A DNA stretch of 64,000 nucleotides from an uncultured Paracoccaceae bacterium (lineage in GTDB: Bacteria > Pseudomonadota > Alphaproteobacteria > Rhodobacterales > Rhodobacteraceae): assembly GCA_947493335.1 (NCBI GenBank), contig CANLQO010000006.1, positions 1 to 64,000 on the forward strand, written 5' to 3'. The translations under genes and the position numbers were made by a program. Positions 1-64,000 of this stretch are shown piece after piece (within the stretch, counting starts at the first letter, position 1; every line of letters starts with the position of its first letter). Below the pieces are notes generated by a model. It did no database searches. It was not told where the DNA came from and saw only the letters and a list, made by a program, of their open reading frames with translations.

Positions 1-168
<168 letters not shown>

Positions 169-207
169 CGGAGTGCGGGCCCAGCCCGCGCACCGGGTGG
201 GTGGCAG

Positions 208-225
208 TGGATTGCATGCAATCCA
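208..225. other. 18-bp perfect palindrome downstream of tuf
   Basis: TGGATTGCATGCAATCCA is a perfect palindrome. Outer arms GTGGGT (197-202) and ACCCAC (231-236) could extend it as an imperfect hairpin. A GC-rich hairpin, GCGGGC-CCA-GCCCGC (175-189), lies just after the tuf stop. They may mark mRNA 3' end processing or a protein site; the role is unknown. Confidence 0.5.
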
Positions 226-252
226 TGAGAACCCACACAGATGAGACAATCG

Positions 253-283
253 AAAGGCCGCTGGAGAAGTCCGGCGGCCTTTT
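253..283 (+). terminator. Rho-independent terminator of tuf
   Basis: A 13-bp stem (253-265 with 270-282, one U-G pair) closes a GAAG loop and ends in TTTT. It lies 85 bases after the tuf stop and ahead of the nuclease gene, so it should separate tuf transcription from what follows. Confidence 0.85.
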
Positions 284-337
284 GCATTCGGGTGGGTTGA
301 ACGTTAGTAAATCAAAGATTTAGGAGACGTTTTTTCC

Positions 338-817
338 ATGCTACGATCGATTTCATTTCTTGCCGCGTTTTTCCTGTTGGCAAGCCCTTCGATGGCTGAT
401 GATTCCATTCTCACGCCTTACTCCGGACCCTATAGAGCGACTGTCGTACGAGTTATCGACGGCGACACGATTGAGGTGAAGGTAGAGCTTTGGCCTGGTC
501 TTGTCGCGCAATATGCGGTTCGAGAGCGTGGAATTGATGCGCCCGAGATTCGAAGAGTTGGATGTGAGGAAGAACGCCAATGGGGGTTAGAGGCGAAGTC
601 TCAAATTGAGAAGCTCTTTCCGATTGGTACCGTTGTACGTTTGGATGATGTTGAACAAGGTAGCTTTGGCGGGAGGGTCATCGCAGATGTCCGGAGACTG
701 CTTCCATCGCAGCAATATAGAACGCTTGAGATGGAACTGCTTGATAGAAACCTTGCTGTGACTTGGAGCGAAAATATGGGAGAAGTCCCTTGGTGCCTAC
801 TGGCTCGTACGAGATGA
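338..817 (+). CDS. Secreted thermonuclease-like (SNase-fold) protein
   Basis: A 159-residue protein of the staphylococcal nuclease (TNase-like) family. Residues 1-20 form a signal peptide ending in SPSMA-D, so it should act in the periplasm or outside. The fold is shown by ATVVRVIDGDTIEV (about 35-48), with the metal-ligand aspartate of the DGDT motif, then the arginine of RERGIDAPEIRR (about 62-73). The second Arg/Glu active-site pair is less clear, so activity is not certain. It is visibly more AT-rich than tuf and rpsJ and splits an otherwise conserved junction, which suggests acquisition. It has its own downstream hairpin terminator. A purely structural SNase-like protein is the alternative. 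Confidence 0.8.
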   Translation: MLRSISFLAAFFLLASPSMADDSILTPYSGPYRATVVRVIDGDTIEVKVELWPGLVAQYAVRERGIDAPEIRRVGCEEERQWGLEAKSQIEKLFPIGTVVRLDDVEQGSFGGRVIADVRRLLPSQQYRTLEMELLDRNLAVTWSENMGEVPWCLLARTR

Positions 818-865
818 GGAAGATGTGATTTAAAGCTCGCCCGGAATCAAGCAGCTCCGCTGCGC

Positions 866-1002
866 CGGGCAGCGCCGACCCGCCCCCATGGGGCGGCGCT
901 TTTGCAAACGCATGCCCTCATGGGATCGTCACCCCAAAGCGGCACCATAAAATGCCAGACAACCACCGTTTTCTGCGCCACCCCGCGGGTCGGCGCTGCC
1001 CG
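866..1002. repeat. 18-bp perfect inverted repeat enclosing about 100 bp
   Basis: The left arm at 866-883 (CGGGCAGCGCCGACCCGC) is the exact reverse complement of the right arm at 985-1002. The 101 bases between contain no convincing gene. The arms could be ends of a small non-autonomous element, or the halves of a long RNA hairpin. No target-site duplication is obvious. The stretch 818-1190 has no protein gene; it holds this repeat, the S10 promoter and the S10 leader. Confidence 0.6.
871..903 (+). terminator. Hairpin terminator after the nuclease gene
   Basis: AGCGC (871-875) pairs with GCGCT (896-900), with an inner stem CGCCCC (881-886) to GGGGCG (890-895), followed by a short T run at 900-903. 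It lies about 50 bases after the nuclease stop and overlaps the left arm of a larger inverted repeat. Confidence 0.6.
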
Positions 1003-1036
1003 ACGCGGAAACCAAAGCAGATGGACGCAAAAGGGC

Positions 1037-1065
1037 TTGCGCGGTGACGCGACTCCCCCTATACG
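1037..1065 (+). promoter_or_regulatory. Predicted sigma70 promoter of the rpsJ segment
   Basis: TTGCGC (1037-1042), a 17-bp spacer, then TATACG (1060-1065). A C-rich tract precedes the -10 box and a GC-rich discriminator (CCCCAC) follows it, as at the other ribosomal segments here. A start near 1072 would give a leader of about 119 nt before rpsJ. GC-rich discriminators are known to favour ppGpp/DksA control; that is an inference for this site. Confidence 0.7.
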
Positions 1066-1071
1066 CCCCAC

Positions 1072-1190
1072 ATCCAACAGGGGTACGCCGCGCGTGCCCC
1101 TTATCCGTTGGACCAAAAGACGCGATGAGGGGGTCGGATGAGCCGGCCTCGTCCAATCCGTTAAGGCCCTGTTTGAAAGGGTGATGTCAC
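1072..1190 (+). promoter_or_regulatory. Structured 5' leader of the S10 segment
   Basis: The predicted leader holds a 9-bp hairpin, GGGGTACGC (1080-1088) with GCGTGCCCC (1092-1100). A long-range pairing TTGGAC (1108-1113) with GTCCAA (1151-1156) encloses a GC-rich stretch. In E. coli the S10 leader is bound by L4 for autogenous control; a similar role here is only an inference from position and structure. Confidence 0.35.
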
Positions 1191-1502
1191 ATGGCAGCCA
1201 GCCAGAACATCCGCATTCGCCTCAAGGCGTTTGACTACCGCGTCCTTGACGCCTCCACGCAGGAAATCGTCTCCACCGCCAAGCGCACCGGCGCCAGCGT
1301 TCGTGGTCCGATCCCACTGCCCAACAAAATCGAAAAGTTCACCGTTCTGCGCGGTCCGCACATCGACAAGAAGTCGCGCGACCAGTTCGAGATCCGCACG
1401 CACAAGCGTCTGCTGGACATCGTCGATCCGACACCGCAGACCGTGGATGCCCTGATGAAGCTCGACCTCGCCGCTGGCGTGGACGTGCAGATCAGCGTGT
1501 AA
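1191..1502 (+). CDS. rpsJ: 30S ribosomal protein S10
   Basis: S10 (NusE), 103 residues, the normal length, beginning [20 protein letters not shown] and containing the family signature near [24 protein letters not shown]. It sits in the head of the 30S subunit and also joins NusB in transcription antitermination. It is the first gene of the first ribosomal segment, 14 bases ahead of rplC. The ATG at 1191 is the only start that gives the canonical N terminus. Confidence 0.97.
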
Positions 1503-1515
1503 GGAGGATCGCACG

Positions 1516-2373
1516 ATGCTCCGCACAGGATTGATCGCAAAGAAGGTGGGCATGACCCGCCTCTTTATGGAAGACGGCAAGCAGATCCCTGTCACCGTTC
1601 TTTCGCTTGAAAAGCTTCAGGTGGTCGCGCAGCGTACCTCTGACAAAGACGGCTACACCGCTGTTCAGCTGGGTGCCGGTGCCGCCAAGGCCCGCCGCGT
1701 CAGCAAGGCGATGAAGGGCCATTTCGCCGCCGCGAAAGTGGAACCCAAGCGCAAGCTGGCAGAGTTCCGCGTGGCCGAGGAAAACCTGATCCCCGTCGGC
1801 GAAGAGATCATGGCCAACCACTACTTTGAAGGCCAGTATGTTGACGTCGCAGGGACATCCATCGGTAAAGGTTTTGCCGGTGCGATGAAGCGTCACAACT
1901 TCGGCGGCCTGCGCGCGACACACGGTGTCTCGATCAGCCACCGTTCGCACGGCTCAACCGGTCAGTGTCAGGATCCAGGCCGCGTTTTCAAAGGCAAGAA
2001 GATGGCCGGTCACATGGGTGCCGCCAAGGTGACAACGCAGAACCTGCAGGTTGTGCGCACCGATGCCGACCGTGGCCTGATCATGGTCAAAGGCGCTGTT
2101 CCCGGCTCCAAGGGTGGCTGGGTCACGATCAAGGACGCGGTCAAGAAGCCGACGCCCGAAGGTGTGATCTACCCCGCGGGCCTGAAGTCCATGAAGGAGG
2201 AGGCCGAGCGTCTGGCTGCTGAAGCCGCCGCCGCTGCCGCCGCTGAAGAGGAAGCCGCCGCAAAGGCCGCAGCCGAAGCAGAACAGGCCGCACTGGAAGC
2301 TGCTGAAGCCGAAGCCGCAAACGAAGCCCCGGCAGAAGACGCCGCAGATGAGGGTGACAAAAATGAAGGCTGA
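1516..2373 (+). CDS. rplC: 50S ribosomal protein L3 with a long Ala/Glu-rich tail
   Basis: L3 is an early-assembly protein near the peptidyl transferase centre. The core starts [17 protein letters not shown] and includes the L3 signature around [18 protein letters not shown] (about residues 117-134) with the glutamine-bearing loop after it. The protein has 285 residues against about 210-240 usual, because the last 58 or so form a low-complexity tail rich in Ala and Glu that ends DEGDKNEG. The tail is probably helical and solvent exposed. The stop overlaps the start of rplD by 11 bases, and AGGAGG precedes the ATG region. Confidence 0.96.
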
Positions 2374-2983
2374 TGCAATCAAGCTGGACGGCAAGAAAGC
2401 CGGTTCCGTCGATCTGGATGACGCGATTTTCGGTCTTGAGCCGCGCGCCGACATCCTGCACCGCGTTGTCCGCTGGCAGCGCAACAAGGCCATGGCAGGC
2501 ACACATGACGTGCTGGGCCGGTCCGAGGTCAAGTTCTCGACCAAGAAGATCTATCGCCAAAAGGGCACCGGTGGCGCACGTCACGGTAGCCGCGGCGCGC
2601 CGATCTTCCGTGGTGGTGGTACCTACAAGGGCCCAACGCCCCGCAGCCACGCCCATGACCTGACCAAGAAGTTCCGCAAGCTGGGCCTGCGCCATGCGCT
2701 GTCCGCCAAGCAGGCGGCAGGTGAGCTGGTCGTGATCGACAGCATCGAGATGAAGGACGCAAAGACATCCGTACTTGCCAAGACAGTTGGCGAGCGCGGC
2801 TGGAAGCGCGCCCTGATCATCGACGGCGCAGAGGTCAACGCAGACTTCCTGCAGGCGTCGCGCAACATCGCAACCCTGAACGTTCTGCCCAGCCAGGGCG
2901 CGAACGTTTATGACATCCTGAAGTCGGACACGCTTGTCCTGACCAAAGCCGGTGTCGAAGCATTGGAGGCTCGCCTGAAATGA
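2363..2983 (+). CDS. rplD: 50S ribosomal protein L4
   Basis: L4, 206 residues, beginning [20 protein letters not shown], with the extended-loop region [20 protein letters not shown] that reaches into the peptide exit tunnel. An ATG at 2348 would add five residues, but that ATG overlaps the likely ribosome-binding stretch AGGGTG (2351-2356), which is well placed for the ATG at 2363. The gene overlaps rplC by 11 bases and rplW by 4 (ATGA), which implies translational coupling. In E. coli L4 also represses the S10 operon. Confidence 0.95.
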
Positions 2984-3276
2984 GCGCGAAAGCAGAACAC
3001 TACGACGTGATCCGCAAGCCGATCATCACCGAGAAAGCAACCATGGCCTCTGAGGCCAATGCGGTCGTCTTCGAAGTGGCCATCGACGCCAACAAGCCGA
3101 TGATCAAGCAAGCGGTTGAGGCACTCTTTGACGTGAAGGTCAAAGCGGTCAACACCACGATCACCAAAGGCAAGGTCAAGCGTTTCCGTGGCAACCTCGG
3201 CACCCGTAAGGACGTCAAGAAGGCCTACGTGACGCTGGAAGAAGGCAACACGATCGACGTTTCGACCGGCCTGTAA
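2980..3276 (+). CDS. rplW: 50S ribosomal protein L23
   Basis: L23, 98 residues, beginning [20 protein letters not shown], with the family segment [22 protein letters not shown]23 lies at the tunnel exit and is the docking site for trigger factor and SRP. It starts inside the rplD stop (ATGA). Normally rplB follows directly; here a strong terminator comes 23 bases after the stop and rplB is 3.4 kb away. Confidence 0.97.
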
Positions 3277-3298
3277 ACCCAGCGACCAATAACTTTTG

Positions 3299-3332
3299 AA
3301 AGGGCCCCCGGCGGAAACGTCGGGGGCCCTTT
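3299..3332 (+). terminator. Strong intrinsic terminator after rplW
   Basis: AAAGGGCCCCCG (3299-3310) pairs perfectly with CGGGGGCCCTTT (3321-3332) around a 10-base loop. It closes the first ribosomal segment where most bacteria read straight into rplB. Confidence 0.9.
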
Positions 3333-3411
3333 GACGTATGGCCTGCACGCTACTGGATTTTGGACGGCACCATTGATATCTTTCCGCGCATTAAAAGATG
3401 CGAGGTATTTT

Positions 3412-4263
3412 ATGACTATTCGGACATTTGCCCCAATCATTGTCGCTTTGTCTTTGTGCGCTGGTTCGGCCAACGCAGCGACCATCAGCTATCTGGTCGA
3501 AGCACTTGCCACGACCTCCACCAACAACGTGTCGACAATCGACCAGCAGACCGTGACAGAACCCGGGCGCACACTGGATGCGCCCATATCGCTCCAATTG
3601 AACGCGAACACTGCGGATTCGTCTTCGACCACGACCCTTTCCGTCAACGGACAAACGGGTGAAATCAAACTTGGCACCAATGACGGGGCCAAACAATTTG
3701 CAGCAGACGAAGCCGACGCCTCGGGCGAAGTTTCGGTGCGGATCAGAGAGACCTTCACCGCCATCGGCACCGGCATGGTCAGCTTTTCCGCCGCGATTGA
3801 CGGGATCCTCAGCCAGAACCATGACCCCCAAGGCACCTTCAACTTCGCGCTGTTCGAGGCTGATCTGGTCGTATCGCTGCTTGGCACCGGCACCATGACC
3901 GACGGCCTGAATATCAGCACGGCCAGTCAGCAGGGAGGCGGGGCCGTCACCATTGACGTAGACGATGTGCTGGAAACCACCTTTCAGGTCACAAATGGTG
4001 CCACCTTTGCCTTTGACCTCTACGTGCGGGCCGCCAGTAACATGTCCACATCTGCTGCAAACCTGATCACCGAAGGTGGGGCGAATTTTCTCAACACGGT
4101 CAAGATCAGCGCCACGGCCGGTCCGGGTATGACTCTGACCGCGAGCGATCCCTCCTTCCTGGCCGGGACACCACCGCCGCAGATCCCGCTGCCCGGTGGC
4201 CTGCCGTTGCTGGCCGGGGGGCTTGGCCTGCTGATCTTGCGGCGCAACCGCATGGCGCACTGA
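3412..4263 (+). CDS. Secreted protein with VPLPA/PEP-CTERM-like sorting signal
   Basis: A 283-residue exported protein of unknown function. It begins with a signal peptide (MTIRTFAPIIVALSLCAGSANA in outline, cut after ANA). It ends with a sorting tail: IPLPGG, then a Leu/Gly-rich membrane segment, then RRNR. This is the VPLPA-type variant of PEP-CTERM common in Roseobacters, which directs proteins to an exosortase-like enzyme for surface processing. The middle is Thr/Ser-rich and probably beta-structured. The ATG at 3412 is preferred to the upstream start at 3331 because it opens the signal peptide and follows GAGG. Cargo of the rplW-rplB gap. Confidence 0.8.
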   Translation: MTIRTFAPIIVALSLCAGSANAATISYLVEALATTSTNNVSTIDQQTVTEPGRTLDAPISLQLNANTADSSSTTTLSVNGQTGEIKLGTNDGAKQFAADEADASGEVSVRIRETFTAIGTGMVSFSAAIDGILSQNHDPQGTFNFALFEADLVVSLLGTGTMTDGLNISTASQQGGGAVTIDVDDVLETTFQVTNGATFAFDLYVRAASNMSTSAANLITEGGANFLNTVKISATAGPGMTLTASDPSFLAGTPPPQIPLPGGLPLLAGGLGLLILRRNRMAH

Positions 4264-4321
4264 CGATCCGGGTGGTTGCGATGGGCTGAGTCTGCCCGTC
4301 ACTTTCCACCAAGGACAGAAT

Positions 4322-4353
4322 GAAGGCCCCTTGCAACAACACAAGGGGCCTTC
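4322..4353. terminator. Bidirectional hairpin between convergent genes
   Basis: GAAGGCCCCTTG (4322-4333) and CAAGGGGCCTTC (4342-4353) form a perfect 12-bp stem with an 8-base loop, between the convergent CTERM gene and the minus-strand gene at 4444. T runs are short, so efficiency is uncertain. Confidence 0.6.
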
Positions 4354-4443
4354 GTGCGATCGGGTCCGGACAAAAATCCATGCCTTCGGCCCACGATCAA
4401 ACGGACGAGGATGGCGCCCGCTATGAAATCTGCGCGCCGGGCG

Positions 4444-4722
4444 TCACTCGATCACGATGGCGTTCGGCAAGGGTGTGGATTGGGGTGGGCCGTCCAGATG
4501 CGCGATGACCATGCCCCAAATGGCCTGCAAATGCGGGATGGCGGCCTCGGCAGCTTCTTCACTATCGTAAAGCGCCATGAAGGCGCCATTGCCGTCGTCA
4601 TCCCAGCCGCCCTGACTGCGCACGAGACCCGGAATCTTCGCGGTCTGCGCCATCATGTTGTCTTTCTGCTTGAGCACTTCTTCAAGGTTCGCGGCCTTGA
4701 ATGTCGTCAGTCGTGCATACAT
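4444..4722 (-). CDS. Small dimeric alpha/beta-barrel-type protein, function unknown
   Basis: A 92-residue cytoplasmic protein beginning [20 protein letters not shown], with [20 protein letters not shown] in the middle. The pattern (a strand, a long helix, then a strand with an [15 protein letters not shown] segment) resembles ferredoxin-like dimeric alpha/beta-barrel proteins such as antibiotic-biosynthesis-monooxygenase-like domains. No catalytic residue can be named. The ATG at 4722 follows GGGGAGA and is preferred to the start at 4752. It is the only minus-strand gene in the rplW-rplB insert. Confidence 0.65.
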
Positions 4723-4876
4723 TGGTTGTCTCCCCTTATGTCCAGGGACCAACCTTATGGACGCGCCGCGCAGCGGTCATGGGCAAGATTACCTAGGGGC
4801 ACCCATATTCTGCGCGACAGGCGCAATTTGGGCCATCCGCGCATTTGCGTTAAACTGCGCGGCAGGAGGTGCGCCC

Positions 4877-5224
4877 ATGTCCCACAAAGTCTTCAAGATG
4901 AGTTTCGCGAGCATTTACCCGCATTACGTCAACAAGGCGGAAAAGAAGGACAGGACCAAGCGCCAGGTGGATGAGATCATCCACTGGCTCACCGGCTACG
5001 ACGCCGATGGTCTGGCCGCCGCCCTCGACGACAAACGCGACTTTGAAGCCTTCTTCGCCCAGGCCCCCGCGATGAACCCCAACCGCAAACTGATCAAAGG
5101 CGTCGTCTGCGGCCACCGGGTAGAGGACATCGAAGACCCGCTGATGCAGGAAATCCGCTATCTGGATAAGATGATTGATGAGTTGGCGCGCGGGAAAAAA
5201 TTCGCGAGTATACTTAGGGGGTAG
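4877..5224 (+). CDS. DUF2200 family protein
   Basis: A 115-residue protein matching my memory of the DUF2200 family along its whole length: [18 protein letters not shown], then [17 protein letters not shown], then [19 protein letters not shown], then [19 protein letters not shown]. The family is cytoplasmic, widespread and of unknown function. The ATG at 4877 is set by a strong AGGAGG at 4864-4869; the longer open frame from 4655 has no support. It belongs to the rplW-rplB insert and has normal GC content. Confidence 0.85.
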
Positions 5225-5424
5225 CGTTAGGATCTTCTTGTCAGTGGTCCCAGCGAGAAAACGTGCGGAACACGGAATAGCCTCTGCGAATATCCAATCG
5301 GGAGTAAAGAGGTCTAAACGAATCCATCTAAAGAGATGTGTCAATAGAACCGCAAATATTTCGGAGGATTTGAAATTGCATTGGTATGTGGCTCGATTCT
5401 TGGCTTGTGTAGAGGGATAGGATA

Positions 5425-6432
5425 GTGTCAAAAACAGAACCAGATAAGAAAGTAGCAAACAGCCATTTCTCTTGGTTTTCGATGAGTACCGGCCTCGATA
5501 TCTCTCGTGCGGTATTGGCTATCTTAACGGTCTTGACGCTTCATGCACTGTCTTTTTGCATGAATATGCATTTTGGGTTGTGGCCCCTCATTGATATTAG
5601 CTTAGTCGCCAATATTACGTTTAGCTTTTCACTGGCATTGGCACTGTCCGCCTTTATTTTTCGGGCTATTCCCTTCCTCTTGGGGCTTGCATTTGATTTA
5701 GTCTTCGCTGCAATAGTCGTTTTGGGTTGGGTGTTTGCGATGTATTCGTCACTTCTTAAGAGACAATTTGGAAAAGGGGAGAATTCTATAACCAGAAGTA
5801 TGAAGTCTAGATCACTACTTTTTGCAGACGAGCTAAGAAGAATGAACAGAAGTGCGGTTAGGAATTTTGTTCCGGCCCCGAGTTTGGCGTATCTTCGTCT
5901 CAAGAACAGACAACAGCAACCAATTAAGAATCAAATTTCCGTCGCGTTTCCCTATCTGAGCCAAGTCGGATCACTCCTTTCGATTTGCTGGATATATACA
6001 GGCTTCACTGTCTTGGTTGTAATGCCTGCAGTTTATCTCGTCATGATATTTGCTTTGGGAAGCGCATTGCGTGATCAAAGAGATATTAACAATGCGTTTG
6101 CCGTTGTTTCTCCAAAAGGCTCAATGGACAAGCGTATCAAGTGTTTTATTTTACTTCGGCATTCAACTAGATGGCTTCTGGTTTCTTGGATATCCGCTCT
6201 AATAGGTTCTTTTTCAATCGTTGCTGGGGATTTTAGGTTTCACGAGCTTGTCGAACGCAACCCAGTAACGATGACTGAATTCAATGGCGCGGAGTTCATC
6301 CTTTTCCAATACGCCATGAACTCTAGCGGGGTTTTTTTCCAAGATGAAACGGGGAAGCAGTTTTTCCGTCCTTTTGAATCTATCAATTCCCTAGCGACCA
6401 CACAGAATCCCATAAGTCCTCTCGACTTTTGA
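5425..6432 (+). CDS. AT-rich multi-pass membrane protein, unrecognised
   Basis: A 335-residue inner-membrane protein I do not recognise. Hydrophobic segments lie near residues 28-48, 58-78, 82-105, 188-212 and 250-270. Between the third and fourth is a basic loop (MKSRSLLFADELRRMNRSA). The C-terminal part after about residue 270 is soluble. The start is GTG at 5425 after a weak GAGGGATAG; the ATG at codon 20 (MSTGLDISR) is an alternative. Base composition is clearly more AT-rich than the ribosomal genes on both sides, and the 200 bases before it share that bias, which suggests lateral transfer into the rplW-rplB gap. Confidence 0.7.
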   Translation: MSKTEPDKKVANSHFSWFSMSTGLDISRAVLAILTVLTLHALSFCMNMHFGLWPLIDISLVANITFSFSLALALSAFIFRAIPFLLGLAFDLVFAAIVVLGWVFAMYSSLLKRQFGKGENSITRSMKSRSLLFADELRRMNRSAVRNFVPAPSLAYLRLKNRQQQPIKNQISVAFPYLSQVGSLLSICWIYTGFTVLVVMPAVYLVMIFALGSALRDQRDINNAFAVVSPKGSMDKRIKCFILLRHSTRWLLVSWISALIGSFSIVAGDFRFHELVERNPVTMTEFNGAEFILFQYAMNSSGVFFQDETGKQFFRPFESINSLATTQNPISPLDF

Positions 6433-6444
6433 TGTCTTTGAAGC

Positions 6445-6473
6445 TGGACAGCCCCCCCCCACCGCCCTATAAG
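6445..6473 (+). promoter_or_regulatory. Predicted sigma70 promoter of the rplB segment
   Basis: TGGACA (6445-6450), a 17-bp spacer containing nine consecutive Cs (6452-6460), then TATAAG (6468-6473) and a GC-rich discriminator CCGCCC. A start near 6480 gives a leader of about 187 nt before rplB. Confidence 0.65.
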
Positions 6474-6509
6474 CCGCCCATCTACCCAGCCTCGGATTCG
6501 TCCGGGGCT

Positions 6510-6573
6510 GTGTGTTTATGCCAGCAGGTGCGTGAGATCACGCACCTTACGGCGCCGGTAGGGTGTGTGTTTA
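6510..6573 (+). promoter_or_regulatory. Leader of rplB with inverted and direct repeats
   Basis: AGGTGCGTGA (6526-6535) and TCACGCACCT (6538-6547) form a perfect inverted repeat. On either side lie two copies of GTGTGTTTA (6510-6518 and 6565-6573). The arrangement could be a protein-binding RNA structure for autogenous control of the rplB segment, or a DNA operator. Confidence 0.4.
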
Positions 6574-6666
6574 CACGCACCAAACCACTCTAAATCGGGC
6601 ACCTACGGGGGCCTCAACCACATAGGGTTCCTTCAAGAACCCGCCAAGCAAACGGAAGAAGCTAAC

Positions 6667-7509
6667 ATGGCACTCAAGTCGTATAAACCGACGACGCCGG
6701 GCCAGCGTGGGCTGGTGCTGATCGACCGTTCGGAGCTTTGGAAAGGACGTCCTGTCAAATCCCTTACTCAGGGTTTGACCAAATCGGGCGGCCGGAACAA
6801 CACCGGACGGATCACCATGCGTCGCATTGGTGGGGGCGCAAAACGCCTTTACCGGATCGTTGATTTCAAGCGCAACAAGCTGGACATGTCCGCCGTTGTC
6901 GCCCGCATCGAATACGATCCCAACCGGACCGCTTTCATCGCACTGATCCAGTACGAAGATGGCACACAGAATTACATCCTTGCACCGCAGCGCCTCGCGA
7001 TTGGTGACAAGGTGATCGCATCCGCCAAGGCTGACATTAAGCCCGGCAACGCGATGCCCTTCTCGGGCATGCCCATCGGTACCATTGTCCACAACATCGA
7101 ACTCAAGCCCGGCAAAGGCGGCCAGATCGCCCGTGCTGCTGGTACTTACGCGCAGTTCGTCGGTCGTGACGGTGGCTACGCCCAGATCCGCCTCAGCTCG
7201 GGTGAGCTGCGTCTGGTCCGTCAGGAATGCATGGCCACTGTTGGTGCCGTGTCCAACCCCGACAACTCCAACCAGAACTTTGGTAAGGCTGGCCGCAACC
7301 GCCACAAGGGCATCCGCCCGTCTGTGCGTGGTGTTGCCATGAACCCGATCGATCACCCGCACGGTGGTGGTGAGGGCCGCACCTCTGGTGGCCGGACACC
7401 TGTGACCCCATGGGGCAAGGACACCAAGGGCTCTCGTACCCGCAACAAGAACAAGGCGTCGCAGAAGCTGATCATCCGTTCGCGTCACGCCAAGAAGAAA
7501 GGCCGCTAA
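6667..7509 (+). CDS. rplB: 50S ribosomal protein L2
   Basis: L2, 280 residues, beginning [20 protein letters not shown]. It holds the family signature [20 protein letters not shown] (about 219-238), including the histidine tied to peptidyl transferase function, and a Lys/Arg-rich C terminus. L2 is a primary 23S rRNA binder needed for subunit joining. The ATG at 6667 gives the canonical N terminus; the frame is open from 6565 but that part is not conserved. It opens the second ribosomal segment and is 2 bases ahead of rpsS. Confidence 0.97.
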
Positions 7510-7511
7510 TC

Positions 7512-7790
7512 ATGGCTCGTTCCGTCTGGAAAGGCCCGTTCGTCGACTCTTACGTCCTGAAAAAGGCCGAAGCGTCGCGCGAAAGCGGCCGCAACGAAGT
7601 GATCAAGATCTGGTCGCGTCGTTCCACCATCCTGCCTCAGTTCGTTGGTCTGACGTTCGGCGTCTACAACGGCAAAAAGCATATCCCCGTCAACGTCACA
7701 GAAGACATGATCGGTCAGAAGTTCGGCGAATACAGCCCAACCCGCACCTATTATGGCCACGCTGCCGACAAAAAAGCGAAGCGGAAATAA
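7512..7790 (+). CDS. rpsS: 30S ribosomal protein S19
   Basis: S19, 92 residues, the normal size, beginning [20 protein letters not shown], with [20 protein letters not shown] and the [17 protein letters not shown] signature. It lies in the 30S head next to S13 and contributes to bridge B1. Start chosen at 7512, two bases after the rplB stop; the longer open frame from 7410 lies within rplB. Three bases separate it from rplV. Confidence 0.97.
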
Positions 7791-7793
7791 GTC

Positions 7794-8174
7794 ATGAGCA
7801 AGGATAACAATCCCCGCCGCGTGGCTGACAACGAAGCAATGGCAAAACTGCGCATGCTGCGTACATCCCCGCAGAAACTGAACCTCGTTGCCGGTCTGAT
7901 CCGGGGCAAGAAGGTCGAGCAGGCGCTCAATGACCTGACTTTCTCCAAAAAGCGGATCGCTGTGGACGTGAAGAAATGCCTTCAGTCCGCCGTCGCCAAC
8001 GCAGAAAATAACCACAACCTGGATGTGGATGAACTGGTCGTCGCAGAAGCATACTGCGGCAAGAACCTGATTATGAAGCGCGGACGTCCCCGTGCCCGTG
8101 GCCGGTTCGGCAAGATCATCAAGCCATTCTCAGAGATCACCATCGTGGTCCGCCAGGTCGAGGAGCAAGCATAA
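7794..8174 (+). CDS. rplV: 50S ribosomal protein L22
   Basis: L22, 126 residues, with the core [20 protein letters not shown] and the beta-hairpin region [18 protein letters not shown] that lines the exit tunnel and carries macrolide-resistance positions in other bacteria. The stop TAA shares a base with the rpsC start (TAATG), so the two are probably translationally coupled. Confidence 0.97.
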
Positions 8175-8875
8175 TGGGTAACAAAGTCAATCCCGTCGGC
8201 ATGCGTCTTCAGGTCAACCGCACCTGGGACAGCCGCTGGTATGCAGATACCAAAGACTACGGCGATCTTCTGCTTGAGGACCTTGCGATCAAGGACTTCA
8301 TCAAGGAAGAGTGCAAGCAATCCGGCATCAGCCGCGTGATCATCGAGCGTCCGCACAAAAAGTGCCGCGTGACGATCCACGCTGCCCGTCCGGGTGTGAT
8401 CATCGGCAAGAAAGGGGCAGACATCGAAGGTCTGCGTCGCAAGCTGGCCGAGCTGACCAAGTCGGAACTGCACCTCAACATCGTTGAGGTCCGCAAGCCC
8501 GAACTCGACGCCGCACTGGTGGCAGAGAACATCGGTCAGCAGCTTGAGCGTCGTGTCTCTTTCCGTCGCGCGATGAAGCGTGCGGTCCAGAACTCCATGC
8601 GTATGGGCGCACTCGGTATCCGGGTGAACCTTGCTGGTCGTCTGGGCGGTGCTGAAATTGCACGGACCGAATGGTATCGCGAAGGCCGTGTGCCGCTGCA
8701 CACCCTGCGCGCCGACATCGACTACGCACTGTACGAAGCGATGACGCCCTATGGCATCATCGGGATCAAGGTCTGGATCTTCAAAGGCGAGATCATGGAG
8801 CACGATCCGGCAGCGCGTGACCGCAAAAATGCAGAGCTGCAAGAGGGCGCTGTCCCTCGCGGCCCGCGTCGCTAA
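8174..8875 (+). CDS. rpsC: 30S ribosomal protein S3
   Basis: S3, 233 residues, beginning [23 protein letters not shown]-type RNA-binding domain is shown by [20 protein letters not shown] (about 74-93). The C-terminal domain contains [21 protein letters not shown]3 lines the mRNA entry channel. It starts inside the rplV stop and is followed by rplP after 12 bases. Confidence 0.97.
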
Positions 8876-8887
8876 GGAGCTGATGAT

Positions 8888-9301
8888 ATGCTGCAACCAA
8901 AGCGTACAAAACACCGCAAACTGCACAAAGGCCGGATCAAGGGTCAGGCAAAGGGAGGGTCTGACCTGAACTTTGGCACCTATGGTCTGAAAGCGGTCGA
9001 GCCGGAGCGTATCACTGCGCGCCAGATCGAAGCCGCCCGTCGTGCGATGACCCGCCACATGAAGCGTCAGGGCCGCGTCTGGATCCGTATCTTCCCCGAT
9101 ACGCCCGTGACCTCCAAGCCCGTCGAAGTGCGGATGGGTAAAGGTAAAGGTTCCATCGATTTCTGGGCATGCAAGGTCAAGCCAGGCCGCGTGATGTTCG
9201 AAATCGACGGCGTGAACGAAGACATCGCGCGTGAGGCTCTGCGCCTTGCTGCGATGAAGCTTCCGATCAAAACCCGCACCGTCGTCCGCGAAGACTGGTA
9301 A
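8888..9301 (+). CDS. rplP: 50S ribosomal protein L16
   Basis: L16, 137 residues, beginning [20 protein letters not shown], with the signature region [20 protein letters not shown]. It helps form the A-site tRNA cleft. GGAG at 8876-8879 serves the ATG. In most bacteria rpmC follows directly; here transcription meets several hairpins and rpmC lies 4.1 kb away. Confidence 0.97.
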
Positions 9302-9304
9302 TCC

Positions 9305-9411
9305 CGGCGTTCGCCTGCGAACGCCGCGCGGGGGTAAGCGTTTGGATTTATCCAAATGCGGCCCCGCCCAGACGAAAACAAAACGCCCCGGTCAGAAATG
9401 GCCGGGGCGTT
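9305..9411. terminator. Three successive hairpins ending the rplP segment
   Basis: Three inverted repeats follow rplP. CGGCGTTCGC (9305-9314) pairs with 9317-9326. GCGTTTGGA pairs with TCCAAATGC (9338-9360, one G-U). AACGCCCCGG (9382-9391) pairs with CCGGGGCGTT (9402-9411), followed by CGCTTTT. The last is the best intrinsic terminator and can act for both convergent genes. Confidence 0.75.
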
Positions 9412-9438
9412 CGCTTTTGGCCGCCGCGGAAAACGCCC

Positions 9439-9807
9439 TTATGGCGTCACACTTTCTTTCAGCGCGGTGACACCGGCGATCAGGTCGGATTCCCGCACCG
9501 GTTTTGTCATCCGTCCAATTTCGTCAAACCGCGCCGGCAATTGCCCGGCGCTGCCGTACCCGCTCAGAAACATGAAGGGCACGCCCTTGGCCATCAAAGC
9601 TTCGGCAAACCCTTCGCTTGTGGTGCCATTGCCCAGATTGATGTCCAGCAAGGCGACGTCGAAATCGGCAAGATCTGCCTGCTCCGCTGTCTCATGATCC
9701 GAATAGGGCCCGACGACGGCAAAGCCGTGCTTTTCCAGCGCCGCCTTGATGCCAAAAGCAATCATCATTTGGTCTTCCAGCAGCAATACGCGCGCCATGT
9801 CGGTCAT
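9439..9807 (-). CDS. Single-domain response regulator (receiver)
   Basis: A 122-residue stand-alone receiver domain. Acidic pocket E11-D12 (LLLED), phospho-acceptor D55 (ALLDINLG), switch serine 82 (FLSGYG) and lysine 102 (MTKPV) are all in place, so it should be phosphorylated, but it has no output domain. Its start overlaps the stop of the HWE-family kinase by 4 bases, which makes that kinase the likely partner. It probably acts by protein contact or as a phosphate sink. Cargo of the rplP-rpmC gap. Confidence 0.88.
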   Translation of the reverse strand: MTDMARVLLLEDQMMIAFGIKAALEKHGFAVVGPYSDHETAEQADLADFDVALLDINLGNGTTSEGFAEALMAKGVPFMFLSGYGSAGQLPARFDEIGRMTKPVRESDLIAGVTALKESVTP

Positions 9808-10832
9808 AGGGTCGGCTCCATCAAATTGGGAAATGTCAGTGAAAACAGCAGCCCCTTGCGGGTCATCTTGCGCTCGGTCGTGGCGCCTATCTCTGCTGGA
9901 AGAATATGTTCAAGAAGGATTGAGCCAAAGCCCTGAACGCCATTGCCGTCAGCGCCTTGCGTTGGGTTTGGCAGGCTTTCCTGCCAGATTAAGTGGGTCA
10001 CCTCCGCTTCAACTTTCGTTGTCACGTCAATTCGTCCGCCGTCCTGCGCCAAGGCGCCGTGCTTGGCGGCATTTGTCAGCAATTCATGCAGGACCATCGA
10101 CATTGTCATCACGTTATGGGCCGGGATAGCGACAGGATCGCCATGCATCTTGAGCCGGTCACTTTTGGCCCCCAGGAACCGCTCCGCCTCGCGGCCCAAA
10201 AGCGTTGACAGATCAACATCGGTCCATGACCCGCGGCGCAGGCTGTCATGCGACAGGGCAATCGCGCGCAAACGGTCAGCGGCAACCGTAAAGTAATTGT
10301 CGATATCGGTTTGCCCGATCCGTGAGAGGTCAAGCACCGCGATCGCCGTGGACAGGGTGTTCTTGACCCTGTGTTCCAACTCGTAAAGCAGCACATCGTT
10401 GCGTTGCTCTTGCGTCTTTTCAGCGGTCACATCCTGCACGGTTCCGACAAGCCGGACAGGTGTGTCGCCGTCAAAATAGCAACTGGCAATGGCCCGCATC
10501 CACCGCATCGGGCTGCCGTCCAAAGGGTAAAGCCGGTAGGTGATATCCAGATGGCCCGATCCGTTCGGGTCCAGCGCCTGCTCGGTTGACAGATCGTGCA
10601 GGGCCCGGTCACCGGGATGAACCCCACGTATCACCAGATCGTAGTTCGTCGGCTCATCGGCCGAGACGCCCCAAAAGCCGCGCACGCGGTCGTCCCAGAA
10701 TGTCTCGCCTGTGCTGGGCTCAAACTCGAACACACCAATTTCAGAGGCATGCAGCGCCATCTCGCGGCGGCGTTGCAGGGCGTCTTCCATACGCAGGATG
10801 CGCATCTCATCGGCCGAGATTTGGCGTGTCAT
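9804..10832 (-). CDS. PAS-containing HWE-family sensor histidine kinase
   Basis: A 342-residue soluble sensor kinase. A PAS domain covers about residues 28-140 (EIGVFEFEPSTGETFWDDRV through VGTVQDVTAEK). The HWE-type histidine region ELEHRVKNTL puts the phospho-histidine at about H154. The ATPase N box is HELLTNAAKHGAL. No membrane segment is seen, so the signal is cytoplasmic; PAS domains of this type often bind flavin or haem, but no LOV cysteine motif is visible. The ATG at 10832 is preferred to 10886 because the added residues look unrelated. It is coupled to the receiver gene. Confidence 0.85.
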   Translation of the reverse strand: MTRQISADEMRILRMEDALQRRREMALHASEIGVFEFEPSTGETFWDDRVRGFWGVSADEPTNYDLVIRGVHPGDRALHDLSTEQALDPNGSGHLDITYRLYPLDGSPMRWMRAIASCYFDGDTPVRLVGTVQDVTAEKTQEQRNDVLLYELEHRVKNTLSTAIAVLDLSRIGQTDIDNYFTVAADRLRAIALSHDSLRRGSWTDVDLSTLLGREAERFLGAKSDRLKMHGDPVAIPAHNVMTMSMVLHELLTNAAKHGALAQDGGRIDVTTKVEAEVTHLIWQESLPNPTQGADGNGVQGFGSILLEHILPAEIGATTERKMTRKGLLFSLTFPNLMEPTL

Positions 10833-11024
10833 GACCTGACCCCATGGCTGCGCACGCAAACCAGCGCGCGGGCGTACCGCAAACAAACTCTGCGCAGCCT
10901 ATCTCAACTCGCCGCTCAAAGCGACAGAAGAGACCAAGGAACGCCGCACAATCTCACCAAGATTGCGTCAAACTTTCTGCCCACCGGAAAGCTAGACTTA
11001 CGGGGAGCAAAGGCAAGAGGCGCC

Positions 11025-11606
11025 ATGAATTTGAAATCATTGAACGTTGTGGCCGTCCTTGGCGTCTTCGTGATCGCGGCCACGCTTTACGCCTGGGGCC
11101 AACCGCTGATTTGCACCTGCGGCACCGTGCGGCTTTGGGTCGGGTCGGTCTTTGACAGTGGCAACTCGCAGCACATCGCAGACTGGTACACCCTCAGCCA
11201 CATCCTGCACGGCGTCTTGATCGCCCTTGTCGGGCGGCTTTTGAACATTGGTTTCAAGCCGCTCTTTGCCACCGCGATAGCCACCGGCGTCGGTTGGGAA
11301 GTGATCGAACATACCGATTTCGTCCTCGACGCCTTCCGCGCGACCACGATCAACGCGGGCTATCACGGCGACAGCGTGCTCAATGCTACGGCCGATTACA
11401 TCTGGATGATGGGTGGCTTCTTTGCCGCCTGGCACCTGCGCAAGCGCGTGGTCATCGCCATGGTTGCGGCCCTTGAACTCTCTGCCGCCTTCATTGCCCG
11501 CGACAGCCTGACGCTTTCAACCTTGATGCTGATCTATCCACTTGATGCGGTCGAAAACTGGCAGCAAGAGATCAACCCCCGCCGCCTAGCGGCACTCGAC
11601 AGCTAG
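11025..11606 (+). CDS. DUF2585 (UPF0314) membrane protein
   Basis: A 193-residue inner-membrane protein of the DUF2585/UPF0314 family, found in alphaproteobacteria and of unknown function. Diagnostic stretches are CTCGTVRLWVG, SGNSQHIADWYTLSHILHG, GWEVIEHTDFVLD and a final SLTLSTLMLIYPLDAVENWQ. Four or five hydrophobic helices are seen. The start at 11025 follows GAGG and gives the family N terminus; the open frame reaching back to 10596 is only the opposite strand of the kinase gene. Its stop overlaps the stop of the convergent neighbour within CTAG. Confidence 0.85.
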   Translation: MNLKSLNVVAVLGVFVIAATLYAWGQPLICTCGTVRLWVGSVFDSGNSQHIADWYTLSHILHGVLIALVGRLLNIGFKPLFATAIATGVGWEVIEHTDFVLDAFRATTINAGYHGDSVLNATADYIWMMGGFFAAWHLRKRVVIAMVAALELSAAFIARDSLTLSTLMLIYPLDAVENWQQEINPRRLAALDS

Positions 11607-12079
11607 ACGCGGGTCAGCTTGAAGAACAGCGGCTTTGCCCCGCGCTGATCCATGTAGCCCAGCACCGATGTGTCATCGATCCGCCGGAACACATCGCAAA
11701 TCGGCTTGGCGTCATAGATCATTGTGGCCGTCGTCACGCCGCGATGTTCCAGCATCCGCAACCGCGCGCTTGGCTTGCGCGTGGTGATCAAGGGCCGGAT
11801 CAGCGGAAAGCTCAGCCGCACAAGGGCAGGGGGCAGATGCACCCCCAGCGTCAGCGGCAACAGCGCCGGGTTTACCGCATAAGCACCCGTCGGCCCATGC
11901 AGCAACGGATGCACATCCTCTGGCCCCTCAAACGCCTTGCCCCACCATTGCGCAGCACCCAAAAGCGCATCCAGCTTGTGCCCCGTCGGCACCGTCTCAC
12001 CCTTCCAGCGCCCCAGCATATCGTCCACCGAGACCGGGGAAAGACCGTCAAACCACGCAAGGGCCGCCTCGGGCGTCAT
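11603..12079 (-). CDS. GXWXG / DUF4334 domain protein
   Basis: A 158-residue cytoplasmic protein. The N-terminal part, MLGRWKGETVPTGHKLDALL followed by WWGKAF, fits the GXWXG domain. The C-terminal part with MLEHRGVTTATMIYDAKPI fits DUF4334. The two occur together in a lipocalin-like family of unknown function. Starting at 12079 gives an ATGA overlap with the upstream oxygenase gene, so they are probably coupled; the ATG at 12085 is an alternative. Confidence 0.8.
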   Translation of the reverse strand: MTPEAALAWFDGLSPVSVDDMLGRWKGETVPTGHKLDALLGAAQWWGKAFEGPEDVHPLLHGPTGAYAVNPALLPLTLGVHLPPALVRLSFPLIRPLITTRKPSARLRMLEHRGVTTATMIYDAKPICDVFRRIDDTSVLGYMDQRGAKPLFFKLTRV

Positions 12080-12678
12080 TCCCATTTGTAGTTGAAGCTG
12101 ACGCTGATCCGCTCATACTCGGCCATGTTCATCGGCACTTCGTGGCGCAGCCAGCTTTCCCAAAGCAGCACATCACCGACCTTCGGTTTCACATAGATGA
12201 ACTGCCGCAAATGCTCTGGCGCGTCTTTCTTGCGCGGAGGTGCTGCCATCATCATCTGCAACCTTGGGTCTTCGAACTTGATGGCAGAGGCCCCCTCGGG
12301 CATCGCCACATAGGTCGTCCCGCTGATCACCGAATGCGGATGAATGTGCGCCGTGTGAATGCCGCCTTCGGGCAGGATGTTGATCCACAGATCCTCCAGC
12401 ACGATCTTCTTGTCGCCCAGATCAAAGTGCAGGTCTGCGACAAACCTTGCGACGTGCTTGTCCAACTCCTCCACGAGGTCCTTAAAGATCGGAAACCGCC
12501 ACGGCAGGTCCGTGAGAGAGGCATAGGACGTATACCCCGGAAATTCATTCGCCTCGCACCATTCCTGCCCCGCCTCATCGTCGTCGGCGATGACCAGACA
12601 GGATTGCTCCAGCTCAGCAGCGTCGATGCCTTTGAGTTGGGAATGGTAGAGCGGGGTGGAGAAGAGATTTATTGTCAT
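12076..12678 (-). CDS. Putative 2-oxoglutarate/Fe(II) oxygenase (TIGR02466-like)
   Basis: A 200-residue protein with a double-stranded beta-helix pattern. The histidine-rich stretch THIHPHSVISGTTYVAMPEG supplies candidate iron ligands, followed by AIKFEDPR. The C-terminal histidine sits in LLWESWLRHEVPMN, and RISVSFNY carries the arginine that binds 2-oxoglutarate in the family. The substrate is unknown; proteins of this group are common in marine bacteria and phages. The start at 12678 (MTINLFSTPLYH) fits the family; the extension to 12744 does not. Confidence 0.8.
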   Translation of the reverse strand: MTINLFSTPLYHSQLKGIDAAELEQSCLVIADDDEAGQEWCEANEFPGYTSYASLTDLPWRFPIFKDLVEELDKHVARFVADLHFDLGDKKIVLEDLWINILPEGGIHTAHIHPHSVISGTTYVAMPEGASAIKFEDPRLQMMMAAPPRKKDAPEHLRQFIYVKPKVGDVLLWESWLRHEVPMNMAEYERISVSFNYKWE

Positions 12679-12797
12679 GTCGATTGCATAGCGGACTTGA
12701 AGAAATTCAACCAGTAGGCCGCAATTGCTTTGGGCAAAATTCAATCGGAAGATCGCGCCGTTGACGTTCAGTCGCGGACCCCGGCGTTTCCAATTTC

Positions 12798-13244
12798 CTA
12801 GTGCTGAACGCGAACACCCAGCCGATCATCGCAAATTCGTTTCACAAGGAAGTGCTCGGCTTGACCGCCAAACTCCAAAAGCCTCCGCTTGCCAAAGCGG
12901 CTGTCAGCCACACCAAGGGCCCGCACCAATGGGTCAAAGTGCGATGTCATTTCTTCAATTGACATACTCAAGCTTTGGAACAGAAGACGTGGTGCTTCGT
13001 ATTCGGTGCTGATGCCCAATTTCCCATAATGCGGCTTGTCCCAGTCGTAGTCGCCTTCAGTCTCACGATATGCCTTGGCCATCGACGCCGAATAGAGCTT
13101 CTGACGATCGAACGTCACAAAGAACTCACCATTCTCGCTGTTGTTTGGCCGGTATTTGGTCAATTCGACCTTCAGCCGTCCCTGAAGCGTTGTCACAAAA
13201 CGGCCTTCTATTTTGGCCTTCAGTTTGCTCCACCTCATGGTCAT
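12798..13244 (-). CDS. Hypothetical protein, possibly SF0329-like
   Basis: A 148-residue soluble protein of unknown function. It opens MTMRWSKLKAKIEGRFVTTL and contains GEFFVTFDRQKLYSASMAKA. From memory this resembles a small widespread family named SF0329, but I could not check. No catalytic motif, signal peptide or membrane helix is seen. It is somewhat AT-richer than its neighbours, lies alone just upstream of the rpmC promoter on the opposite strand, and is part of the rplP-rpmC insert. Confidence 0.6.
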   Translation of the reverse strand: MTMRWSKLKAKIEGRFVTTLQGRLKVELTKYRPNNSENGEFFVTFDRQKLYSASMAKAYRETEGDYDWDKPHYGKLGISTEYEAPRLLFQSLSMSIEEMTSHFDPLVRALGVADSRFGKRRLLEFGGQAEHFLVKRICDDRLGVRVQH

Positions 13245-13313
13245 CCCTTTTTGTCAGCAATTGGCAGTTCGTTTTTGATCTATCACAGGTAGCGAAAGCT
13301 CCAAACAACCCCC

Positions 13314-13342
13314 TTGCCACATCCCCCAAACCCTCCTATACG
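13314..13342 (+). promoter_or_regulatory. Predicted sigma70 promoter of the rpmC segment
   Basis: TTGCCA (13314-13319), a 17-bp spacer, TATACG (13337-13342), then GCCCAC as GC-rich discriminator. The expected leader is about 80 nt. The match in layout to the other ribosomal promoters is close. Confidence 0.7.
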
Positions 13343-13428
13343 GCCCACTTCTACCACCTCCACCGGGAATCAGGTGACCGCGTGCATCACGCACAGGGCC
13401 TGCCGGTGATGTTGAAAGGACAAGGGCG

Positions 13429-13635
13429 ATGGACGCCAATGAACTGCGGGGCAAGACCCCCGATCAGCTGCGTGATGAGCTGACAAACCTGAAGAAAGAA
13501 GCCTTCAACCTGCGTTTTCAGCAGGCCACCGGCCAGCTTGAGAACACCGCCGCCATGCGCAAGGCACGTCGTGCGGCCGCTCAGGTCAAAACCATTCTGA
13601 ACGAAAAAGCAGCCGAAGCTGCCAAGGAGGCTTGA
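13429..13635 (+). CDS. rpmC: 50S ribosomal protein L29
   Basis: L29, 68 residues, beginning [20 protein letters not shown], with [20 protein letters not shown] as the family signature. It is a helical protein next to L23 at the tunnel exit. First gene of the third ribosomal segment; three bases separate it from rpsQ. Confidence 0.96.
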
Positions 13636-13638
13636 TCC

Positions 13639-13866
13639 ATGCCAAAGCGTATCCTCCAGGGGGTTGTGACCTCCAACCAGAACGCCCAGACCGTCACCGT
13701 GTCTGTGGAACGTCGCTTCAAGCATCCGCTGCTGCAAAAGACCGTGCGTAAGTCCAAGAAGTACCGCGCACATGACGAAAAGAACGCTTTCAACGTCGGC
13801 GACACCGTCCGCATTCAGGAATGTGCGCCGAAGTCGAAAACCAAACGCTGGGAAGTGATCGCGTAA
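13639..13866 (+). CDS. rpsQ: 30S ribosomal protein S17
   Basis: S17, 75 residues, an OB-fold 16S rRNA binder. It begins [20 protein letters not shown] and has the signature [20 protein letters not shown]. The length is normal. An 80-base gap to rplN is the longest between genes in this segment apart from the rplR-rpsE gap, and shows only weak local pairing. Confidence 0.96.
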
Positions 13867-13946
13867 GCGGCTGCTGACAGCATAATCGAAACCCTGGGCC
13901 CCCGGACAGAAATCGGGACATCGCCCATAGGTCGGAAGGAAACCAA

Positions 13947-14315
13947 ATGATCCAGATGCAGACCAATCTGGATGTTGCTGACAACTCAGGCGCACGCCGA
14001 GTTCAGTGCATCAAGGTTCTGGGTGGTTCTCACCGTCGTTACGCCAGTGTTGGAGACATCATTGTCGTATCGGTGAAAGAGGCCATTCCACGCGGTCGCG
14101 TGAAAAAGGGCGACGTGCGTAAGGCCGTTGTCGTGCGCACCGCCAAAGAAGTACGCCGTGAAGATGGCACCGCGATCCGTTTTGATCGCAACGCCGCCGT
14201 GATCCTCAACAACAACGGTGAGCCGATCGGCACCCGTATCTTTGGGCCGGTAGTGCGCGAACTGCGCGCCAAGAACTTCATGAAAATCATCTCGCTCGCT
14301 CCGGAGGTGCTGTAA
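13947..14315 (+). CDS. rplN: 50S ribosomal protein L14
   Basis: L14, 122 residues, beginning [20 protein letters not shown], with [20 protein letters not shown] and the ending [18 protein letters not shown]. It lies at the subunit interface and is the docking site of the silencing factor RsfS, whose gene is at 41101. One base separates it from rplX. Confidence 0.97.
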
Positions 14316-14316
14316 G

Positions 14317-14622
14317 ATGGCTGCGAAACTCCGCAAAGGTGACAAGGTCATCGTGCTGGCCGGCAAGGACAAGGGCAAGACAGGCGAAATCGCCTCTGTT
14401 GATCCCAAGTCCGGCAAAGCTGTTGTTGACGGTGTCAACATGGCCGTGCGCCACCAGAAGCAATCCCAGAACGACCAGGGTGGTCGCACGCCAAAGGCGA
14501 TGCCGATCCAGCTGTCGAACCTGGCAATCGTTGATGCAAACGGCAAAGCAACCCGCGTCGGCTTCCGCATGGATGGCGACAACAAGGTGCGTTTCGCCAA
14601 GACAACAGGGGATGCGATCTGA
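14317..14622 (+). CDS. rplX: 50S ribosomal protein L24
   Basis: L24, 101 residues, with an N-terminal KOW motif, [20 protein letters not shown] (about 6-25). It is an assembly initiator of the 50S subunit. It starts one base after the rplN stop, and its TGA overlaps the rplE ATG by one base, so the three genes look translationally coupled. Confidence 0.97.
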
Positions 14623-15185
14623 TGCTTGATGCTGCAAACTACACCCCGCGCCTGAAGACCCAGTATGTCGACACGATCCGTGCCGCCATGAAAGAGGAAT
14701 TCGGCTACAAGAACGACATGCAGATCCCACGTCTGGACAAGATCGTCCTGAACATCGGCTGCGGCGCAGAAGCTGTCCGTGACAGCAAAAAGGCGAAGTC
14801 GGCTCAGGAAGACCTGACCACCATCGCCGGCCAGAAGGCCATGACGACAACGGCAAAGAAATCCATCGCTGGTTTCCGCGTCCGCGAAGACATGCCACTG
14901 GGCGCCAAGGTCACTCTACGCGGCGACCGGATGTACGAATTTCTCGAGCGTCTGATCTACGTCGCCATGCCCCGTATCCGCGACTTCCGCGGTGTCTCGG
15001 GCAAGTCTTTCGATGGTCGCGGCAACTATGCCACCGGCCTGAAAGAGCACCTGGTGTTCCCCGAGATCAACTTCGACAAGATCGATGAGAACTGGGGCAT
15101 GGACATCGTCATCTGCACCACCGCAAACACCGATGCTGAAGCCAAGAGCCTGTTGAAAGCCTTCAACATGCCCTTCAACAGCTAA
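14622..15185 (+). CDS. rplE: 50S ribosomal protein L5
   Basis: L5, 187 residues, 5S rRNA-binding, containing [20 protein letters not shown] (the family signature region) and [20 protein letters not shown]. It joins the central protuberance and contacts P-site tRNA. It starts within the rplX stop. Confidence 0.97.
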
Positions 15186-15206
15186 AGCGTCAGGGAGATT
15201 TAAGAT

Positions 15207-15512
15207 ATGGCTAAGAAATCCATGATCGCACGCGAGAAAAAGCGTGAAAAGCTGGTGGCGCAGTATGCTGAAAAGCGGGCTGCTCTGAAGGCGATCATCA
15301 ACGACCAGGAAAAGCCTGTTGAAGAGCGTTTTAAGGCGTCTCTTGAACTGGCCAAACTGCCGCGCAACAGCTCGGCCGTGCGCCTGCACAACCGTTGCCA
15401 GCTCACCGGGCGTCCACACGCCTACTACCGCAAACTCAAGATCAGCCGGATCGCGCTGCGGGACCTTGGTTCCAATGGCGAAATTCCCGGCATGGTCAAG
15501 TCAAGCTGGTAA
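15207..15512 (+). CDS. rpsN: 30S ribosomal protein S14 (zinc-independent form)
   Basis: S14, 101 residues, beginning [20 protein letters not shown] and containing [20 protein letters not shown]. Only one cysteine is present in the signature, so this is the long zinc-free type, normal for alphaproteobacteria. GGGAG before the ATG and 12 bases to rpsH. Confidence 0.97.
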
Positions 15513-15524
15513 GGAGAGCACGTT

Positions 15525-15923
15525 ATGGCAATGAACGATCCTATCGGTGATATGCTCACCCGTATCCGCAACAACCAGATGCGTGGCAAAGGCTCGGTGG
15601 AAACGCCTGCGTCCAAGCTGCGGGCCTGGGTTCTGGATGTGCTGGCCGACGAAGGCTACATCCGCGGCTATGAAAAGATTGATGGCAAGGATGGTCACCC
15701 CGCCCTGCGCATCGAGCTGAAGTACCACGAAGGCACCCCCGTCATTCGCGAATTGAAGCGGGTCTCCAAACCCGGTCGCCGCGTTTACATGGGCGCCAAT
15801 GACCTCCCGTCTGTCCGTCAGGGTCTGGGTGTGTCGATTGTCTCCACCCCCAAGGGTGTGATGTCGGATGCAAACGCACGCGCGGCCAATGTTGGCGGCG
15901 AAGTGCTCTGCACAATCTTCTAA
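15525..15923 (+). CDS. rpsH: 30S ribosomal protein S8
   Basis: S8, 132 residues, beginning [20 protein letters not shown] and ending with the signature [20 protein letters not shown]. It binds the central domain of 16S rRNA. In E. coli S8 represses the spc operon by binding near rplE; whether that holds here cannot be seen. Ten bases to rplF. Confidence 0.97.
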
Positions 15924-15933
15924 GGGGGCTCTG

Positions 15934-16467
15934 ATGTCTCGTATTGGTAAAAAACCGGTCGATCTCCCCGCAGGAGTAGAGGCGAAAGTCTCCGGCCAGA
16001 CCATCGAAGTGAAAGGCCCCAAGGGGACCCGCAGCTTCACCGCAACCGACGACGTGACGATCACCGTGGACGGCAACGCCGTTTCCGTGGATCCCCGCGG
16101 CAAGTCCAAGCGCGCGCGCCAGCAGTGGGGCATGTCCCGCACGCAGGTCGCCAACCTTGTTGAAGGCGTGACCAACGGCTTCAAGAAAGAGCTTGAGATC
16201 AGCGGTGTGGGTTACCGGGCGCAGATGCAGGGCAACACCCTGAAGCTGTCGCTTGGTTACAGCCACGACGTCAACTTCGAAGTGCCCGAAGGCGTGACGG
16301 TGAAGGCCGACAAGCCGACGGAAATCTCTGTGGAAGGTATCGACCAGCAGCTTGTGGGTCAGGTCGCGGCAAACATCCGCGAATGGCGCAAGCCCGAGCC
16401 CTATAAGGGCAAAGGCATCAAGTACAAGGACGAATATGTCTTCCGCAAAGAAGGCAAGAAAAAGTAA
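15934..16467 (+). CDS. rplF: 50S ribosomal protein L6
   Basis: L6, 177 residues, beginning [20 protein letters not shown], with the C-terminal signature [20 protein letters not shown]. It has two similar domains and lies near the factor-binding site. Start at 15934 after AAGGGGG; the frame runs back into rpsH but that part is not L6. Confidence 0.97.
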
Positions 16468-16478
16468 GGACGCACACA

Positions 16479-16844
16479 ATGGCAAACAGCAAAAGAACTC
16501 TGTTTCTGAAGCGCCGTCTGCGCGTTCGGAACAAGCTGCGGAAAGTTACGGCAAACGTGGGTCGCCCCCGTCTGTCCGTGCACCGCTCCAACAAGAACAT
16601 CAGCGTCCAGCTGATCGACGATGTGAACGGCGTCACGCTGGCGTCCGCTTCCTCGCTCGAAAAGGGTCTGGGCGTGGTCGGCAAGAACAACATCGAAGCC
16701 GCTGCCAAGGTGGGTGCTGCAATCGCAGAACGCGCCAAGAAGGCTGGCGTCGAAGTTGCCTATTTCGACCGTGGTGGCTTCCTCTTTCACGGCAAGGTCA
16801 AGGCGCTGGCCGACGCTGCCCGTGAAGGCGGTCTGAAGATCTAA
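16479..16844 (+). CDS. rplR: 50S ribosomal protein L18
   Basis: L18, 121 residues, a 5S rRNA binder with [20 protein letters not shown] and the ending [20 protein letters not shown]. It loads 5S rRNA into the central protuberance with L5. The following 109 bases before rpsE contain a GC-rich hairpin. Confidence 0.97.
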
Positions 16845-16854
16845 ATGACAGTGC

Positions 16855-16876
16855 AGGCGGCCTTTCGGGGCCGCCT
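16855..16876 (+). other. Intra-operon hairpin between rplR and rpsE
   Basis: AGGCGGCC (16855-16862) pairs perfectly with GGCCGCCT (16869-16876) around TTTCGG. No T run follows, so it is more likely an mRNA stability or processing element than a terminator. Confidence 0.5.
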
Positions 16877-16953
16877 CGATGATCGGGGCCCCTCGGGCAC
16901 TGCGATCGCCACAACCGGGCAAACATGCCCACGACATAAAGGACGCCAGACAC

Positions 16954-17535
16954 ATGGCAGAACGTGAAAACCGCGGCCGCGGCCGCAACCGCGAAGAACA
17001 AACACCCGAGTTCGCCGACCGTCTGGTCGCGATCAACCGGGTCTCCAAGACCACCAAAGGCGGCAAGAACTTCGGTTTCGCAGCCCTCGTTGTTGTGGGT
17101 GACCAGAAGGGTCGCGTTGGCTTTGGCAAAGGCAAGGCCAAAGAAGTGCCTGAAGCTATCCGCAAGGCCACCGAAGCTGCCAAGCGCAACATGATCCGCG
17201 TGCCGCTGCGCGATGGCCGCACGCTGCACCACGACATGGAAGGCCGCCATGGCGCCGGTAAGGTCGTGATGCGCACCGCACCTCAGGGTACCGGGATCAT
17301 CGCCGGTGGTCCGATGCGTGCCGTCTTTGAAATGCTGGGCGTGCAGGACGTCGTGTCCAAGTCGACCGGCTCTGCCAACCCCTACAACATGATCCGCGCC
17401 ACCATGAACGGCCTGCAGAAAGAGCAGTCACCGCGCAGCGTGGCCCAGCGTCGTGGCAAGAAGGTCGCTGACATTCTGCCCAAGCGCGATGAAGCACCGG
17501 CGGCTGATGCTGCCCCTGCTGAAGCAGCAAGCTAA
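16954..17535 (+). CDS. rpsE: 30S ribosomal protein S5
   Basis: S5, 193 residues, beginning [20 protein letters not shown]. The double-stranded RNA-binding domain carries [20 protein letters not shown] and the glycine-rich loop [14 protein letters not shown]. The C terminus has a short Ala/Pro tail ([14 protein letters not shown]) longer than in E. coli. S5 affects decoding fidelity. Start at 16954 gives the family N terminus; an in-frame start at 16879 would read through the hairpin region. Confidence 0.97.
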
Positions 17536-17549
17536 GGAAGGACAGCGAT

Positions 17550-17738
17550 ATGGCTAAAACAATCGTCGTCAAGCAGATCGGCTCTCCGATCCGCCGCCCC
17601 GAAAAGCAGCGCCAGACCCTGATCGGTCTCGGCCTGAACAAGATGAACCGCACCCGCGAGCTGGAAGATACCCCTTCCGTCCGTGGCATGGTCAACAAGA
17701 TCCCCCACCTCGTCGAGATCATCGAAGAAAAGGGGTAA
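17550..17738 (+). CDS. rpmD: 50S ribosomal protein L30
   Basis: L30, 62 residues, beginning [20 protein letters not shown] and containing [20 protein letters not shown]. Last gene of the third segment. Its stop codon is the first base triplet of a predicted three-way-junction RNA structure. Confidence 0.96.
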
Positions 17739-17795
17739 ACACATAACCGGGCCACTGGCCCGGCAAACGCCCCAGCGGAGCGTTTGATGTGTTTA
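17736..17795 (+). other. Predicted three-way-junction RNA at the rpmD 3' end
   Basis: An outer stem of 9 perfect pairs (17736-17744 with 17787-17795) encloses two hairpins: CCGGGCC-ACT-GGCCCGG (17747-17763), and AAACGC (17765-17770) with GCGTTT (17780-17785). The rpmD TAA lies in the outer stem, so ribosomes finishing rpmD would disturb it. It precedes the terminator and could protect the 3' end or bind a protein. Function is inferred only from the pairing. Confidence 0.5.
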
Positions 17796-17828
17796 CGGGC
17801 GGAGCCCTGCGCCGACCCGAAATCGAAT

Positions 17829-17858
17829 AAAACCCCGGGCCATCGGTCCGGGGTTTTT
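17829..17858 (+). terminator. Intrinsic terminator after rpmD
   Basis: AAAACCCCGG and CCGGGGTTTT pair around a 9-base loop, ending in a run of five Ts (17854-17858). It ends the third ribosomal segment 25 bases ahead of the threonine ammonia-lyase gene. Confidence 0.88.
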
Positions 17859-17882
17859 CATTTCACCAAAAGAGCCGTCCCC

Positions 17883-19094
17883 ATGTCGCTGACACTTGCC
17901 GATATCCAATCCGCCCATGACGCGATCCGGGATGCGACGATTTTGACGCCCACGGTGCGGGCCAACCGGCTCTCGCTGCATCTGGGGATCGACCTTTACC
18001 TCAAACTCGAAAACCTGCAGCACACCAACGCCTTCAAGGCGCGGGGGGCGCTGGCCAAGCTTTTGACCCTGACCGACGCACAAAAGGCCGCAGGCGTCAT
18101 TGCCTGCTCAGCTGGCAATCACGCGCAGGGGCTGGCCTATCATGCTCAGCGTCTTGGCATCGCCGCCACCATCGTGATGCCCAAGGCCACGCCCTTCAAC
18201 AAGGTCCAGCGCACCGAAGAGCTGGGCGCGCGGGTCATCCTGCACGGGGCCAGCTTTGACGATTCCGTGGCCTTCACCAATGAACTTGCCGCCTCTGACG
18301 GGCTGACGTTTGTGCATCCCTTTGATGACCCGGACGTGGCGGCAGGGCAAGGGACCGTCGCGCTTGAGATGCTGGAACAGGTGCCTGACCTTGACGTGAT
18401 CGTCGTGCCAATTGGTGGCGGTGGTCTGATTGCGGGCATGGCCGTGGCAGCCAAGGGTCTGCGCCCCGACATCACCGTGATCGGCGCGCAGGCGCATCTC
18501 TTTGATGCGGTCAAGGCGCAGATCGACGGCACCGGAACCAACTTTGCAGGCGCGACACTGGCCGAAGGCATCGCCGTTCGCGCGCCTTCTGCTGCGAATG
18601 TGGCGCTGATCCGCGACTACGTGGATCACGTCTATTCTGTCGAAGAGCCTGCGATCGAAGATGCGGTCTTTGATCTTCTGTCGAACGAAAAACTGGTGGT
18701 CGAAGGCGCGCCGGGCGCAGGCCTTGCCGTCATCAAGGATCATCTCGCGGACCTCAAAGGCAAAAAGGTCGGCCTTGTAATCTGTGGCGGCAATATCGAC
18801 AGTCGTCTGCTCTCAACCCTGATCCTGCGCGGGCTGATGCGGGATGGCCGGATCACCCGGCTGACGTTTGAGATTGACGACACGCCGGGCCAGCTTTCCA
18901 ACATCAGCCGGATCATCGGCGAAGCGGGCGCCAATGTGATCGAGGTGATCCACCAGCGCATGATGCAGTCGGTCAGCCTCAAGCAGGCAGAGCTTGATGT
19001 GGTGATCGAGGCGCGCGATGCCGGGCACGTCCGCCAGATCGTTGCTTCCTTGCGTGATGCGGGCTTCCGGCTGCGCTGCGATCTGGATGTCTGA
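17883..19094 (+). CDS. ilvA: Threonine ammonia-lyase with C-terminal ACT-like domain
   Basis: A 403-residue PLP enzyme of the threonine dehydratase family, converting L-threonine to 2-oxobutanoate and ammonia, the first step toward isoleucine. The PLP lysine is in TNAFKARGALAKL (about residue 50), the substrate loop is CSAGNHAQGLAYHA, and the phosphate cup is PIGGGGLIAG. Residues from about 325 (TRLTFEIDDTPGQLSNIS) form an ACT-type regulatory domain. This length is the shorter form, with one ACT domain. Start at 17883 is four codons after a weak site; an upstream frame start at 17784 is unsupported. Cargo of the rpmD-rplO gap. Confidence 0.88.
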   Translation: MSLTLADIQSAHDAIRDATILTPTVRANRLSLHLGIDLYLKLENLQHTNAFKARGALAKLLTLTDAQKAAGVIACSAGNHAQGLAYHAQRLGIAATIVMPKATPFNKVQRTEELGARVILHGASFDDSVAFTNELAASDGLTFVHPFDDPDVAAGQGTVALEMLEQVPDLDVIVVPIGGGGLIAGMAVAAKGLRPDITVIGAQAHLFDAVKAQIDGTGTNFAGATLAEGIAVRAPSAANVALIRDYVDHVYSVEEPAIEDAVFDLLSNEKLVVEGAPGAGLAVIKDHLADLKGKKVGLVICGGNIDSRLLSTLILRGLMRDGRITRLTFEIDDTPGQLSNISRIIGEAGANVIEVIHQRMMQSVSLKQAELDVVIEARDAGHVRQIVASLRDAGFRLRCDLDV

Positions 19095-19129
19095 AGAGGC
19101 CAATGCGCGCGGTCATGTTTGAATGACTG

Positions 19130-19292
19130 TTAACACTCTCGTCAGCATCATTGCTGCACGGGGTGTGCATGGATTGTGTATCGGGTGTGCCCTTTCCCAA
19201 AATGACCGCGCGGTGGGGTTTGTAAACAGATCTTAACGCTCTCATCCGCATCAGTTGTGTATCGTTTGCAGACGGAATGTGCATGGGGTGTG
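19130..19292. repeat. Duplicated module with 11-bp phased repeats
   Basis: Two copies start with TTAACACTCTCGTCAGCATC (from 19130) and TTAACGCTCTCATCCGCATC (from 19233), 18 of 21 bases alike over 19130-19150 and 19233-19253, 103 bases apart. Each is followed by degenerate 11-bp units related to TTGTGYATSGG: 19152-19162, 19163-19173, 19174-19184 and 19185 on; then 19255-19265, 19266-19276, 19277-19287 and 19288 on. Spacing of one helical turn suggests a cooperative DNA-binding array. Bases 19278-19292 recur exactly at 49211-49225. Confidence 0.5.
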
Positions 19293-19440
19293 GCCCCTTT
19301 ATTCCGACAGTGCGGTGCCTGTGTCAGGCCGATTGAGCGTCCCGTTTTCTGCATCGCGGGCATGCGGGATTGTCTGTATTCCCGCAGCACGTTGTGGCCT
19401 AAACCCACAGACCTCATTCCATCAATTCCGGAGCCGCCCC

Positions 19441-19548
19441 GTGGCCAACCTCGTCTCTTCCTTTGTGACCCGCATCCGCCGTTTTCTGACCGCCCTGCCA
19501 GCCCCATGCTGGACAGAATACCTGCGTGAAACCGCACCGCGTTCATAA
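19441..19548 (+). CDS. Possible 35-residue small protein before rplO
   Basis: A GTG-started ORF of 35 codons, VANLVSSFVTRIRRFLTALP followed by APCWTEYLRETAPRS. The start is supported by GGAG at 19430-19433, seven bases away. The first half would be an amphipathic basic helix. It ends just before the rplO promoter. Nothing else proves expression, and it lies in the same frame as a longer weak open frame from 19255. Confidence 0.3.
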   Translation: MANLVSSFVTRIRRFLTALPAPCWTEYLRETAPRS

Positions 19549-19551
19549 CGC

Positions 19552-19580
19552 TTGATCCCATAGCCCACGGCGTTTATACG
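19552..19580 (+). promoter_or_regulatory. Predicted sigma70 promoter of the rplO segment
   Basis: TTGATC (19552-19557), a 17-bp spacer, TATACG (19575-19580), followed by CCCCCA. Expected leader about 89 nt. It lies downstream of the duplicated phased-repeat module, which could be its upstream control region. Confidence 0.65.
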
Positions 19581-19675
19581 CCCCCAGTCGGGTTGCAGAA
19601 TCCGATTCATTGTAACGCCGTGTGCCCCGTTTTCCGATCGCTTCGGTGGGGTCTTCCGGCAAGAGGAGAAGCGAT

Positions 19676-20149
19676 ATGAAACTGAATGAACTGCGCGACA
19701 ACGAAGGCGCAACACACCGCAAGAAACGCATTGGCCGTGGTCCGGGTTCGGGCAAGGGTAAAATGGGTGGCCGCGGTATCAAAGGTCAGAAATCCCGTTC
19801 GGGCGTGGCGATCAAAGGCTACGAAGGCGGCCAGATGCCGCTTTACCAGCGCCTGCCAAAGCGCGGATTTAACAACATCAATTCAAAGACTTATGCTGTC
19901 GTGAACTTGGGCCTGATCCAGAAGTTCATCGACGAAGGCAAGATCGACGTCAAAGCAGAGATCACCGAGGATGCGCTGATCGCATCCGGTCTCGTGCGGC
20001 GCAAAAAGGATGGTATCCGCGTTCTGGCCAAAGGCGAATTTTCCGCCAAAGCCAAGATCAGCGTCACCGGTGCCTCCAAGGGTGCGGTCGCTGCGGTCGA
20101 GAAGGCAGGCGGGTCACTGACCGTCACAACTCCGGCAGCGGCTGAGTAA
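19676..20149 (+). CDS. rplO: 50S ribosomal protein L15
   Basis: L15, 157 residues, beginning [20 protein letters not shown]. It contains the glycine-rich rRNA-binding tail [20 protein letters not shown] and the C-terminal segment [28 protein letters not shown] precedes the ATG at 19676. First gene of the fourth segment, followed by a terminator-like hairpin before secY. Confidence 0.97.
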
Positions 20150-20197
20150 CGCCTTGTGAGCGGCGCATGCGTCGCTTACATAAGCATCTGATTTCCC

Positions 20198-20233
20198 AAA
20201 CGCCGCGCCCGGGAAACCGTGGCGCGGTGTTTT
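20198..20233 (+). terminator. Terminator-like attenuator between rplO and secY
   Basis: AAACGCCGCGCC (20198-20209) pairs with GGCGCGGTGTTT (20221-20232, one G-U) and TTTT ends it at 20230-20233. As secY has no other clear promoter, partial read-through would set the ratio of L15 to the translocon. Confidence 0.6.
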
Positions 20234-20250
20234 CCTGACAAGGGGCAAAA

Positions 20251-21615
20251 ATGGCATCCGCAGCAGAACAAATGGCCGCCAACATGAGCTGGGGCGCATT
20301 CGGCAAAGCCACCGAATTGCGTCAACGTATCTGGTTCACACTCGGCCTTCTGATCGTCTATCGCTTGGGCACCTATATTCCCGTTCCGGGCATTGATGGC
20401 GTTGAACTGCGGGCCTTCATGGAAGACGCCGCTGCCGGCATTGGCGGGATTTTGTCAATGTTTACAGGCGGCGCACTCAGCCGGATGGGCATCTTTGCCC
20501 TTGGCATTATGCCCTACATCTCGGCCTCAATCATCGTGCAGCTTTTGGGCTCCATGTGGGAGCCGTTGAAAAACCTCAAGAAAGAGGGTGAGCAAGGCCG
20601 CCGCAAGCTGAACCAATACACCCGCTACGGCACCGTGGTTCTGGCGACAGCACAGGCTTATGGCCTTGCGAAATCGCTGGAAGCAGGCGGGCTGGCCTCT
20701 GATCCCGGCCTCTTTTTCACCGCCGGGTGTGTGATCACCATTGTGGGCGGCACCATGTTCCTGATGTGGCTGGGTGAGCAGATCACCGCGCGCGGCATCG
20801 GCAACGGTATCTCGCTGATCATCTTTGTGGGTATCATCGCGGAAATCCCCGCAGCATTGGCCCAGTTCCTGAGCCAGGGCCAGTCCGGCGCAATCAGCCC
20901 TGCGGTGGTGGTGGGTGTGATCCTGATGGTCATTGTCACACTGACCTTTGTGGTCTTCATGGAACGGTCTTTGCGCAAGATCCACATCCAGTATCCCCGT
21001 CAGCAACGCGGGATGAAGGTATATGACGGATCCAGCAGCCACCTGCCCATCAAGGTGAACCCGGCTGGCGTGATCCCGGCGATCTTTGCCTCGGCCCTGC
21101 TGCTCTTGCCCACCACGATCAGCACCTTCTCGGGCGGATCACAAAGCGCTGTGATGTCGACGATCCTGGCCTACTTTGGCCCCGGTCAGCCCGCCTATCT
21201 GATCTTCTTCTCGGCGATGATCATCTTTTTCACCTACTTCTACACCAAGGAAGTGGCGTTCAAGGTTGATGATGTGGCCGACAACCTGAAGAACCAGAAC
21301 GGCTTTATTCCCGGTATCCGGCCCGGCAAGAAAACCGCCGAATATCTGGATTACGTGGTGACCCGCGTGCTTGTTCTGGGCTCCGGATATCTGGCGCTGG
21401 TTGCACTTCTGCCCGAGATTCTGCGGGCACAATTGTCAATTCCTTTCTATTTTGGCGGTACCTCGGTTCTGATTATTGTGAGCGTAGGGATGGACACGAT
21501 CCAACAAATCCAGTCTCATCTGCTCGCCCATCAGTATGAAGGGTTGATCGAGAAGTCCCAGTTGCGCGGCAAGCGCGGCGCGGGCGCCAAACGGAAAGGT
21601 CCTGCACGTCGATGA
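20251..21615 (+). CDS. secY: Protein translocase subunit SecY
   Basis: SecY, 454 residues, the channel-forming subunit of the SecYEG translocon in the inner membrane. Ten membrane segments can be traced. Recognisable parts are [20 protein letters not shown] at TM1, [20 protein letters not shown] (plug and TM2), [20 protein letters not shown], and the large cytoplasmic loops around [20 protein letters not shown] and [20 protein letters not shown] that meet SecA and the ribosome. The C terminus is basic. AAGGGG precedes the ATG. Its stop overlaps the adk start by 4 bases. Confidence 0.97.
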
Positions 21616-22202
21616 ATATTATTCTTTTGGGGCCTCCGGGCGCAGGTAAAGGTACGCAAGCGCAACGTCTGGTCGAAGAACGCGGCATGGTGCAGTTGAG
21701 CACCGGGGATATGCTGCGCGCGGCCCGGACGTCCGGTACTGAAATGGGAAAGAAAGTGGCCGAGGTCATGGACCGTGGCGACCTGGTTACCGATGAAATC
21801 GTGATCGGCCTGATCCGCGAACAGCTTGAAGGCGATGCCGTTGATGGCGGTGGTGCGGCGGGTTTCATTTTTGACGGCTTCCCCCGGACGCTGGCGCAAG
21901 CCGATGCGCTGGGTGCCCTGCTGAAAGAACTGGATCAGCCGCTTGATCGCGTGATCGAGCTTGAGGTCAACGACGACGTTCTTGTGGACCGGATCGTTGG
22001 TCGCGCTGCAGAAGCCGCCGCCAAGGGCGAACCTGTACGCGCCGACGACAATGAGGAAAGCCTCAAGGTGCGTCTGCTGGCATACTACAAGCAAACCAGT
22101 CCGCTCATCGGGTATTACTATGCCAAAGGTGATCTGGTCAGCGTGGATGGCCTTGCCAGCATGGATGAAGTTGCTGCATCAATTAAGGATGCCTTGGTTT
22201 AG
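21612..22202 (+). CDS. adk: Adenylate kinase, short form
   Basis: Adenylate kinase, 196 residues, interconverting ATP + AMP and 2 ADP. The P loop is [16 protein letters not shown] (about 5-20). The AMP-binding part contains [11 protein letters not shown], and [14 protein letters not shown] is the family signature. The LID is short, with [20 protein letters not shown] and no cysteine zinc site, so this is the short-LID type. It overlaps secY (ATGA), which is the conserved neighbourhood. Confidence 0.96.
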
Positions 22203-22237
22203 TCCGAGCTGCCCGTCGCACGATTGAAGGAAGTCCA

Positions 22238-23032
22238 ATGGTGATGTCGGTCGTCCGAGGCGCAAAGCCAAGCGAGGCCAAAGGCTCATTTCGTCAAATC
22301 TCGGAATTGCCGCCGCTTTACGAGCGCGTGCGTCGAAAGCACTTAACGATGTTGACCGAAGAGAAGCTTTTGCGGATCGAGGCAGCACTGCGCGGTGTGC
22401 GCGCCAACAATGTCGATGGTGACTATGTTGAATTTGGAATTGCGCTGGGCGGCACCAGTATTGCGATCGCGAACCGCGCCCGCAAAGCCAAGAAAAGGTT
22501 CGTCGGGTTTGATGTTTTTGGCATGATCCCCGCACCAGATTCCGAGAATGATGATGAGAAGTCGCTCAAGCGATATGAAGTCATCGCCTCTGGAAAGGCC
22601 GGAGGTATCGGTGGCAAGGCGTACTACGGCTATGAAGAGGATCTTCTAAGAAAAGTCACTCTTAGTCTTGCCGCATTCGATTTGCCACTGCGCAAAGGCA
22701 AGATCGAACTGGTCAAAGGTCTGTTCGAAGAAACATTGCCGAAATCCGATATAGAAACGATCGCATTCGCACATATCGACTGCGACTGGTATGATCCGGT
22801 CAAATGTTGCCTCGAATTTGTTGCCCCAAGACTGGAACCCAAGGGGCTGGTGGTGATCGACGACTACTTCCATTTTGGCGGATGCCGAAAGGCTGTGAAC
22901 GAATTTTTGGCCGGACATCCAGAATTCTGTATCGAGGTTTCGGGGATGAACCCGGTCATGATGCATCACCAAGTCGGCCGAAAGTCCGCCGTTATGGGCG
23001 CCCTGAAAGCGGTCTTCTCTCGCCGAGCCTGA
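22238..23032 (+). CDS. TylF/MycF-type class I SAM-dependent methyltransferase
   Basis: A 264-residue methyltransferase of the macrocin O-methyltransferase (TylF) family. The SAM-binding start is GDYVEFGIALGGTSIAIA (about 61-78), followed by RFVGFDVFGMIPAPD. The metal/acceptor region is AHIDCDWYDP, and LVVIDDYFHFGGCRKAVNEF supplies further acidic residues. Substrates in the family are sugars, but the acceptor here is unknown. It is less GC-rich than adk and rpsM and interrupts the spc-alpha junction. ATG at 22238, with a second ATG two codons on. Confidence 0.8.
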   Translation: MVMSVVRGAKPSEAKGSFRQISELPPLYERVRRKHLTMLTEEKLLRIEAALRGVRANNVDGDYVEFGIALGGTSIAIANRARKAKKRFVGFDVFGMIPAPDSENDDEKSLKRYEVIASGKAGGIGGKAYYGYEEDLLRKVTLSLAAFDLPLRKGKIELVKGLFEETLPKSDIETIAFAHIDCDWYDPVKCCLEFVAPRLEPKGLVVIDDYFHFGGCRKAVNEFLAGHPEFCIEVSGMNPVMMHHQVGRKSAVMGALKAVFSRRA

Positions 23033-23244
23033 AGGCGTCGCGGCTTGATCCTTCCCGTCTGACGATAGACCGTTTCCCAACCTGCGCGGAGATCATTGGC
23101 AATCCACGTTTGGCAAGTTCCCGGTTGCTCATTTGCTGCCGACGCCGCGCAAGCGGGGCAAGTTTTTGCACATGGTACCGAGCGGTCAGCCACAAAGCTC
23201 GACGCTTGCGCGATGGTCAGATTGACGGTTTCCATCAGTGGGGG
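23033..23244. other. Intergenic stretch, no gene seen
   Basis: Between the methyltransferase and the rpsM promoter I see no convincing gene, tRNA or terminator. Weak minus-strand frames here lack ribosome-binding sites and recognisable motifs. The remaining 23245-23418 holds the promoter and leader of rpsM. Confidence 0.5.
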
Positions 23245-23273
23245 TTGACCCTTTGTTCACCACCCCCTAGATA
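23245..23273 (+). promoter_or_regulatory. Predicted sigma70 promoter of the rpsM segment
   Basis: TTGACC (23245-23250), a 17-bp spacer ending in a run of five Cs, TAGATA (23268-23273), then GCGGCA. Expected leader about 139 nt. Confidence 0.6.
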
Positions 23274-23418
23274 GCGGCATCCCGAAAGGGAATCGCATGG
23301 GGTCGCGCCCCATTTGAACACCTAAAGATGACGCAGCCCGGCGCCCGAAATGGTCCGGGCTTCCGTTGTGAAAAAAGGGTCTGGAATGACGGACCCGCAA
23401 CGAAAAGGAATTGCACAC

Positions 23419-23787
23419 GTGGCACGTATTGCCGGCGTAAACATCCCGACTGCAAAGCGGGTTCCTATCGCCCTCACCTACATCACTGGCATCGGTAACA
23501 CGACTGCTGAAAAGATCTGCAACGACACTGGCATCGACTTCGCGCGCCGCGTGAACGATCTGTCTGACGCCGAAGTGCTGAAGATCCGCGAATATATTGA
23601 CGAGCACCTGACCGTTGAAGGTGACCTGCGCCGTGAGACGCAGATGAACGTCAAGCGCCTGATGGACCTTGGCTGCTACCGCGGTCTGCGTCACCGTCGT
23701 AACCTGCCCGTTCGCGGTCAGCGCACACACACCAACGCTCGTACCCGCAAAGGCCCCGCAAAGGCCATTGCCGGCAAGAAGAAATAA
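23419..23787 (+). CDS. rpsM: 30S ribosomal protein S13 (GTG start)
   Basis: S13, 122 residues, the usual length if translation begins at the GTG at 23419: [20 protein letters not shown] follows the start. The H2TH region, [17 protein letters not shown], and the basic signature [20 protein letters not shown] are present. A ribosome-binding AAGGA lies ten bases before the GTG. An in-frame ATG at 23386 would add residues not typical of S13. S13 contacts P-site tRNA and forms bridge B1. Confidence 0.95.
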
Positions 23788-23799
23788 GGAGACGCACCA

Positions 23800-24192
23800 A
23801 TGGCACGCGATACACGCCGTGGGGGCAAGCGGAAGGTCTCCAAGAACATTGCAGCCGGGGTTGCACACGTAAACTCCAGCTTCAACAACACCAAAATCCT
23901 GATCTCTGACGTGCAGGGCAACGCCATTTCGTGGTCGTCTGCTGGCACCATGGGCTTTAAGGGTTCGCGGAAATCCACACCCTATGCGGCTCAGATGGCT
24001 GCAGAGGATGCGGGCAAGAAAGCACAGGAACACGGCGTCAAGACGCTGGAAGTCGAAGTGCAGGGCCCCGGTTCTGGCCGTGAAAGTGCGCTGCGCGCGC
24101 TGGCGGCTGTGGGTTTCAACATCACCTCGATCCGTGATGTGACCCCGATGGCCCATAACGGTTGCCGCCCGCCAAAGCGCCGCCGCGTCTAA
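23800..24192 (+). CDS. rpsK: 30S ribosomal protein S11
   Basis: S11, 130 residues, beginning [20 protein letters not shown] and ending with the signature [16 protein letters not shown]. It lies on the 30S platform near the E site. GGAG precedes the ATG. rpsD, which follows rpsK in E. coli, is absent here as in other alphaproteobacteria. Confidence 0.97.
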
Positions 24193-24206
24193 GCACACCC
24201 AACGCC

Positions 24207-24235
24207 TTGGGGTCGTGGTTTTCCCACGGCCCCAA
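24207..24235 (+). other. Hairpin between rpsK and rpoA
   Basis: TTGGGGTCGTGG (24207-24218) pairs with CCACGGCCCCAA (24224-24235, one U-G) around TTTTC. No T run follows, so it need not terminate; it may adjust rpoA output. Confidence 0.5.
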
Positions 24236-24300
24236 ACCGTCATTTTAACCTCGGGCGTTTGCCTTTTTGGACATGAGGGCAAACAAGAATGGAGGGACAT

Positions 24301-25317
24301 ATGATCCACAAGAACTGGGCAGAACTGATCAAGCCGAACCAGCTTGACGTGAAACCGGGCAACGATCCTGCGCGTCAGGCGACCGTTGTCGCCGAACCGC
24401 TGGAGCGCGGCTTTGGTCTGACCATGGGCAACGCGCTGCGCCGCATCCTGATGTCGTCGCTGCAGGGTGCCGCGATCACAGCCGTGCAGATCGACAACGT
24501 CCTGCACGAGTTTTCGTCCGTGGCCGGTGTGCGCGAAGACGTCACCGACATCGTGCTGAACCTCAAAGGTGTTGCGATCCGCATGGAAGTCGAAGGCCCC
24601 AAGCGTCTGAGCGTTCAGGCCAAGGGCCCCGGCGTTGTGACCGCTGGCGACATCTCGGAAACCGCAGGTATCGAGATCCTCAACAAGGATCACGTGATCT
24701 GTCACCTTGATGACGGCGCTGATCTGTACATGGAACTGACCGTCAACACCGGTAAGGGCTATGTGTCGGCTGATAAGAACAAGCCAGAAGATGCGCCGAT
24801 CGGGATGATGTCGATTGATGCGATCTATTCGCCGATCAAGAAAGTCAGCTATGACGTGCAGCCGACCCGCGAAGGGCAGGTGCTGGACTATGACAAGCTG
24901 ACCATGAAGGTGGAAACCGATGGCTCGATCACGCCGGATGATGCTGTGGCCTATGCCGCGCGCATTCTGCAGGATCAGTTGTCGATCTTCGTCAACTTCG
25001 ACGAGCCTGAAAGCGCCTCTGCCGGTCAGGACGACGACGGGCTGGAATTCAACCCGCTGCTTCTCAAGAAGGTGGACGAGTTGGAACTGTCGGTACGCTC
25101 TGCGAACTGCCTGAAGAACGACAACATCGTCTATATCGGTGATCTGATCCAGAAAACCGAAGCCGAGATGCTGCGCACACCGAACTTTGGCCGCAAATCC
25201 TTGAATGAAATCAAGGAAGTGCTGTCCGGCATGGGGCTGCACCTTGGTATGGACGTCGAGGACTGGCCGCCAGACAACATCGAAGACCTGGCCAAGAAAT
25301 TCGAAGACCAGTTCTAA
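24301..25317 (+). CDS. rpoA: RNA polymerase alpha subunit
   Basis: Alpha subunit, 338 residues, beginning [20 protein letters not shown]. The N-terminal dimerisation domain has [20 protein letters not shown] (about 37-56). The C-terminal domain has [20 protein letters not shown] and [20 protein letters not shown], which bind UP elements and activators. A GGAGGG lies just before the ATG at 24301; the ATG at 24289 overlaps that site and is unlikely. Confidence 0.97.
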
Positions 25318-25324
25318 GAAACGC

Positions 25325-25374
25325 GGGCCAGACTTTTCAAAAAAGTCTGGTCCAAATCCTTTCGAAGGATTTGG
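25325..25374. repeat. Two tandem hairpins between rpoA and rplQ
   Basis: CCAGACTTTT (25328-25337) pairs with AAAAGTCTGG (25341-25350), and flanking bases can extend the stem. CCAAATCCTT (25352-25361) pairs with AAGGATTTGG (25365-25374). Similar double hairpins are, from memory, dispersed in Roseobacter genomes, so this may be a REP-like unit. Confidence 0.6.
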
Positions 25375-25463
25375 GTCCTTCACCCCGGGCAATCCCGCCC
25401 CAATAACGGAGTTGGCGTCTACGCAGCGCACAGCCCACCCTAAAACGAAATGGAGACTTAGAT

Positions 25464-25883
25464 ATGCGTCACGCACGTGGTTACCGCCGCCTCAACCGCA
25501 CACATGAGCACCGCAAGGCGCTGTTTGCGAACATGGCAGGCTCGCTCATCGAACATGAGCAAATCAAGACAACTTTGCCGAAGGCAAAAGAACTCAAGCG
25601 CGTCATCGACAAGTTGGTGACTCTGGGCAAGCGCGGCGATCTGCACGCACGCCGTCAGGCCGCAAGCCGCCTGAAGCAGGACATGCACGTGGCAAAACTG
25701 TTTGAGGTGCTGGGCCCGCGCTACAAGGACCGTCAGGGCGGCTATGTCCGCGTGCTGAAGGCCGGTTTCCGCTATGGTGACATGGCACCCATGGCAATCA
25801 TCGAATTCGTCGACCGCGACGTTGACGCAAAAGGTGCGGCTGACAAGGCACGCCTGGCAGAAATTGACGCAGCGGAAGAATAA
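25464..25883 (+). CDS. rplQ: 50S ribosomal protein L17
   Basis: L17, 139 residues, beginning [20 protein letters not shown], with the signature region [20 protein letters not shown]. The C-terminal part is slightly longer than in E. coli and acidic ([12 protein letters not shown]). Last gene of the ribosomal cluster, closed by a strong terminator. Confidence 0.97.
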
Positions 25884-25906
25884 GCCGCAAACGTCCGTTC
25901 TGAATA

Positions 25907-25939
25907 CGAAAGGCCCTGTCAGTGACAGGGCCTTTTCGT
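25907..25939. terminator. Strong terminator ending the ribosomal cluster
   Basis: AAAGGCCCTGTCA (25909-25921) pairs perfectly with TGACAGGGCCTTT (25923-25935), followed by another T. The flanks CGA and TCG extend it. It also faces the small minus-strand gene at 25959, so it can serve both directions. Confidence 0.88.
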
Positions 25940-25958
25940 TCGAAAACAACAGGTCAAC

Positions 25959-26111
25959 CTAGTCGGTATCTTTTTCGCGATCTGACCCCTGATCTTTTGG
26001 TTTTATTGACTTTTTCGCGTCACTCTTGGACGGAAAAAGAAATAGCTTTAACTGCGCAATTTGTCCGCGCGTCAGCTCGGACAGCTGTCGTAGAATATCC
26101 CTATCGGCCAT
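25959..26111 (-). CDS. Possible 50-residue small protein divergent from luxR
   Basis: A 51-codon ORF starting ATG at 26111 with a perfect AAGGAG seven bases upstream. The product begins MADRDILRQLSELTRGQIAQ, continues LKLFLFPSKSD and ends in a highly charged Lys/Asp/Glu tail. It would be a soluble helical peptide. A candidate promoter reads TTGCCT (26159-26164 complement), 16 bases, TAAATT (26137-26142 complement). It shares the upstream region with luxR and is convergent with rplQ. Not recognised; a regulator or modulator of the quorum-sensing pair is only a guess. Confidence 0.5.
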   Translation of the reverse strand: MADRDILRQLSELTRGQIAQLKLFLFPSKSDAKKSIKPKDQGSDREKDTD

Positions 26112-26179
26112 GTCGCGGCTCCTTGCTGATTGGCGCAATTTACGGTTGACGACATCACAGGCAACTTGTCTAAAAAGAT

Positions 26180-26791
26180 ATGTCCATTCAGTCTGTTATA
26201 GAATTTCATACCCGCAAACTCTCCTATTGCGCGCCGGATGGGTTTTTCTTTGCGCTGCATATTCGGTTCGCTTTGCCGCTTCTGCACCATCAGACCTATC
26301 CGGAAGGCTGGATCAATCTTTATACAGAGCAGGCATTTGCTTTGCGCGACCCGATCATCGCCTGGGGCTTTGGCCAGGAAGGCACGGCGCGGTGGTCGGA
26401 AATCGGCATTCCGGATCCGTTTGATATTCTGGGACAGGCTAAGCAATTCGATATGAATTACGGTTTCGCGGTCTCAACAGGTCCGATCAATTCCCGCTCG
26501 ATCGCGTCAGCCTCGCGGCCTGACCGCGAATTCACCGAAGACGAGATGCTGGAGTTCAGCAAGATCATTCAGCAACTCCATGTTGCGACTGAACCGCCCA
26601 AGTCACTGACGGACGCGCAGGTGGCGGCCTTGCGTTTGATCGCCGACGGTGACCGGCATGCCGCTGCGGCAGCCAAGTTGGGGATCTCTGAAAGTGCCCT
26701 AAAGGCAAGACTGTCTGCCGCGCGCAATTCGCTTCTGGCACGCACCACGGCAGAGGCAATCCAAAGAGCACGCGACTACCGTCTGCTTTGA
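26180..26791 (+). CDS. LuxR-family quorum-sensing regulator
   Basis: A 203-residue LuxR-type protein. In the autoinducer-binding domain W44, Y48, D57 and P58 (WINLYTEQAFALRDPIIAWG) have the spacing of the acyl-homoserine-lactone pocket, with W62 nearby. The DNA-binding part is SLTDAQVAALRLIADG, then AAAAAKLGISESALKARLSA. It is shorter than typical (about 240) and the helix-turn-helix lacks the usual VKxHL valine. There is no clear ribosome-binding site and a TTGACG-17-TCTAAA promoter ends just before the ATG, so the mRNA may be nearly leaderless. It is 68 bases ahead of luxI. Confidence 0.85.
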   Translation: MSIQSVIEFHTRKLSYCAPDGFFFALHIRFALPLLHHQTYPEGWINLYTEQAFALRDPIIAWGFGQEGTARWSEIGIPDPFDILGQAKQFDMNYGFAVSTGPINSRSIASASRPDREFTEDEMLEFSKIIQQLHVATEPPKSLTDAQVAALRLIADGDRHAAAAAKLGISESALKARLSAARNSLLARTTAEAIQRARDYRLL

Positions 26792-26813
26792 AAGCATTCC
26801 TTATTTCAGCCGG

Positions 26814-26842
26814 TTAGTTTAACAAATTAGGTACGTTAACTA
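26814..26842. promoter_or_regulatory. Candidate lux-box-like site before luxI
   Basis: TTAGTTTAAC (26814-26823) and GTTAACTA (26835-26842) form an imperfect inverted repeat in the luxR-luxI gap, 18 bases ahead of the luxI start. It does not match the Vibrio lux-box consensus, but position and symmetry fit a LuxR operator. TTAAC elements might alternatively be CtrA half sites. Confidence 0.35.
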
Positions 26843-26859
26843 CTCACCGGAGAAGCCCT

Positions 26860-27450
26860 ATGCAGGCCACCACACTCTCTTTTGCGAACATCCACAACCA
26901 TGGCGAGTTGTTCGCAAATGTACTTCGCGCCAGGCGCGAATCTTTTATTGTTAAGAACAAATGGGATCTGCCCCAGACGATGGGGATGGAATACGACCAA
27001 TACGACACGCCACAATCCCGATGGCTTGCCGTGCATGATGAAACGGGGCGCGTGCTTGCGGGGGTCCGCCTGACGCCAACGACAGCGCAATGCGGAATCT
27101 ATTCCTACATGATCAAGGACGCACAGAACGGGTTACTCAACTCGATCCCCGAAGACCTGTTGTTTGAGCAAGCGCCAGTCGACGAAGCCACATGGGAGGT
27201 CACCCGGGGGTTCGTGGCCAACGATATCCCAACCAGCATTCGACGCAAGGTTCATTTGCGGCTTGTTCATCAGATGCTGCGGACGAGCCGCGAAGAGGGG
27301 ATCGGTCGGTTGCTTGCACTCTTGCCATCCAACTGGAGCCGGTGGAGCGCGCGTTGTCAGCTTGAAATGAAGGCTGCAGGGCGCAATATGAACATGGGCG
27401 GCATTGATTATCAGGCTGTCTGGATCGACTTTTCCACTCAGTTGCACTGA
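26860..27450 (+). CDS. luxI: Acyl-homoserine-lactone synthase (LuxI family)
   Basis: A 196-residue LuxI-type enzyme that makes an N-acyl-homoserine lactone from S-adenosylmethionine and an acyl carrier. The invariant residues stand at the family numbering: R25, F29, W35, E44, D46, D49 and R70 (RARRESFIVKNKWDLP, GMEYDQYD, GVRLTPT). WEVTRGFV supplies the later Glu and Arg. The acyl chain length cannot be told. GGAGAAG precedes the ATG. With the luxR gene just upstream it forms a complete quorum-sensing circuit. Confidence 0.9.
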   Translation: MQATTLSFANIHNHGELFANVLRARRESFIVKNKWDLPQTMGMEYDQYDTPQSRWLAVHDETGRVLAGVRLTPTTAQCGIYSYMIKDAQNGLLNSIPEDLLFEQAPVDEATWEVTRGFVANDIPTSIRRKVHLRLVHQMLRTSREEGIGRLLALLPSNWSRWSARCQLEMKAAGRNMNMGGIDYQAVWIDFSTQLH

Positions 27451-27489
27451 TGCTTTGCCAAGCACCCGACAGGGGCTTAGAACCCGGCT

Positions 27490-28809
27490 ATGGCCGATCT
27501 GTTCAATGCCTCACCACCCGAAACACCACCCAGCGGTCCGCGACCGCTGGCCGACCGCTTACGGCCTGCAAGGTTGGCGGATGTTATCGGGCAGGAACAG
27601 GTGCTTGGCGCAGATGCGCCTTTGGGCGCGATGCTCGCCGCCGGATCGCTGTCCTCACTTATCCTGTGGGGGCCGCCCGGCGTCGGCAAGACGACCATCG
27701 CCCGGTTGCTCGCCGCTGAGACGGATCTTCACTTTGTCCAGATCAGCGCGATCTTTACCGGTGTCCCGGACCTGCGAAAAGTCTTTGAGGCGGCCAAGAT
27801 GCGGCGCGCCAACGGCAAGGGCACGCTCTTGTTTGTCGATGAGATCCACCGCTTCAACAAGGCGCAGCAGGATGGCTTTCTGCCCCATATGGAGGACGGA
27901 ACGATTCTCTTGGTGGGGGCCACAACAGAGAATCCAAGCTTTGAATTGAACGCGGCTGTCCTGTCGCGGGCGCAGGTGCTTGTGCTCAATCGGCTGAAAT
28001 CCGCCGATCTGGAAGGACTAGCAGAGCGCGCCGAATCCGAGTTGGGGCGTGATCTGCCGCTGGATGCAGGCGCGCGCGCTGCATTGATCGAAATGGCAGA
28101 CGGTGACGGTCGCGCGCTCTTGAACCTGATCGAGCAGGTGACGGCCTGGACCGATGACAAGGTCTTGACGACCGAGACGCTTGCGTCCCGCCTGATGAAA
28201 CGGGCAACGAAATACGACAAGTCGGGTGATGAGCATTACAACCTGATCAGCGCTCTGCACAAATCCGTGCGCGGCTCTGATCCTGATGCGGCACTTTACT
28301 GGTTTGCCCGGATGCTGAAAGGCGGCGAAGATCCCCGCTATCTGGCCCGCCGCATCACCCGCATGGCGGTCGAGGATATCGCGCTTGCCGACCCGCAGGC
28401 GCATCGGGTCTGTCTGGATGCCTGGGAGACCTATGAACGTCTTGGCAGCCCGGAGGGTGAGTTGGCCCTTGCGCAGGCTGTGGTCTACCTTTCGCTCGCG
28501 CCGAAATCCAACGCGACCTATGTCGCCTACAAGGCTGCGATGAAGGCGGCAGACGCATTCGGATCAGAACCGCCGCCGAAACACATCCTGAATGCGCCAA
28601 CGGCATTGATGAAGGATCAGGGCTATGGCGACGGCTATGCCTACGATCATGACGCCGAGGATGGGTTTTCCGGCCAGAATTACTTTCCCGATACCATGCC
28701 GCGCGCGGCCTACTATCAACCCGTCGACCGCGGGTTTGAGAGAGATCTGAAGAAACGCACCGCCTATTTCGCCGGTTTGCGCGACAAGCGGAATGCGGGC
28801 AAGAATTGA
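27490..28809 (+). CDS. rarA: Replication-associated recombination protein A
   Basis: RarA (MgsA), 439 residues, an AAA+ ATPase acting at stalled replication forks. Walker A is LWGPPGVGKTTIARLL (about 58-73), Walker B is LLFVDEIHRFNKAQQDGFLP, sensor 1 is GATTENPSFELN, and the C-terminal tetramerisation part includes GDEHYNLISALHKSVRGSDP and YQPVDRGFERDLKKR. The N terminus MADLFNASPP resembles the part that binds SSB in the family. It begins 40 bases after luxI and is followed by crcB. Confidence 0.95.
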   Translation: MADLFNASPPETPPSGPRPLADRLRPARLADVIGQEQVLGADAPLGAMLAAGSLSSLILWGPPGVGKTTIARLLAAETDLHFVQISAIFTGVPDLRKVFEAAKMRRANGKGTLLFVDEIHRFNKAQQDGFLPHMEDGTILLVGATTENPSFELNAAVLSRAQVLVLNRLKSADLEGLAERAESELGRDLPLDAGARAALIEMADGDGRALLNLIEQVTAWTDDKVLTTETLASRLMKRATKYDKSGDEHYNLISALHKSVRGSDPDAALYWFARMLKGGEDPRYLARRITRMAVEDIALADPQAHRVCLDAWETYERLGSPEGELALAQAVVYLSLAPKSNATYVAYKAAMKAADAFGSEPPPKHILNAPTALMKDQGYGDGYAYDHDAEDGFSGQNYFPDTMPRAAYYQPVDRGFERDLKKRTAYFAGLRDKRNAGKN

Positions 28810-28841
28810 CATCCCGCCCGCTTGGGGCCAAGGGGTGCCCC

Positions 28842-29219
28842 ATGTTCACAACGCTTCTACAGGTTGCCCTTGGCGGGGCCATTGGATCTGCGCTGCGCTT
28901 TAGCAGCGGGGTTGTCATCCTGCGTATGTGGCAGGGCAGTTTCCCCGTGGCGATCCTGTCGGTCAATGTGGTGGGTTCATTTCTGATGGGGCTTTTTGTG
29001 GTCTGGTCGTTTCAGCGTGGTCTGACCCATTTGAACCCATTTGTGATGACCGGTGTCTTGGGCGGCTTCACCACGTTTTCCGCCTTTTCACTTGAGGCCT
29101 ACACGTTATTCGAAAAGGGGCAGGTCGGGGCGGCGGGTCTTTACGTGGCCGCCTCGGTCCTGTTGTCCCTCCTCGGATTGATCTTGGGTGTGATGATCGC
29201 AAGGGGGCTTTGGGCATGA
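28842..29219 (+). CDS. crcB: Fluoride ion channel CrcB (Fluc)
   Basis: A 125-residue four-helix membrane protein that exports fluoride as a dual-topology dimer. Signatures are GGAIGSALRF, SVNVVGSFLMGL (pore asparagine) and TGVLGGFTTFSAFS (phenylalanine box and the sodium-site region). Start at 28842 gives the family N terminus. There is no space for a fluoride riboswitch because rarA ends 32 bases earlier. It overlaps the pseudouridine synthase gene by 4 bases. Confidence 0.93.
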   Translation: MFTTLLQVALGGAIGSALRFSSGVVILRMWQGSFPVAILSVNVVGSFLMGLFVVWSFQRGLTHLNPFVMTGVLGGFTTFSAFSLEAYTLFEKGQVGAAGLYVAASVLLSLLGLILGVMIARGLWA

Positions 29220-30268
29220 GTGGCGTGCAGACACGGGTGATCGGTGCCGATGATGGTGACCAGCGACTTGACCGCTACCTGCGGCGGCTCTTCCCGCATC
29301 TGACCCAGGGCCGGATCGAAAAGATGTGCCGCAAGGGTGAGCTTCGCGTCGATGGTGGCCGGGTGAAAACCAGCACACGGCTGGAAACCGGCCAGACCCT
29401 TCGCATCCCGCCTTTGCCGTCAGAGACCGAGGTCGAGGCGCAGCGCGCCTTGCAGAAACACGGCGTCACCAAGGCGGATGCCAAGCTGATCCAATCCTGC
29501 GTGATCTACCGTGATGAGCATATCATCGCGATCAACAAGCCTGCCGGTCTCGCGACGCAAGGCGGCTCCAAGACCACGCGCCACGTGGATGGCATGGCCG
29601 AGGCGCTGACCTTTGACATGGATGAAAAGCCGCGATTGGTGCACCGGCTGGATAAGGACACATCCGGTGTGCTGCTTTTGGCGCGGACCCGGTTGATGGC
29701 CAAAAAGCTGACCGAGAACCTCAAGCATCACGCCACGCGCAAGATCTATTGGGCCGCGGTCGCCGGCGTGCCTCATCCCCGTGCGGGCACGATCAAATAC
29801 GGGTTGGTCAAGGCGCCGGGTCACGGGCGCGGCGGCGAGAATGAAAAGATGCGCTGCGTGCATCCCCGCGACGTAGACACAACCGAAGGCGCCAAGCGGG
29901 CGACATCGGACTACGCAGTAATGGACAAACTGGCCAGCCGCGCGGCCTGGGTGGCACTGGTGCCGATCACAGGGCGGACCCATCAGTTGCGCGCGCATAT
30001 GGCCGAGATCGGGCATCCGATCATCGGGGATGGCAAATACGGCGGGTCGTCTCAGGAAAACCTTGGCGATGGCTGGGGTGCCGGTATGGGTGAAGAGATT
30101 GGTCGAAAGATGCATCTGCACGCCCGTTCGTTGACGATTGAGCATCCCGCCACCGGGGCAACGCTGCATCTGACCGCGCCCTTGCCCGATCACATGACGC
30201 ACACATGGGATTTTGTCGGCTGGCATGTCAGCCACGCGCCGGTTGATCCTTTCAACATGCCCGAATGA
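29216..30268 (+). CDS. rluC: RluC/RluD-family 23S rRNA pseudouridine synthase
   Basis: A 350-residue pseudouridine synthase. An S4 RNA-binding domain comes first (DQRLDRYLRRLFPHLTQGRI). The catalytic motif HRLDKDTSGVLLLARTRLMA holds the nucleophilic aspartate. ALVPITGRTHQLRAHMAEIG is the conserved uridine-binding part. RluC-type enzymes modify U955, U2504 and U2580; RluC and RluD cannot be separated safely by reading. Starts within the crcB stop (ATGA), and its stop overlaps the next gene, so this is one operon. Confidence 0.88.
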   Translation: MSGVQTRVIGADDGDQRLDRYLRRLFPHLTQGRIEKMCRKGELRVDGGRVKTSTRLETGQTLRIPPLPSETEVEAQRALQKHGVTKADAKLIQSCVIYRDEHIIAINKPAGLATQGGSKTTRHVDGMAEALTFDMDEKPRLVHRLDKDTSGVLLLARTRLMAKKLTENLKHHATRKIYWAAVAGVPHPRAGTIKYGLVKAPGHGRGGENEKMRCVHPRDVDTTEGAKRATSDYAVMDKLASRAAWVALVPITGRTHQLRAHMAEIGHPIIGDGKYGGSSQENLGDGWGAGMGEEIGRKMHLHARSLTIEHPATGATLHLTAPLPDHMTHTWDFVGWHVSHAPVDPFNMPE

Positions 30269-30930
30269 CCGAACTGCGGCTGGTCATATTCGACGTGGAC
30301 GGCACCCTTGTGGACAGTCAGGACATGATCTTTGCGGCATTTGAATTCGCCTATGAAGGGCAGGGGCTGGCGGTGCCAGACCGCGCCTACGCGCTGAGCT
30401 TCGTGGGCATGTCGCTCGATCTGATCTTTCCACAGCTGTCGCCAGAGTTGGATGAGGCGACCCATGCCAAGCTGATCCAGGGCTACCGTGATGCCTATTT
30501 TCACATCCGCGAAACGCGGGGCAGTAATGCCACTTCGCCTTTCTTTCCCGGTGCACGAAAAGCGCTGGAAGACTTGCGGGCGCAGGATTGGACCTTGATG
30601 GCTGTCGCCACCGGCAAATCCAAACGCGGGCTTGATAAGCTGATCGCGGGTCACGGGCTGGAAGGGTACTTCATCAGCGAACAGACCGCCGATCACCATC
30701 CCTCCAAGCCGCATCCGTCGATGATCCTTGCGGCCATGGCCGATGCTGGCGTCAGTGCCGACCGCGCGGTGATGGTGGGTGACACGTCTTATGACATTGA
30801 TATGGCCCGTGCCGCTGGTGTTGCGTCTATCGGTGTCAGCTGGGGCTATCACAAAACCGACACGCTGAAAGCTGACCGGATGATTGATGACTTTGCCGAC
30901 CTGATCAAAACCGTGGATGAATTGATATGA
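30265..30930 (+). CDS. HAD-family phosphatase (phosphoglycolate-phosphatase-like)
   Basis: A 221-residue HAD-IA hydrolase. Motif I is LVIFDVDGTLVDS with the nucleophile D10 and acid D12; motif II is AVATGKSKRG; motif III/IV is KPHPSMIL and VMVGDTSYDIDMARAAGV. The cap domain is the small helical C1 type. Phosphoglycolate phosphatase is the nearest named activity, but substrates in this family vary. It overlaps both neighbours by 4 bases. Confidence 0.88.
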   Translation: MTELRLVIFDVDGTLVDSQDMIFAAFEFAYEGQGLAVPDRAYALSFVGMSLDLIFPQLSPELDEATHAKLIQGYRDAYFHIRETRGSNATSPFFPGARKALEDLRAQDWTLMAVATGKSKRGLDKLIAGHGLEGYFISEQTADHHPSKPHPSMILAAMADAGVSADRAVMVGDTSYDIDMARAAGVASIGVSWGYHKTDTLKADRMIDDFADLIKTVDELI

Positions 30931-31637
30931 GCGACTGGGCGGCCAAACGCTTTTGGGACGTTGCCAGCATCGTGTCGGCCGATGACGGGTTCACGGTGCA
31001 TCTGGACAGTCGCCCGCTGCGGACGCCGGGCAAATCCGCATTGATCGTGCCGACGCAGGCCATGGCCGCCGGTATCGCGGCGGAGTGGGATGCGCAAACG
31101 GGCAAGATTGATCCGAACACGATGCCGATCACCCGTGCTGCGAATTCAGCGATTGAAAAGGTTGCGCCACAAAAGGATGCGGTCGTGGCCGAACTGGCGG
31201 GCTACGGCAAAAGCGATCTGATCTGCTATCGGGCCACAGGCCCCGATGCCCTGATCGCGCAGCAGGCCGAGGCTTGGGACCCATGGCTGGCATGGGCCGC
31301 AAATGCACTTGATGCACCGCTGGTCACCACCCAGGGTGTGATGCCGGTTTTGCAGCCCGAAGCATCCGTTGCGCGGCTTCGTACCGAAGTGGCCAACCTT
31401 GACCATTTTCAACTTGCGGGCTTTCACGACCTCGTGGCGATCTCTGGCTCTTTGGTGCTGTCTTTGGCCGTGACGTCTGGCAAGCTGGCGGCGTCCGAGG
31501 CGTGGAAACTCAGCCGCGTGGACGAGCTTTGGCAGATCGCGCAATGGGGCGAGGATGAAGAGGCAACGGCCCATGCCGCGCTCAAAGAAGAGGGGTTTCT
31601 GAACGCTGCCCGATTCTTTGAATTGTGCGTGACGTAG
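30927..31637 (+). CDS. ATP12-family F1-ATPase assembly chaperone
   Basis: A 236-residue homologue of mitochondrial Atp12p, which binds the F1 alpha subunit during ATP synthase assembly. Family features: AAKRFWDVASIVSADDGFTV, LDSRPLRTPGKSALIVPTQA, DPNTMPITRAANSAIEKVAP and DLICYRATGPDALIAQQAEA. Found in alphaproteobacteria, in line with mitochondrial ancestry. It starts in the HAD gene stop (ATGA) and ends the operon begun at rarA or crcB. Confidence 0.92.
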   Translation: MSDWAAKRFWDVASIVSADDGFTVHLDSRPLRTPGKSALIVPTQAMAAGIAAEWDAQTGKIDPNTMPITRAANSAIEKVAPQKDAVVAELAGYGKSDLICYRATGPDALIAQQAEAWDPWLAWAANALDAPLVTTQGVMPVLQPEASVARLRTEVANLDHFQLAGFHDLVAISGSLVLSLAVTSGKLAASEAWKLSRVDELWQIAQWGEDEEATAHAALKEEGFLNAARFFELCVT

Positions 31638-31675
31638 CGGCACGACGCGTCTTGAATGAACAATCATGGTGAATC

Positions 31676-31688
31676 TTAACTTTTGTGA
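31676..31688. repeat. TTAACTTTTGTGA element upstream of bztA
   Basis: A 13-base sequence that recurs exactly at 36412-36424, so that copies stand before and after the bzt operon. After one mismatch, CA also agrees. It may be a regulator site linked to the TTAAC elements seen at other starts here. Confidence 0.35.
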
Positions 31689-31848
31689 CCATTTAGGTCC
31701 GGTTTGATCCAGTCACGCCCTTGACCTTCGGTGATCGTTTAATCCATCCTCCGCCCACTGGGGATCACTCTCCCCATTCGCAACGTTTGCCCGCAAAGGG
31801 CGACATCAACTGTCCCCGCCCGGGGCAGAAACTCAGGAAGAGGTAAAA

Positions 31849-32868
31849 ATGAAAAAAACCGTATTCTTCGGCGCGCTGGCTGTTGCTGGTCTGTCCGCAG
31901 CTGCTGCGGCCGCTGGCACACTTGACGACGTCAAGGCCCGCGGCACACTCAACTGTGGTGTGACCACCGGTCTCGTCGGCTTTGCCGCGCCCGACGCCAA
32001 TGGCGTTTGGGAAGGCTTCGACGTCGGCGTCTGCCGCGCTGTTGCCGCTGCCGTGTTGGGAGACGCGACAGCAGTTGAGTTCATCCCGACAACCGGCAAG
32101 ACCCGCTTCACAGCGCTTGCTTCGGGTGAGATCGACATGCTGGCCCGTAACACCACATGGACATTCAGCCGTGACGTTGACCTGAAGTTCGAATTCGTCG
32201 GCATCAACTACTACGACGGTCAGGGCTTCCTTGCGCCAAAAGCATTGGGCGTGACATCGGCCAAAGACCTCGACGGTGCGACCGTCTGCGTGCAGACAGG
32301 CACCACAACAGAGCTGAACCTGGCGGACTTCTTCCGTTCCAACAACATCTCTTACGAGCCTGTGCCGATTGAAACCAACGCTGAAGGTCAGCAGCAGTAC
32401 CTTGCCGGTGCCTGCGACACCTACACAACTGACGCATCCGGTCTGGCTGCGACACGTGCAACGTTCGAGAACCCTGGCGACCACGTTCTGCTGCCAGAGA
32501 TCATCTCCAAAGAGCCACTTGGCCCGCTTGTTCGCCACGGCGACAACGACTGGGGTGATGTGGTCCGTTGGACACTGAACGCACTGATCACAGCTGAAGA
32601 GCTGGGCGTGACATCTGCCAACATCGAAGAGCTGGCAGCAGCACCAACCAACAACCCAGAAATCAACCGTCTGCTGGGCACCGCTGGTGAACTGGGCGGT
32701 ATGCTGGGTCTGGAGCCAAACTGGGCCATGATGGCTATCAAGGCTGGCGGCAACTACGGTGAGCTGTTTGAAAAGAACATCGGTGAGAACACACCGATTG
32801 GTCTGGCACGTGGCCTGAACGCCATGTGGACCGAAGGCGGCCTGATCTACAGCCCTCCTTTCCGCTAA
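31849..32868 (+). CDS. bztA: Glutamate/aspartate-type ABC transporter binding protein
   Basis: BztA/AapJ, 339 residues, the periplasmic solute-binding protein for acidic and amide amino acids. The signal peptide MKKTVFFGALAVAGLSAAAA is cut near AAAAG. The mature part has VKARGTLNCGVTTGLVGFAA, WEGFDVGVCRAVAAAVLGDA and the family signature around ARNTTWTFSRDVDL. A strong GGAAGAGG precedes the ATG. First gene of bztABCD; a GAAA-capped hairpin after it should make it more abundant than the permeases. No clear promoter is visible upstream. Confidence 0.95.
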   Translation: MKKTVFFGALAVAGLSAAAAAAGTLDDVKARGTLNCGVTTGLVGFAAPDANGVWEGFDVGVCRAVAAAVLGDATAVEFIPTTGKTRFTALASGEIDMLARNTTWTFSRDVDLKFEFVGINYYDGQGFLAPKALGVTSAKDLDGATVCVQTGTTTELNLADFFRSNNISYEPVPIETNAEGQQQYLAGACDTYTTDASGLAATRATFENPGDHVLLPEIISKEPLGPLVRHGDNDWGDVVRWTLNALITAEELGVTSANIEELAAAPTNNPEINRLLGTAGELGGMLGLEPNWAMMAIKAGGNYGELFEKNIGENTPIGLARGLNAMWTEGGLIYSPPFR

Positions 32869-32884
32869 GACCGGATCAAACAAC

Positions 32885-32912
32885 AAAGGGCGCGGCGAAA
32901 GCCGCGCCCTTT
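32885..32912 (+). terminator. Attenuating hairpin between bztA and bztB
   Basis: AAAGGGCGCGGC (32885-32896) pairs perfectly with GCCGCGCCCTTT (32901-32912) around a GAAA tetraloop. Such hairpins after binding-protein genes stabilise the upstream mRNA and reduce read-through. Confidence 0.75.
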
Positions 32913-32998
32913 CGCCAACAGCCAAAAGATTTTCCGATCACATAGCAGACGGCCGACAAAAGAGCCGCTGACCGGATCGGACCAGTGGGGAAAATATT

Positions 32999-34237
32999 AT
33001 GAGTGCGATCACAGACCCGCCGCAGGGGTCCTTCAGCCTTTCGATGCTCATCAACGATACGCGCTATCGTTCTTACACATTCCAAGCCTTGGCCGCCATT
33101 GTTCTGGCGCTTTGTCTGGGGTTCTTCTACCTCAACGTCAGCACCAATCTGGCCGCTGCCGGTTTGAACATTTCCTATGATTTCCTTGGTTCGCCCGCCG
33201 GTTACGACATCAACCAGCGCCTGATCGAGTACGATAGCCAATCCACCAACGCCCGCGCGGCAGTGGTTGGTGTTCTCAACACACTGCTTGTGGCCTTTCT
33301 GGCCTGCGTGACGGCGACCGTTTTCGGTGTGCTGGCCGGTGTGCTGCGGCTATCGAACAACTGGCTCGTCAGTAAGCTGATGGCCTTTTATGTTGAGATC
33401 TTTCGCAACATCCCCGTCCTGATCTGGATCCTGATCATCTTTACGATCATGATCGCTGTTTTGCCCGGGCCGCGGGCGTTTCGCGGCGATGAACCAGAAG
33501 CCTCGATGCTCTTTGATCTTGTCGCGTTCACAAATCGCGGCGTTTACACGCCCGGTCCTTACTTTACCCGTGGGCTTGGCGCCGAAGGCAATGGCGGCAT
33601 CAACTGGTTGATTGTGATCGGCGTGCTGGTCGCGTCGTTCTTTGCCACGCGGATGGTGACCTCAAAAGCGAATGCGACCCAAGAGGCGACGGGTGTTCGC
33701 CCCAACACCCTATGGACGAACCTTGCGATCTGGTTCCTGCCTGTGATCGCGGTCCTTTTTGCGCTTGGCCTCAAGTGGGACATCCCAGAGCTCAAGGGCT
33801 TCAACTTTGCCGGTGGCATCAAGGTCGGCGGCCCGCTGATCGCCCTTTGGTTTGCGCTTTCGATCTACACCGGTGCCTTCATTGCGGAAAACGTCCGCGC
33901 CGGTATTCAGGCCGTGTCCAAAGGCCAGACCGAAGCGGCTGGTGCGCTGGGCCTGCGTCCGGGCCGGATCATGAGCCTTGTGGTGCTGCCGCAGGCGCTG
34001 CGGGTGATTATCCCGCCGCTGATCTCGCAGTACCTCAATATCACCAAGAACTCTTCTCTGGCGATTGCCGTAGGCTACGCAGACATCACCGCGACACTGG
34101 GCGGCATCACGCTGAACCAGACCGGTCGTGCGATCGAATGCGTGCTTTTGCTGATGCTCTTCTACCTCACGATCTCGCTTCTGATCTCGACGTTCATGAA
34201 CATCTACAACAATTCTGTGAAGTTGAAGGAGCGGTAA
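32999..34237 (+). CDS. bztB: Amino-acid ABC transporter permease BztB
   Basis: BztB/AapQ, 412 residues, an inner-membrane permease of the HAAT family with about eight membrane segments and a long insert between early helices, typical of Bzt/Aap. The EAA loop that meets the ATPase is EAAGALGLRPGRIMSLVVLP (about 311-330). The start at 32999 has only a weak ribosome site. One base separates it from bztC. Confidence 0.94.
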   Translation: MSAITDPPQGSFSLSMLINDTRYRSYTFQALAAIVLALCLGFFYLNVSTNLAAAGLNISYDFLGSPAGYDINQRLIEYDSQSTNARAAVVGVLNTLLVAFLACVTATVFGVLAGVLRLSNNWLVSKLMAFYVEIFRNIPVLIWILIIFTIMIAVLPGPRAFRGDEPEASMLFDLVAFTNRGVYTPGPYFTRGLGAEGNGGINWLIVIGVLVASFFATRMVTSKANATQEATGVRPNTLWTNLAIWFLPVIAVLFALGLKWDIPELKGFNFAGGIKVGGPLIALWFALSIYTGAFIAENVRAGIQAVSKGQTEAAGALGLRPGRIMSLVVLPQALRVIIPPLISQYLNITKNSSLAIAVGYADITATLGGITLNQTGRAIECVLLLMLFYLTISLLISTFMNIYNNSVKLKER

Positions 34238-34238
34238 T

Positions 34239-35540
34239 ATGGGCGAGAATACAGTCACACATTCCGCAGCCTTCGTGCGTACGGAAACTTTGCCACAACT
34301 GGAACCACCCGCGACGCAACGCGGGATCGTCAAGTGGATGCACGAGAACCTCTTCTCGACCATTCCAAACGGCATCCTGACCTTGCTGGCGATCTGGGTG
34401 ATCTACATGGTCCTCAGCGCCGCACTGCCATGGATTCTGGGCGGCGTCTGGACCACCAGCAGTCTCGCGGAATGCCGCGAAGTGCTGGACGGTGCAACGG
34501 GGGCTTGCTTCTCGGTGCTGACCGAGCGCTGGAACCAGCTGATGTTCGGCTTTGTCTACCCGGCGGACCAATACTGGCGGCCAACGCTGGCCTTTGTGCT
34601 GCTCTTTGTCGCGGCGGCGCCGGTGATGTTCTTTGATCTGCCGCGCAAGCTGCTGATCTTTACGGCGCTTTACCCGTTTGTGGCCTTCTACCTGATCTGG
34701 GGTGGCACGATCTTTGTCCCGATCCTTGCCCTTGTGGGCGTCGTCGGTGGCATCATGGTCTACCGCAAGCTGGTGCAAGGCAGCTTTGCCATGGGTTTCT
34801 TCGGCGGGCTGGTTGCGGCGGTACTGATCTGGGCCATTGGCGGCATGCTGATCCCGGAAGGCGCGTCAGAGAATGCAGCGCTGCAAGCAGTGCCAAGCCG
34901 CGATCTGGGGGGCTTCATGCTCAACATGATGCTTGGCGTGGTGTGCGTATCGCTGTCGATCCCGCTGGGCATCGCGCTGGCGCTGGGGCGGCAATCGTCC
35001 ATGCCGCTGATCAAATGGATTTGTGTGATCTTCATCGAATTCATTCGCGGCGTGCCGCTGATCACGCTGCTTTTTGTGGCGTCGGTGATGCTGGCCTACC
35101 TGTTCCCTCCGGGCACGACGACGGATTTGTTCCTGCGGGTGGTGATCATGATCACCATGTTCTCGGCGGCCTATATCGCTGAAGTGATCCGGGGTGGTCT
35201 GGCCGCCCTGCCAAAGGGACAATACGAAGCCGCAGACAGCCTTGGCCTTGATTACGCGCAAGCCATGCGCCTGATCATCCTGCCGCAAGCGCTCAAGATC
35301 TCGATCCCGGGGATCGTGAACATCGCCGTGGGCCTGTTCAAGGACACCACACTGGTTTCCGTGATCTCGATGTTCGACGTTGTCGGCATGATCCGTGGCC
35401 CGCTGTCAGCGGCGACCGAGTGGAACGGCATCTATTGGGAGCTTTATGGCTTTGCCGCGCTTCTGTTCTTTGTCGTCTGCTACGGCATCTCGCAATACTC
35501 ACAATGGTTGGAGCGTCGTCTCGCAACCGACCACCGTTAA
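34239..35540 (+). CDS. bztC: Amino-acid ABC transporter permease BztC
   Basis: BztC/AapM, 433 residues, the second permease. A cytoplasmic N terminus is followed by about eight or nine helices. The EAA loop is EAADSLGLDYAQAMRLIILP. It pairs with BztB to form the membrane pore; in Rhodobacter capsulatus BztB and BztC form a tight complex. Fourteen bases to bztD. Confidence 0.94.
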   Translation: MGENTVTHSAAFVRTETLPQLEPPATQRGIVKWMHENLFSTIPNGILTLLAIWVIYMVLSAALPWILGGVWTTSSLAECREVLDGATGACFSVLTERWNQLMFGFVYPADQYWRPTLAFVLLFVAAAPVMFFDLPRKLLIFTALYPFVAFYLIWGGTIFVPILALVGVVGGIMVYRKLVQGSFAMGFFGGLVAAVLIWAIGGMLIPEGASENAALQAVPSRDLGGFMLNMMLGVVCVSLSIPLGIALALGRQSSMPLIKWICVIFIEFIRGVPLITLLFVASVMLAYLFPPGTTTDLFLRVVIMITMFSAAYIAEVIRGGLAALPKGQYEAADSLGLDYAQAMRLIILPQALKISIPGIVNIAVGLFKDTTLVSVISMFDVVGMIRGPLSAATEWNGIYWELYGFAALLFFVVCYGISQYSQWLERRLATDHR

Positions 35541-35554
35541 GAGGGGAATGACCC

Positions 35555-36322
35555 ATGGCTGAAGCCGCACAAATGCAGGTCTCGGACGAGATCGCCATCA
35601 CCATCGAGAACATGAACAAGTGGTACGGCACGTTCCATGTTCTGCGCGACATCAACCTGACCGTGAACCGGGGCGAGCGGATCGTGATCTGTGGCCCATC
35701 GGGGTCGGGCAAGTCGACGCTGATCCGGTGCATCAACGCGCTGGAAGAGCACCAGAAAGGCAAGATCACCGTGGACGGCACATTGCTGTCCTCGGACCTC
35801 AAGAACATCGACAAGATCCGGTCAGAGGTCGGCATGTGCTTTCAGCACTTCAACCTTTTTCCGCATCTGACGATCCTTGAGAACTGCACGCTGGCCCCGA
35901 TCTGGGTCCGCAAGACACCCAAGAAGGAAGCCGAAGAAACGGCGATGCATTTCCTTGAAAAGGTGAAGATCCCCGATCAGGCCAACAAGTACCCCGGCCA
36001 GTTGTCCGGTGGTCAGCAGCAGCGTGTGGCGATTGCCCGTTCGCTGTGCATGCGCCCGCGTATCATGCTGTTTGACGAACCCACCTCGGCGCTTGACCCC
36101 GAGATGATCAAAGAGGTGCTTGATACCATGATCGAGCTGGCCGAAGAGGGCATGACGATGCTTTGTGTGACGCACGAGATGGGCTTTGCCCGTCAGGTTG
36201 CCAACCGCGTGATCTTTATGGACCAGGGCCAGATTGTTGAGCAGAACGAACCTGAAGAGTTCTTCAACAACCCGAAATCCGAGCGGACGCAACTTTTCCT
36301 GAGTCAGATCCTCGGCCACTAA
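35555..36322 (+). CDS. bztD: Amino-acid ABC transporter ATP-binding protein BztD
   Basis: BztD/AapP, 255 residues, a complete ABC ATPase: Walker [16 protein letters not shown] (about 48-62), Q loop [11 protein letters not shown], signature [15 protein letters not shown], Walker [14 protein letters not shown], and switch histidine in CVTHEMGFA. It powers uptake of glutamate, glutamine, aspartate and asparagine. GAGGGG precedes the ATG. Confidence 0.95.
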
Positions 36323-36350
36323 ACCAAATCAGGAAAATGCCGGAAAATAA

Positions 36351-36375
36351 GGGCCGTCGCATCGTGCGGCGGCCC
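36351..36375 (+). terminator. Weak hairpin after bztD
   Basis: GGGCCGTCGCA (36351-36361) pairs with TGCGGCGGCCC (36365-36375, one U-G). The loop is three bases and no T run follows, so it may need Rho or only protect the 3' end. Confidence 0.45.
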
Positions 36376-36400
36376 AATTGCGTTGTACAGCGTGGAATAA

Positions 36401-36424
36401 TTAACCCTACGTTAACTTTTGTGA
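36401..36424. promoter_or_regulatory. CtrA-consensus box plus TTAACTTTTGTGA repeat
   Basis: TTAA (36401-36404), seven bases, TTAA (36412-36415) is the full consensus of the alphaproteobacterial cell-cycle and motility regulator CtrA. The second half begins the 13-base repeat also found at 31676. The nearest downstream start is the tiny ORF at 36467; ctpA runs the other way and ends nearby. Confidence 0.5.
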
Positions 36425-36466
36425 GCACAACCTAAAGGATATATTTTCAGGCTTAGGTATTTTCCC

Positions 36467-36541
36467 ATGACCCGACGCTTTGCAGCCCTGCTGTTTTTGC
36501 TGGCCTTCACAATTCCCACGCTGGCGGTGCTGGTGTTCTAG
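36467..36541 (+). CDS. Possible 24-residue hydrophobic small protein
   Basis: ATG at 36467 to TAG at 36541 encodes MTRRFAALLFLLAFTIPTLA plus VLVF, a basic start and one membrane-spanning stretch. It lies 52 bases after the CtrA-like box and ends 10 bases before the ctpA stop on the other strand. The ribosome-binding site is weak. It could be a real membrane miniprotein or chance. Confidence 0.35.
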   Translation: MTRRFAALLFLLAFTIPTLAVLVF

Positions 36542-36550
36542 CGCCCGGCG

Positions 36551-37894
36551 CTAGTCCTCGGCTTCCGGACCCAGTGCGTTCAGACCTTTAAGGATGTCGA
36601 TGGCATAGGCCAGCTGATAATCCTCTTCGCGTAATTCTGCGGCTGCTTCAGCCCGCGCACGGTCTTCTTCGATCTGGCGGATTTCATCCTCGGTCAGGCT
36701 ATCATTGCCAAGCGCACCGCGCAGATCGGCCTCTGACCGGAAACCGCGTGTATCATCTTCTTCCGCATCCGGATCGGGTTCTTCGCGTCGTGGTTGTTCA
36801 ACGATGATGTCCGGTGAGATACCAAGCGCCTGAATGGAGCGTCCGGAGGGCGTGTAATACCGCGCCGTGGTCAAACGCATCGCGCCATTGCCCTGTAGTG
36901 GCACAACCGTCTGGACAGAGCCTTTGCCGAAGGACTTTGTGCCGACGACAATCGCGCGACGGTGATCCTGCAACGCACCGGCCACAATTTCAGAGGCAGA
37001 GGCCGAGCCGCCGTTGATCAGAACCACGATCGGCTTGCCTTGCGCCAGATCACCGGGCGTGGCGTTGTAGCGGTCTCCGTCCTGCGGGTCGCGTCCACGG
37101 GTCGAGACGATCTCGCCTGCGTCAAGGAATGCGTCCGATACAAATACAGCCTGATTCAGCAGTCCGCCGGGGTTGTTGCGCAGATCGACAATCACACCGT
37201 CGATGGCGTCAATACCGCCTGCGGCCTCAATCTCTTCGGCCAACCCTTCGGACAGATTGGGGAAAGTCTGGTTGTTGAACGTGGTGACCCGCAACACAAC
37301 CGCATTGCCCTCGGTCCGGTGGCGCACAGCCGTCAGCTTGATGGTGTCGCGAATGATGGAAACGTCAAACGGCTCCACCTCGCCTTCGCGGACCACGGTG
37401 ATGATCACCTCGGACCCCACCGGGCCGCGCAGCAATTCCAGCGCCTCGTCCAGTGTCAGGCCCAGCAGGCTTTCGCCATCGACGGCGGTAATGAAATCAC
37501 CCGATTCCATGCCTGCGGCCGCAGCCGGGGTATCGTCAATCGGCGAGACGACCTTGACCCAACCTTCTTCCTGCGTGACCTCAAGCCCCAATCCGCCAAA
37601 TTCGCCGCGCGTCTGCACCCGCATATCGGCGGCGTCGTCTTCGGACAGATAGCTGGAATGTGGATCAAGTGAGGTCAGCATGCCATTGATCGCAGCTTCG
37701 ACCAGTTGCTTTTCGTTGACCGGCTCCACGTATTCCTCGCGGATGCGGCTGAAGATATCGCCAAACAGATCAAGCTGCTCGTAGATGTTGACGTCCTGTC
37801 CTGCCTCTTGCGCGACAAGAGGGCCCGCAATCTGCGTGGTGGCCACAAGGCCCAGAACGGTGCCGCCAGCTGCGGCCATCATCAATTTCTTCAT
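36551..37894 (-). CDS. ctpA: Carboxy-terminal processing protease (S41 family)
   Basis: CtpA, 447 residues, a periplasmic serine protease. A signal peptide or anchor is at 1-28. The N-terminal helical part is followed by a PDZ domain (GGLGLEVTQEEGWVKVVSPI through RGPVGSEVII). The catalytic serine is in LINGGSASASEIVAGALQDH and the lysine in VGTKSFGKGSVQTVVPL. The tail after about residue 385 is acidic and variable. It is cotranscribed with envC just upstream (12 bases), fitting roles in cell-wall turnover and septum splitting. Confidence 0.94.
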   Translation of the reverse strand: MKKLMMAAAGGTVLGLVATTQIAGPLVAQEAGQDVNIYEQLDLFGDIFSRIREEYVEPVNEKQLVEAAINGMLTSLDPHSSYLSEDDAADMRVQTRGEFGGLGLEVTQEEGWVKVVSPIDDTPAAAAGMESGDFITAVDGESLLGLTLDEALELLRGPVGSEVIITVVREGEVEPFDVSIIRDTIKLTAVRHRTEGNAVVLRVTTFNNQTFPNLSEGLAEEIEAAGGIDAIDGVIVDLRNNPGGLLNQAVFVSDAFLDAGEIVSTRGRDPQDGDRYNATPGDLAQGKPIVVLINGGSASASEIVAGALQDHRRAIVVGTKSFGKGSVQTVVPLQGNGAMRLTTARYYTPSGRSIQALGISPDIIVEQPRREEPDPDAEEDDTRGFRSEADLRGALGNDSLTEDEIRQIEEDRARAEAAAELREEDYQLAYAIDILKGLNALGPEAED

Positions 37895-37906
37895 CTCACA
37901 TCCTAT

Positions 37907-39022
37907 TCATTCCAGCGCAAACCACGCGGCCGGGTCCACGGGACTTTGCCCGTCTCTGACCTCAAGATAAAGGGTTTGTGTCGCCGCAGGAGGGGCCGCA
38001 CCCGCCGTTTCGGTCAAAATCGCGTCAACGGTGGGCTGTTCGCCGCCCATCAGGCCCAATGGTGTCCCCGCCGGGATGACTTGCCCCGGCTCACCAAAGA
38101 CCTCTGCCAGACCCGCCACGACAAACAGAACATCCGCCGCCGGTTCCAGTATGACCACATTGCCGTAGTCCAGAAGTGGCCCCCGGAACAGCAAAGTGGC
38201 CGCGGTGGGAGAGACGACCATAGCGCGGGGTCGGGCAGCGATGATAACGCCGGGCCGGGCAATGCCAGCCGCATCCGGCGCATTGAACCGCCGCAAAAGC
38301 TGCCCTTGCACCGGCAACGGCAGATCGGCACGCGCCGTTGCGGCCCCCGGTGCGGCCCCATCTGACAGAAACGTATCGGTGAGCGTCGTGGCAAAAGCAT
38401 CCAGCGTCTCGGCACTCGACAGCATCAGCGCGGTTTGTACCGGATCATCGGCAAAGCGCAGTGGCAGGTCGGTCCGGTTTGAAATCGCCTCTGACAGCCG
38501 CGCGCGCGCTTCCTGCGCACCGTTCAGCCCCTCTGACAGCGTCTCAACGGCGCTTTCCTGCAGGGTGTGGATGGCAGCCAGCTCTTCCAGTTGCTCTGTC
38601 AGGGCCGCGACTTCCTTTTGCAATGCGGGTGTGACATCGGCTGCAATCATCCCGCCGCGCGCGGTGCCCAACGGGCCGGAGGGATGCAGCAAGAGCAACG
38701 GGGCCGGGGCGCGTCCCATCGCTTGCAGCACGCCCAGCAGTTGCCCCACCTCGGCCTGTTGCGCCTGAAGGGACGCGTCCAGGGTGCGTTTTCGGATCGC
38801 CGCCCGGCGCAACCCATCACGCATTGCGACAAGCCCCGCCTCATATGCGCGGACGGTTTCGGTCAGTGCGGCAACCCGGTCGCGCTTGGTGTCGGCAGTG
38901 TCCAGCAGGACCTGCGCAATCGACAGGCTGCTGGCGGCATTCTTGGCCGCGGCTGCGGGGCTTTGCTGCGCCGCTGCCGCCCCGGCCCAAAGCGCCAGTA
39001 TCAGGGTCGCGGCACGAATCAA
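37907..39022 (-). CDS. envC: EnvC-like murein hydrolase activator
   Basis: A 371-residue periplasmic protein. The signal peptide MIRAATLILALWAGAAAAQQ is followed by a long coiled coil (about 30-200, rich in Ala, Leu, Glu and Gln). It ends in a degenerate LytM/M23 domain (LLDYGNVVILEPAADVLFVV, GQVIPAGTPLGLMGG) that lacks the usual HxH zinc residues. Such proteins activate amidases rather than cut murein. Its start overlaps the gpmI stop by 4 bases, and ctpA follows. Confidence 0.85.
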   Translation of the reverse strand: MIRAATLILALWAGAAAAQQSPAAAAKNAASSLSIAQVLLDTADTKRDRVAALTETVRAYEAGLVAMRDGLRRAAIRKRTLDASLQAQQAEVGQLLGVLQAMGRAPAPLLLLHPSGPLGTARGGMIAADVTPALQKEVAALTEQLEELAAIHTLQESAVETLSEGLNGAQEARARLSEAISNRTDLPLRFADDPVQTALMLSSAETLDAFATTLTDTFLSDGAAPGAATARADLPLPVQGQLLRRFNAPDAAGIARPGVIIAARPRAMVVSPTAATLLFRGPLLDYGNVVILEPAADVLFVVAGLAEVFGEPGQVIPAGTPLGLMGGEQPTVDAILTETAGAAPPAATQTLYLEVRDGQSPVDPAAWFALE

Positions 39023-40539
39023 TCGATCAGGCTCCGCCCGGTCATCTCTGTGGGTTGATCCAGCCCCATCAATTGCAGCACCGTTGGGGCAAGATCAGCC
39101 AGCCGTCCATCGTGCAGGGCCGCACCGTCCGGTCCCCCGACCATGACAACTGGCACCGGGTTAAGGGTATGGGCCGTGTGGGGCCCGCCGGTTTCGGGGT
39201 CGACCATGACCTCGCAATTTCCGTGATCTGCGGTGACAATCATTGCACCGCCCGCGGCCTCCAGCGCTGTCAGCACTTTGCCCAGCCCGGCGTCGACCGC
39301 CTCACAAGCCTTGATCGCGGCGTCCAGATCGCCGGTATGGCCGACCATATCGGGGTTGGCGTAATTGGTGACGATCAGGTCATAGCCCTTTTCAATCGCG
39401 CCAACGAAATGCTCTGTCACCTCGGCCGCGGACATCTCTGGCTGCAAATCATAGGTCGCCACCTTGGGCGATTTGGGCATATGACGGTCTTCTCCCGGCT
39501 CTGGCGTCTCTTGGCCGCCGTTCAGGAAGAACGTCACATGGGGATACTTTTCGGTCTCGGCCAACCGAAACTGCCGCAACCCTTTGGATGCGACCCATGC
39601 GCCCAGCGTGTTGACGATCTTTTCCTTGGGAAAGACCGTTTGATACCATGCGTCATGCCGATCCGAATAGGGCGCCATGCCGATCTTTGCAGCCAGTTCC
39701 GGCAACTCGCGCTCAAAACCATCAAAGTCGGGGTTGCCGATGGCCTCAAGAATTTCGCGTGCCCGATCAGAGCGGAAGTTCAGGCAGAATAACCCATCTT
39801 CCGGCTCAATTCCGGTGTAGCCCTCGATCACCGTTGCGGGAATGAATTCGTCGGTCTTGTCAGCCAGATAGGCCTCATCAATGGCAACACGTGGGTCCTT
39901 GGCCTTGGGCCCTTCGCCCAGAACAATGGCATCATATGCGGTCTTGACCCGATCCCAGCGGTTGTCGCGGTCCATGGCGTAATACCGCCCCGAAACGGTG
40001 GCGACCATCACACCCTCTGGCAGCCATTTGAGCAGTTTCGCCATGTAGTCATGGGCAGATTTGGGCGCGACGTCACGTCCGTCGGTGATCGCGTGCACCA
40101 CCACGGTGATCCCGTGGCTGCGTAGCACATGGGCGGCGGCCACGATGTGGTGGATATGCCCATGCACGCCCCCGTCCGAGACGACGCCCATCAGATGCGC
40201 CCAGCCACCGGTTTCTTTCAGCTTGGCGGCGAAATCCAGAATGGCTGGCTTCTGCCCAAATGACCCATCCTCGATTGCCAGATCAATTTGGCCAAGGTCC
40301 ATCGCCACCACACGGCCTGCGCCGATATTGGTGTGCCCTACCTCAGAGTTTCCCATCTGGCCCGATGGCAGCCCGGCATCCGGTCCGTGGGTCAGCAGTT
40401 GCGCCCGCGGCCCTTTGGCCCAGATCCGATCAAAATACGGGGTCTTGGCAAGGGCAGGGGCGTTGGCGGTGGTGTCGTCACGCAACCCCCAACCGTCCAG
40501 AATGCACAAAACAACGGGTTTGGGTGTCGACATGCTCAA
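39019..40539 (-). CDS. gpmI: 2,3-bisphosphoglycerate-independent phosphoglycerate mutase
   Basis: GpmI, 506 residues, the normal length, interconverting 3- and 2-phosphoglycerate in glycolysis with two manganese ions. Metal and catalytic motifs: LCILDGWGLRD near the start, GQMGNSEVGHTNIGAGRVV with the phospho-serine, NYANPDMVGHTGDLDAAIKA, and VTADHGNCEVMVDPETGGPH. GAGG precedes the ATG. It heads the operon gpmI-envC-ctpA. Confidence 0.97.
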   Translation of the reverse strand: MSMSTPKPVVLCILDGWGLRDDTTANAPALAKTPYFDRIWAKGPRAQLLTHGPDAGLPSGQMGNSEVGHTNIGAGRVVAMDLGQIDLAIEDGSFGQKPAILDFAAKLKETGGWAHLMGVVSDGGVHGHIHHIVAAAHVLRSHGITVVVHAITDGRDVAPKSAHDYMAKLLKWLPEGVMVATVSGRYYAMDRDNRWDRVKTAYDAIVLGEGPKAKDPRVAIDEAYLADKTDEFIPATVIEGYTGIEPEDGLFCLNFRSDRAREILEAIGNPDFDGFERELPELAAKIGMAPYSDRHDAWYQTVFPKEKIVNTLGAWVASKGLRQFRLAETEKYPHVTFFLNGGQETPEPGEDRHMPKSPKVATYDLQPEMSAAEVTEHFVGAIEKGYDLIVTNYANPDMVGHTGDLDAAIKACEAVDAGLGKVLTALEAAGGAMIVTADHGNCEVMVDPETGGPHTAHTLNPVPVVMVGGPDGAALHDGRLADLAPTVLQLMGLDQPTEMTGRSLID

Positions 40540-40630
40540 ATCTCCTCGCCCACTGACCTAACCCAAGGCAGCGGGCAACAAAACCGCTCCGGGCTTTCTT
40601 TTGAATAAAAATATGCCCGCCGGAGGCTCC

Positions 40631-41101
40631 CTAGGCCCGATGATAGGGCGATCCTGCCAGGATTGAGGCAGCGCGGTAAAGTTGTTCGGCCAGCATCACC
40701 CGCACCAGCATATGCGGCCAGACCATTGCACCAAAGGACAGGGCGAAATCGGCCCGGTTGCGCAACGCCGGATCAATCCCGTCCGCACCGCCAATCACAA
40801 AGGCCAGATCGCCCACGCCCTGATCGCGCCAGCCGCCCAACCTGTCGGCAAAGGCGGGTGACGTCATGACCTTGCCGCGTTCATCCAAAACGCAGATCGT
40901 GGCACCCTTGGGGATCGCACGCTCCAGCAGGGCGGCCTCGGCCGTCATGCCGCCGCCCTTCTTGTCCTCGACCTCTGCCAGCGACAAGGGGCCAAGCGCA
41001 AGCGCCCGGCCCGTGCGGTCAAATCGGGTTTGGTAGTCATCAAACAGTGCAGCCTCGGGCCCGCCGCGCAGGCGGCCCACTGCACAAAGGGTGACGCGCA
41101 T
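40631..41101 (-). CDS. rlmH: 23S rRNA (pseudouridine1915-N3) methyltransferase
   Basis: RlmH, 156 residues, a SPOUT methyltransferase acting on helix 69 of 23S rRNA. It begins [20 protein letters not shown] and contains [33 protein letters not shown] (SAM-binding knot) and the C-terminal [14 protein letters not shown]. The start at 41101 shares one base with the rsfS stop (TGATG), the usual neighbour; an earlier start at 41140 would lie inside rsfS. Confidence 0.95.
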
Positions 41102-41475
41102 CAGGTCGCCTGTTGCGCGCCCGCAGCCCCCGGCACCCACATCTTTTCAAGCTGATAGAACTCGCGCACTTCCGGACGGAAAATGTGGACGATCACGTCG
41201 CCGGTGTCGATCAGGACCCAGTCGCCTGCTTCCTTGCCTTCAACCTTGGAAATCACGCCAAAGGTCTGTTTCATGCGGTCGACCAGCTTTTCAGCCATGG
41301 ATGACACCTGACGGGTCGAACGCCCGGACGCGATGACCATATAGTCGCCCATCTCGGACTTGCCGCGCAGGTCGACTTGCACCACATCAACGGCCTTGTC
41401 GTCGTCCAGCGATTTCAGGATAGCGGCCAACAGCTTTTCGCTGGTGGGAGTTTGCACGCCGCTCATAGCGGACAT
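41101..41475 (-). CDS. rsfS: Ribosome silencing factor RsfS
   Basis: RsfS (YbeB/Iojap family), about 124 residues, which binds L14 and blocks subunit joining in starvation. Core: [60 protein letters not shown] and [10 protein letters not shown]. The start is uncertain: ATG at 41475 or 41466 gives the family N terminus, but the only good ribosome site (GGAGG) lies near 41530 and would need a non-ATG start. The open frame reaches 41574. Confidence 0.9.
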
Positions 41476-41631
41476 CGCGCGTTTGGCAGAGGGGTCTGCC
41501 GTTGTGGATAAAGACAGTGCATTGTCCTCCAAAGATAGCGCCGGCCTGCGCCCCGGCGCGAGGCGTACCCCCAACTTAGCAATCCCTTTATGTCATTTCA
41601 ATGAACTCCGCAGGGTCAGCCTTTGCCGCCC

Positions 41632-42294
41632 CTAAAGTCCTGCTGCAAAGGCCTTAAAGGCCGCGCCGGTCGCCACCGGCCCATGCCCAAAGGCAACGCG
41701 CGCCGGGTTCAGTGCGGCCAGTTTGCGAATGCTTTCGCGGGCCTGATCCATATCAACCGTTGCCACCGCCAGCGGCAGGTCAAGCCCGGGACGCAGGGTC
41801 AGGAAATTGATATTCAGCGCTGCATCCCCGGCGATCAGGGTGCCGTCACTTTCTCGCCAAAGCGCGATCTGCCCCGGCGCGTGGCCGGGCGCCGTGACCA
41901 CCACGAAATCACCCACGCTGTCGCCTTCGGCCAGCGTTTTGGCGACGGGATGCCCCGGTCCGGCCATAAAACGCTGTTGCAGGCGTGACATCCACGCGTC
42001 CGGGTCAGGATAGGCGGCGGTGACCTGTCCGGTCTCTGCCGCGCGTTCTTCTGCTGCGTGACACCACAGCGGAATCGCGCGATCCGCGCAGATCCTGTGA
42101 CTTGCCCCCTGATGATCGGGATGTGCATGGGTCAGCACATGCGCGCTAAGCGGTACGTCCCGCAGCACCCGCAATAGCTTGCGGGCCGACGTCCGCAGCC
42201 CTGCATCGACCAGCACGTCGCCAACCAGATAACAATTGATGGTTTGAAATGGCGTCACCGCAATCTGGTGCACACCTTCAGCGATCTTCCTCAT
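41632..42294 (-). CDS. Metallo-beta-lactamase-fold hydrolase
   Basis: A 220-residue MBL-fold protein, probably a dinuclear zinc hydrolase. The zinc motif is LTHAHPDHQGA (HxHxDH), with a further histidine in TAPGHAPGQIALW, the bridging aspartate in LIAGDAALN and a last histidine in VAFGHGPVA. The sequence fits the glyoxalase-II-like group, but the substrate is unknown. It begins 17 bases inside the end of the mscS gene, so the two are cotranscribed. Confidence 0.88.
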   Translation of the reverse strand: MRKIAEGVHQIAVTPFQTINCYLVGDVLVDAGLRTSARKLLRVLRDVPLSAHVLTHAHPDHQGASHRICADRAIPLWCHAAEERAAETGQVTAAYPDPDAWMSRLQQRFMAGPGHPVAKTLAEGDSVGDFVVVTAPGHAPGQIALWRESDGTLIAGDAALNINFLTLRPGLDLPLAVATVDMDQARESIRKLAALNPARVAFGHGPVATGAAFKAFAAGL

Positions 42295-43666
42295 CTTTCA
42301 CGGCCCTCGTCTGTAACTGCGATCCCTCCAGCACCTTCACTTCGCGCTGCGGGAAGGGGATCGAGATACCGTGCGCTGCAAAGGCATCCCATAGGGCGAG
42401 GTAGACATTGCCACGAATGTTTGTAAGGCCCCCTGTTGGATCAGATATCCAGAACCGCAGGATATAATCGACCGAACTGTCACCAAATCCCACGATATGA
42501 CACACGGCAGGGCGGCTCGTCAGAACCCGATCCACCGACAGCGCCGCCTCAATCGCGATCCGCCGCACCTCGTGCGGGTTGTCGTGATAGGCCGTGCCAA
42601 AATGGATGTCGAGGCGAACGAAATCGTTGGAGTGGGACCAGTTCACCACCTGCCCGGTGATCAGATCCTCGTTCGGAACAAGGTATTCCTTGCCGTCGCG
42701 GGTGGTGATCGAGACATAGCGCGCGCCAAGCGAATTGATCCAGCCAAAGGTCTCGCCAATGGTGATGACGTCGCCGGGCTTGATCGACTTGTCGAGCAGG
42801 ATGATCACACCCGACACAAGGTTCGAGACGACCTTTTGAAGGCCAAAACCTAGGCCCACGCCGATTGCACCCGACAGCACCGCAAGTCCGGTCAGGTCGA
42901 TCCCGATGGCCTTGAGGCCAAGAAAGAAGGCCGCACCATAAAGCGTGATCTGCAACGCTTTGACCGCCAGCACCTGCATCGAGGGGCTGATATCCTTGTT
43001 GTCCCTGATCCGGTTCGTGGCGGTGCGCGAGATGAATCGCGCCGCCATAAACAGCACGCCAATGATCAAAAGCGCCTGCAGGATCAGCCAGAGAGAAATG
43101 CGCATCGTCCCGATCTCAAGCGCGATGCTGTCCAGAATGGCTTCAAACTCGCCTGTCAGGTTCAGAATGCGCAGGGTGATCCAGGTCCAGGCGCCATAGC
43201 GCACGATGGCGCGCAGAAAACTATTTCCGATCAACCGGGTGGTCAGCGCCACGATCAGCCATGCCAGCGCCAGATTTGCCGCAATGCCGACCAGATAGCT
43301 GCGACTGGGCCAAGTCATCTCGCGCATGATCAGCAGCGCGATCCAGATGAGTGCCACGAAAAAGATCGCCCGCAGCCGTTTGTGGATCACGACCATCCAG
43401 CGAATGCGCCACTTGGGCCAACCTTCACGGCTCCGCATCCATCGATGCAACCGGGGCGCAAAGATGTTGCGGAACAGATGCGCCAGGATGAACAGGCCGA
43501 CAATAATGCCAAGCTGATAGGCGTTCCACGGACGAAAGAGTGAGTTCAGAAAGGTCTCGGCCTGGGTGAACAAGGTGCTGCCGACGCTGATGATCTCCTC
43601 GATCGGCGCATCCTCGGCCAAGGGTTCTGCGATGTCCTCTGTCGCTGTGGTGGTATGTTCTGCCAT
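42278..43666 (-). CDS. Mechanosensitive channel of the MscS family
   Basis: A 462-residue inner-membrane channel that opens under hypo-osmotic stress. Five or six helices precede the MscS core. The pore-lining helix is in GAIGVGLGFGLQKVVSNLVS, followed by GVIILLDKSIKPGDVI and the beta domain (GWINSLGARYVSITTRDGKE, YLVPNEDLITGQVVNWSH). The N terminus is longer than E. coli MscS (286), so it belongs to the larger YbdG/MscM-type group. Confidence 0.92.
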   Translation of the reverse strand: MAEHTTTATEDIAEPLAEDAPIEEIISVGSTLFTQAETFLNSLFRPWNAYQLGIIVGLFILAHLFRNIFAPRLHRWMRSREGWPKWRIRWMVVIHKRLRAIFFVALIWIALLIMREMTWPSRSYLVGIAANLALAWLIVALTTRLIGNSFLRAIVRYGAWTWITLRILNLTGEFEAILDSIALEIGTMRISLWLILQALLIIGVLFMAARFISRTATNRIRDNKDISPSMQVLAVKALQITLYGAAFFLGLKAIGIDLTGLAVLSGAIGVGLGFGLQKVVSNLVSGVIILLDKSIKPGDVITIGETFGWINSLGARYVSITTRDGKEYLVPNEDLITGQVVNWSHSNDFVRLDIHFGTAYHDNPHEVRRIAIEAALSVDRVLTSRPAVCHIVGFGDSSVDYILRFWISDPTGGLTNIRGNVYLALWDAFAAHGISIPFPQREVKVLEGSQLQTRAVKDEEDR

Positions 43667-43966
43667 GCGTCTGCCCTGTTTTCAGGGACGGTAGCACAGT
43701 CTCAAACCGCGCGCGACGCCCTTGGTGCGGCCGCAAAGTCCCCAGTGGTGATCTTATCGTGTGCACGCGGAAATCTTCAGGGATGGGGCCAAAAGTGAAG
43801 GATGCTGCGACGCGGTCGAACGACCACTTACAGAGGGACACCTTTGAATAATCATCACTTTAGTGAATTTATTACATGTCTAGACATTATTTTTAATTAT
43901 GATTTTGCGCTGGCATGACTGTCTCAGCCAAACCAGTTCGGTTTGTAGCAATAAAGGAGACAGATT
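43667..43966. other. Divergent control region between mscS and the SDR gene
   Basis: No gene is seen in these 300 bases. An AT-rich stretch at 43860-43905 holds the perfect palindrome ATGTCTAGACAT (43876-43887), placed where the -35 box of a TATGAT (43898-43903) promoter would be. A hairpin CAAACC-AGTTC-GGTTTG (43929-43945) lies in the expected leader. This suggests regulator-dependent expression of the SDR gene. Confidence 0.5.
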
Positions 43967-44575
43967 ATGAAAGTCATCGTTGTAGGGGCCACGGGAACAC
44001 TTGGCAGCGCAATAACCTCAGACCTGAAGAACGACCACGAGGTCGTGGAAGTTGGCTATTCGGACGGTGATGTCCAGGTCGACATTACCGATATCGGGTC
44101 GATCAAGGCCATGTATCAGGAAATCGGCGCTTTTGATGCGTTGGTGTCGGCGACCGGGGCTGTGCATTTTGGTCCTCTGGAAGACATCACGCAGGAACAG
44201 TGGCAGCTTGGCCTCAACAACAAGCTGATGGGACAGATCAATCTGGTGATGGAAGGTGCCAAGCACATCAACGATGGGGGGTCCTTTACCCTGACTGCTG
44301 GGATCATCAGCAGAGATCCGATCCGCTATGGTGCGGCCGCAACCACCGTGTGCAGTGCGCTTGAGGGATTTGCAGCATCAGCAGCGTTGGAACTGCCACG
44401 TGGCATTCGTGTCAATGCGGTCAGTCCGACAATTTTGGAAGAATCCGTCGACCTCTTTGGTTCCGCCTTCGCGGGCTCTGAGCCCGTGCCCGCAAGCGTC
44501 GCCGCCAAGGCGTTCCGCAAAAGCGCAGAGGGCGCCCGGAGTGGTCAAACCTTCACGGTTCAAGGCCGCACTTAA
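43967..44575 (+). CDS. Atypical short-chain dehydrogenase
   Basis: A 202-residue Rossmann-fold protein of the SDR superfamily. The cofactor motif is VVGATGTLGSAI (about 5-16) and SATGAVHFGPLEDIT replaces the usual NNAG. The expected YxxxK is absent: RYGAAATTVCSALEGF has the tyrosine but no lysine four residues on. The ending with GQTFTVQGRT fits the family. It may act without the classical proton relay. GGAGAC precedes the ATG. The LysR gene 360 bases downstream on the other strand may control it. Confidence 0.82.
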   Translation: MKVIVVGATGTLGSAITSDLKNDHEVVEVGYSDGDVQVDITDIGSIKAMYQEIGAFDALVSATGAVHFGPLEDITQEQWQLGLNNKLMGQINLVMEGAKHINDGGSFTLTAGIISRDPIRYGAAATTVCSALEGFAASAALELPRGIRVNAVSPTILEESVDLFGSAFAGSEPVPASVAAKAFRKSAEGARSGQTFTVQGRT

Positions 44576-44589
44576 CCAGCGTTCCGTCA

Positions 44590-44618
44590 TTCGGGTCCTT
44601 CAGATCGGAGGACCCGAA
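44590..44618 (+). terminator. Hairpin after the SDR gene
   Basis: TTCGGGTCCT (44590-44599) pairs with AGGACCCGAA (44609-44618) around nine bases. No T run follows on this strand. It probably attenuates transcription toward the DUF2798 gene. Confidence 0.5.
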
Positions 44619-44684
44619 AATCCAAGCCGATAGAACGCTGAATAGATCGCGATTCCCCAGCCAAGTCCAAGGAGACCACACAAC

Positions 44685-44921
44685 ATGCACGTCATACCAA
44701 AACAATACACGCAATACGTTTTCTATTTCTTCATGGCACTTTTGATGTCGGGCCTGATGTCGTTGGTCGTCACGACGATTAACATCGGCATTGTCCCGAA
44801 CCTGATCTCGGCGTGGTTAAGCGCCTGGGTTGTCGGTTTCTTAGCCGCCTTGCCAGCAATCATGGTTGTGACGCCCGCCGTACGAACCCTTGTCGGTCTT
44901 TTGATTGTGGAATGCGAGTAA
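44685..44921 (+). CDS. DUF2798 membrane protein
   Basis: A 78-residue protein with two membrane helices (about 9-32 and 40-65) and the DUF2798 pattern: FYFFMALLMSGLMSLVVTTI, then SAWLSAWVVGFLAALPAIMV and VRTLV. Function unknown. AAGGAG precedes the ATG. It is convergent with the LysR gene, 17 bases apart, and probably cotranscribed with the SDR gene. Confidence 0.85.
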   Translation: MHVIPKQYTQYVFYFFMALLMSGLMSLVVTTINIGIVPNLISAWLSAWVVGFLAALPAIMVVTPAVRTLVGLLIVECE

Positions 44922-44938
44922 GACCAAGACAGCCAAAA

Positions 44939-45835
44939 TCACGTCGACCGAAACAACTCTTTTAGAAGTCCGCGAAGCCAAATATTACCCGGTTCCCGGT
45001 CAGAGCGCTTGTGCCAGAACAGGCTGAGCTTGGGGCCCGGAACCGGGATTGGAAGTGGGCGCGACGTAAGTGTGTCGGAGGCAACATGCGGCTTTACGGT
45101 GACGGACGGCAAGACACAGACAAGATTGCTTTCCTGCAATACTTTGGCGGCGCTTGCGAAATTATTTATCGTCATTGCCACACGGCGTTGCAGCCCATGT
45201 TCGGCAAGCACCATGTCGGTATAGCCGCGCACGTCTCCGGACAGAGAAACCAAAAGATGATCCGCCGCAACAAAGCGTTCAAGTGTCAGATCGCCATTGG
45301 CAAGTTCATGGGCGGGGTTCATCACGCAGACATATTCAAGATCGACCAATAACGCGCTTGTTTTCATTGGGGGCATCAGATCGTTTGCGCCAATGAGAAC
45401 ATCGACGGACGCGCGATTAAGGACAGCTTCGCCGTTTGCGATGGTGTAAGGTAGCGTTTGGACGGACACATTCGGCGCGTCTTGTTCAAGGCGACGACGC
45501 AGGTCTGCCCACGCCAGATCAACCATCAGGTCGGTCGCCGCAATCCGGAACGTCCGGTGAGAGGTGGATGGATCGAACCCCTTGGGATTAATGGCGTCGT
45601 CGATCTCTTCCAAAGGTGCCTTCACCTGTGCCCAGAGGTTCTGCGCAAAGAGTGTAGGTGTGATGTTGCGGCCATCCTTGATGAACAGATCATCCTTCCA
45701 GATCTCGCGCATCCGCCCAACCGCATTCGATACTGCCGGTTGCGTGATATTCAATCGGGCCGCCGCCCGCGTGATGGCCCCTTCGGTCATGATGGCATCG
45801 AAAATGACAAGAAGGTTTAGGTCCTGACTGCGCAA
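44939..45835 (-). CDS. LysR-family transcriptional regulator
   Basis: A LysR-type regulator of about 298 residues. The winged helix comes first (DLNLLVIFDAIMTEGAITRA, RLNITQPAVSNAVGRMREIW), then the effector domain (FRIAATDLMVDLAWADLRRR) of the NodD/SyrM-like kind. No ATG precedes the conserved part; TTG at 45835 (LRSQDLNLL) is the nearest start, and the frame stays open to another TTG at 46009, but that stretch is Arg-rich and unlike LysR. Likely target: the divergent region near 43876, or leuC. Confidence 0.85.
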   Translation of the reverse strand: MRSQDLNLLVIFDAIMTEGAITRAAARLNITQPAVSNAVGRMREIWKDDLFIKDGRNITPTLFAQNLWAQVKAPLEEIDDAINPKGFDPSTSHRTFRIAATDLMVDLAWADLRRRLEQDAPNVSVQTLPYTIANGEAVLNRASVDVLIGANDLMPPMKTSALLVDLEYVCVMNPAHELANGDLTLERFVAADHLLVSLSGDVRGYTDMVLAEHGLQRRVAMTINNFASAAKVLQESNLVCVLPSVTVKPHVASDTLTSRPLPIPVPGPKLSLFWHKRSDREPGNIWLRGLLKELFRST

Positions 45836-46336
45836 CTGAAAGCCCCGGTTTTGAGCGAAGGCTAGCAGAAATGCTGACTTGGACCACCGGCAAAACACCA
45901 ATGCGCTCGTATCCACTCGGTTCGACGGGGCCGCCCGCCGACGTCCAGGATTTCGTCGTGCCCCCGCATCCGGCCCTCGCGCCCTGATGACGGCCCCTCT
46001 TTCAGACAAGTAGTCAGGTGCATCGCCGCCCTCTGGGGCAATGCCGCCTGAGCGTCTGCCACAAATGATTTAAACTACCCCAATCAATCCGCCTCTCGCA
46101 TCTTTGCTCTTGGTACGCATCAAACCCGCCCCCAATGCGCCAAGTTTCTTGCGGAATCCCCGGCGGGGGTCTACATGACCCCTATGAAACAGGTTTTCGA
46201 CATGGATGATCGCGCCCGCCTGCCGTGGCGCTTTTACGGTGCAAGCTGCACCATTCTGGCACATCTATGACGCTTGCGGCCCCGGCCGCTGCCCCGTTCT
46301 GTCGCTTCTTCACACATAACCAACGGGAGAGGACCC
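45836..46336. other. Region before leuC, possible 31-codon upstream ORF
   Basis: No protein gene is clear here. An ORF at 46175-46270 (MTPMKQVFDMDDRARLPWRF, then YGASCTILAHL) has GGGGGT before its start, but has only three leucines, so it does not look like a leucine attenuator peptide. I saw no good terminator/antiterminator pair. Confidence 0.3.
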
Positions 46337-47743
46337 ATGTCCCCCAAAACGCTTTACGATAAAATCTGGGATGCCCATGTGGCGCATGAGGCAGAGGATG
46401 GCACCTGCCTGCTGTATATCGACCGCCATCTTGTGCACGAGGTGACGAGCCCGCAAGCCTTTGAAGGGCTGCGCATGGCTGGCCGTCAGGTCCGTCGCCC
46501 CGACCAGACCATCGCGGTCCCTGACCACAACGTGCCCACCACTGCGGGCCGTGAAGATCCTGCGAACATGACCGAAGACAGCGCGATTCAGGTCGCCGCA
46601 CTCGACAAGAACGCCAAGGATTTCGGCATCCACTACTACCCCGTCTCTGACGTCCGTCAGGGCATCGTGCATATTGTCGGCCCCGAACAGGGCTGGACGC
46701 TCCCCGGCATGACCGTCGTCTGCGGCGACAGCCACACCGCCACCCATGGCGCATTTGGCGCTTTGGCCCACGGGATCGGCACATCCGAAGTCGAACACGT
46801 GCTGGCCACCCAGACACTGATTCAGAAGAAATCCAAGAACATGAAGGTCGAGATCACCGGCAAGCTGCGCCCCGGTGTCACCGCCAAGGACATCACGCTT
46901 TCCGTGATCGGTGCGACCGGCACCGCAGGCGGCACCGGCTATGTGATCGAATATTGCGGCGAAGCCATCCGCGATCTGTCGATGGAAGGGCGCATGACCG
47001 TCTGCAACATGGCGATCGAAGGTGGCGCGCGTGCGGGTCTGATCGCCCCTGATGAAAAGACCTTTGAATACTGCACGGGCCGCCCGCATGCGCCAAAAGG
47101 CGCACAGTGGGAAGCCGCGCTTGCCTGGTGGAAAACCCTCTATTCCGATGACGATGCCCATTGGGATCAGGTCATCACGCTGAAGGGCGAAGACATCGCG
47201 CCGGTTGTCACTTGGGGCACCTCGCCCGAGGATGTGCTGCCAATCACCGCAAAAGTCCCCGCAAGTTCTGATTTTGAAGGTGGTAAGGTCGGTGCCGCAC
47301 AAAGGAGCCTTGAATATATGGACCTGACCCCCGGCACACCTTTGTCGGATATCGAAATCGACACCGTCTTTATCGGGTCCTGCACCAATGGCCGGATTGA
47401 AGACCTGCGTGCCGCCGCCGAAATCCTCAAAGGCAAAAAGAAAAAGGATGGGCTGCGGGCGATGGTCGTGCCCGGCTCAGGCCTTGTGCGCGCACAGGCC
47501 GAAGAAGAAGGGCTGGCCGATATTTTCAAAGAGGCGGGTTTTGAATGGCGTCTTGCGGGCTGTTCCATGTGTCTGGCCATGAACCCCGATCAGCTTGCCC
47601 CGGGTGAACGCTGTGCCGCGACCTCTAACCGCAATTTTGAGGGCCGTCAGGGCCGCGGCGGACGCACCCACCTGATGTCGCCTGCCATGGCGGCGGCAGC
47701 GGCCATCACGGGTAAGCTCACCGATGTGCGGGAGATGATGTAA
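46337..47743 (+). CDS. leuC: 3-isopropylmalate dehydratase large subunit
   Basis: LeuC, 468 residues, which with LeuD isomerises 2- to 3-isopropylmalate in leucine synthesis using a 4Fe-4S cluster. The cluster cysteines are in [20 protein letters not shown] and [15 protein letters not shown]. The family signature [20 protein letters not shown] is present. GGGAGAGG precedes the ATG at 46337. Three tandem Tat-type genes and a small ORF separate it from leuD. Confidence 0.97.
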
Positions 47744-47746
47744 GGC

Positions 47747-48232
47747 ATGACCCTAAAGCGACGCGGATTTCTGGCTATGCTGGGGGCGGCAATGTCTGCC
47801 CCTCTGATGCCCGTGGCTGGGGCTGCGGCCCCGTCACGCACCGCGTTCGCAGTGGCTGTCGCTCATGCCCAGCGGTTCCCGGTGATCAGTGTCGCGGGGC
47901 TGGCTAAGCATGGCAAGATCAGCCCGTCCGAGGCGGATGCCATGATCAAACGCCTCGCGCTCGAAGGAAAGGTCAAGCTTGTTGGCCCGTCACGCTCAGG
48001 CGGGGTGCGCGCCGCGAGCCGCATATTGACCAACGATCCTTGGGGCATTGCCCGCACCACAAGTGACCGGCAGGCAGCCGCACGGATTGAAAAGGCCAAA
48101 ACGCAGGATCGCACTGCGTCGACAAAGGCGCATGCCAAACCCCGGGCAGGCGATGTTGCCCCGTGGCTCGCACATCTGCACGATCTTTGCCGCGCACGCG
48201 GCATGACCCTCAGCCCACGGTGTTTCGCATGA
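47747..48232 (+). CDS. Tat-signal, HTH-like protein, tandem paralogue 1
   Basis: A 161-residue protein I cannot name. It begins with a twin-arginine-type signal (LKRRGFLAMLGAAMSAPLMP), so the rest is probably exported folded. Residues about 35-95 look like a winged helix: ISVAGLAKHGKISPSEADAM, IKRLALEGKVKLVG, then a strand-like RSGGVRAASRIL. A basic linker follows, then AHLHDLCRARGMTLSPRC with two cysteines eleven apart. It starts three bases after the leuC stop and overlaps paralogue 2 by 4 bases, so it is in the leu operon. Confidence 0.75.
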   Translation: MTLKRRGFLAMLGAAMSAPLMPVAGAAAPSRTAFAVAVAHAQRFPVISVAGLAKHGKISPSEADAMIKRLALEGKVKLVGPSRSGGVRAASRILTNDPWGIARTTSDRQAAARIEKAKTQDRTASTKAHAKPRAGDVAPWLAHLHDLCRARGMTLSPRCFA

Positions 48233-48705
48233 AGCGGCGCGGGTTTCTTGGGTTGCTCGGTGGGGCCATTGCGGCACCGCTTTTGCCGTCTGTTGGCGGC
48301 GCTGCGACCGTCACAAGCTACAACCGCTACACCTATGGGCTGGCGGTATTCCACGCCCGCACACGCGCCCATATCAGCGCGCGGGGGCTGTCGCATTGTC
48401 TTAAGGTTTCTGTGCCGCAGGCAGAGGCGATGATTGCCGAAATGTCCTCTAGCGGAATGGTCCGGCCCATCTTTGGCGCGCCCGGCGGGCATGTGCGCGC
48501 AGTCAGCAACATACTCAAACCTGACATGTGGGGGCTGGAACGCTCTGCCCGTCAGGCCCGCGCCCGGACACGGCGCGCCCGGTTCGAGGCGCGGCAGGGC
48601 AGCATGAAGACCGATGCGATGATGGCCCATCTGCACCAGATGTGCCGCGACTATGGCCTGACCCTTAGCCCGCGTTGCAACGTCATGACAGGAGGTGCCG
48701 CATGA
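48229..48705 (+). CDS. Tat-signal, HTH-like protein, tandem paralogue 2
   Basis: A 158-residue paralogue of the genes on both sides: signal MKRRGFLGLLGGAIAAPLLP, then AVFHARTRAHISARGLSHCL, PQAEAMIAEMSSSGMVRPIF and RAVSNIL in the same order. The C terminus MMAHLHQMCRDYGLTLSPRC keeps both cysteines. An export signal on a domain that resembles a DNA-binding fold is odd; it may serve protein contact. Start at 48229 (ATGA overlap with paralogue 1) gives the RR signal; the open frame from 48163 does not. Confidence 0.75.
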   Translation: MKRRGFLGLLGGAIAAPLLPSVGGAATVTSYNRYTYGLAVFHARTRAHISARGLSHCLKVSVPQAEAMIAEMSSSGMVRPIFGAPGGHVRAVSNILKPDMWGLERSARQARARTRRARFEARQGSMKTDAMMAHLHQMCRDYGLTLSPRCNVMTGGAA

Positions 48706-49160
48706 AGCGCCGCAGTTTTTTGGGGATGCTGGGTGCCGCAGTTGCGACGCCCTTCCTTCCGCAAGGTGCTGCCGCCCGTGCCGCAAAGGCCGCGCCCTAT
48801 TCGGCCGCCACTGTGCATGCAGCGATCATGCACGCGCAAACCCGCGCGGTCTTTAGCGTCTGGGGTCTTGCGCGTGCATTGAACGTCCCGGTCGAAGCGG
48901 CAGAAGCCCTGATGCAGGATTTGGCAAAGCGCGGTGTTCTGGGGCCATTGCAGGGCACCACCTTTGGTGGCCGCTGGGCCAGCAGCAAGATCATGACGCA
49001 CGATGCCATTGTCGCGCGGATGGCGCAGCGTCGCCGCACTGCCACGCTGCATAAAAAGGCGCAGCCGGACGCCGCCGAAGCCACGGATCTTACGGCCATG
49101 ATGGCGCATTTGCGGACGATGGCCGTTAACTATTTCGCGGCCAAAGGGGGCGCGACGTGA
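48702..49160 (+). CDS. Tat-signal, HTH-like protein, tandem paralogue 3
   Basis: A 152-residue third copy: MKRRSFLGMLGAAVATPFLP, then AAIMHAQTRAVFSVWGLARA, LNVPVEAAEALMQDLAKRGV and RWASSKI. The C-terminal AHLRTMAVNYFAAKG has lost both cysteines found in copies 1 and 2. Overlaps copy 2 by 4 bases (ATGA); AGGAGG at 48691-48696 also serves the start. Its TGA shares a base with the start of the 45-codon ORF that leads to leuD. Confidence 0.75.
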   Translation: MKRRSFLGMLGAAVATPFLPQGAAARAAKAAPYSAATVHAAIMHAQTRAVFSVWGLARALNVPVEAAEALMQDLAKRGVLGPLQGTTFGGRWASSKIMTHDAIVARMAQRRRTATLHKKAQPDAAEATDLTAMMAHLRTMAVNYFAAKGGAT

Positions 49161-49297
49161 TGTTGAAAGGGGCGGAAGCGGGATTTCGTGCTGATACTTT
49201 GTGCACTGGTTGTGCATGGGGTGTGTACGGAATGCGGCCTCTGCCGTTTGGAATGAAGCGGGCTACATCTTGTATGCCGAAATTAGGAGTTCATTAG
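49160..49297 (+). CDS. 45-codon ORF coupled to leuD
   Basis: This ORF starts inside the stop of paralogue 3 (TGATG) and its TAG ends one base before the leuD ATG, so translation could pass through all three. It reads [18 protein letters not shown], then [16 protein letters not shown], ending in SCMPKLGVH, with three cysteines. Bases 49199-49231 inside it form an 11-bp phased repeat. It may be a coupling leader for leuD, a small protein, or a chance frame over a regulatory array. Confidence 0.4.
49199..49231. repeat. Three 11-bp phased repeats before leuD
   Basis: Units TTGTGCACTGG (49199-49209), TTGTGCATGGG (49210-49220) and GTGTGTACGGA (49221-49231). Bases 49211-49225 match 19278-19292 exactly over 15 bases. 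One-turn spacing suggests a protein array or a conserved RNA element 68 bases ahead of leuD. Confidence 0.5.
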
Positions 49298-49298
49298 G

Positions 49299-49904
49299 AT
49301 GGACAAGTTCACCACGCTCAGCGGCATCGCCGCGCCTCTGCCATTGGTCAATATTGATACCGATATGATCATTCCCAAGCAGTTCCTGAAGACGATCAAG
49401 CGGTCTGGTCTGGGCGTGAACCTCTTTGACGAGATGCGGTATGACGATGATCGGGCCGAGATTGCCGATTTTGTCCTGAACCAGCCACAGTATCGCGAGG
49501 CGCAGATATTGGTGGCCGGTGACAACTTTGGCTGCGGCTCCAGCCGTGAACATGCCCCTTGGGCGATCAAGGATTTTGGCATCACCTGTGTGATCGCGCC
49601 CAGCTTTGCCGATATCTTTTACAACAACTGCTTCAAGAACGGCATTCTTCCGATTGCCCTGCCACAAGAGCAGGTTGATGTACTTATGAAAGACGCAGAA
49701 AAGGGCTCTAACGCCCGGATCGAAGTGGATCTCGCGGCGCAGACGATCACCAGCTCTGATGGTGATGTGTTCAGCTTTGAGGTCGACAGCTTCAAGAAGC
49801 ATTGCCTGATGAATGGCCTTGATGATATCGGCCTGACGATGGAAAAGGCGGCAAGTATCGACACGTTCGAGGCGTCCGCTGCCCAGGCCCGCCCCTGGGT
49901 CTGA
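49299..49904 (+). CDS. leuD: 3-isopropylmalate dehydratase small subunit
   Basis: LeuD, 201 residues, the swivel-domain partner of LeuC. Diagnostic parts: [40 protein letters not shown] (substrate-binding serines) and [25 protein letters not shown] at 49285-49289 serves the ATG. It lies 1.6 kb from leuC because of the inserted genes. Confidence 0.97.
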
Positions 49905-49913
49905 CCAAAAGAC

Positions 49914-49948
49914 CGTGCTTTGCGGCGCTAGCTTCGTCGCAAAGCACG
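49914..49948 (+). terminator. Hairpin after leuD
   Basis: CGTGCTTTGCGGCG (49914-49927) pairs with CGTCGCAAAGCACG (49935-49948, one wobble) around seven bases. It is the longest stem after leuD but has no T run. The rest of 49905-50234 shows no gene; GTTAAC at 50094-50099 is the only other feature noted. Confidence 0.55.
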
Positions 49949-50234
49949 AAACAATTGCGTGCCGCGCCTTGTGTGCGCCCTGCCTGAAACCCCAACATTT
50001 TGATCGCCAAACAAGACCGTCACAAGTCGGTCTTAAAATGGTTGCCATTCCGCACCACCCCCACCCCAAAACAGCCCCAGTCATTTCGTCATTGTTAACC
50101 GATACTTGCAGGGCATTCTGAATGTGGGCAGAAATATGACAAGAATGAGGCACCCTGCGTCACAAACGCAGGATCAGAACGGAACAAGGGCGCGGCATCG
50201 TATCGCATCCGGCCGGAATGAGGGTAAGGACGCA

Positions 50235-51074
50235 GTGTTTTCCAGACTGCCAGGCGCGGTTTCGCGCGCGATGCTTGTGGTGTTGCTGGTTGCAATGCCA
50301 TCACTGATTTTGCCGGTTGGCGGAACAGATGGGCCGCAGATCGTCGCCCTTGTTGCGATCTTCGCGGCGCTTTTCACGCTTGTGGAGTATAGCGCTGCAT
50401 CCCCCAGCATCATCGAATTCCGCGATGCACCCCCTTTTAACCGCCTGAGGTTTTCAGCCCTTTTTGTCACCGTACTGGTCCTGTCGTTGATCCTGCGCGG
50501 GGGCGAGGACGTGGGCAGCTTCAGCAAGGTGGTGCATGTTCTGGGTGAGCGTATCGGCGCATCAACCGATTTCCCCTATTCTCCTGTTCGCCTGACCGTC
50601 CTGATGATGCCGCAAGGCACCAGCATTGAGACCCTGAACAACATCCGCATTGCCGCTGGCATCAGCTATCTGATCTCGCTTATCTCGATCACGATCTTCA
50701 TTGTGATGCTGCGGATGAAGCGTTGGCCGAAACGCAATGGCACCTTTAACGTATGGGTGAATTTGCCGACATTCGACCCCACCGTTGGTGGTGATGTGGT
50801 GGCGCGATTGAACCGCGACAGCCAGGTTAACCTAATCTTAGGATTTCTGCTGCCATTCATTATTCCGGCGGCGATCAAGCTGATCACGCTCTTCGTCACG
50901 CCGGTGACGCTGAATGACCCGCAGACCCTGATCTGGACAATCACCGCATGGGCATTCCTGCCTGCTTCCCTTTTGATGCGTGGCGTGGCGTTAAGCCGCG
51001 TGGCCCAGATGATCTACAAGCAGCGCAAGAAGGCCTACGCCAAGGCAGTGGCCGAAGGTATGCTGCCTGTCTGA
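50235..51074 (+). CDS. Conserved membrane protein, function unknown
   Basis: A 279-residue inner-membrane protein with about six helices (early MLVVLLVAMPSLILPVGGTD, VALVAIFAALFTLVEY; later SYLISLISITIFIVMLRM, FLLPFIIPAAIKLITLFV and WAFLPASLLMRGVALSR). No family is recognised. Start uncertain: GTG at 50235 after GAGGGTAAGGA is favoured because the 43 codons upstream to 50106 look non-coding. It overlaps the frame of the next gene. Confidence 0.7.
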   Translation: MFSRLPGAVSRAMLVVLLVAMPSLILPVGGTDGPQIVALVAIFAALFTLVEYSAASPSIIEFRDAPPFNRLRFSALFVTVLVLSLILRGGEDVGSFSKVVHVLGERIGASTDFPYSPVRLTVLMMPQGTSIETLNNIRIAAGISYLISLISITIFIVMLRMKRWPKRNGTFNVWVNLPTFDPTVGGDVVARLNRDSQVNLILGFLLPFIIPAAIKLITLFVTPVTLNDPQTLIWTITAWAFLPASLLMRGVALSRVAQMIYKQRKKAYAKAVAEGMLPV

Positions 51075-52081
51075 TTGCGGCGCTTGCCAGTCCTGCGGCT
51101 GCTGAATCGATCCGAATAGCAACTTATGCGGCCCCGCTGTCTCGTGACGGACCGGGGCTGCTGTTGCGTGATTTGGGACGCGAGGATGCCCAGATTGACG
51201 CGGTTTTGGCGGTAGTTGCAACGGTGGCGCCAGATGTGCTTCTGCTGACTGATTTTGACCACGATCTGGATGGTCTGGCACTGGCAGCCTTTGCCAAAAG
51301 GGCTGGTTTCAATCACTGGTTTGCAGCTCCTCCCAATACCGGAATGATGACGGATCTGGACCTTGATCAGAACGGCAAGTTCGGAGAACCGCGTGATGCG
51401 CAGGGCTATGGCCGGTTTCGCGGCGATGGCGGCATGGCGCTGCTGTCGCGCTGGCCAGTGGCGGAGGTGACGGATTATTCCGCGATGCTGTGGCAGGACC
51501 TTCCCGGGGCCACGCTGCCCGCCGATTGGCCAGAAGAAGTGAATGCAGCGCAGCGCCTGTCACACGGCGGCCACTGGGTTGTACCGATTGAAGCGCCGGG
51601 TGGAGTGGTCAACCTTATGGCCTTCGCCGCCTCCCCACCTGTTTTTGATGGACCGGAGGACCGCAACGGGTTGCGTAATCGGGATGAACTGCGGCTGTGG
51701 ACGTGGGTGCTGGATCAAAAGGAGCCGTCTGATTTCGTCGTATTGGGGAATGCCAACCTCGACCCGGCCGATGGTGAGGGGCGGCGTGACGCAATGGTGG
51801 CATTTCTAAATGATCCGCGATTGCAGGATCCAAAGCCCAAGGGCCTTGGTGGGACCTTGGCCCCCGATCCGGGGCACGACGGCGACCCGGCACTGGATAC
51901 CGCCGACTGGCGCAATGGGGTGCCGGGGAACCTGCGGGTCAGCTATGTATTGCCTGCTGCGTCGTGGGGGGTGACCGACGCAGGCGTCTTTTGGCCCGCG
52001 CCAGTGACGGACAGCATCTTAGGCGACGATGGGCTTTTGGCCGGACCGCACCACTTGGTTTGGGTTGACGTTTCCCGGTAG
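50948..52081 (+). CDS. Endonuclease/exonuclease/phosphatase-fold protein
   Basis: A protein of the EEP superfamily, probably exported. The conserved part runs from SIRIATYAAPLSRDGPGLLL through APDVLLLTDFDHDLDGLALA, RFRGDGGMALLSRWPVAEV, VVLGNANLDPADGEGRRDAM and ends GPHHLVWVDV. The usual GD(F/L)N is GNANLDP, so nuclease activity is doubtful. The only ATG, at 50948, lies 127 bases inside the previous gene; ALASPAAAES looks like a signal-peptide end, so a start near CTG at 51071 is likely. It overlaps the convergent epimerase gene by 63 bases. Confidence 0.72.
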   Translation: MGIPACFPFDAWRGVKPRGPDDLQAAQEGLRQGSGRRYAACLIAALASPAAAESIRIATYAAPLSRDGPGLLLRDLGREDAQIDAVLAVVATVAPDVLLLTDFDHDLDGLALAAFAKRAGFNHWFAAPPNTGMMTDLDLDQNGKFGEPRDAQGYGRFRGDGGMALLSRWPVAEVTDYSAMLWQDLPGATLPADWPEEVNAAQRLSHGGHWVVPIEAPGGVVNLMAFAASPPVFDGPEDRNGLRNRDELRLWTWVLDQKEPSDFVVLGNANLDPADGEGRRDAMVAFLNDPRLQDPKPKGLGGTLAPDPGHDGDPALDTADWRNGVPGNLRVSYVLPAASWGVTDAGVFWPAPVTDSILGDDGLLAGPHHLVWVDVSR

Positions 52082-52927
52082 GCCCGCTTGCATCACCTCT
52101 TCCAACGGAGTTGGCTGAAAGTCGGGCAGGGTCTGCGCGAACAAGGTTCCACTGATGGTATGCGGCATCTCAAAAAGGTAGCGCATCTCGCGAAGTTCAC
52201 GGGCCAGTCCCCAAACAGGCGACAGCATGGTCATGAGCCACCACGGAAAACGGGTGATCTTCAGCGATTGCCCGGTCGTCTTTGCCAAGACGTCTCGGAG
52301 CTGCGTGGTCGAAAAGGCATGGCCGGGGAAGGGGATATCAGCAAACGCAGGAAGTTCAGCGCGTTTCTCTGCCAGCATTTGGGCAGCACGCGCCCAGTCG
52401 GGAACATAGGCGTAGGCCTGCATCGTATCGGGATCGGCCATGGCAACGACCTTGCCGCTTTTAATCTCACGCATCAGCATCAAGGACATCGCGTCGCCGT
52501 TGCCCTGTGGGTCGATGAAATTGCCAGCCCGCAGAATGATCGTGTGCACGCCCGCATCGCGATAGGCCTGCTCCATCTCGATCCGGACGCGGCCTTTGAC
52601 AGTCTGTGCGGTCTGCGGCGTGTTTTCATCCAGCGTCCCGGGCTGATTGCCAAAGTTGTAGATGTTGCCGGGGATAATGACGGTGGCACCGCTGGCTTTG
52701 GCCGCTGCGATAACCTTTTTGGTGATGGCGGGGATGGTTTTGGGCCAGTTCTTGTAGGCTGGCGGATTCAGGCCATTGACGATCACGTCGGCCCCCAGCG
52801 CGGCTTTGGTCAGATCGTCTTTTGCACGGTCATAATGGCGAACCACCCAGCCTGCGTTCCAGAACGCCTCTGCCGCGTGAGAGCCGATTTTGCCGCGTCC
52901 GCCAAGGATCAATACTGTTTGAGACAT
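52019..52927 (-). CDS. NAD(P)-dependent epimerase/dehydratase-like protein
   Basis: A 302-residue Rossmann protein of the extended/atypical SDR kind. The cofactor loop is VLILGGRGKIGSHAAEAFWN (about 5-24), followed by ADVIVNGLNPPAYKNW, TVIIPGNIYNFGNQPG and TIILRAGNFIDP. A YxxxK pair is not obvious (NIYNFGN holds the tyrosine). Substrate unknown. GGAAA precedes the ATG at 52927. The divergent LysR gene 88 bases away is the likely regulator. Confidence 0.85.
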   Translation of the reverse strand: MSQTVLILGGRGKIGSHAAEAFWNAGWVVRHYDRAKDDLTKAALGADVIVNGLNPPAYKNWPKTIPAITKKVIAAAKASGATVIIPGNIYNFGNQPGTLDENTPQTAQTVKGRVRIEMEQAYRDAGVHTIILRAGNFIDPQGNGDAMSLMLMREIKSGKVVAMADPDTMQAYAYVPDWARAAQMLAEKRAELPAFADIPFPGHAFSTTQLRDVLAKTTGQSLKITRFPWWLMTMLSPVWGLARELREMRYLFEMPHTISGTLFAQTLPDFQPTPLEEVMQAGLPGNVNPNQVVRSGQKPIVA

Positions 52928-53003
52928 GTGGTTTCCTTTCCTGATGCAAGCAGGGTGCGCTGTTTGTGATATGAATGGAATTGCAGAAAAGTGTAGATCA
53001 TGT

Positions 53004-53017
53004 ATTCATTATTGAAT
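53004..53017. promoter_or_regulatory. Inverted repeat overlapping the LysR start codon
   Basis: ATTCA (53004-53008), TTAT, TGAAT (53013-53017); the second arm covers the first two bases of the LysR ATG at 53016. In the 88-base divergent gap this is a natural site for autorepression and control of the epimerase gene. Confidence 0.4.
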
Positions 53018-53897
53018 GGACAATTTGGATTGGTCTTTGGTGCGCGCGTTCCTGGCGGTCGCGGAAAACGGTAGTTTGTCAGGCGCTGCGCGTGCGCTGG
53101 GCGCAAGCCAGCCAACACTTGGGCGGCAGATCAAGGCGCTGGAGGATCAGTTACGCGCAGAGCTGTTTCAGCGCCAGCCGAGGGGCCTGATCCTGACGGA
53201 AACCGGCGCAGCCCTGATGGCCCCAGCCCGCAAGATGCAAATGGCCATGCAAGAGATCGCGCTGACAGCCGCAGGACAGCAAACCGCATTGGATGGCACA
53301 GTGCGGATCACGGCGAGTGTCGTGGCCAGTGCCTACATTTTGCCGCAGATCATCGCCGAAATCCGGGCCGCAGAGCCGGCCATTCAGATTGAACTGGTGC
53401 CCGCCGACGACAGCCGAAACCTCACCTATCGGGAGGCCGATATCGCCGTGCGCATGTACCGCCCAACGCAACTGGATTTGGTGACGCAGCACCTTGGGGA
53501 CATCGCGTTGGCACTTTTTGCCAGCAAGGGCTACCTGAATCGGCGGGGGATGCCGACGGCGGGCAGCATGATGGAGCATGATTTTGTCGGCTATGACACC
53601 GATCCCCGGATTATCGCGGGGTTCAAGGAAGCGGGGTTTGAAGTTTCGCGCGATTTCTTTGGCGTCCGTTGTGACGATCCGCTGACATACTTCCATCTTG
53701 TGCGGGCAGGTTGCGGTATCGGATTCCACCAATCGGGGTTGCTGGAAGAAGATGATCAGGTGGTGCGACTTGATCTGGGCATTCCCTTGCCCAAGCTGCC
53801 GGTTTGGCTAACCGCACATGAAACAATGCGACAAACACCGCGAATCCGCAGGGTCTGGGACATGCTGCGCGATGGGCTGGCACCCTTGGTGGCTTGA
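53016..53897 (+). CDS. LysR-family transcriptional regulator
   Basis: A 293-residue LysR-type protein. Winged helix: [40 protein letters not shown]. Effector domain: [20 protein letters not shown] and [20 protein letters not shown], of the GcvA/DsdC-like group. Divergent from the epimerase gene. Its end lies 57 bases before leuB; nothing links it to leucine synthesis apart from position. Confidence 0.9.
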
Positions 53898-53953
53898 ACA
53901 CCGGCCCTTGTCGCGCTAGGGCATCGCAACAGTTTCAGCCAAGGAAAAGCCCC

Positions 53954-55057
53954 ATGTCGAACCCCTCTCTTTTGATCCTCGCCGGTGACGGTATCGGCCC
54001 GGAAGTCATGGATGAAGTGAAGCGGATCATTGGTTGGTTCGGCGACAAGCGTGATCTGACTTTTGACGTGTCCGAGGATCTGGTGGGTGGTGCGGCCTAT
54101 GACGCGCATGGCGTGCCACTGCACGACGACACGATGGCCCGCGCGCAAGACGTGGACGCGGTGCTTTTGGGCGCGGTCGGCGGCCCGGCTTATGACAATC
54201 TTGATTTCAGCGTGAAGCCAGAGCGTGGCTTGTTGCGTCTGCGCAAGGAAATGGACCTTTTTGCCAACCTGCGCCCGGCGCAGTGTTTCGACGCCCTTGC
54301 GGATTTCTCTTCGCTGAAAAAAGACGTGGTCGCGGGTCTCGACATCATGATCGTGCGCGAGCTGACCTCTGGCGTTTATTTTGGGGAGCCGCGCGGCATT
54401 CACATCGAAGACAACATGCGCGTCGGTGTGAACACCCAGCGCTATACAGAGGCTGAGATTGAACGCGCCGCCCGCGCTGCCTTTGATCTGGCCATGAAGC
54501 GGAACAAGCGGGTCTGTTCGATGGAAAAAGCCAACGTGATGGAAAGTGGCATCCTGTGGCGCGACGTCGTGACAGAAGTGCATGCCGACTACCCCGAGGT
54601 TGAACTGAGCCACATGTATGCCGACAATGGTGCCATGCAGCTGGTGCGCGCGCCCAAGCAGTTCGACGTCATCCTGACGGACAACCTTTTTGGCGACATC
54701 CTGTCAGATTGTGCCGCGATGCTGACCGGGTCACTCGGAATGTTGCCGTCGGCCAGCCTGGGACTGCCGATGGCAAACGGACGCCCAAAGGCGATGTATG
54801 AACCGGTGCACGGATCAGCGCCTGACATCGCGGGGCAGGGCAAAGCGAACCCAATTGCCTGTATCCTCAGCTTTGCGATGGCGCTGCGCTATTCCTTTGA
54901 TGAGGGGGCAGAGGCCGACCGGCTAGAAGCTGCGATCGAAAAGGTGTTGGCCGATGGCGCACGCACCGGTGATTTGATGGGTCCGGAAGGCGGCACACCG
55001 CTGAGCACGACACAGATGGGCGACGTCATTCTGGCAGCGCTTGATGCCAGTCTTTAA
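53954..55057 (+). CDS. leuB: 3-isopropylmalate dehydrogenase
   Basis: LeuB, 367 residues, the NAD-dependent oxidative decarboxylase of leucine synthesis. It begins [20 protein letters not shown]; other marks are [46 protein letters not shown] and the dinucleotide and metal region [29 protein letters not shown] precedes the ATG at 53954. It is about 4 kb from leuD with unrelated genes between. The next gene begins inside its end. Confidence 0.97.
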
Positions 55058-55712
55058 GCGCAAACGCACCTACATCCTGGCCGGCGGTTGCGTACTGCTG
55101 GCCGGTTTCGGTGCGCTTGGCGGCTGTGAGACGGCGGCAACAGTGGGACTGAACCTGATCACGACGACGTCTTTTGAGGTCGAGGGTGAGATGCTGTTTA
55201 TGACCGGAGAGATTAACAGCAAGACACTGCAGCAATTCGAGGCCGTCATCGCCGAACACCCGCAGATCACGACACTCGTGGAATGCAACGTGCCGGGATC
55301 GCTTGATGATGACACGATGATCCCGCTGACCTACCGGGTCCGCGAACTGGGCCTGAACACTTATCTGACCTCAAAAAGCGTCGTGGCATCAGGCGGGTCC
55401 GACCTGTTTCTGGGCGGTGTCAGCAGGCAGGCAGAGGCGGGTGCTCAAATCGGTGTCCATTCATGGAGTGATGGCGTGCGGGATGCGGTCGATTATCCTC
55501 GTGATTCACCGGAACATGCCGCAAATCTGGGCTTGATCGAAGATCTGCTTGGCGATGGTGCATTCTATTGGTTCACGATTGAGGCCGCCCCGGCAGCTGA
55601 AATTCATTGGATGACCGGTGACGAGATGGAAGAATTCGGCGTGTTGACGACGCCTGTTCGGCAACCCGGTTCCGGCCCACGATGTCCCGCAGAATGGGTC
55701 GACGACGGATGA
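55044..55712 (+). CDS. ClpP/crotonase-fold lipoprotein (COG3904-like)
   Basis: A 222-residue predicted lipoprotein: a basic start and hydrophobic stretch end in the lipobox LGGC (C28). The rest resembles periplasmic ClpP-fold proteins of the COG3904 kind: [20 protein letters not shown], then [20 protein letters not shown] and [11 protein letters not shown]. If it is a protease, the serine would be in ASGGSD and the histidine in GVHSW. The gene starts 14 bases inside the leuB end and overlaps the SDR gene by 4, so it is in that operon. Function unknown. Confidence 0.7.
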
Positions 55713-56464
55713 GTAAGGCACTGCTCGCCGTCGTAACGGGTGCTGCACGGGGCATCGGACTGGCAACGACCAAATTGATGCTTTCCGAAGGCTGGCAAGT
55801 CGTCATGGTGGACCGCGATGCCTCTGAACTGGCCTCAGCGTCAGCCCTTCATGACGGCGCTATTGCAAAAGTCGTTGATGTCTCGGACGCCGGGCAAGTC
55901 GACCGGTTGGCCACAGAGTTGACGGCGCAATTCGGTGGCGTCGACGCGTTGGTAAATAATGCGGGCGTGGCGGATTTTGGACCGATTGAAGAAACAGACT
56001 TTGCCCGCTGGCGGACGGTGATGGAGACAAACCTTGATGGCGTTTTTTTGGTGTCGCAACACCTCGCGCCGCTTTTGAAGGCGCGCCAGGGGGCTGTGGT
56101 TAATATCGCAAGCATCTCTGGCCTGCGGGCCAGTACCTTGCGCGTCGCCTATGGCACGTCGAAAGCGGCCGTCATTCAGTTGACCAAACAACAGGCGGCG
56201 GAATGGGGTGAATTTGGCGTCCGCGCCAATTGTGTCTGCCCCGGCCCCGTCCGCACAAAGCTGGCGATGGCGGTCCACTCACAGGCGATCATTGACGCTT
56301 ATCACGATGCCATCCCACTAAATCGCTATGGACAAGAGACCGAGATCGCTGAGGCGATCGTCTTTCTTGCATCCAAGCGGGCAAGTTATATTACGGGGCA
56401 AGTCTTGGCCGTTGATGGTGGTTTTGAGGCCACCGGCGTTGGGTTGCCCGATCTGAGGCGCTGA
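55709..56464 (+). CDS. Classical short-chain dehydrogenase/reductase
   Basis: A 251-residue SDR with all classical motifs: AVVTGAARGIGLATTKLM (cofactor), NNAGVADFG, the catalytic serine in NIASISGLRAS and the tyrosine-lysine pair in AYGTSKAA. The early aspartate in VVMVDRDASEL suggests NAD(H) preference. The C terminus ITGQVLAVDGGFEATG is typical. Substrate unknown. Start at 55709 (ATGA overlap with the lipoprotein gene). Confidence 0.93.
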   Translation: MSKALLAVVTGAARGIGLATTKLMLSEGWQVVMVDRDASELASASALHDGAIAKVVDVSDAGQVDRLATELTAQFGGVDALVNNAGVADFGPIEETDFARWRTVMETNLDGVFLVSQHLAPLLKARQGAVVNIASISGLRASTLRVAYGTSKAAVIQLTKQQAAEWGEFGVRANCVCPGPVRTKLAMAVHSQAIIDAYHDAIPLNRYGQETEIAEAIVFLASKRASYITGQVLAVDGGFEATGVGLPDLRR

Positions 56465-56488
56465 CCCGCAACCGAACAGGAGCACGGA

Positions 56489-57553
56489 ATGTCTGCAAAT
56501 GCCCGCGGCGCACTGTTTGCGTTGCTCGCCTTCGCGATTTTCGCCACCCATGATGTGCTGATCAAGTTTCTGGGCGGGCTTTATTCGCCAATTCAGATCG
56601 TGTTTTTCAGTGTCTTGCTTAGCTTTCCACTGGCAACATTCACATTGATGCGGGATGCAACGCAAGGCAACCTGTTGCCCGTGCACCCATGGTGGATGGC
56701 GCTGCGTACAGCGGCAGCGGTGATCACCGGTATCTCTGCTTTTTATGCATTCAGCGTCCTACCGCTGGCCCAGACCTATGCAATTCTTTTTGCCGCACCC
56801 CTGCTCATCACCATCCTTGCGATCCCGGTGTTGGGTGAGAAAGTACGGTTGCGTCGATGGATGGCTGTGCTGGTCGGATTGGCTGGCGTCTTGATCGTTC
56901 TACAACCCGGCGCGACCGAACTTACCCTTGGTCATCTTGCGGCTTTGGCGGCGGCTGTTGGTGGTTCTGTCGCCTCAATCATCGTGCGCAAGATCGGAGC
57001 AGAGGAGCGCCCGGTGGTTTTGCTTCTTTATCCGATGGCGGCCAATTTCGTGTTGATGGGAATTGCGCTTGGTTTCGTTTATGAACCGATGCCGTTTTCG
57101 CATCTTGGCATGCTGGCGATCATTGCCGCGATGGCCTTTGTTGCCGGGCGGCTGGTGATTTCGGCTTATAAGGCGGGCGAAGCAGCGATCGTCGCGCCGA
57201 TGCAATACAGCCAGATTATCTGGGCCGCGATCTTTGGGTATTTCATCTTTGAAGAGGCGCCCGCAACGGCCACCATTCTCGGCGCCGCCGTGATCATCGC
57301 CAGTGGTCTTTATATCGTTCTGCGGGAAAGCCGGTCGGATGCGTCTGAAAACGCGCCGGTTCTGCGAACCCGCACACGTTTTGAAACCGGTACTTTCCTG
57401 CGCACGCCCCGCATGGGCATGCCGCAACGCGGTGCGGAGCAGCGCGTCCCACCGGCGCAGACGGCGCCATCGGCAACGCAGCGCCCACACATGCGCGGGC
57501 TTCCGGGACGGGTTCCGCCCGTGGCCGAGTCCCGAAAAATGGACACCGAATAG
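56489..57553 (+). CDS. EamA-family (DMT superfamily) transporter
   Basis: A 354-residue inner-membrane carrier with ten helices in two EamA repeats (about 5-135 and 145-275): ALLAFAIFATHDVLIKFLGG starts the first, LAALAAAVGGSVASIIVRKI the second. The last 70 residues are a Pro/Arg-rich cytoplasmic tail, longer than usual. Substrate unknown; such carriers export metabolites or amino acids. GGAG precedes the ATG. The tRNA gene follows 43 bases after the stop. Confidence 0.88.
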   Translation: MSANARGALFALLAFAIFATHDVLIKFLGGLYSPIQIVFFSVLLSFPLATFTLMRDATQGNLLPVHPWWMALRTAAAVITGISAFYAFSVLPLAQTYAILFAAPLLITILAIPVLGEKVRLRRWMAVLVGLAGVLIVLQPGATELTLGHLAALAAAVGGSVASIIVRKIGAEERPVVLLLYPMAANFVLMGIALGFVYEPMPFSHLGMLAIIAAMAFVAGRLVISAYKAGEAAIVAPMQYSQIIWAAIFGYFIFEEAPATATILGAAVIIASGLYIVLRESRSDASENAPVLRTRTRFETGTFLRTPRMGMPQRGAEQRVPPAQTAPSATQRPHMRGLPGRVPPVAESRKMDTE

Positions 57554-57555
57554 AC

Positions 57556-57585
57556 TTGTCAAAGCAGGCCCCGGCACGGTAGGAC
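57556..57585 (+). promoter_or_regulatory. Predicted promoter of tRNA-Pro
   Basis: TTGTCA (57556-57561), an 18-bp spacer, TAGGAC (57580-57585), ending 11 bases before the mature tRNA. Confidence 0.5.
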
Positions 57586-57596
57586 GCCGCCACGGT

Positions 57597-57673
57597 CGGG
57601 CTGTAGCGCAGCCTGGTAGCGCACCTGCTTCGGGAGCAGGGGGTCGGAGGTTCGAATCCTCTCAGCCCGACCA
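57597..57673 (+). tRNA. tRNA-Pro (CGG)
   Basis: A complete 77-base tRNA with encoded CCA. The acceptor stem CGGGCTG (57597-57603) pairs with 57663-57669, with one G-U free. The anticodon stem CCTGC/GCAGG holds loop TTCGGGA, so the anticodon is CGG at 57631-57633, reading CCG. The T arm is GGAGG-TTCGAAT-CCTCT. C1-G72 and A73 fit prolyl-tRNA identity. Confidence 0.96.
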
Positions 57674-57683
57674 GATCGTCAGC

Positions 57684-58553
57684 CTAAAGCTTTTGCAGTC
57701 GCTTGAAGAGCGACGAGGTGTCCCAGCGACCGCCGCCCATTTTTTGCACGTCTTTGTAGAACTGGTCGACAAGCGCGGTGATCGGCAGGCTTGCACCGTT
57801 TTCATCCGCAGTGTCGAGGCAAATGCCAAGGTCCTTGCGCATCCAGTCGACCGCGAAACCATGTTCAAAGTGATCGTCCAGCATCGTCTCATACCGGTTC
57901 GACATCTGCCAACTGCCCGCCGCGCCCTGACTGATCACCTCGACGACGGCACGGCCATCAAGACCCGCCTTGTCGGCGAAGTGCAGCGCCTCGGACAGGC
58001 CCTGCACCAGCCCCGCAATCGCGATCTGGTTGCACATTTTGGTCATCTGCCCCGCGCCACTTTCGCCGATGCGGCGACAAAGCTTGGCGTAGGTGTTCAT
58101 GATTGGCTCTGCACGCGCATAATCCGCCGCATCGCCACCGCACATAATGGAGAGCTGCGCATTTTCCGCCCCCGCCTGACCGCCCGAAATCGGAGCATCG
58201 ACAAAGCCAAGACCTGTGGCCTTGGCGGCAGCATATAGTTCTGCCGTGACCTTGGCCGAAACGGTTGTGTGATCGACAAAGAGCGCGCCGCTTTCCATCG
58301 CCAGGAACGCGCCGTCCGCGCCCGTACAGACACCGCGCAAGTCGTCATCATTGCCGACGCAGGCAAAGACAATCTCTGCCCCTTTTGCGGCCTCAGCCGG
58401 TGTTTTCCCAAGGGTTCCGCCGTGTTCCTTGATCCAGGCCTCTGCCTTGGCCGTGGTGCGATTGTAGACCGTGACGTCGTGACCGGCGGCGGACAGATGG
58501 CCGGCCATTGGATAGCCCATGACGCCAAGGCCCAGAAAAGTGAGTTTTGCCAT
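57684..58553 (-). CDS. Beta-hydroxyacid dehydrogenase (GarR/3-hydroxyisobutyrate type)
   Basis: A 289-residue NAD(P)-dependent dehydrogenase of the 3-hydroxyisobutyrate/tartronate-semialdehyde family. The cofactor motif is FLGLGVMGYPMAGHL, the substrate site is FVDAPISGGQAGAENAQLSI, and the catalytic lysine is in GAGQMTKMCNQIAIAG. R33 in VYNRTTAKAE points toward NADP. Start at 58553 fits the family; 58604 is an open extension. It lies 93 bases after the aminotransferase gene and is the last gene of the minus-strand catabolic cluster. Confidence 0.9.
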   Translation of the reverse strand: MAKLTFLGLGVMGYPMAGHLSAAGHDVTVYNRTTAKAEAWIKEHGGTLGKTPAEAAKGAEIVFACVGNDDDLRGVCTGADGAFLAMESGALFVDHTTVSAKVTAELYAAAKATGLGFVDAPISGGQAGAENAQLSIMCGGDAADYARAEPIMNTYAKLCRRIGESGAGQMTKMCNQIAIAGLVQGLSEALHFADKAGLDGRAVVEVISQGAAGSWQMSNRYETMLDDHFEHGFAVDWMRKDLGICLDTADENGASLPITALVDQFYKDVQKMGGGRWDTSSLFKRLQKL

Positions 58554-58646
58554 GTCAGTAGGTCCTGTCTTGAAATGTTCAGGCAGCCGGTCTTCCGGCC
58601 CCAATTGCCCGAAACACTAGCGTCGCGCCCTTTCTTGGCAACCAGA

Positions 58647-59924
58647 TTATGCTTTGCCGAAAGCGATGACCGCTTCAGTTACCGCGCTTTGTGTGAGCGC
58701 AAGGTCTTCGGCGGTCAGCGCCAGAGAGGGGTAAAGCTTGCCCGGTGATTTGAAGACGCCATGCGCCCGCAGCGCCGTGTTGTAGATATCATTCATGTGC
58801 GGGTCGCGATGTTGCGCGCTGCGGTAATCCACGCAGGGCTGATCGGTGAAATAGATATCAAAGAGCGTTGGGTCGCCGCAGACCTGATGCGGAATGCCCG
58901 CGGCGCTTAGCGCTTTTGACTGCATGTTCTGGAGCGCCTCGCCGTGCGCGCGCAGCGTGTCGTAGGTGCCCGGGCGGCGCAACACCTCCATCGTTTTAAG
59001 GCCCGCGGCGGCCGCCACCGGATTGCCGGACAGCGTGCCCAGTTGCATCAGCCATCGGTCGGACCCGACGGCGGCTTTGTCAAAGTGCTGCATGATCTCG
59101 GTGCGCGCACCCAGGGCTGCAAGCGGAAAGCCACCGCCAATAATCTTGCCCAGCGTGCAGATGTCCGGCTGCACACCATACCGTTCCTGCGCACCACCAA
59201 ATGCCAGCCGGAAGCCGGTGACGATTTCATCGAAGATCAACAAGACGGTGTGTTTGGTGCAAAGGTCCCGCAACCCATGCAAGAAACCGGGTGCTGCAGG
59301 GATGATCCGCTGCAAAGGCTCCACGATAATCGCGGCGACATCGGGATGTTCATCCAGCAATGACGTCACCGCCTCAAGATCATTAAAGGGTGCGATTAGC
59401 ATGTTGTCAGCCACACCCTGCGGTATGCCTGCACTGTCCGGTACTGCTTGCGGAAAGTTGACGCGCGTTGCAGGTGCCAGGCTCATTTGCGCTTCGGCGC
59501 TCATGCCGTGATACCCGCCCTCGAACTTGAGGATTTTGTCACGACCCGTGTAGGCGCGGGCAAGCCGGATCGCGTACATGTCGGCCTCGCCCCCTGAGGC
59601 GACAAAGCGGACCTGCTCGCAACATGGCACGGCGTCAACGATGGCTTCGGCCAGTTCGATCCCAAGGGCATTGTTGGCAAAGAAGGTCATGCCACGCGGC
59701 AATTGTTCCAATACCGCTTCCATCACTTCCGGGTGGCCATGCCCCAACAGCATCGGGCCAGAGCCAATCAGATAATCCACATATTCGCGACCATCTTCGT
59801 CCCAAACCCGGGAACCTTCGCCGCGCGCAATTATGATACCGGGATCAAAATTTCCAAATCCACCAGCGGGCAAAACGGCCCGCGCACGGGCGATCCAGTC
59901 AGCTTGAGTACGTAGATTTTGCAT
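58647..59924 (-). CDS. Class III aminotransferase (HemL-like)
   Basis: A 425-residue PLP enzyme resembling glutamate-1-semialdehyde 2,1-aminomutase. Marks: PGIIIARGEGSRVWDEDGRE, DYLIGSGPMLLGHGHPEV, FVASGGEADMYAIRLARAYT (PLP phosphate), LLIFDEIVTGFRLAFGG and the PLP lysine in CTLGKIIGGGFPLAALG. The operon setting with enolase-type enzymes suggests a catabolic aminotransferase or aminomutase rather than haem synthesis. It starts 3 bases after the enolase-superfamily gene at 59928. Confidence 0.87.
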   Translation of the reverse strand: MQNLRTQADWIARARAVLPAGGFGNFDPGIIIARGEGSRVWDEDGREYVDYLIGSGPMLLGHGHPEVMEAVLEQLPRGMTFFANNALGIELAEAIVDAVPCCEQVRFVASGGEADMYAIRLARAYTGRDKILKFEGGYHGMSAEAQMSLAPATRVNFPQAVPDSAGIPQGVADNMLIAPFNDLEAVTSLLDEHPDVAAIIVEPLQRIIPAAPGFLHGLRDLCTKHTVLLIFDEIVTGFRLAFGGAQERYGVQPDICTLGKIIGGGFPLAALGARTEIMQHFDKAAVGSDRWLMQLGTLSGNPVAAAAGLKTMEVLRRPGTYDTLRAHGEALQNMQSKALSAAGIPHQVCGDPTLFDIYFTDQPCVDYRSAQHRDPHMNDIYNTALRAHGVFKSPGKLYPSLALTAEDLALTQSAVTEAVIAFGKA

Positions 59925-59927
59925 GGG

Positions 59928-61031
59928 TCAGCTCAGTTCCAATATCGGATGTCCAAAGATGTCAGGATCAGGTGTCACGCCCAGCCCCGGCCCCTCTGGT
60001 GGGGCAATGCGGCCGTTTGCGCGGCTGGGCGCATCCGCGCAAATGCGGGGGGAAACGTAGCCTGAAAGATCACAGGTATTCAGCAGCGAGCCATGCGGCG
60101 TTGAGGCCGCGAAATGCAGGGCCGCCGCCGTCACGATATCCGACCCCCACGTGCACTCTGCGCAGATCTCAACGCCCAGGTGCACGCAGAGATCGCGCGC
60201 CCGGCGCATTGCCGAAAGCCCTCCGAACTTGGAAAGCTTTAGCGCTGCGGCATCCAGACAGCCAAGTCCATGGGCCCGAAGAAGCGTTGCACTGTCAAAA
60301 ACCGTCTCATCCAATTTCATTGGAAGACCGGTGGCTTGCCGCACAGCTGCACAATCCTCTATGGTCTTGCAGGGCTGTTCCAGCATGACATCGTGGCTCC
60401 TGACGGCGCGCCCGGTGCGCGTGGCGTGCAGTTTCGTGGCCCCGCAATTCCAGTCGCCGTAAACCAGCGGCCCGTGACCGACGGCTTCCCTTACCTTAAT
60501 CAAACGCGCGGCGTCAGCTTGCCAATCGGCGTCTGCGCCAAGCTTGACCTGAAATTGCCGGATCCCCGTGGCATAGGCCTCGCGGGCGATCCTTGCCATC
60601 TCGTCAGGGGCGACGCAGGTGATGGAATGATAAAGCGGCATATCCGCCCGCATGCGGCCACCAAGGAGGGCATAAAGCGGCAGGTCTGTCGCCTGACCAA
60701 ACAGGTCCCAAAGGGCAATATCGACAATGGATTTCGCTGCCTCGTGGCCCACCAGAAACCCGTCCAACTTGCGCATCGGTGCGTCGATACCCAAGGGCGA
60801 AATACCAAGGATTTGAGGCGCCATTTCGGTCACCGCGCTGGGAATGCCCCCCGCAAAAGCAGGCAGATAATGCGGGATCGGACAGACCTCTCCCCAGCCT
60901 TTCAACCCCGTATCGGTTTCCAGACGCAAGACGTGGGTGGTGACTGTGGCACAGGTTTTGCCCTCGGCCATGTAGTAGGTCTCGTGGCTGGTCAGGTCGA
61001 CGGACCAAAGGGTCATGCGATTGACCTTCAT
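59928..61031 (-). CDS. Enolase-superfamily (MR/MLE) enzyme, copy 3
   Basis: A 367-residue member of the mandelate racemase/muconate lactonizing group. The capping domain opens MKVNRMTLWSVDLTSHETYY. In the barrel the first lysine is in FQVKLGAD; metal ligands are in VYGDWNCG, VMLEQPC and KLDETV; the second lysine is in ALKLSKFGG. The two lysines on opposite barrel strands suit racemisation or dehydration of an amino-acid-like substrate, e.g. a hydroxyproline derivative; this is inferred. It shares one base with copy 2. Confidence 0.88.
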   Translation of the reverse strand: MKVNRMTLWSVDLTSHETYYMAEGKTCATVTTHVLRLETDTGLKGWGEVCPIPHYLPAFAGGIPSAVTEMAPQILGISPLGIDAPMRKLDGFLVGHEAAKSIVDIALWDLFGQATDLPLYALLGGRMRADMPLYHSITCVAPDEMARIAREAYATGIRQFQVKLGADADWQADAARLIKVREAVGHGPLVYGDWNCGATKLHATRTGRAVRSHDVMLEQPCKTIEDCAAVRQATGLPMKLDETVFDSATLLRAHGLGCLDAAALKLSKFGGLSAMRRARDLCVHLGVEICAECTWGSDIVTAAALHFAASTPHGSLLNTCDLSGYVSPRICADAPSRANGRIAPPEGPGLGVTPDPDIFGHPILELS

Positions 61032-62134
61032 TAATAGACCGCCACCGGATCACCCAATGCGTCCTCATTGGGATGTACGCCCACGCCCGGTCCCTCGGGC
61101 AGATGCAAATGCCCGTCCCGATTGCGTGGACCGCGCCCGCCTGCGATATCAACGGTGATCATATCCTGACATGCCCAAACTGCGCGGCAATTGGCATCCG
61201 GGATCGTGGCGGCGAGATGCAGGGCTTCGCAATCCGCCAGAACCGATCCCCCCGTGGCCATCACAAACATGTCGATGCCATGGGCCAGTGCCACGTCCCG
61301 CATACGGGCCGCCTTGGTCAATCCACCCACGCGGTTGAGCTTAATGCCGAACACTTCGGCCAGTCCATCACGGGTTATCCTTGTCGCATCTTGCAAGGTG
61401 ACAAGGCTTTCGTCGACGGAGACCGGTGCGGCATGTTTGCCGCAGATCGCCGCGATATCGTCAAGCGTTTCGCAGGGCTGTTCAAACATCACCTGCAAGT
61501 CTTCGGTGGCATGCATCACACGAAGCGCCTGTTGCCGCGTCCAACCGCGATTGACATCGTAAAGGACGATTTCGCCGGGCCTGCGGATTTCTTCGACGTC
61601 GCGAATGCGGGCGATATCCCGTTCTACGTCACCGCCGATCTTGACCGAATGCGCGATGTAGCCACGTTGGCGATAGCGGTCGATGACGGCCCGGGTCTCT
61701 TCGACCGTTTTGGCACCAACTGATGATGCAATCGCGCGCGGTGTGCGCGACCCGCCACCCATCAGATCGGCAATTGGCAAGTTGGCAGCTTGCCCTGCAA
61801 TGTCCCAACAGGCCATATCAATCGGGCTCTTGGCATACAGGTGGCCGGGCAGGGCAAGGTCCATTGCCCGCTCCACGTCGAGGACCCGACGCGGATCAAG
61901 CCCCAACACGAAGGGTGCCATGGTCTTGATCCCTGCGCGAATTCCCGGGCCATGGGCAGGCACATAGGTATGGCCCCAAGGGGTGCCCTCGCCCCAACCC
62001 GATAGACCCGCATCGGTGTCGATTTTCACCAGCGTGGCATCCAGCACCTCAAACTTCAGCCGCCCACCTGAGAGCCAGTATGGATGCTCAAGCGGCAGGT
62101 CGACGTGGTAGACTGAAATGCGCTTAATCTTCAT
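61031..62134 (-). CDS. Enolase-superfamily (MR/MLE) enzyme, copy 2
   Basis: A 367-residue paralogue of its neighbours: MKIKRISVYHVDLPLEHPYW starts the cap domain; lysine in AHSVKIGGDV; metal ligands in LYDVNRGW, VMFEQPC and SVDESL; second lysine in FGIKLNRVGG. The active-site frame is complete, but the cap and specificity loops differ from copies 1 and 3, so a different substrate is likely. ATG at 62134 overlaps copy 1 by 4 bases; the frame stays open to 62233 inside copy 1. Confidence 0.88.
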   Translation of the reverse strand: MKIKRISVYHVDLPLEHPYWLSGGRLKFEVLDATLVKIDTDAGLSGWGEGTPWGHTYVPAHGPGIRAGIKTMAPFVLGLDPRRVLDVERAMDLALPGHLYAKSPIDMACWDIAGQAANLPIADLMGGGSRTPRAIASSVGAKTVEETRAVIDRYRQRGYIAHSVKIGGDVERDIARIRDVEEIRRPGEIVLYDVNRGWTRQQALRVMHATEDLQVMFEQPCETLDDIAAICGKHAAPVSVDESLVTLQDATRITRDGLAEVFGIKLNRVGGLTKAARMRDVALAHGIDMFVMATGGSVLADCEALHLAATIPDANCRAVWACQDMITVDIAGGRGPRNRDGHLHLPEGPGVGVHPNEDALGDPVAVY

Positions 62135-63237
62135 GCAGCATACTCCGCGACCGGTGCCCCAAGGCTCGCAAAGTCCGGCGTGACGCCAAGGCCCGGCAAG
62201 TTCGGCGCAAAAAGCTTGCCACCCTCGGCCCACGCCCCGCCAACTCCGGTGGAGCGGGTGTTGTAGTTCATCAGATCAGTGGTGTTCTGTAGATAGTCGG
62301 GCGGGGTTGAGGCCGCAAAATGTGCAACCACCGTGCTGGCGATCTCGCCGCCCCATGTGTCCTCACTGACGACGGGAATACGGTTTTCAACCAGATAATC
62401 ACGCACCCGGCGCGCTTTGCTTAACCCCCCAAGGTTCGAGATTTTCAGGCAACACACGTCAGCCCCGCGATCTGCGACAATCCGCTGGGCAGCGAAAATC
62501 CCGGTGACGCATTCGTCCAGCTTCATCGGCTGCTGCGCGACGCGGCGCACCTGTTGGCATTCTTCGTAAGTCCTGCAGGGCTGTTCGAGGATGTAGTCAA
62601 GATCCTGGGTCGCGCGCGCTACCCGGATTGCGTTATCGACCCGCCATCCCTGATTGGCGTCTGCCATCGCCTTTTCACCCGGCTCCAGCAAGTCCACGCC
62701 CGACCTGATCCGGTCGATATCGCTTTTCCAATCCCCACCGACCTTGATCTGAAATTGCCGATAACGCTGTCTGCGGTAGCGCTGCATTTCAGACAGTGTT
62801 TCTTCGGTCGCTTTCTGCGGCGCCACACGGTACATCGGTGCGCCATCGGTCAGTTTTCCGCCCAAAAGCATCCAGACTGGCTGGTCGCAGGCTTGCCCCA
62901 GAATATCCCAGCAGGCGGCATCAAACGGGGCCTTGGCGTAGCCGTGACCCTGAACCGTATGATCCATGATCTGTTCAATCTGCCCGACCTGACGGGGGTC
63001 TTCGCCCAACAGCTTTGGTGCGACAAGGCGGGCCAATGCCTCGACGCCCTCGGAATGAGCCACCATGTAGTTTTCACCACATGGGGTGAATTCTCCGCTG
63101 CCTTGCAGCCCGGCGTCGGTATCGATGACGACAACGCTCGCGCGCGCGACTTCGATCGCGTTTCCCGCTCCCCAGACATACGTCCCGCCGACATAGGGCA
63201 GGTCGGTCTTGTAGATGCGGATGCGCGTGACTTTCAT
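62131..63237 (-). CDS. Enolase-superfamily (MR/MLE) enzyme, copy 1
   Basis: A 368-residue paralogue: MKVTRIRIYKTDLPYVGGTY in the cap domain; lysine in FQIKVGGDW; metal ligands in MADANQGW, YILEQPC and KLDECV; second lysine in CLKISNLGG. WGAGNAIEVARASVVVIDTD and STPPDYLQNTTDLM resemble hydroxyproline-betaine epimerase or cis-3-hydroxyproline dehydratase relatives from memory, but this cannot be proven by reading. It is the first of three tandem copies in the minus-strand operon. Confidence 0.88.
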   Translation of the reverse strand: MKVTRIRIYKTDLPYVGGTYVWGAGNAIEVARASVVVIDTDAGLQGSGEFTPCGENYMVAHSEGVEALARLVAPKLLGEDPRQVGQIEQIMDHTVQGHGYAKAPFDAACWDILGQACDQPVWMLLGGKLTDGAPMYRVAPQKATEETLSEMQRYRRQRYRQFQIKVGGDWKSDIDRIRSGVDLLEPGEKAMADANQGWRVDNAIRVARATQDLDYILEQPCRTYEECQQVRRVAQQPMKLDECVTGIFAAQRIVADRGADVCCLKISNLGGLSKARRVRDYLVENRIPVVSEDTWGGEIASTVVAHFAASTPPDYLQNTTDLMNYNTRSTGVGGAWAEGGKLFAPNLPGLGVTPDFASLGAPVAEYAA

Positions 63238-63262
63238 TGCCGCCCACCTGACGGTCTGGCGT

Positions 63263-63517
63263 CTAACGGGTCCGGCTGTCCAAAATTACCCCACAGATCC
63301 GGCGCAACAACATCGCAATGGACGCCCCCATCAGAGCGACAGCGCCCAGCAGGCTGAGTGCGAAGAAAGGCCCGCCACCATCGGCGAGGATGAGTGCCAG
63401 GCAAATAACCACAAATGCTGTCAGGCAGAGTGCCAACGTCAGGCCGTAATTTCGGGGTCGCTCTGTTGGCGATTTCAATGCAAATAGGTTCAACAGACGC
63501 GACAATACGGCCTTCAA
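63263..63517 (-). CDS. Small two-helix membrane protein
   Basis: An 84-residue protein with a basic amphipathic start and two membrane helices (LTLALCLTAFVVICLALILA and FFALSLLGAVALMGASIAML), ending RRICGVILDSRTR. Not recognised. The TTG at 63517 is favoured because GGAGG lies seven bases before it; TTG at 63523 is too close. It lies 25 bases ahead of the enolase gene and could be a membrane partner in the operon. Confidence 0.6.
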   Translation of the reverse strand: MKAVLSRLLNLFALKSPTERPRNYGLTLALCLTAFVVICLALILADGGGPFFALSLLGAVALMGASIAMLLRRICGVILDSRTR

Positions 63518-63625
63518 TGGCAATCCTCCGATTTAGGGTTATGCCATTGTGTATAGTGTATTTTTCCGCGTTTCGCAACGCGCGTTCGGTCGATTGCCGT
63601 CGGGTGTAGCGAAATCGCCGCCGGA

Positions 63626-64000
63626 TCACGGGGTCACCACGATGTTGCCGGTGTGTTTCTTGGCGATGAAGGCGGATTGCGCCGCGTGAAGGTCTTCCAA
63701 CGCGTAAGTCGCGGCAAGCGCGGGTTTAATCGCGCCCGCCTCGATATAACGGATCAGGTTGGTCATCACGTCGGGGTCGATCACTGTGGACCCGGTGAAG
63801 GTAAGGTCGCGCAAATAAAATGTGCGCAGGTCCAATTCGACCATGGGCCCGGCAATTGCGCCCGAGCAAGTATAACGTCCACCCCGTTGCAGCACGTCAA
63901 TCAACGACGACCAATAGGGCCCGCCGACAACGTCGGCGACGACCGTGATCTTGTCATCGCCAAGGGCCGTAAGCAGGTTATTGGGCGCACGCGGCAAGAC
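63626..64000 (-). CDS. Zinc-type/quinone oxidoreductase, C-terminal part (partial)
   Basis: The C-terminal 124 residues of a medium-chain dehydrogenase; the gene continues beyond the window end. VVADVVGGPYWSSLIDVLQR, RGGRYTCSGAIAGPMVELDL, FYLRDLTFTGSTVI and the ending HTGNIVVTP are typical of the quinone-oxidoreductase branch. Cofactor and zinc motifs lie in the missing part. Stop TGA at 63626-63628. It could be the first gene of the catabolic cluster. Confidence 0.85.
   Translation of the reverse strand, partial: VLPRAPNNLLTALGDDKITVVADVVGGPYWSSLIDVLQRGGRYTCSGAIAGPMVELDLRTFYLRDLTFTGSTVIDPDVMTNLIRYIEAGAIKPALAATYALEDLHAAQSAFIAKKHTGNIVVTP

Follow-up and report, generated by a model that had tools for sequence, protein, structure and literature searches.

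Three tandem genes inside the leucine operon of the window (the whole stretch of 64,000 nucleotides that was analyzed) encode members of an unnamed family that, judging by sequence, belongs to the Rhodobacteraceae. Our preferred reading, to which we give slightly less than an even chance, is that these proteins are exported by the Tat system, that their core is a winged helix resembling the gamma domain of FtsK but without its DNA-reading residues, and that they act as basic binding modules in the cell envelope. In the trio this variant of a known DNA-binding fold likely has another job, in the envelope.

Organization of the Trio

All features given here for the window lie on the + strand. Two operon partners, both named by eye, flank the trio: leuC, coding for the large subunit of 3-isopropylmalate dehydratase, upstream (46337..47743; the open reading frame covers 46274-47743 and the start was set at MSPKTLYD, that is, at 46337), and leuD, coding for the small subunit, downstream (49299..49904). 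Copy 1 (47747..48232, 161 aa) comprises a predicted twin-arginine signal, a predicted winged helix, a basic linker and a tail with a C-x10-C pair. Copy 2 (48229..48705, 158 aa) was described from its open reading frame, its sequence, its homologues and an AlphaFold2 model, and copy 3 (48702..49160) has 152 aa and no cysteine. All three are stand-alone open reading frames without the FtsK motor domain, and copies 2 and 3 share 47% and 36% identity with copy 1, respectively. They are thus three tandem paralogues between leuC and leuD, and the sequence-only reading, which had described them as such, is confirmed with corrections of detail. The ATGA overlaps that it had noted are found between copies 1 and 2 and between copies 2 and 3, but copy 1 starts 3 bases past the leuC stop, without overlap; copy 3 and leuD are 138 bases apart. 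The RRxFL starts are as described (MTLKRRGFL in copy 1, MKRRGFL in copy 2 and MKRRSFL in copy 3), and so is the C-x10-C pair of copies 1 (C148/C159, codons at 48188..48223) and 2 (C139/C150, codons at 48643..48678), absent from copy 3. Of the AHLH-type ends attributed to the three proteins, those of copies 1 and 2 are exact and copy 3 has AHLR instead. Scans of the three full proteins against Pfam and NCBIfam gave no match above cut-off. Because homologues exist and dN/dS is 0.10-0.30 across four genomes, the trio is more than a product of chance.

A Predicted Winged-Helix Core Akin to the Gamma Domain of FtsK

The core occupies about residues 28-92 in copy 1 (47828..48022) and 29-95 in copy 2 (48313..48513). 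That of copy 3 (48777..48992) was placed by alignment with the family core rather than from a model of its own, and it matches the core-only profile A5 with an E-value of 4.9e-22. The AlphaFold2 models of copy 1 (mae2322fe0a95) and copy 2 (m5b7b6dd74969) predict the helix-helix-helix-strand-strand order of a winged helix, with mean pLDDT per ten residues over residues 31-80 of 92-94 in copy 1 and 91-96 in copy 2, and of 78 and 81, respectively, in the wing (residues 81-90). These predictions agree with the winged-helix-like core that had been suspected behind the signal, and we regard a winged helix in copies 1 and 2 as very probable. Both models fit solved winged helices in fold searches, and Foldseek returned zero matches at E<=0.001. 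When shapes were compared, with Z differences below 1 taken as ties, a ribosomal chain and Z-alpha tied with FtsK gamma or led it, so that fold searches alone do not pick out FtsK gamma.

The A5 profile was built from the cores of 46 members, the signal being left out. With it, 67 matches at E<=1e-5 were obtained in 295 genomes of the taxonomic family. Family members make up the best 37, spread over 18 genomes, and the remaining 30 sit in frames of 524-1170 aa. All 12 of the frames inspected turned out to be the C-terminal gamma domain of FtsK; among the other 18, one was confirmed by Pfam FtsK_gamma and 17 were judged by frame length and profile span. When the 14 family-bearing genomes were searched with the core profile at E<=1, FtsK was the top non-family match in 13, the exception (G353) having a ROK-like protein (recognized by eye) ahead of FtsK. 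In the reverse search with Pfam FtsK_gamma, FtsK came first in 14/14 genomes; 11 more matches reached E<=0.1, of which 10 were family members and one was a MarR_2 protein. The best family member of these 14 genomes reached 22.6 bits with this model, under its gathering cut-off of 30.6; as for the window, copy 3 was matched at E 0.58 and copies 1 and 2 were not listed at E<=1.

Among the 46 cores, FtsK_gamma matched more (22/46 at E<=1) than any other Pfam family, including MarR_2 (12/46) and Rrf2 (10/46), and the best single E-values were 1e-5 for MarR_2, 3.8e-5 for FtsK_gamma and 0.015 for Rrf2. The two best matches among 177,635 PDB sequences were FtsK gamma (best E 1.1e-4, vs. 2.9e-4 for the best eS25 chain); eS25 and Z-alpha domains resemble the family in shape only, with weaker sequence support than FtsK gamma. 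Profile-profile comparison scored the family core at 55.8 with FtsK gamma, 32.5 with MarR and 24.5 with Rrf2, FtsK gamma and MarR scoring 30.2 with each other; with 21 leu-site-like cores alone the gap was narrower (42.1 for FtsK gamma vs. 35.1 for MarR). The MarR_2 model matched more than 100 winged helices in 13 of the 14 genomes, with no family member among the matches listed. Regulators of the MarR and Rrf2 types belong to the same fold class as the family core and, to our knowledge, carry no export signal; as nearest kin they were rejected on the profile-profile scores and the MarR_2 search. The profile search that had been suggested as a check on the core thus leads, by matches within genomes and among PDB sequences, to FtsK gamma (Pfam PF09397), which we consider quite likely to be its closest relative among the winged helices compared. 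The winged-helix fold is common to both, whereas the family proteins have no motor domain and carry a twin-arginine signal in front.

Extended to the whole class, the core-profile search gave a match at E<=1e-4 in at least 196 of 289 genomes. Of 29 loci from other families, 22 fit the FtsK-gamma pattern and none is among the 94 non-FtsK cores collected; four short frames were inspected, and two were FtsK and two were other winged helices. No RR-bearing member from outside the taxonomic family was found among the matches listed for the 289 genomes of the class.

Loss of the DNA-Reading Residues

According to passages of PMC2533119, recognition of KOPS by E. coli FtsK involves N1296, R1300 and E1303, and passages of PMC2680272 describe a KOPS-blind variant of FtsK in which E1306 is altered too. 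These four residues are present in 2/46, 2/46, 0/46 and 0/46 of the family cores, respectively, against 44/44, 32/44, 35/44 and 43/44 of the alphaproteobacterial FtsK proteins, and 42 of the 46 family cores retain none of them. The wing lysine is likewise found in 44/44 FtsK vs. 0/46 family cores. An alanine of helix 3, the helix of the KOPS residues, occurs in 44/44 FtsK and in 44/46 family cores. In these alignments the scaffold is kept and the KOPS-reading residues are lost.

The predicted recognition helix has no K/R in 22/46 cores, with a mean of 0.67 K/R vs. 1.9 in FtsK gamma, and the mean charge of the core is +3.8 in the family vs. +1.3 in FtsK gamma. Because the whole core is still basic, it may bind nucleic acids unspecifically. 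As for the earlier description of the core as DNA-binding-like, the fold itself is upheld and DNA binding is not, the DNA-reading residues of FtsK gamma being gone.

A Predicted Tat Signal

No part of the family proteins is better conserved than the Tat-type signal. In copy 1 the predicted signal covers residues 1-28 (47747..47830) and consists of RRGFL and a hydrophobic stretch (best 12-residue KD 1.65), modelled with a low pLDDT of 58-63. The predicted signal of copy 2, residues 1-26 (48229..48306), reads MKRRGFLGLLGGAIAAPLLP..., with a best 12-residue KD of 1.88 and a weak match to Pfam TAT_signal (E 0.32), and that of copy 3, residues 1-28 (48702..48785), reads MKRRSFLGMLGAAVATPFLP..., with a best KD of 1.63. 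Over the family, the KD of the hydrophobic stretch has a mean of 1.66 and a minimum of 1.08, to be compared with 1.63-1.88 in the window copies.

Of 94 distinct non-FtsK cores that were collected, 89 have RR just upstream; the five without it comprise four other winged-helix proteins and a fragment truncated by the locus edge. Since the profile that brought in many of the 89 members contains the signal itself, a fairer test is given by the eight members that the core profile alone was first to detect, and RR is present in 8/8 of these. Among 87 proteins of at least 100 aa, RRx[FLM] occurs in 84 (all three window copies have RRxFL), A-x-A in the expected place in 68, and an acidic residue within 22 residues past RR in 15, and a further stretch resembling a membrane span was found in 0/87. 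As a general rule, when a positive N-terminus precedes a single hydrophobic stretch, the remainder is predicted to lie outside. TatC is encoded in this genome. We consider Tat export of the trio likely, although the incomplete occurrence of A-x-A, the acidic residues after RR and the weak TAT_signal match speak against it. With known Tat substrates bearing RRxFL signals, the trio shares the twin arginines, a moderate hydrophobic stretch and the presence of TatC. The winged helix is nevertheless unusual as a passenger, and none was found among Tat passengers in the literature searched.

Charge and Cysteines

The mature proteins of the trio are basic, with a pI of 11.3 in copy 1, 11.0 in copy 2 and 10.7 in copy 3. 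In the model of copy 2, an Arg-rich helix (residues 103-124) follows the wing, and then comes a short C-terminal helix pair. The median mature pI is 10.6 at loci sorted as leu-site (n=42) vs. 6.1 at other sites (n=41); since most of the members found elsewhere than at the leu site are not basic, such a binding module cannot describe the family in general. The C-terminal C-x10-C pair recurs in 16 of 85 collected family proteins shorter than 250 aa, and copy 2 has one extra cysteine (C57). A disulfide is not general in the family, since 32 of 89 members have no mature cysteine and 23 have one; the parity of cysteine numbers over the family was uninformative.

Selection and Age of the Copies

The trio is under purifying selection. 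In six pairs of four genomes, dN/dS ranged over 0.21-0.30 in copy 1, 0.10-0.22 in copy 2 and 0.17-0.27 in copy 3, leuC and leuD having values of 0.03-0.11, and the core was the most constrained part of every copy. A tree was built from 46 rows, and in it every copy of the window clusters with its same-position counterparts from three further genomes; support is 100/98 for the copy-1 group, 99/96 for the copy-2 group and 98/99 for the copy-3 group, which has one row more. The duplications are old, because copies at the same position cluster across genomes; a recent tandem duplication was rejected, as copies of the same type are closer across genomes than the copies within one genome. The copy-1 and copy-3 groups do not include the single copies of the other genomes, and four genomes retain only the copy-3 type at the leu site. 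The gene order is not fixed, since the copy-1 type stands second in another genus. The family gene can also decay, as two relatives carry an in-frame stop in the matched stretch (G096:C34, at the leu site, and G376:C17).

Genomic Sites of the Family

Searches collected 71 homologues starting from copy 2 and 205 starting from a 36-sequence profile. Copy 2 had a match in 14 of the 295 genomes of the taxonomic family and none in the other 281. In the stretches taken around these 14 matches, both leuC and leuD are present in seven and leuC alone in one; five matches are at other sites, and the one in G023 was dropped as false, since it lies in the frame of a ribosomal L21-like protein (recognized by eye). 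A contig scan gave 18 loci, in 16 of which leuC and leuD flank 1 to 4 family copies, so that the leuC-X-leuD synteny that had been proposed for verification is found in relatives. Each of G304 and G305, genomes of the same genus, has three copies. Away from leu genes the scan gave two loci, the first followed by a pnp-like gene and the second at a contig end, with the same genes upstream.

The family is present at several unrelated sites, where the neighboring genes were recognized by eye. A threonine-dehydratase-like neighborhood was seen in four genomes, with both argG and msrA in two; an EttA-like gene adjoins a member in three genomes, and hisZ is nearby in two; pnp is nearby in two genomes, a third being alike upstream; the S10 region was seen in one and purB in one. 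The common factor of these sites seems to be housekeeping expression rather than leucine, and because the family also stands beside unrelated housekeeping genes, its link with leucine is probably only one of shared expression. Given these sites, the trio does not look like a system of the leucine operon. In six genomes, including this one (G000 C2, 134 aa), a member lies directly downstream of a membrane protein. The six loci are L045:3294-4405 (G000 C2), L067, L068, L071, L073 and L077. The membrane protein of L045 has a C-terminal OmpR-type Trans_reg_C domain (E 7.9e-4, under cut-off), and the other five look alike by eye; a membrane regulator with an exported winged-helix partner is possible at this second site.

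Overlaps and Fusions with Neighboring Genes

At the single-copy loci measured, the family gene overlaps leuD in 9 of 10 and is fused to it in the tenth, and because of the overlap at nine loci the translation of leuD is probably coupled to that of the family gene. The overlap is of 4, 14 or 17 bases (L030, L031, L033-L039). At two leu-site loci (L028:6001-6996 and L061, the latter in G371), the family gene lacks a stop codon and its frame continues into leuD, for a total of 331 aa, the fused leuD retaining its own Shine-Dalgarno sequence and ATG. At another locus (L102 in G003), the frame of a member extends into that of a GNAT acetyltransferase (PF00583, E 1.6e-10), for which a possible internal start has a weak ribosome site only. 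LeuD and GNAT work in the cytoplasm, and because these fusion partners need it, predicted export is partly disfavored. The good Shine-Dalgarno sequence at the internal start of leuD could reconcile the LeuD fusion with export. Export may not extend to every member of the family; otherwise the fused form would be made in minor amounts next to the products of internal starts.

Possible Role and Alternative Explanations

In the mechanism that we propose, the trio would be co-translated with leuC, the leucine operon likely just supplying steady expression. The folded protein would be exported by Tat and its signal cleaved, in copies 1 and 2 the C-x10-C pair would form a disulfide, and the Arg-rich helix after the wing would bind a polyanionic or protein partner, our naming of which is a guess. 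It is also conceivable, if rather doubtful, that FtsK gamma was captured behind a Tat signal within Rhodobacteraceae and stripped of its KOPS residues, and that the resulting exported, duplicating family handles periplasmic DNA or another polyanion. Were this capture true, it would give an envelope role to a fold otherwise known for intracellular DNA reading.

One alternative is that the proteins are winged-helix regulators or translation-coupled accessories working in the cytoplasm, or active there before export, with RR as a membrane tether or a removal signal. The winged helix predicted for copies 1 and 2, the core more positive than that of FtsK gamma, the leuD overlap or fusion at all ten single-copy loci measured, and the in-frame fusions to LeuD in two leu-site relatives and to GNAT in one genome would all suit it; we nevertheless find it unlikely, because RR precedes nearly all non-FtsK cores and the few exceptions are explained, the recognition helix has no K/R in almost half of the cores and has lost the KOPS contacts, and the order of positive N-terminus and hydrophobic stretch predicts the remainder to be outside. 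The genes might otherwise be dispensable, fast-evolving hitchhikers beside highly expressed core genes, without fixed role, as could be thought from their patchy presence (37 matches in 18/295 genomes), their many sites, their variable tails, their evolution faster than that of leuC and leuD, and the internal stops of two relatives. Such hitchhikers are improbable given the dN/dS of 0.10-0.30 with the core most constrained, and given the retention of orthologous copies over several genera.

Still less probable is a signaling pair in which the exported winged helix would be the periplasmic accessory partner of a membrane-bound winged-helix regulator: the six genomes with a family gene directly downstream of a membrane protein, and the weak OmpR-type domain of the one such protein that was scanned, would fit, but no such neighbor is found at other sites, leuC-leuD included, within the stretches inspected. 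We give the least credit to a role in the leucine pathway, e.g., in the assembly or regulation of the LeuCD isomerase. The leuC-X-leuD arrangement in 16 of 18 loci, mostly with tight spacing, and the LeuD fusions of two genomes speak for such a role, and against it are the members near argG, EttA-like, hisZ, pnp, topA and ribosomal genes (recognized by eye) and the 281 of 295 genomes without a match to copy 2; as the main reading, a leucine-specific role is ruled against by these other sites.

No description of an exported FtsK-gamma-like family was found in the open-licence literature searched, including the passages available from PMC9764985, PMC2533119 and PMC2680272. If export is true, the trio would show clearly that a domain for reading DNA can be transferred to the other side of the membrane and still be maintained by selection: its DNA-reading residues have been erased, and the closest relative alive today, FtsK gamma, is encoded by the same genomes. 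The repurposing of a DNA-binding fold could then be tested directly, a small folded Tat passenger would be at hand for study, and several conserved hypothetical genes within core operons of marine bacteria would be explained.

Other Members of the Family

In one genus, an array of five diverged copies on the same strand lies near topA (L065:4090-6631 and L066:3609-6141). The same two loci (in G120 and G390) contain members of 222 aa whose end is GNAT-like by eye, without a Pfam match. Five members (L072, L074, L075, L080 and L101) have another cysteine pair, 47-51 residues apart across the core. Placed on the winged-helix model, this pair, unlike C-x10-C, might connect the first strand with the end of the wing.
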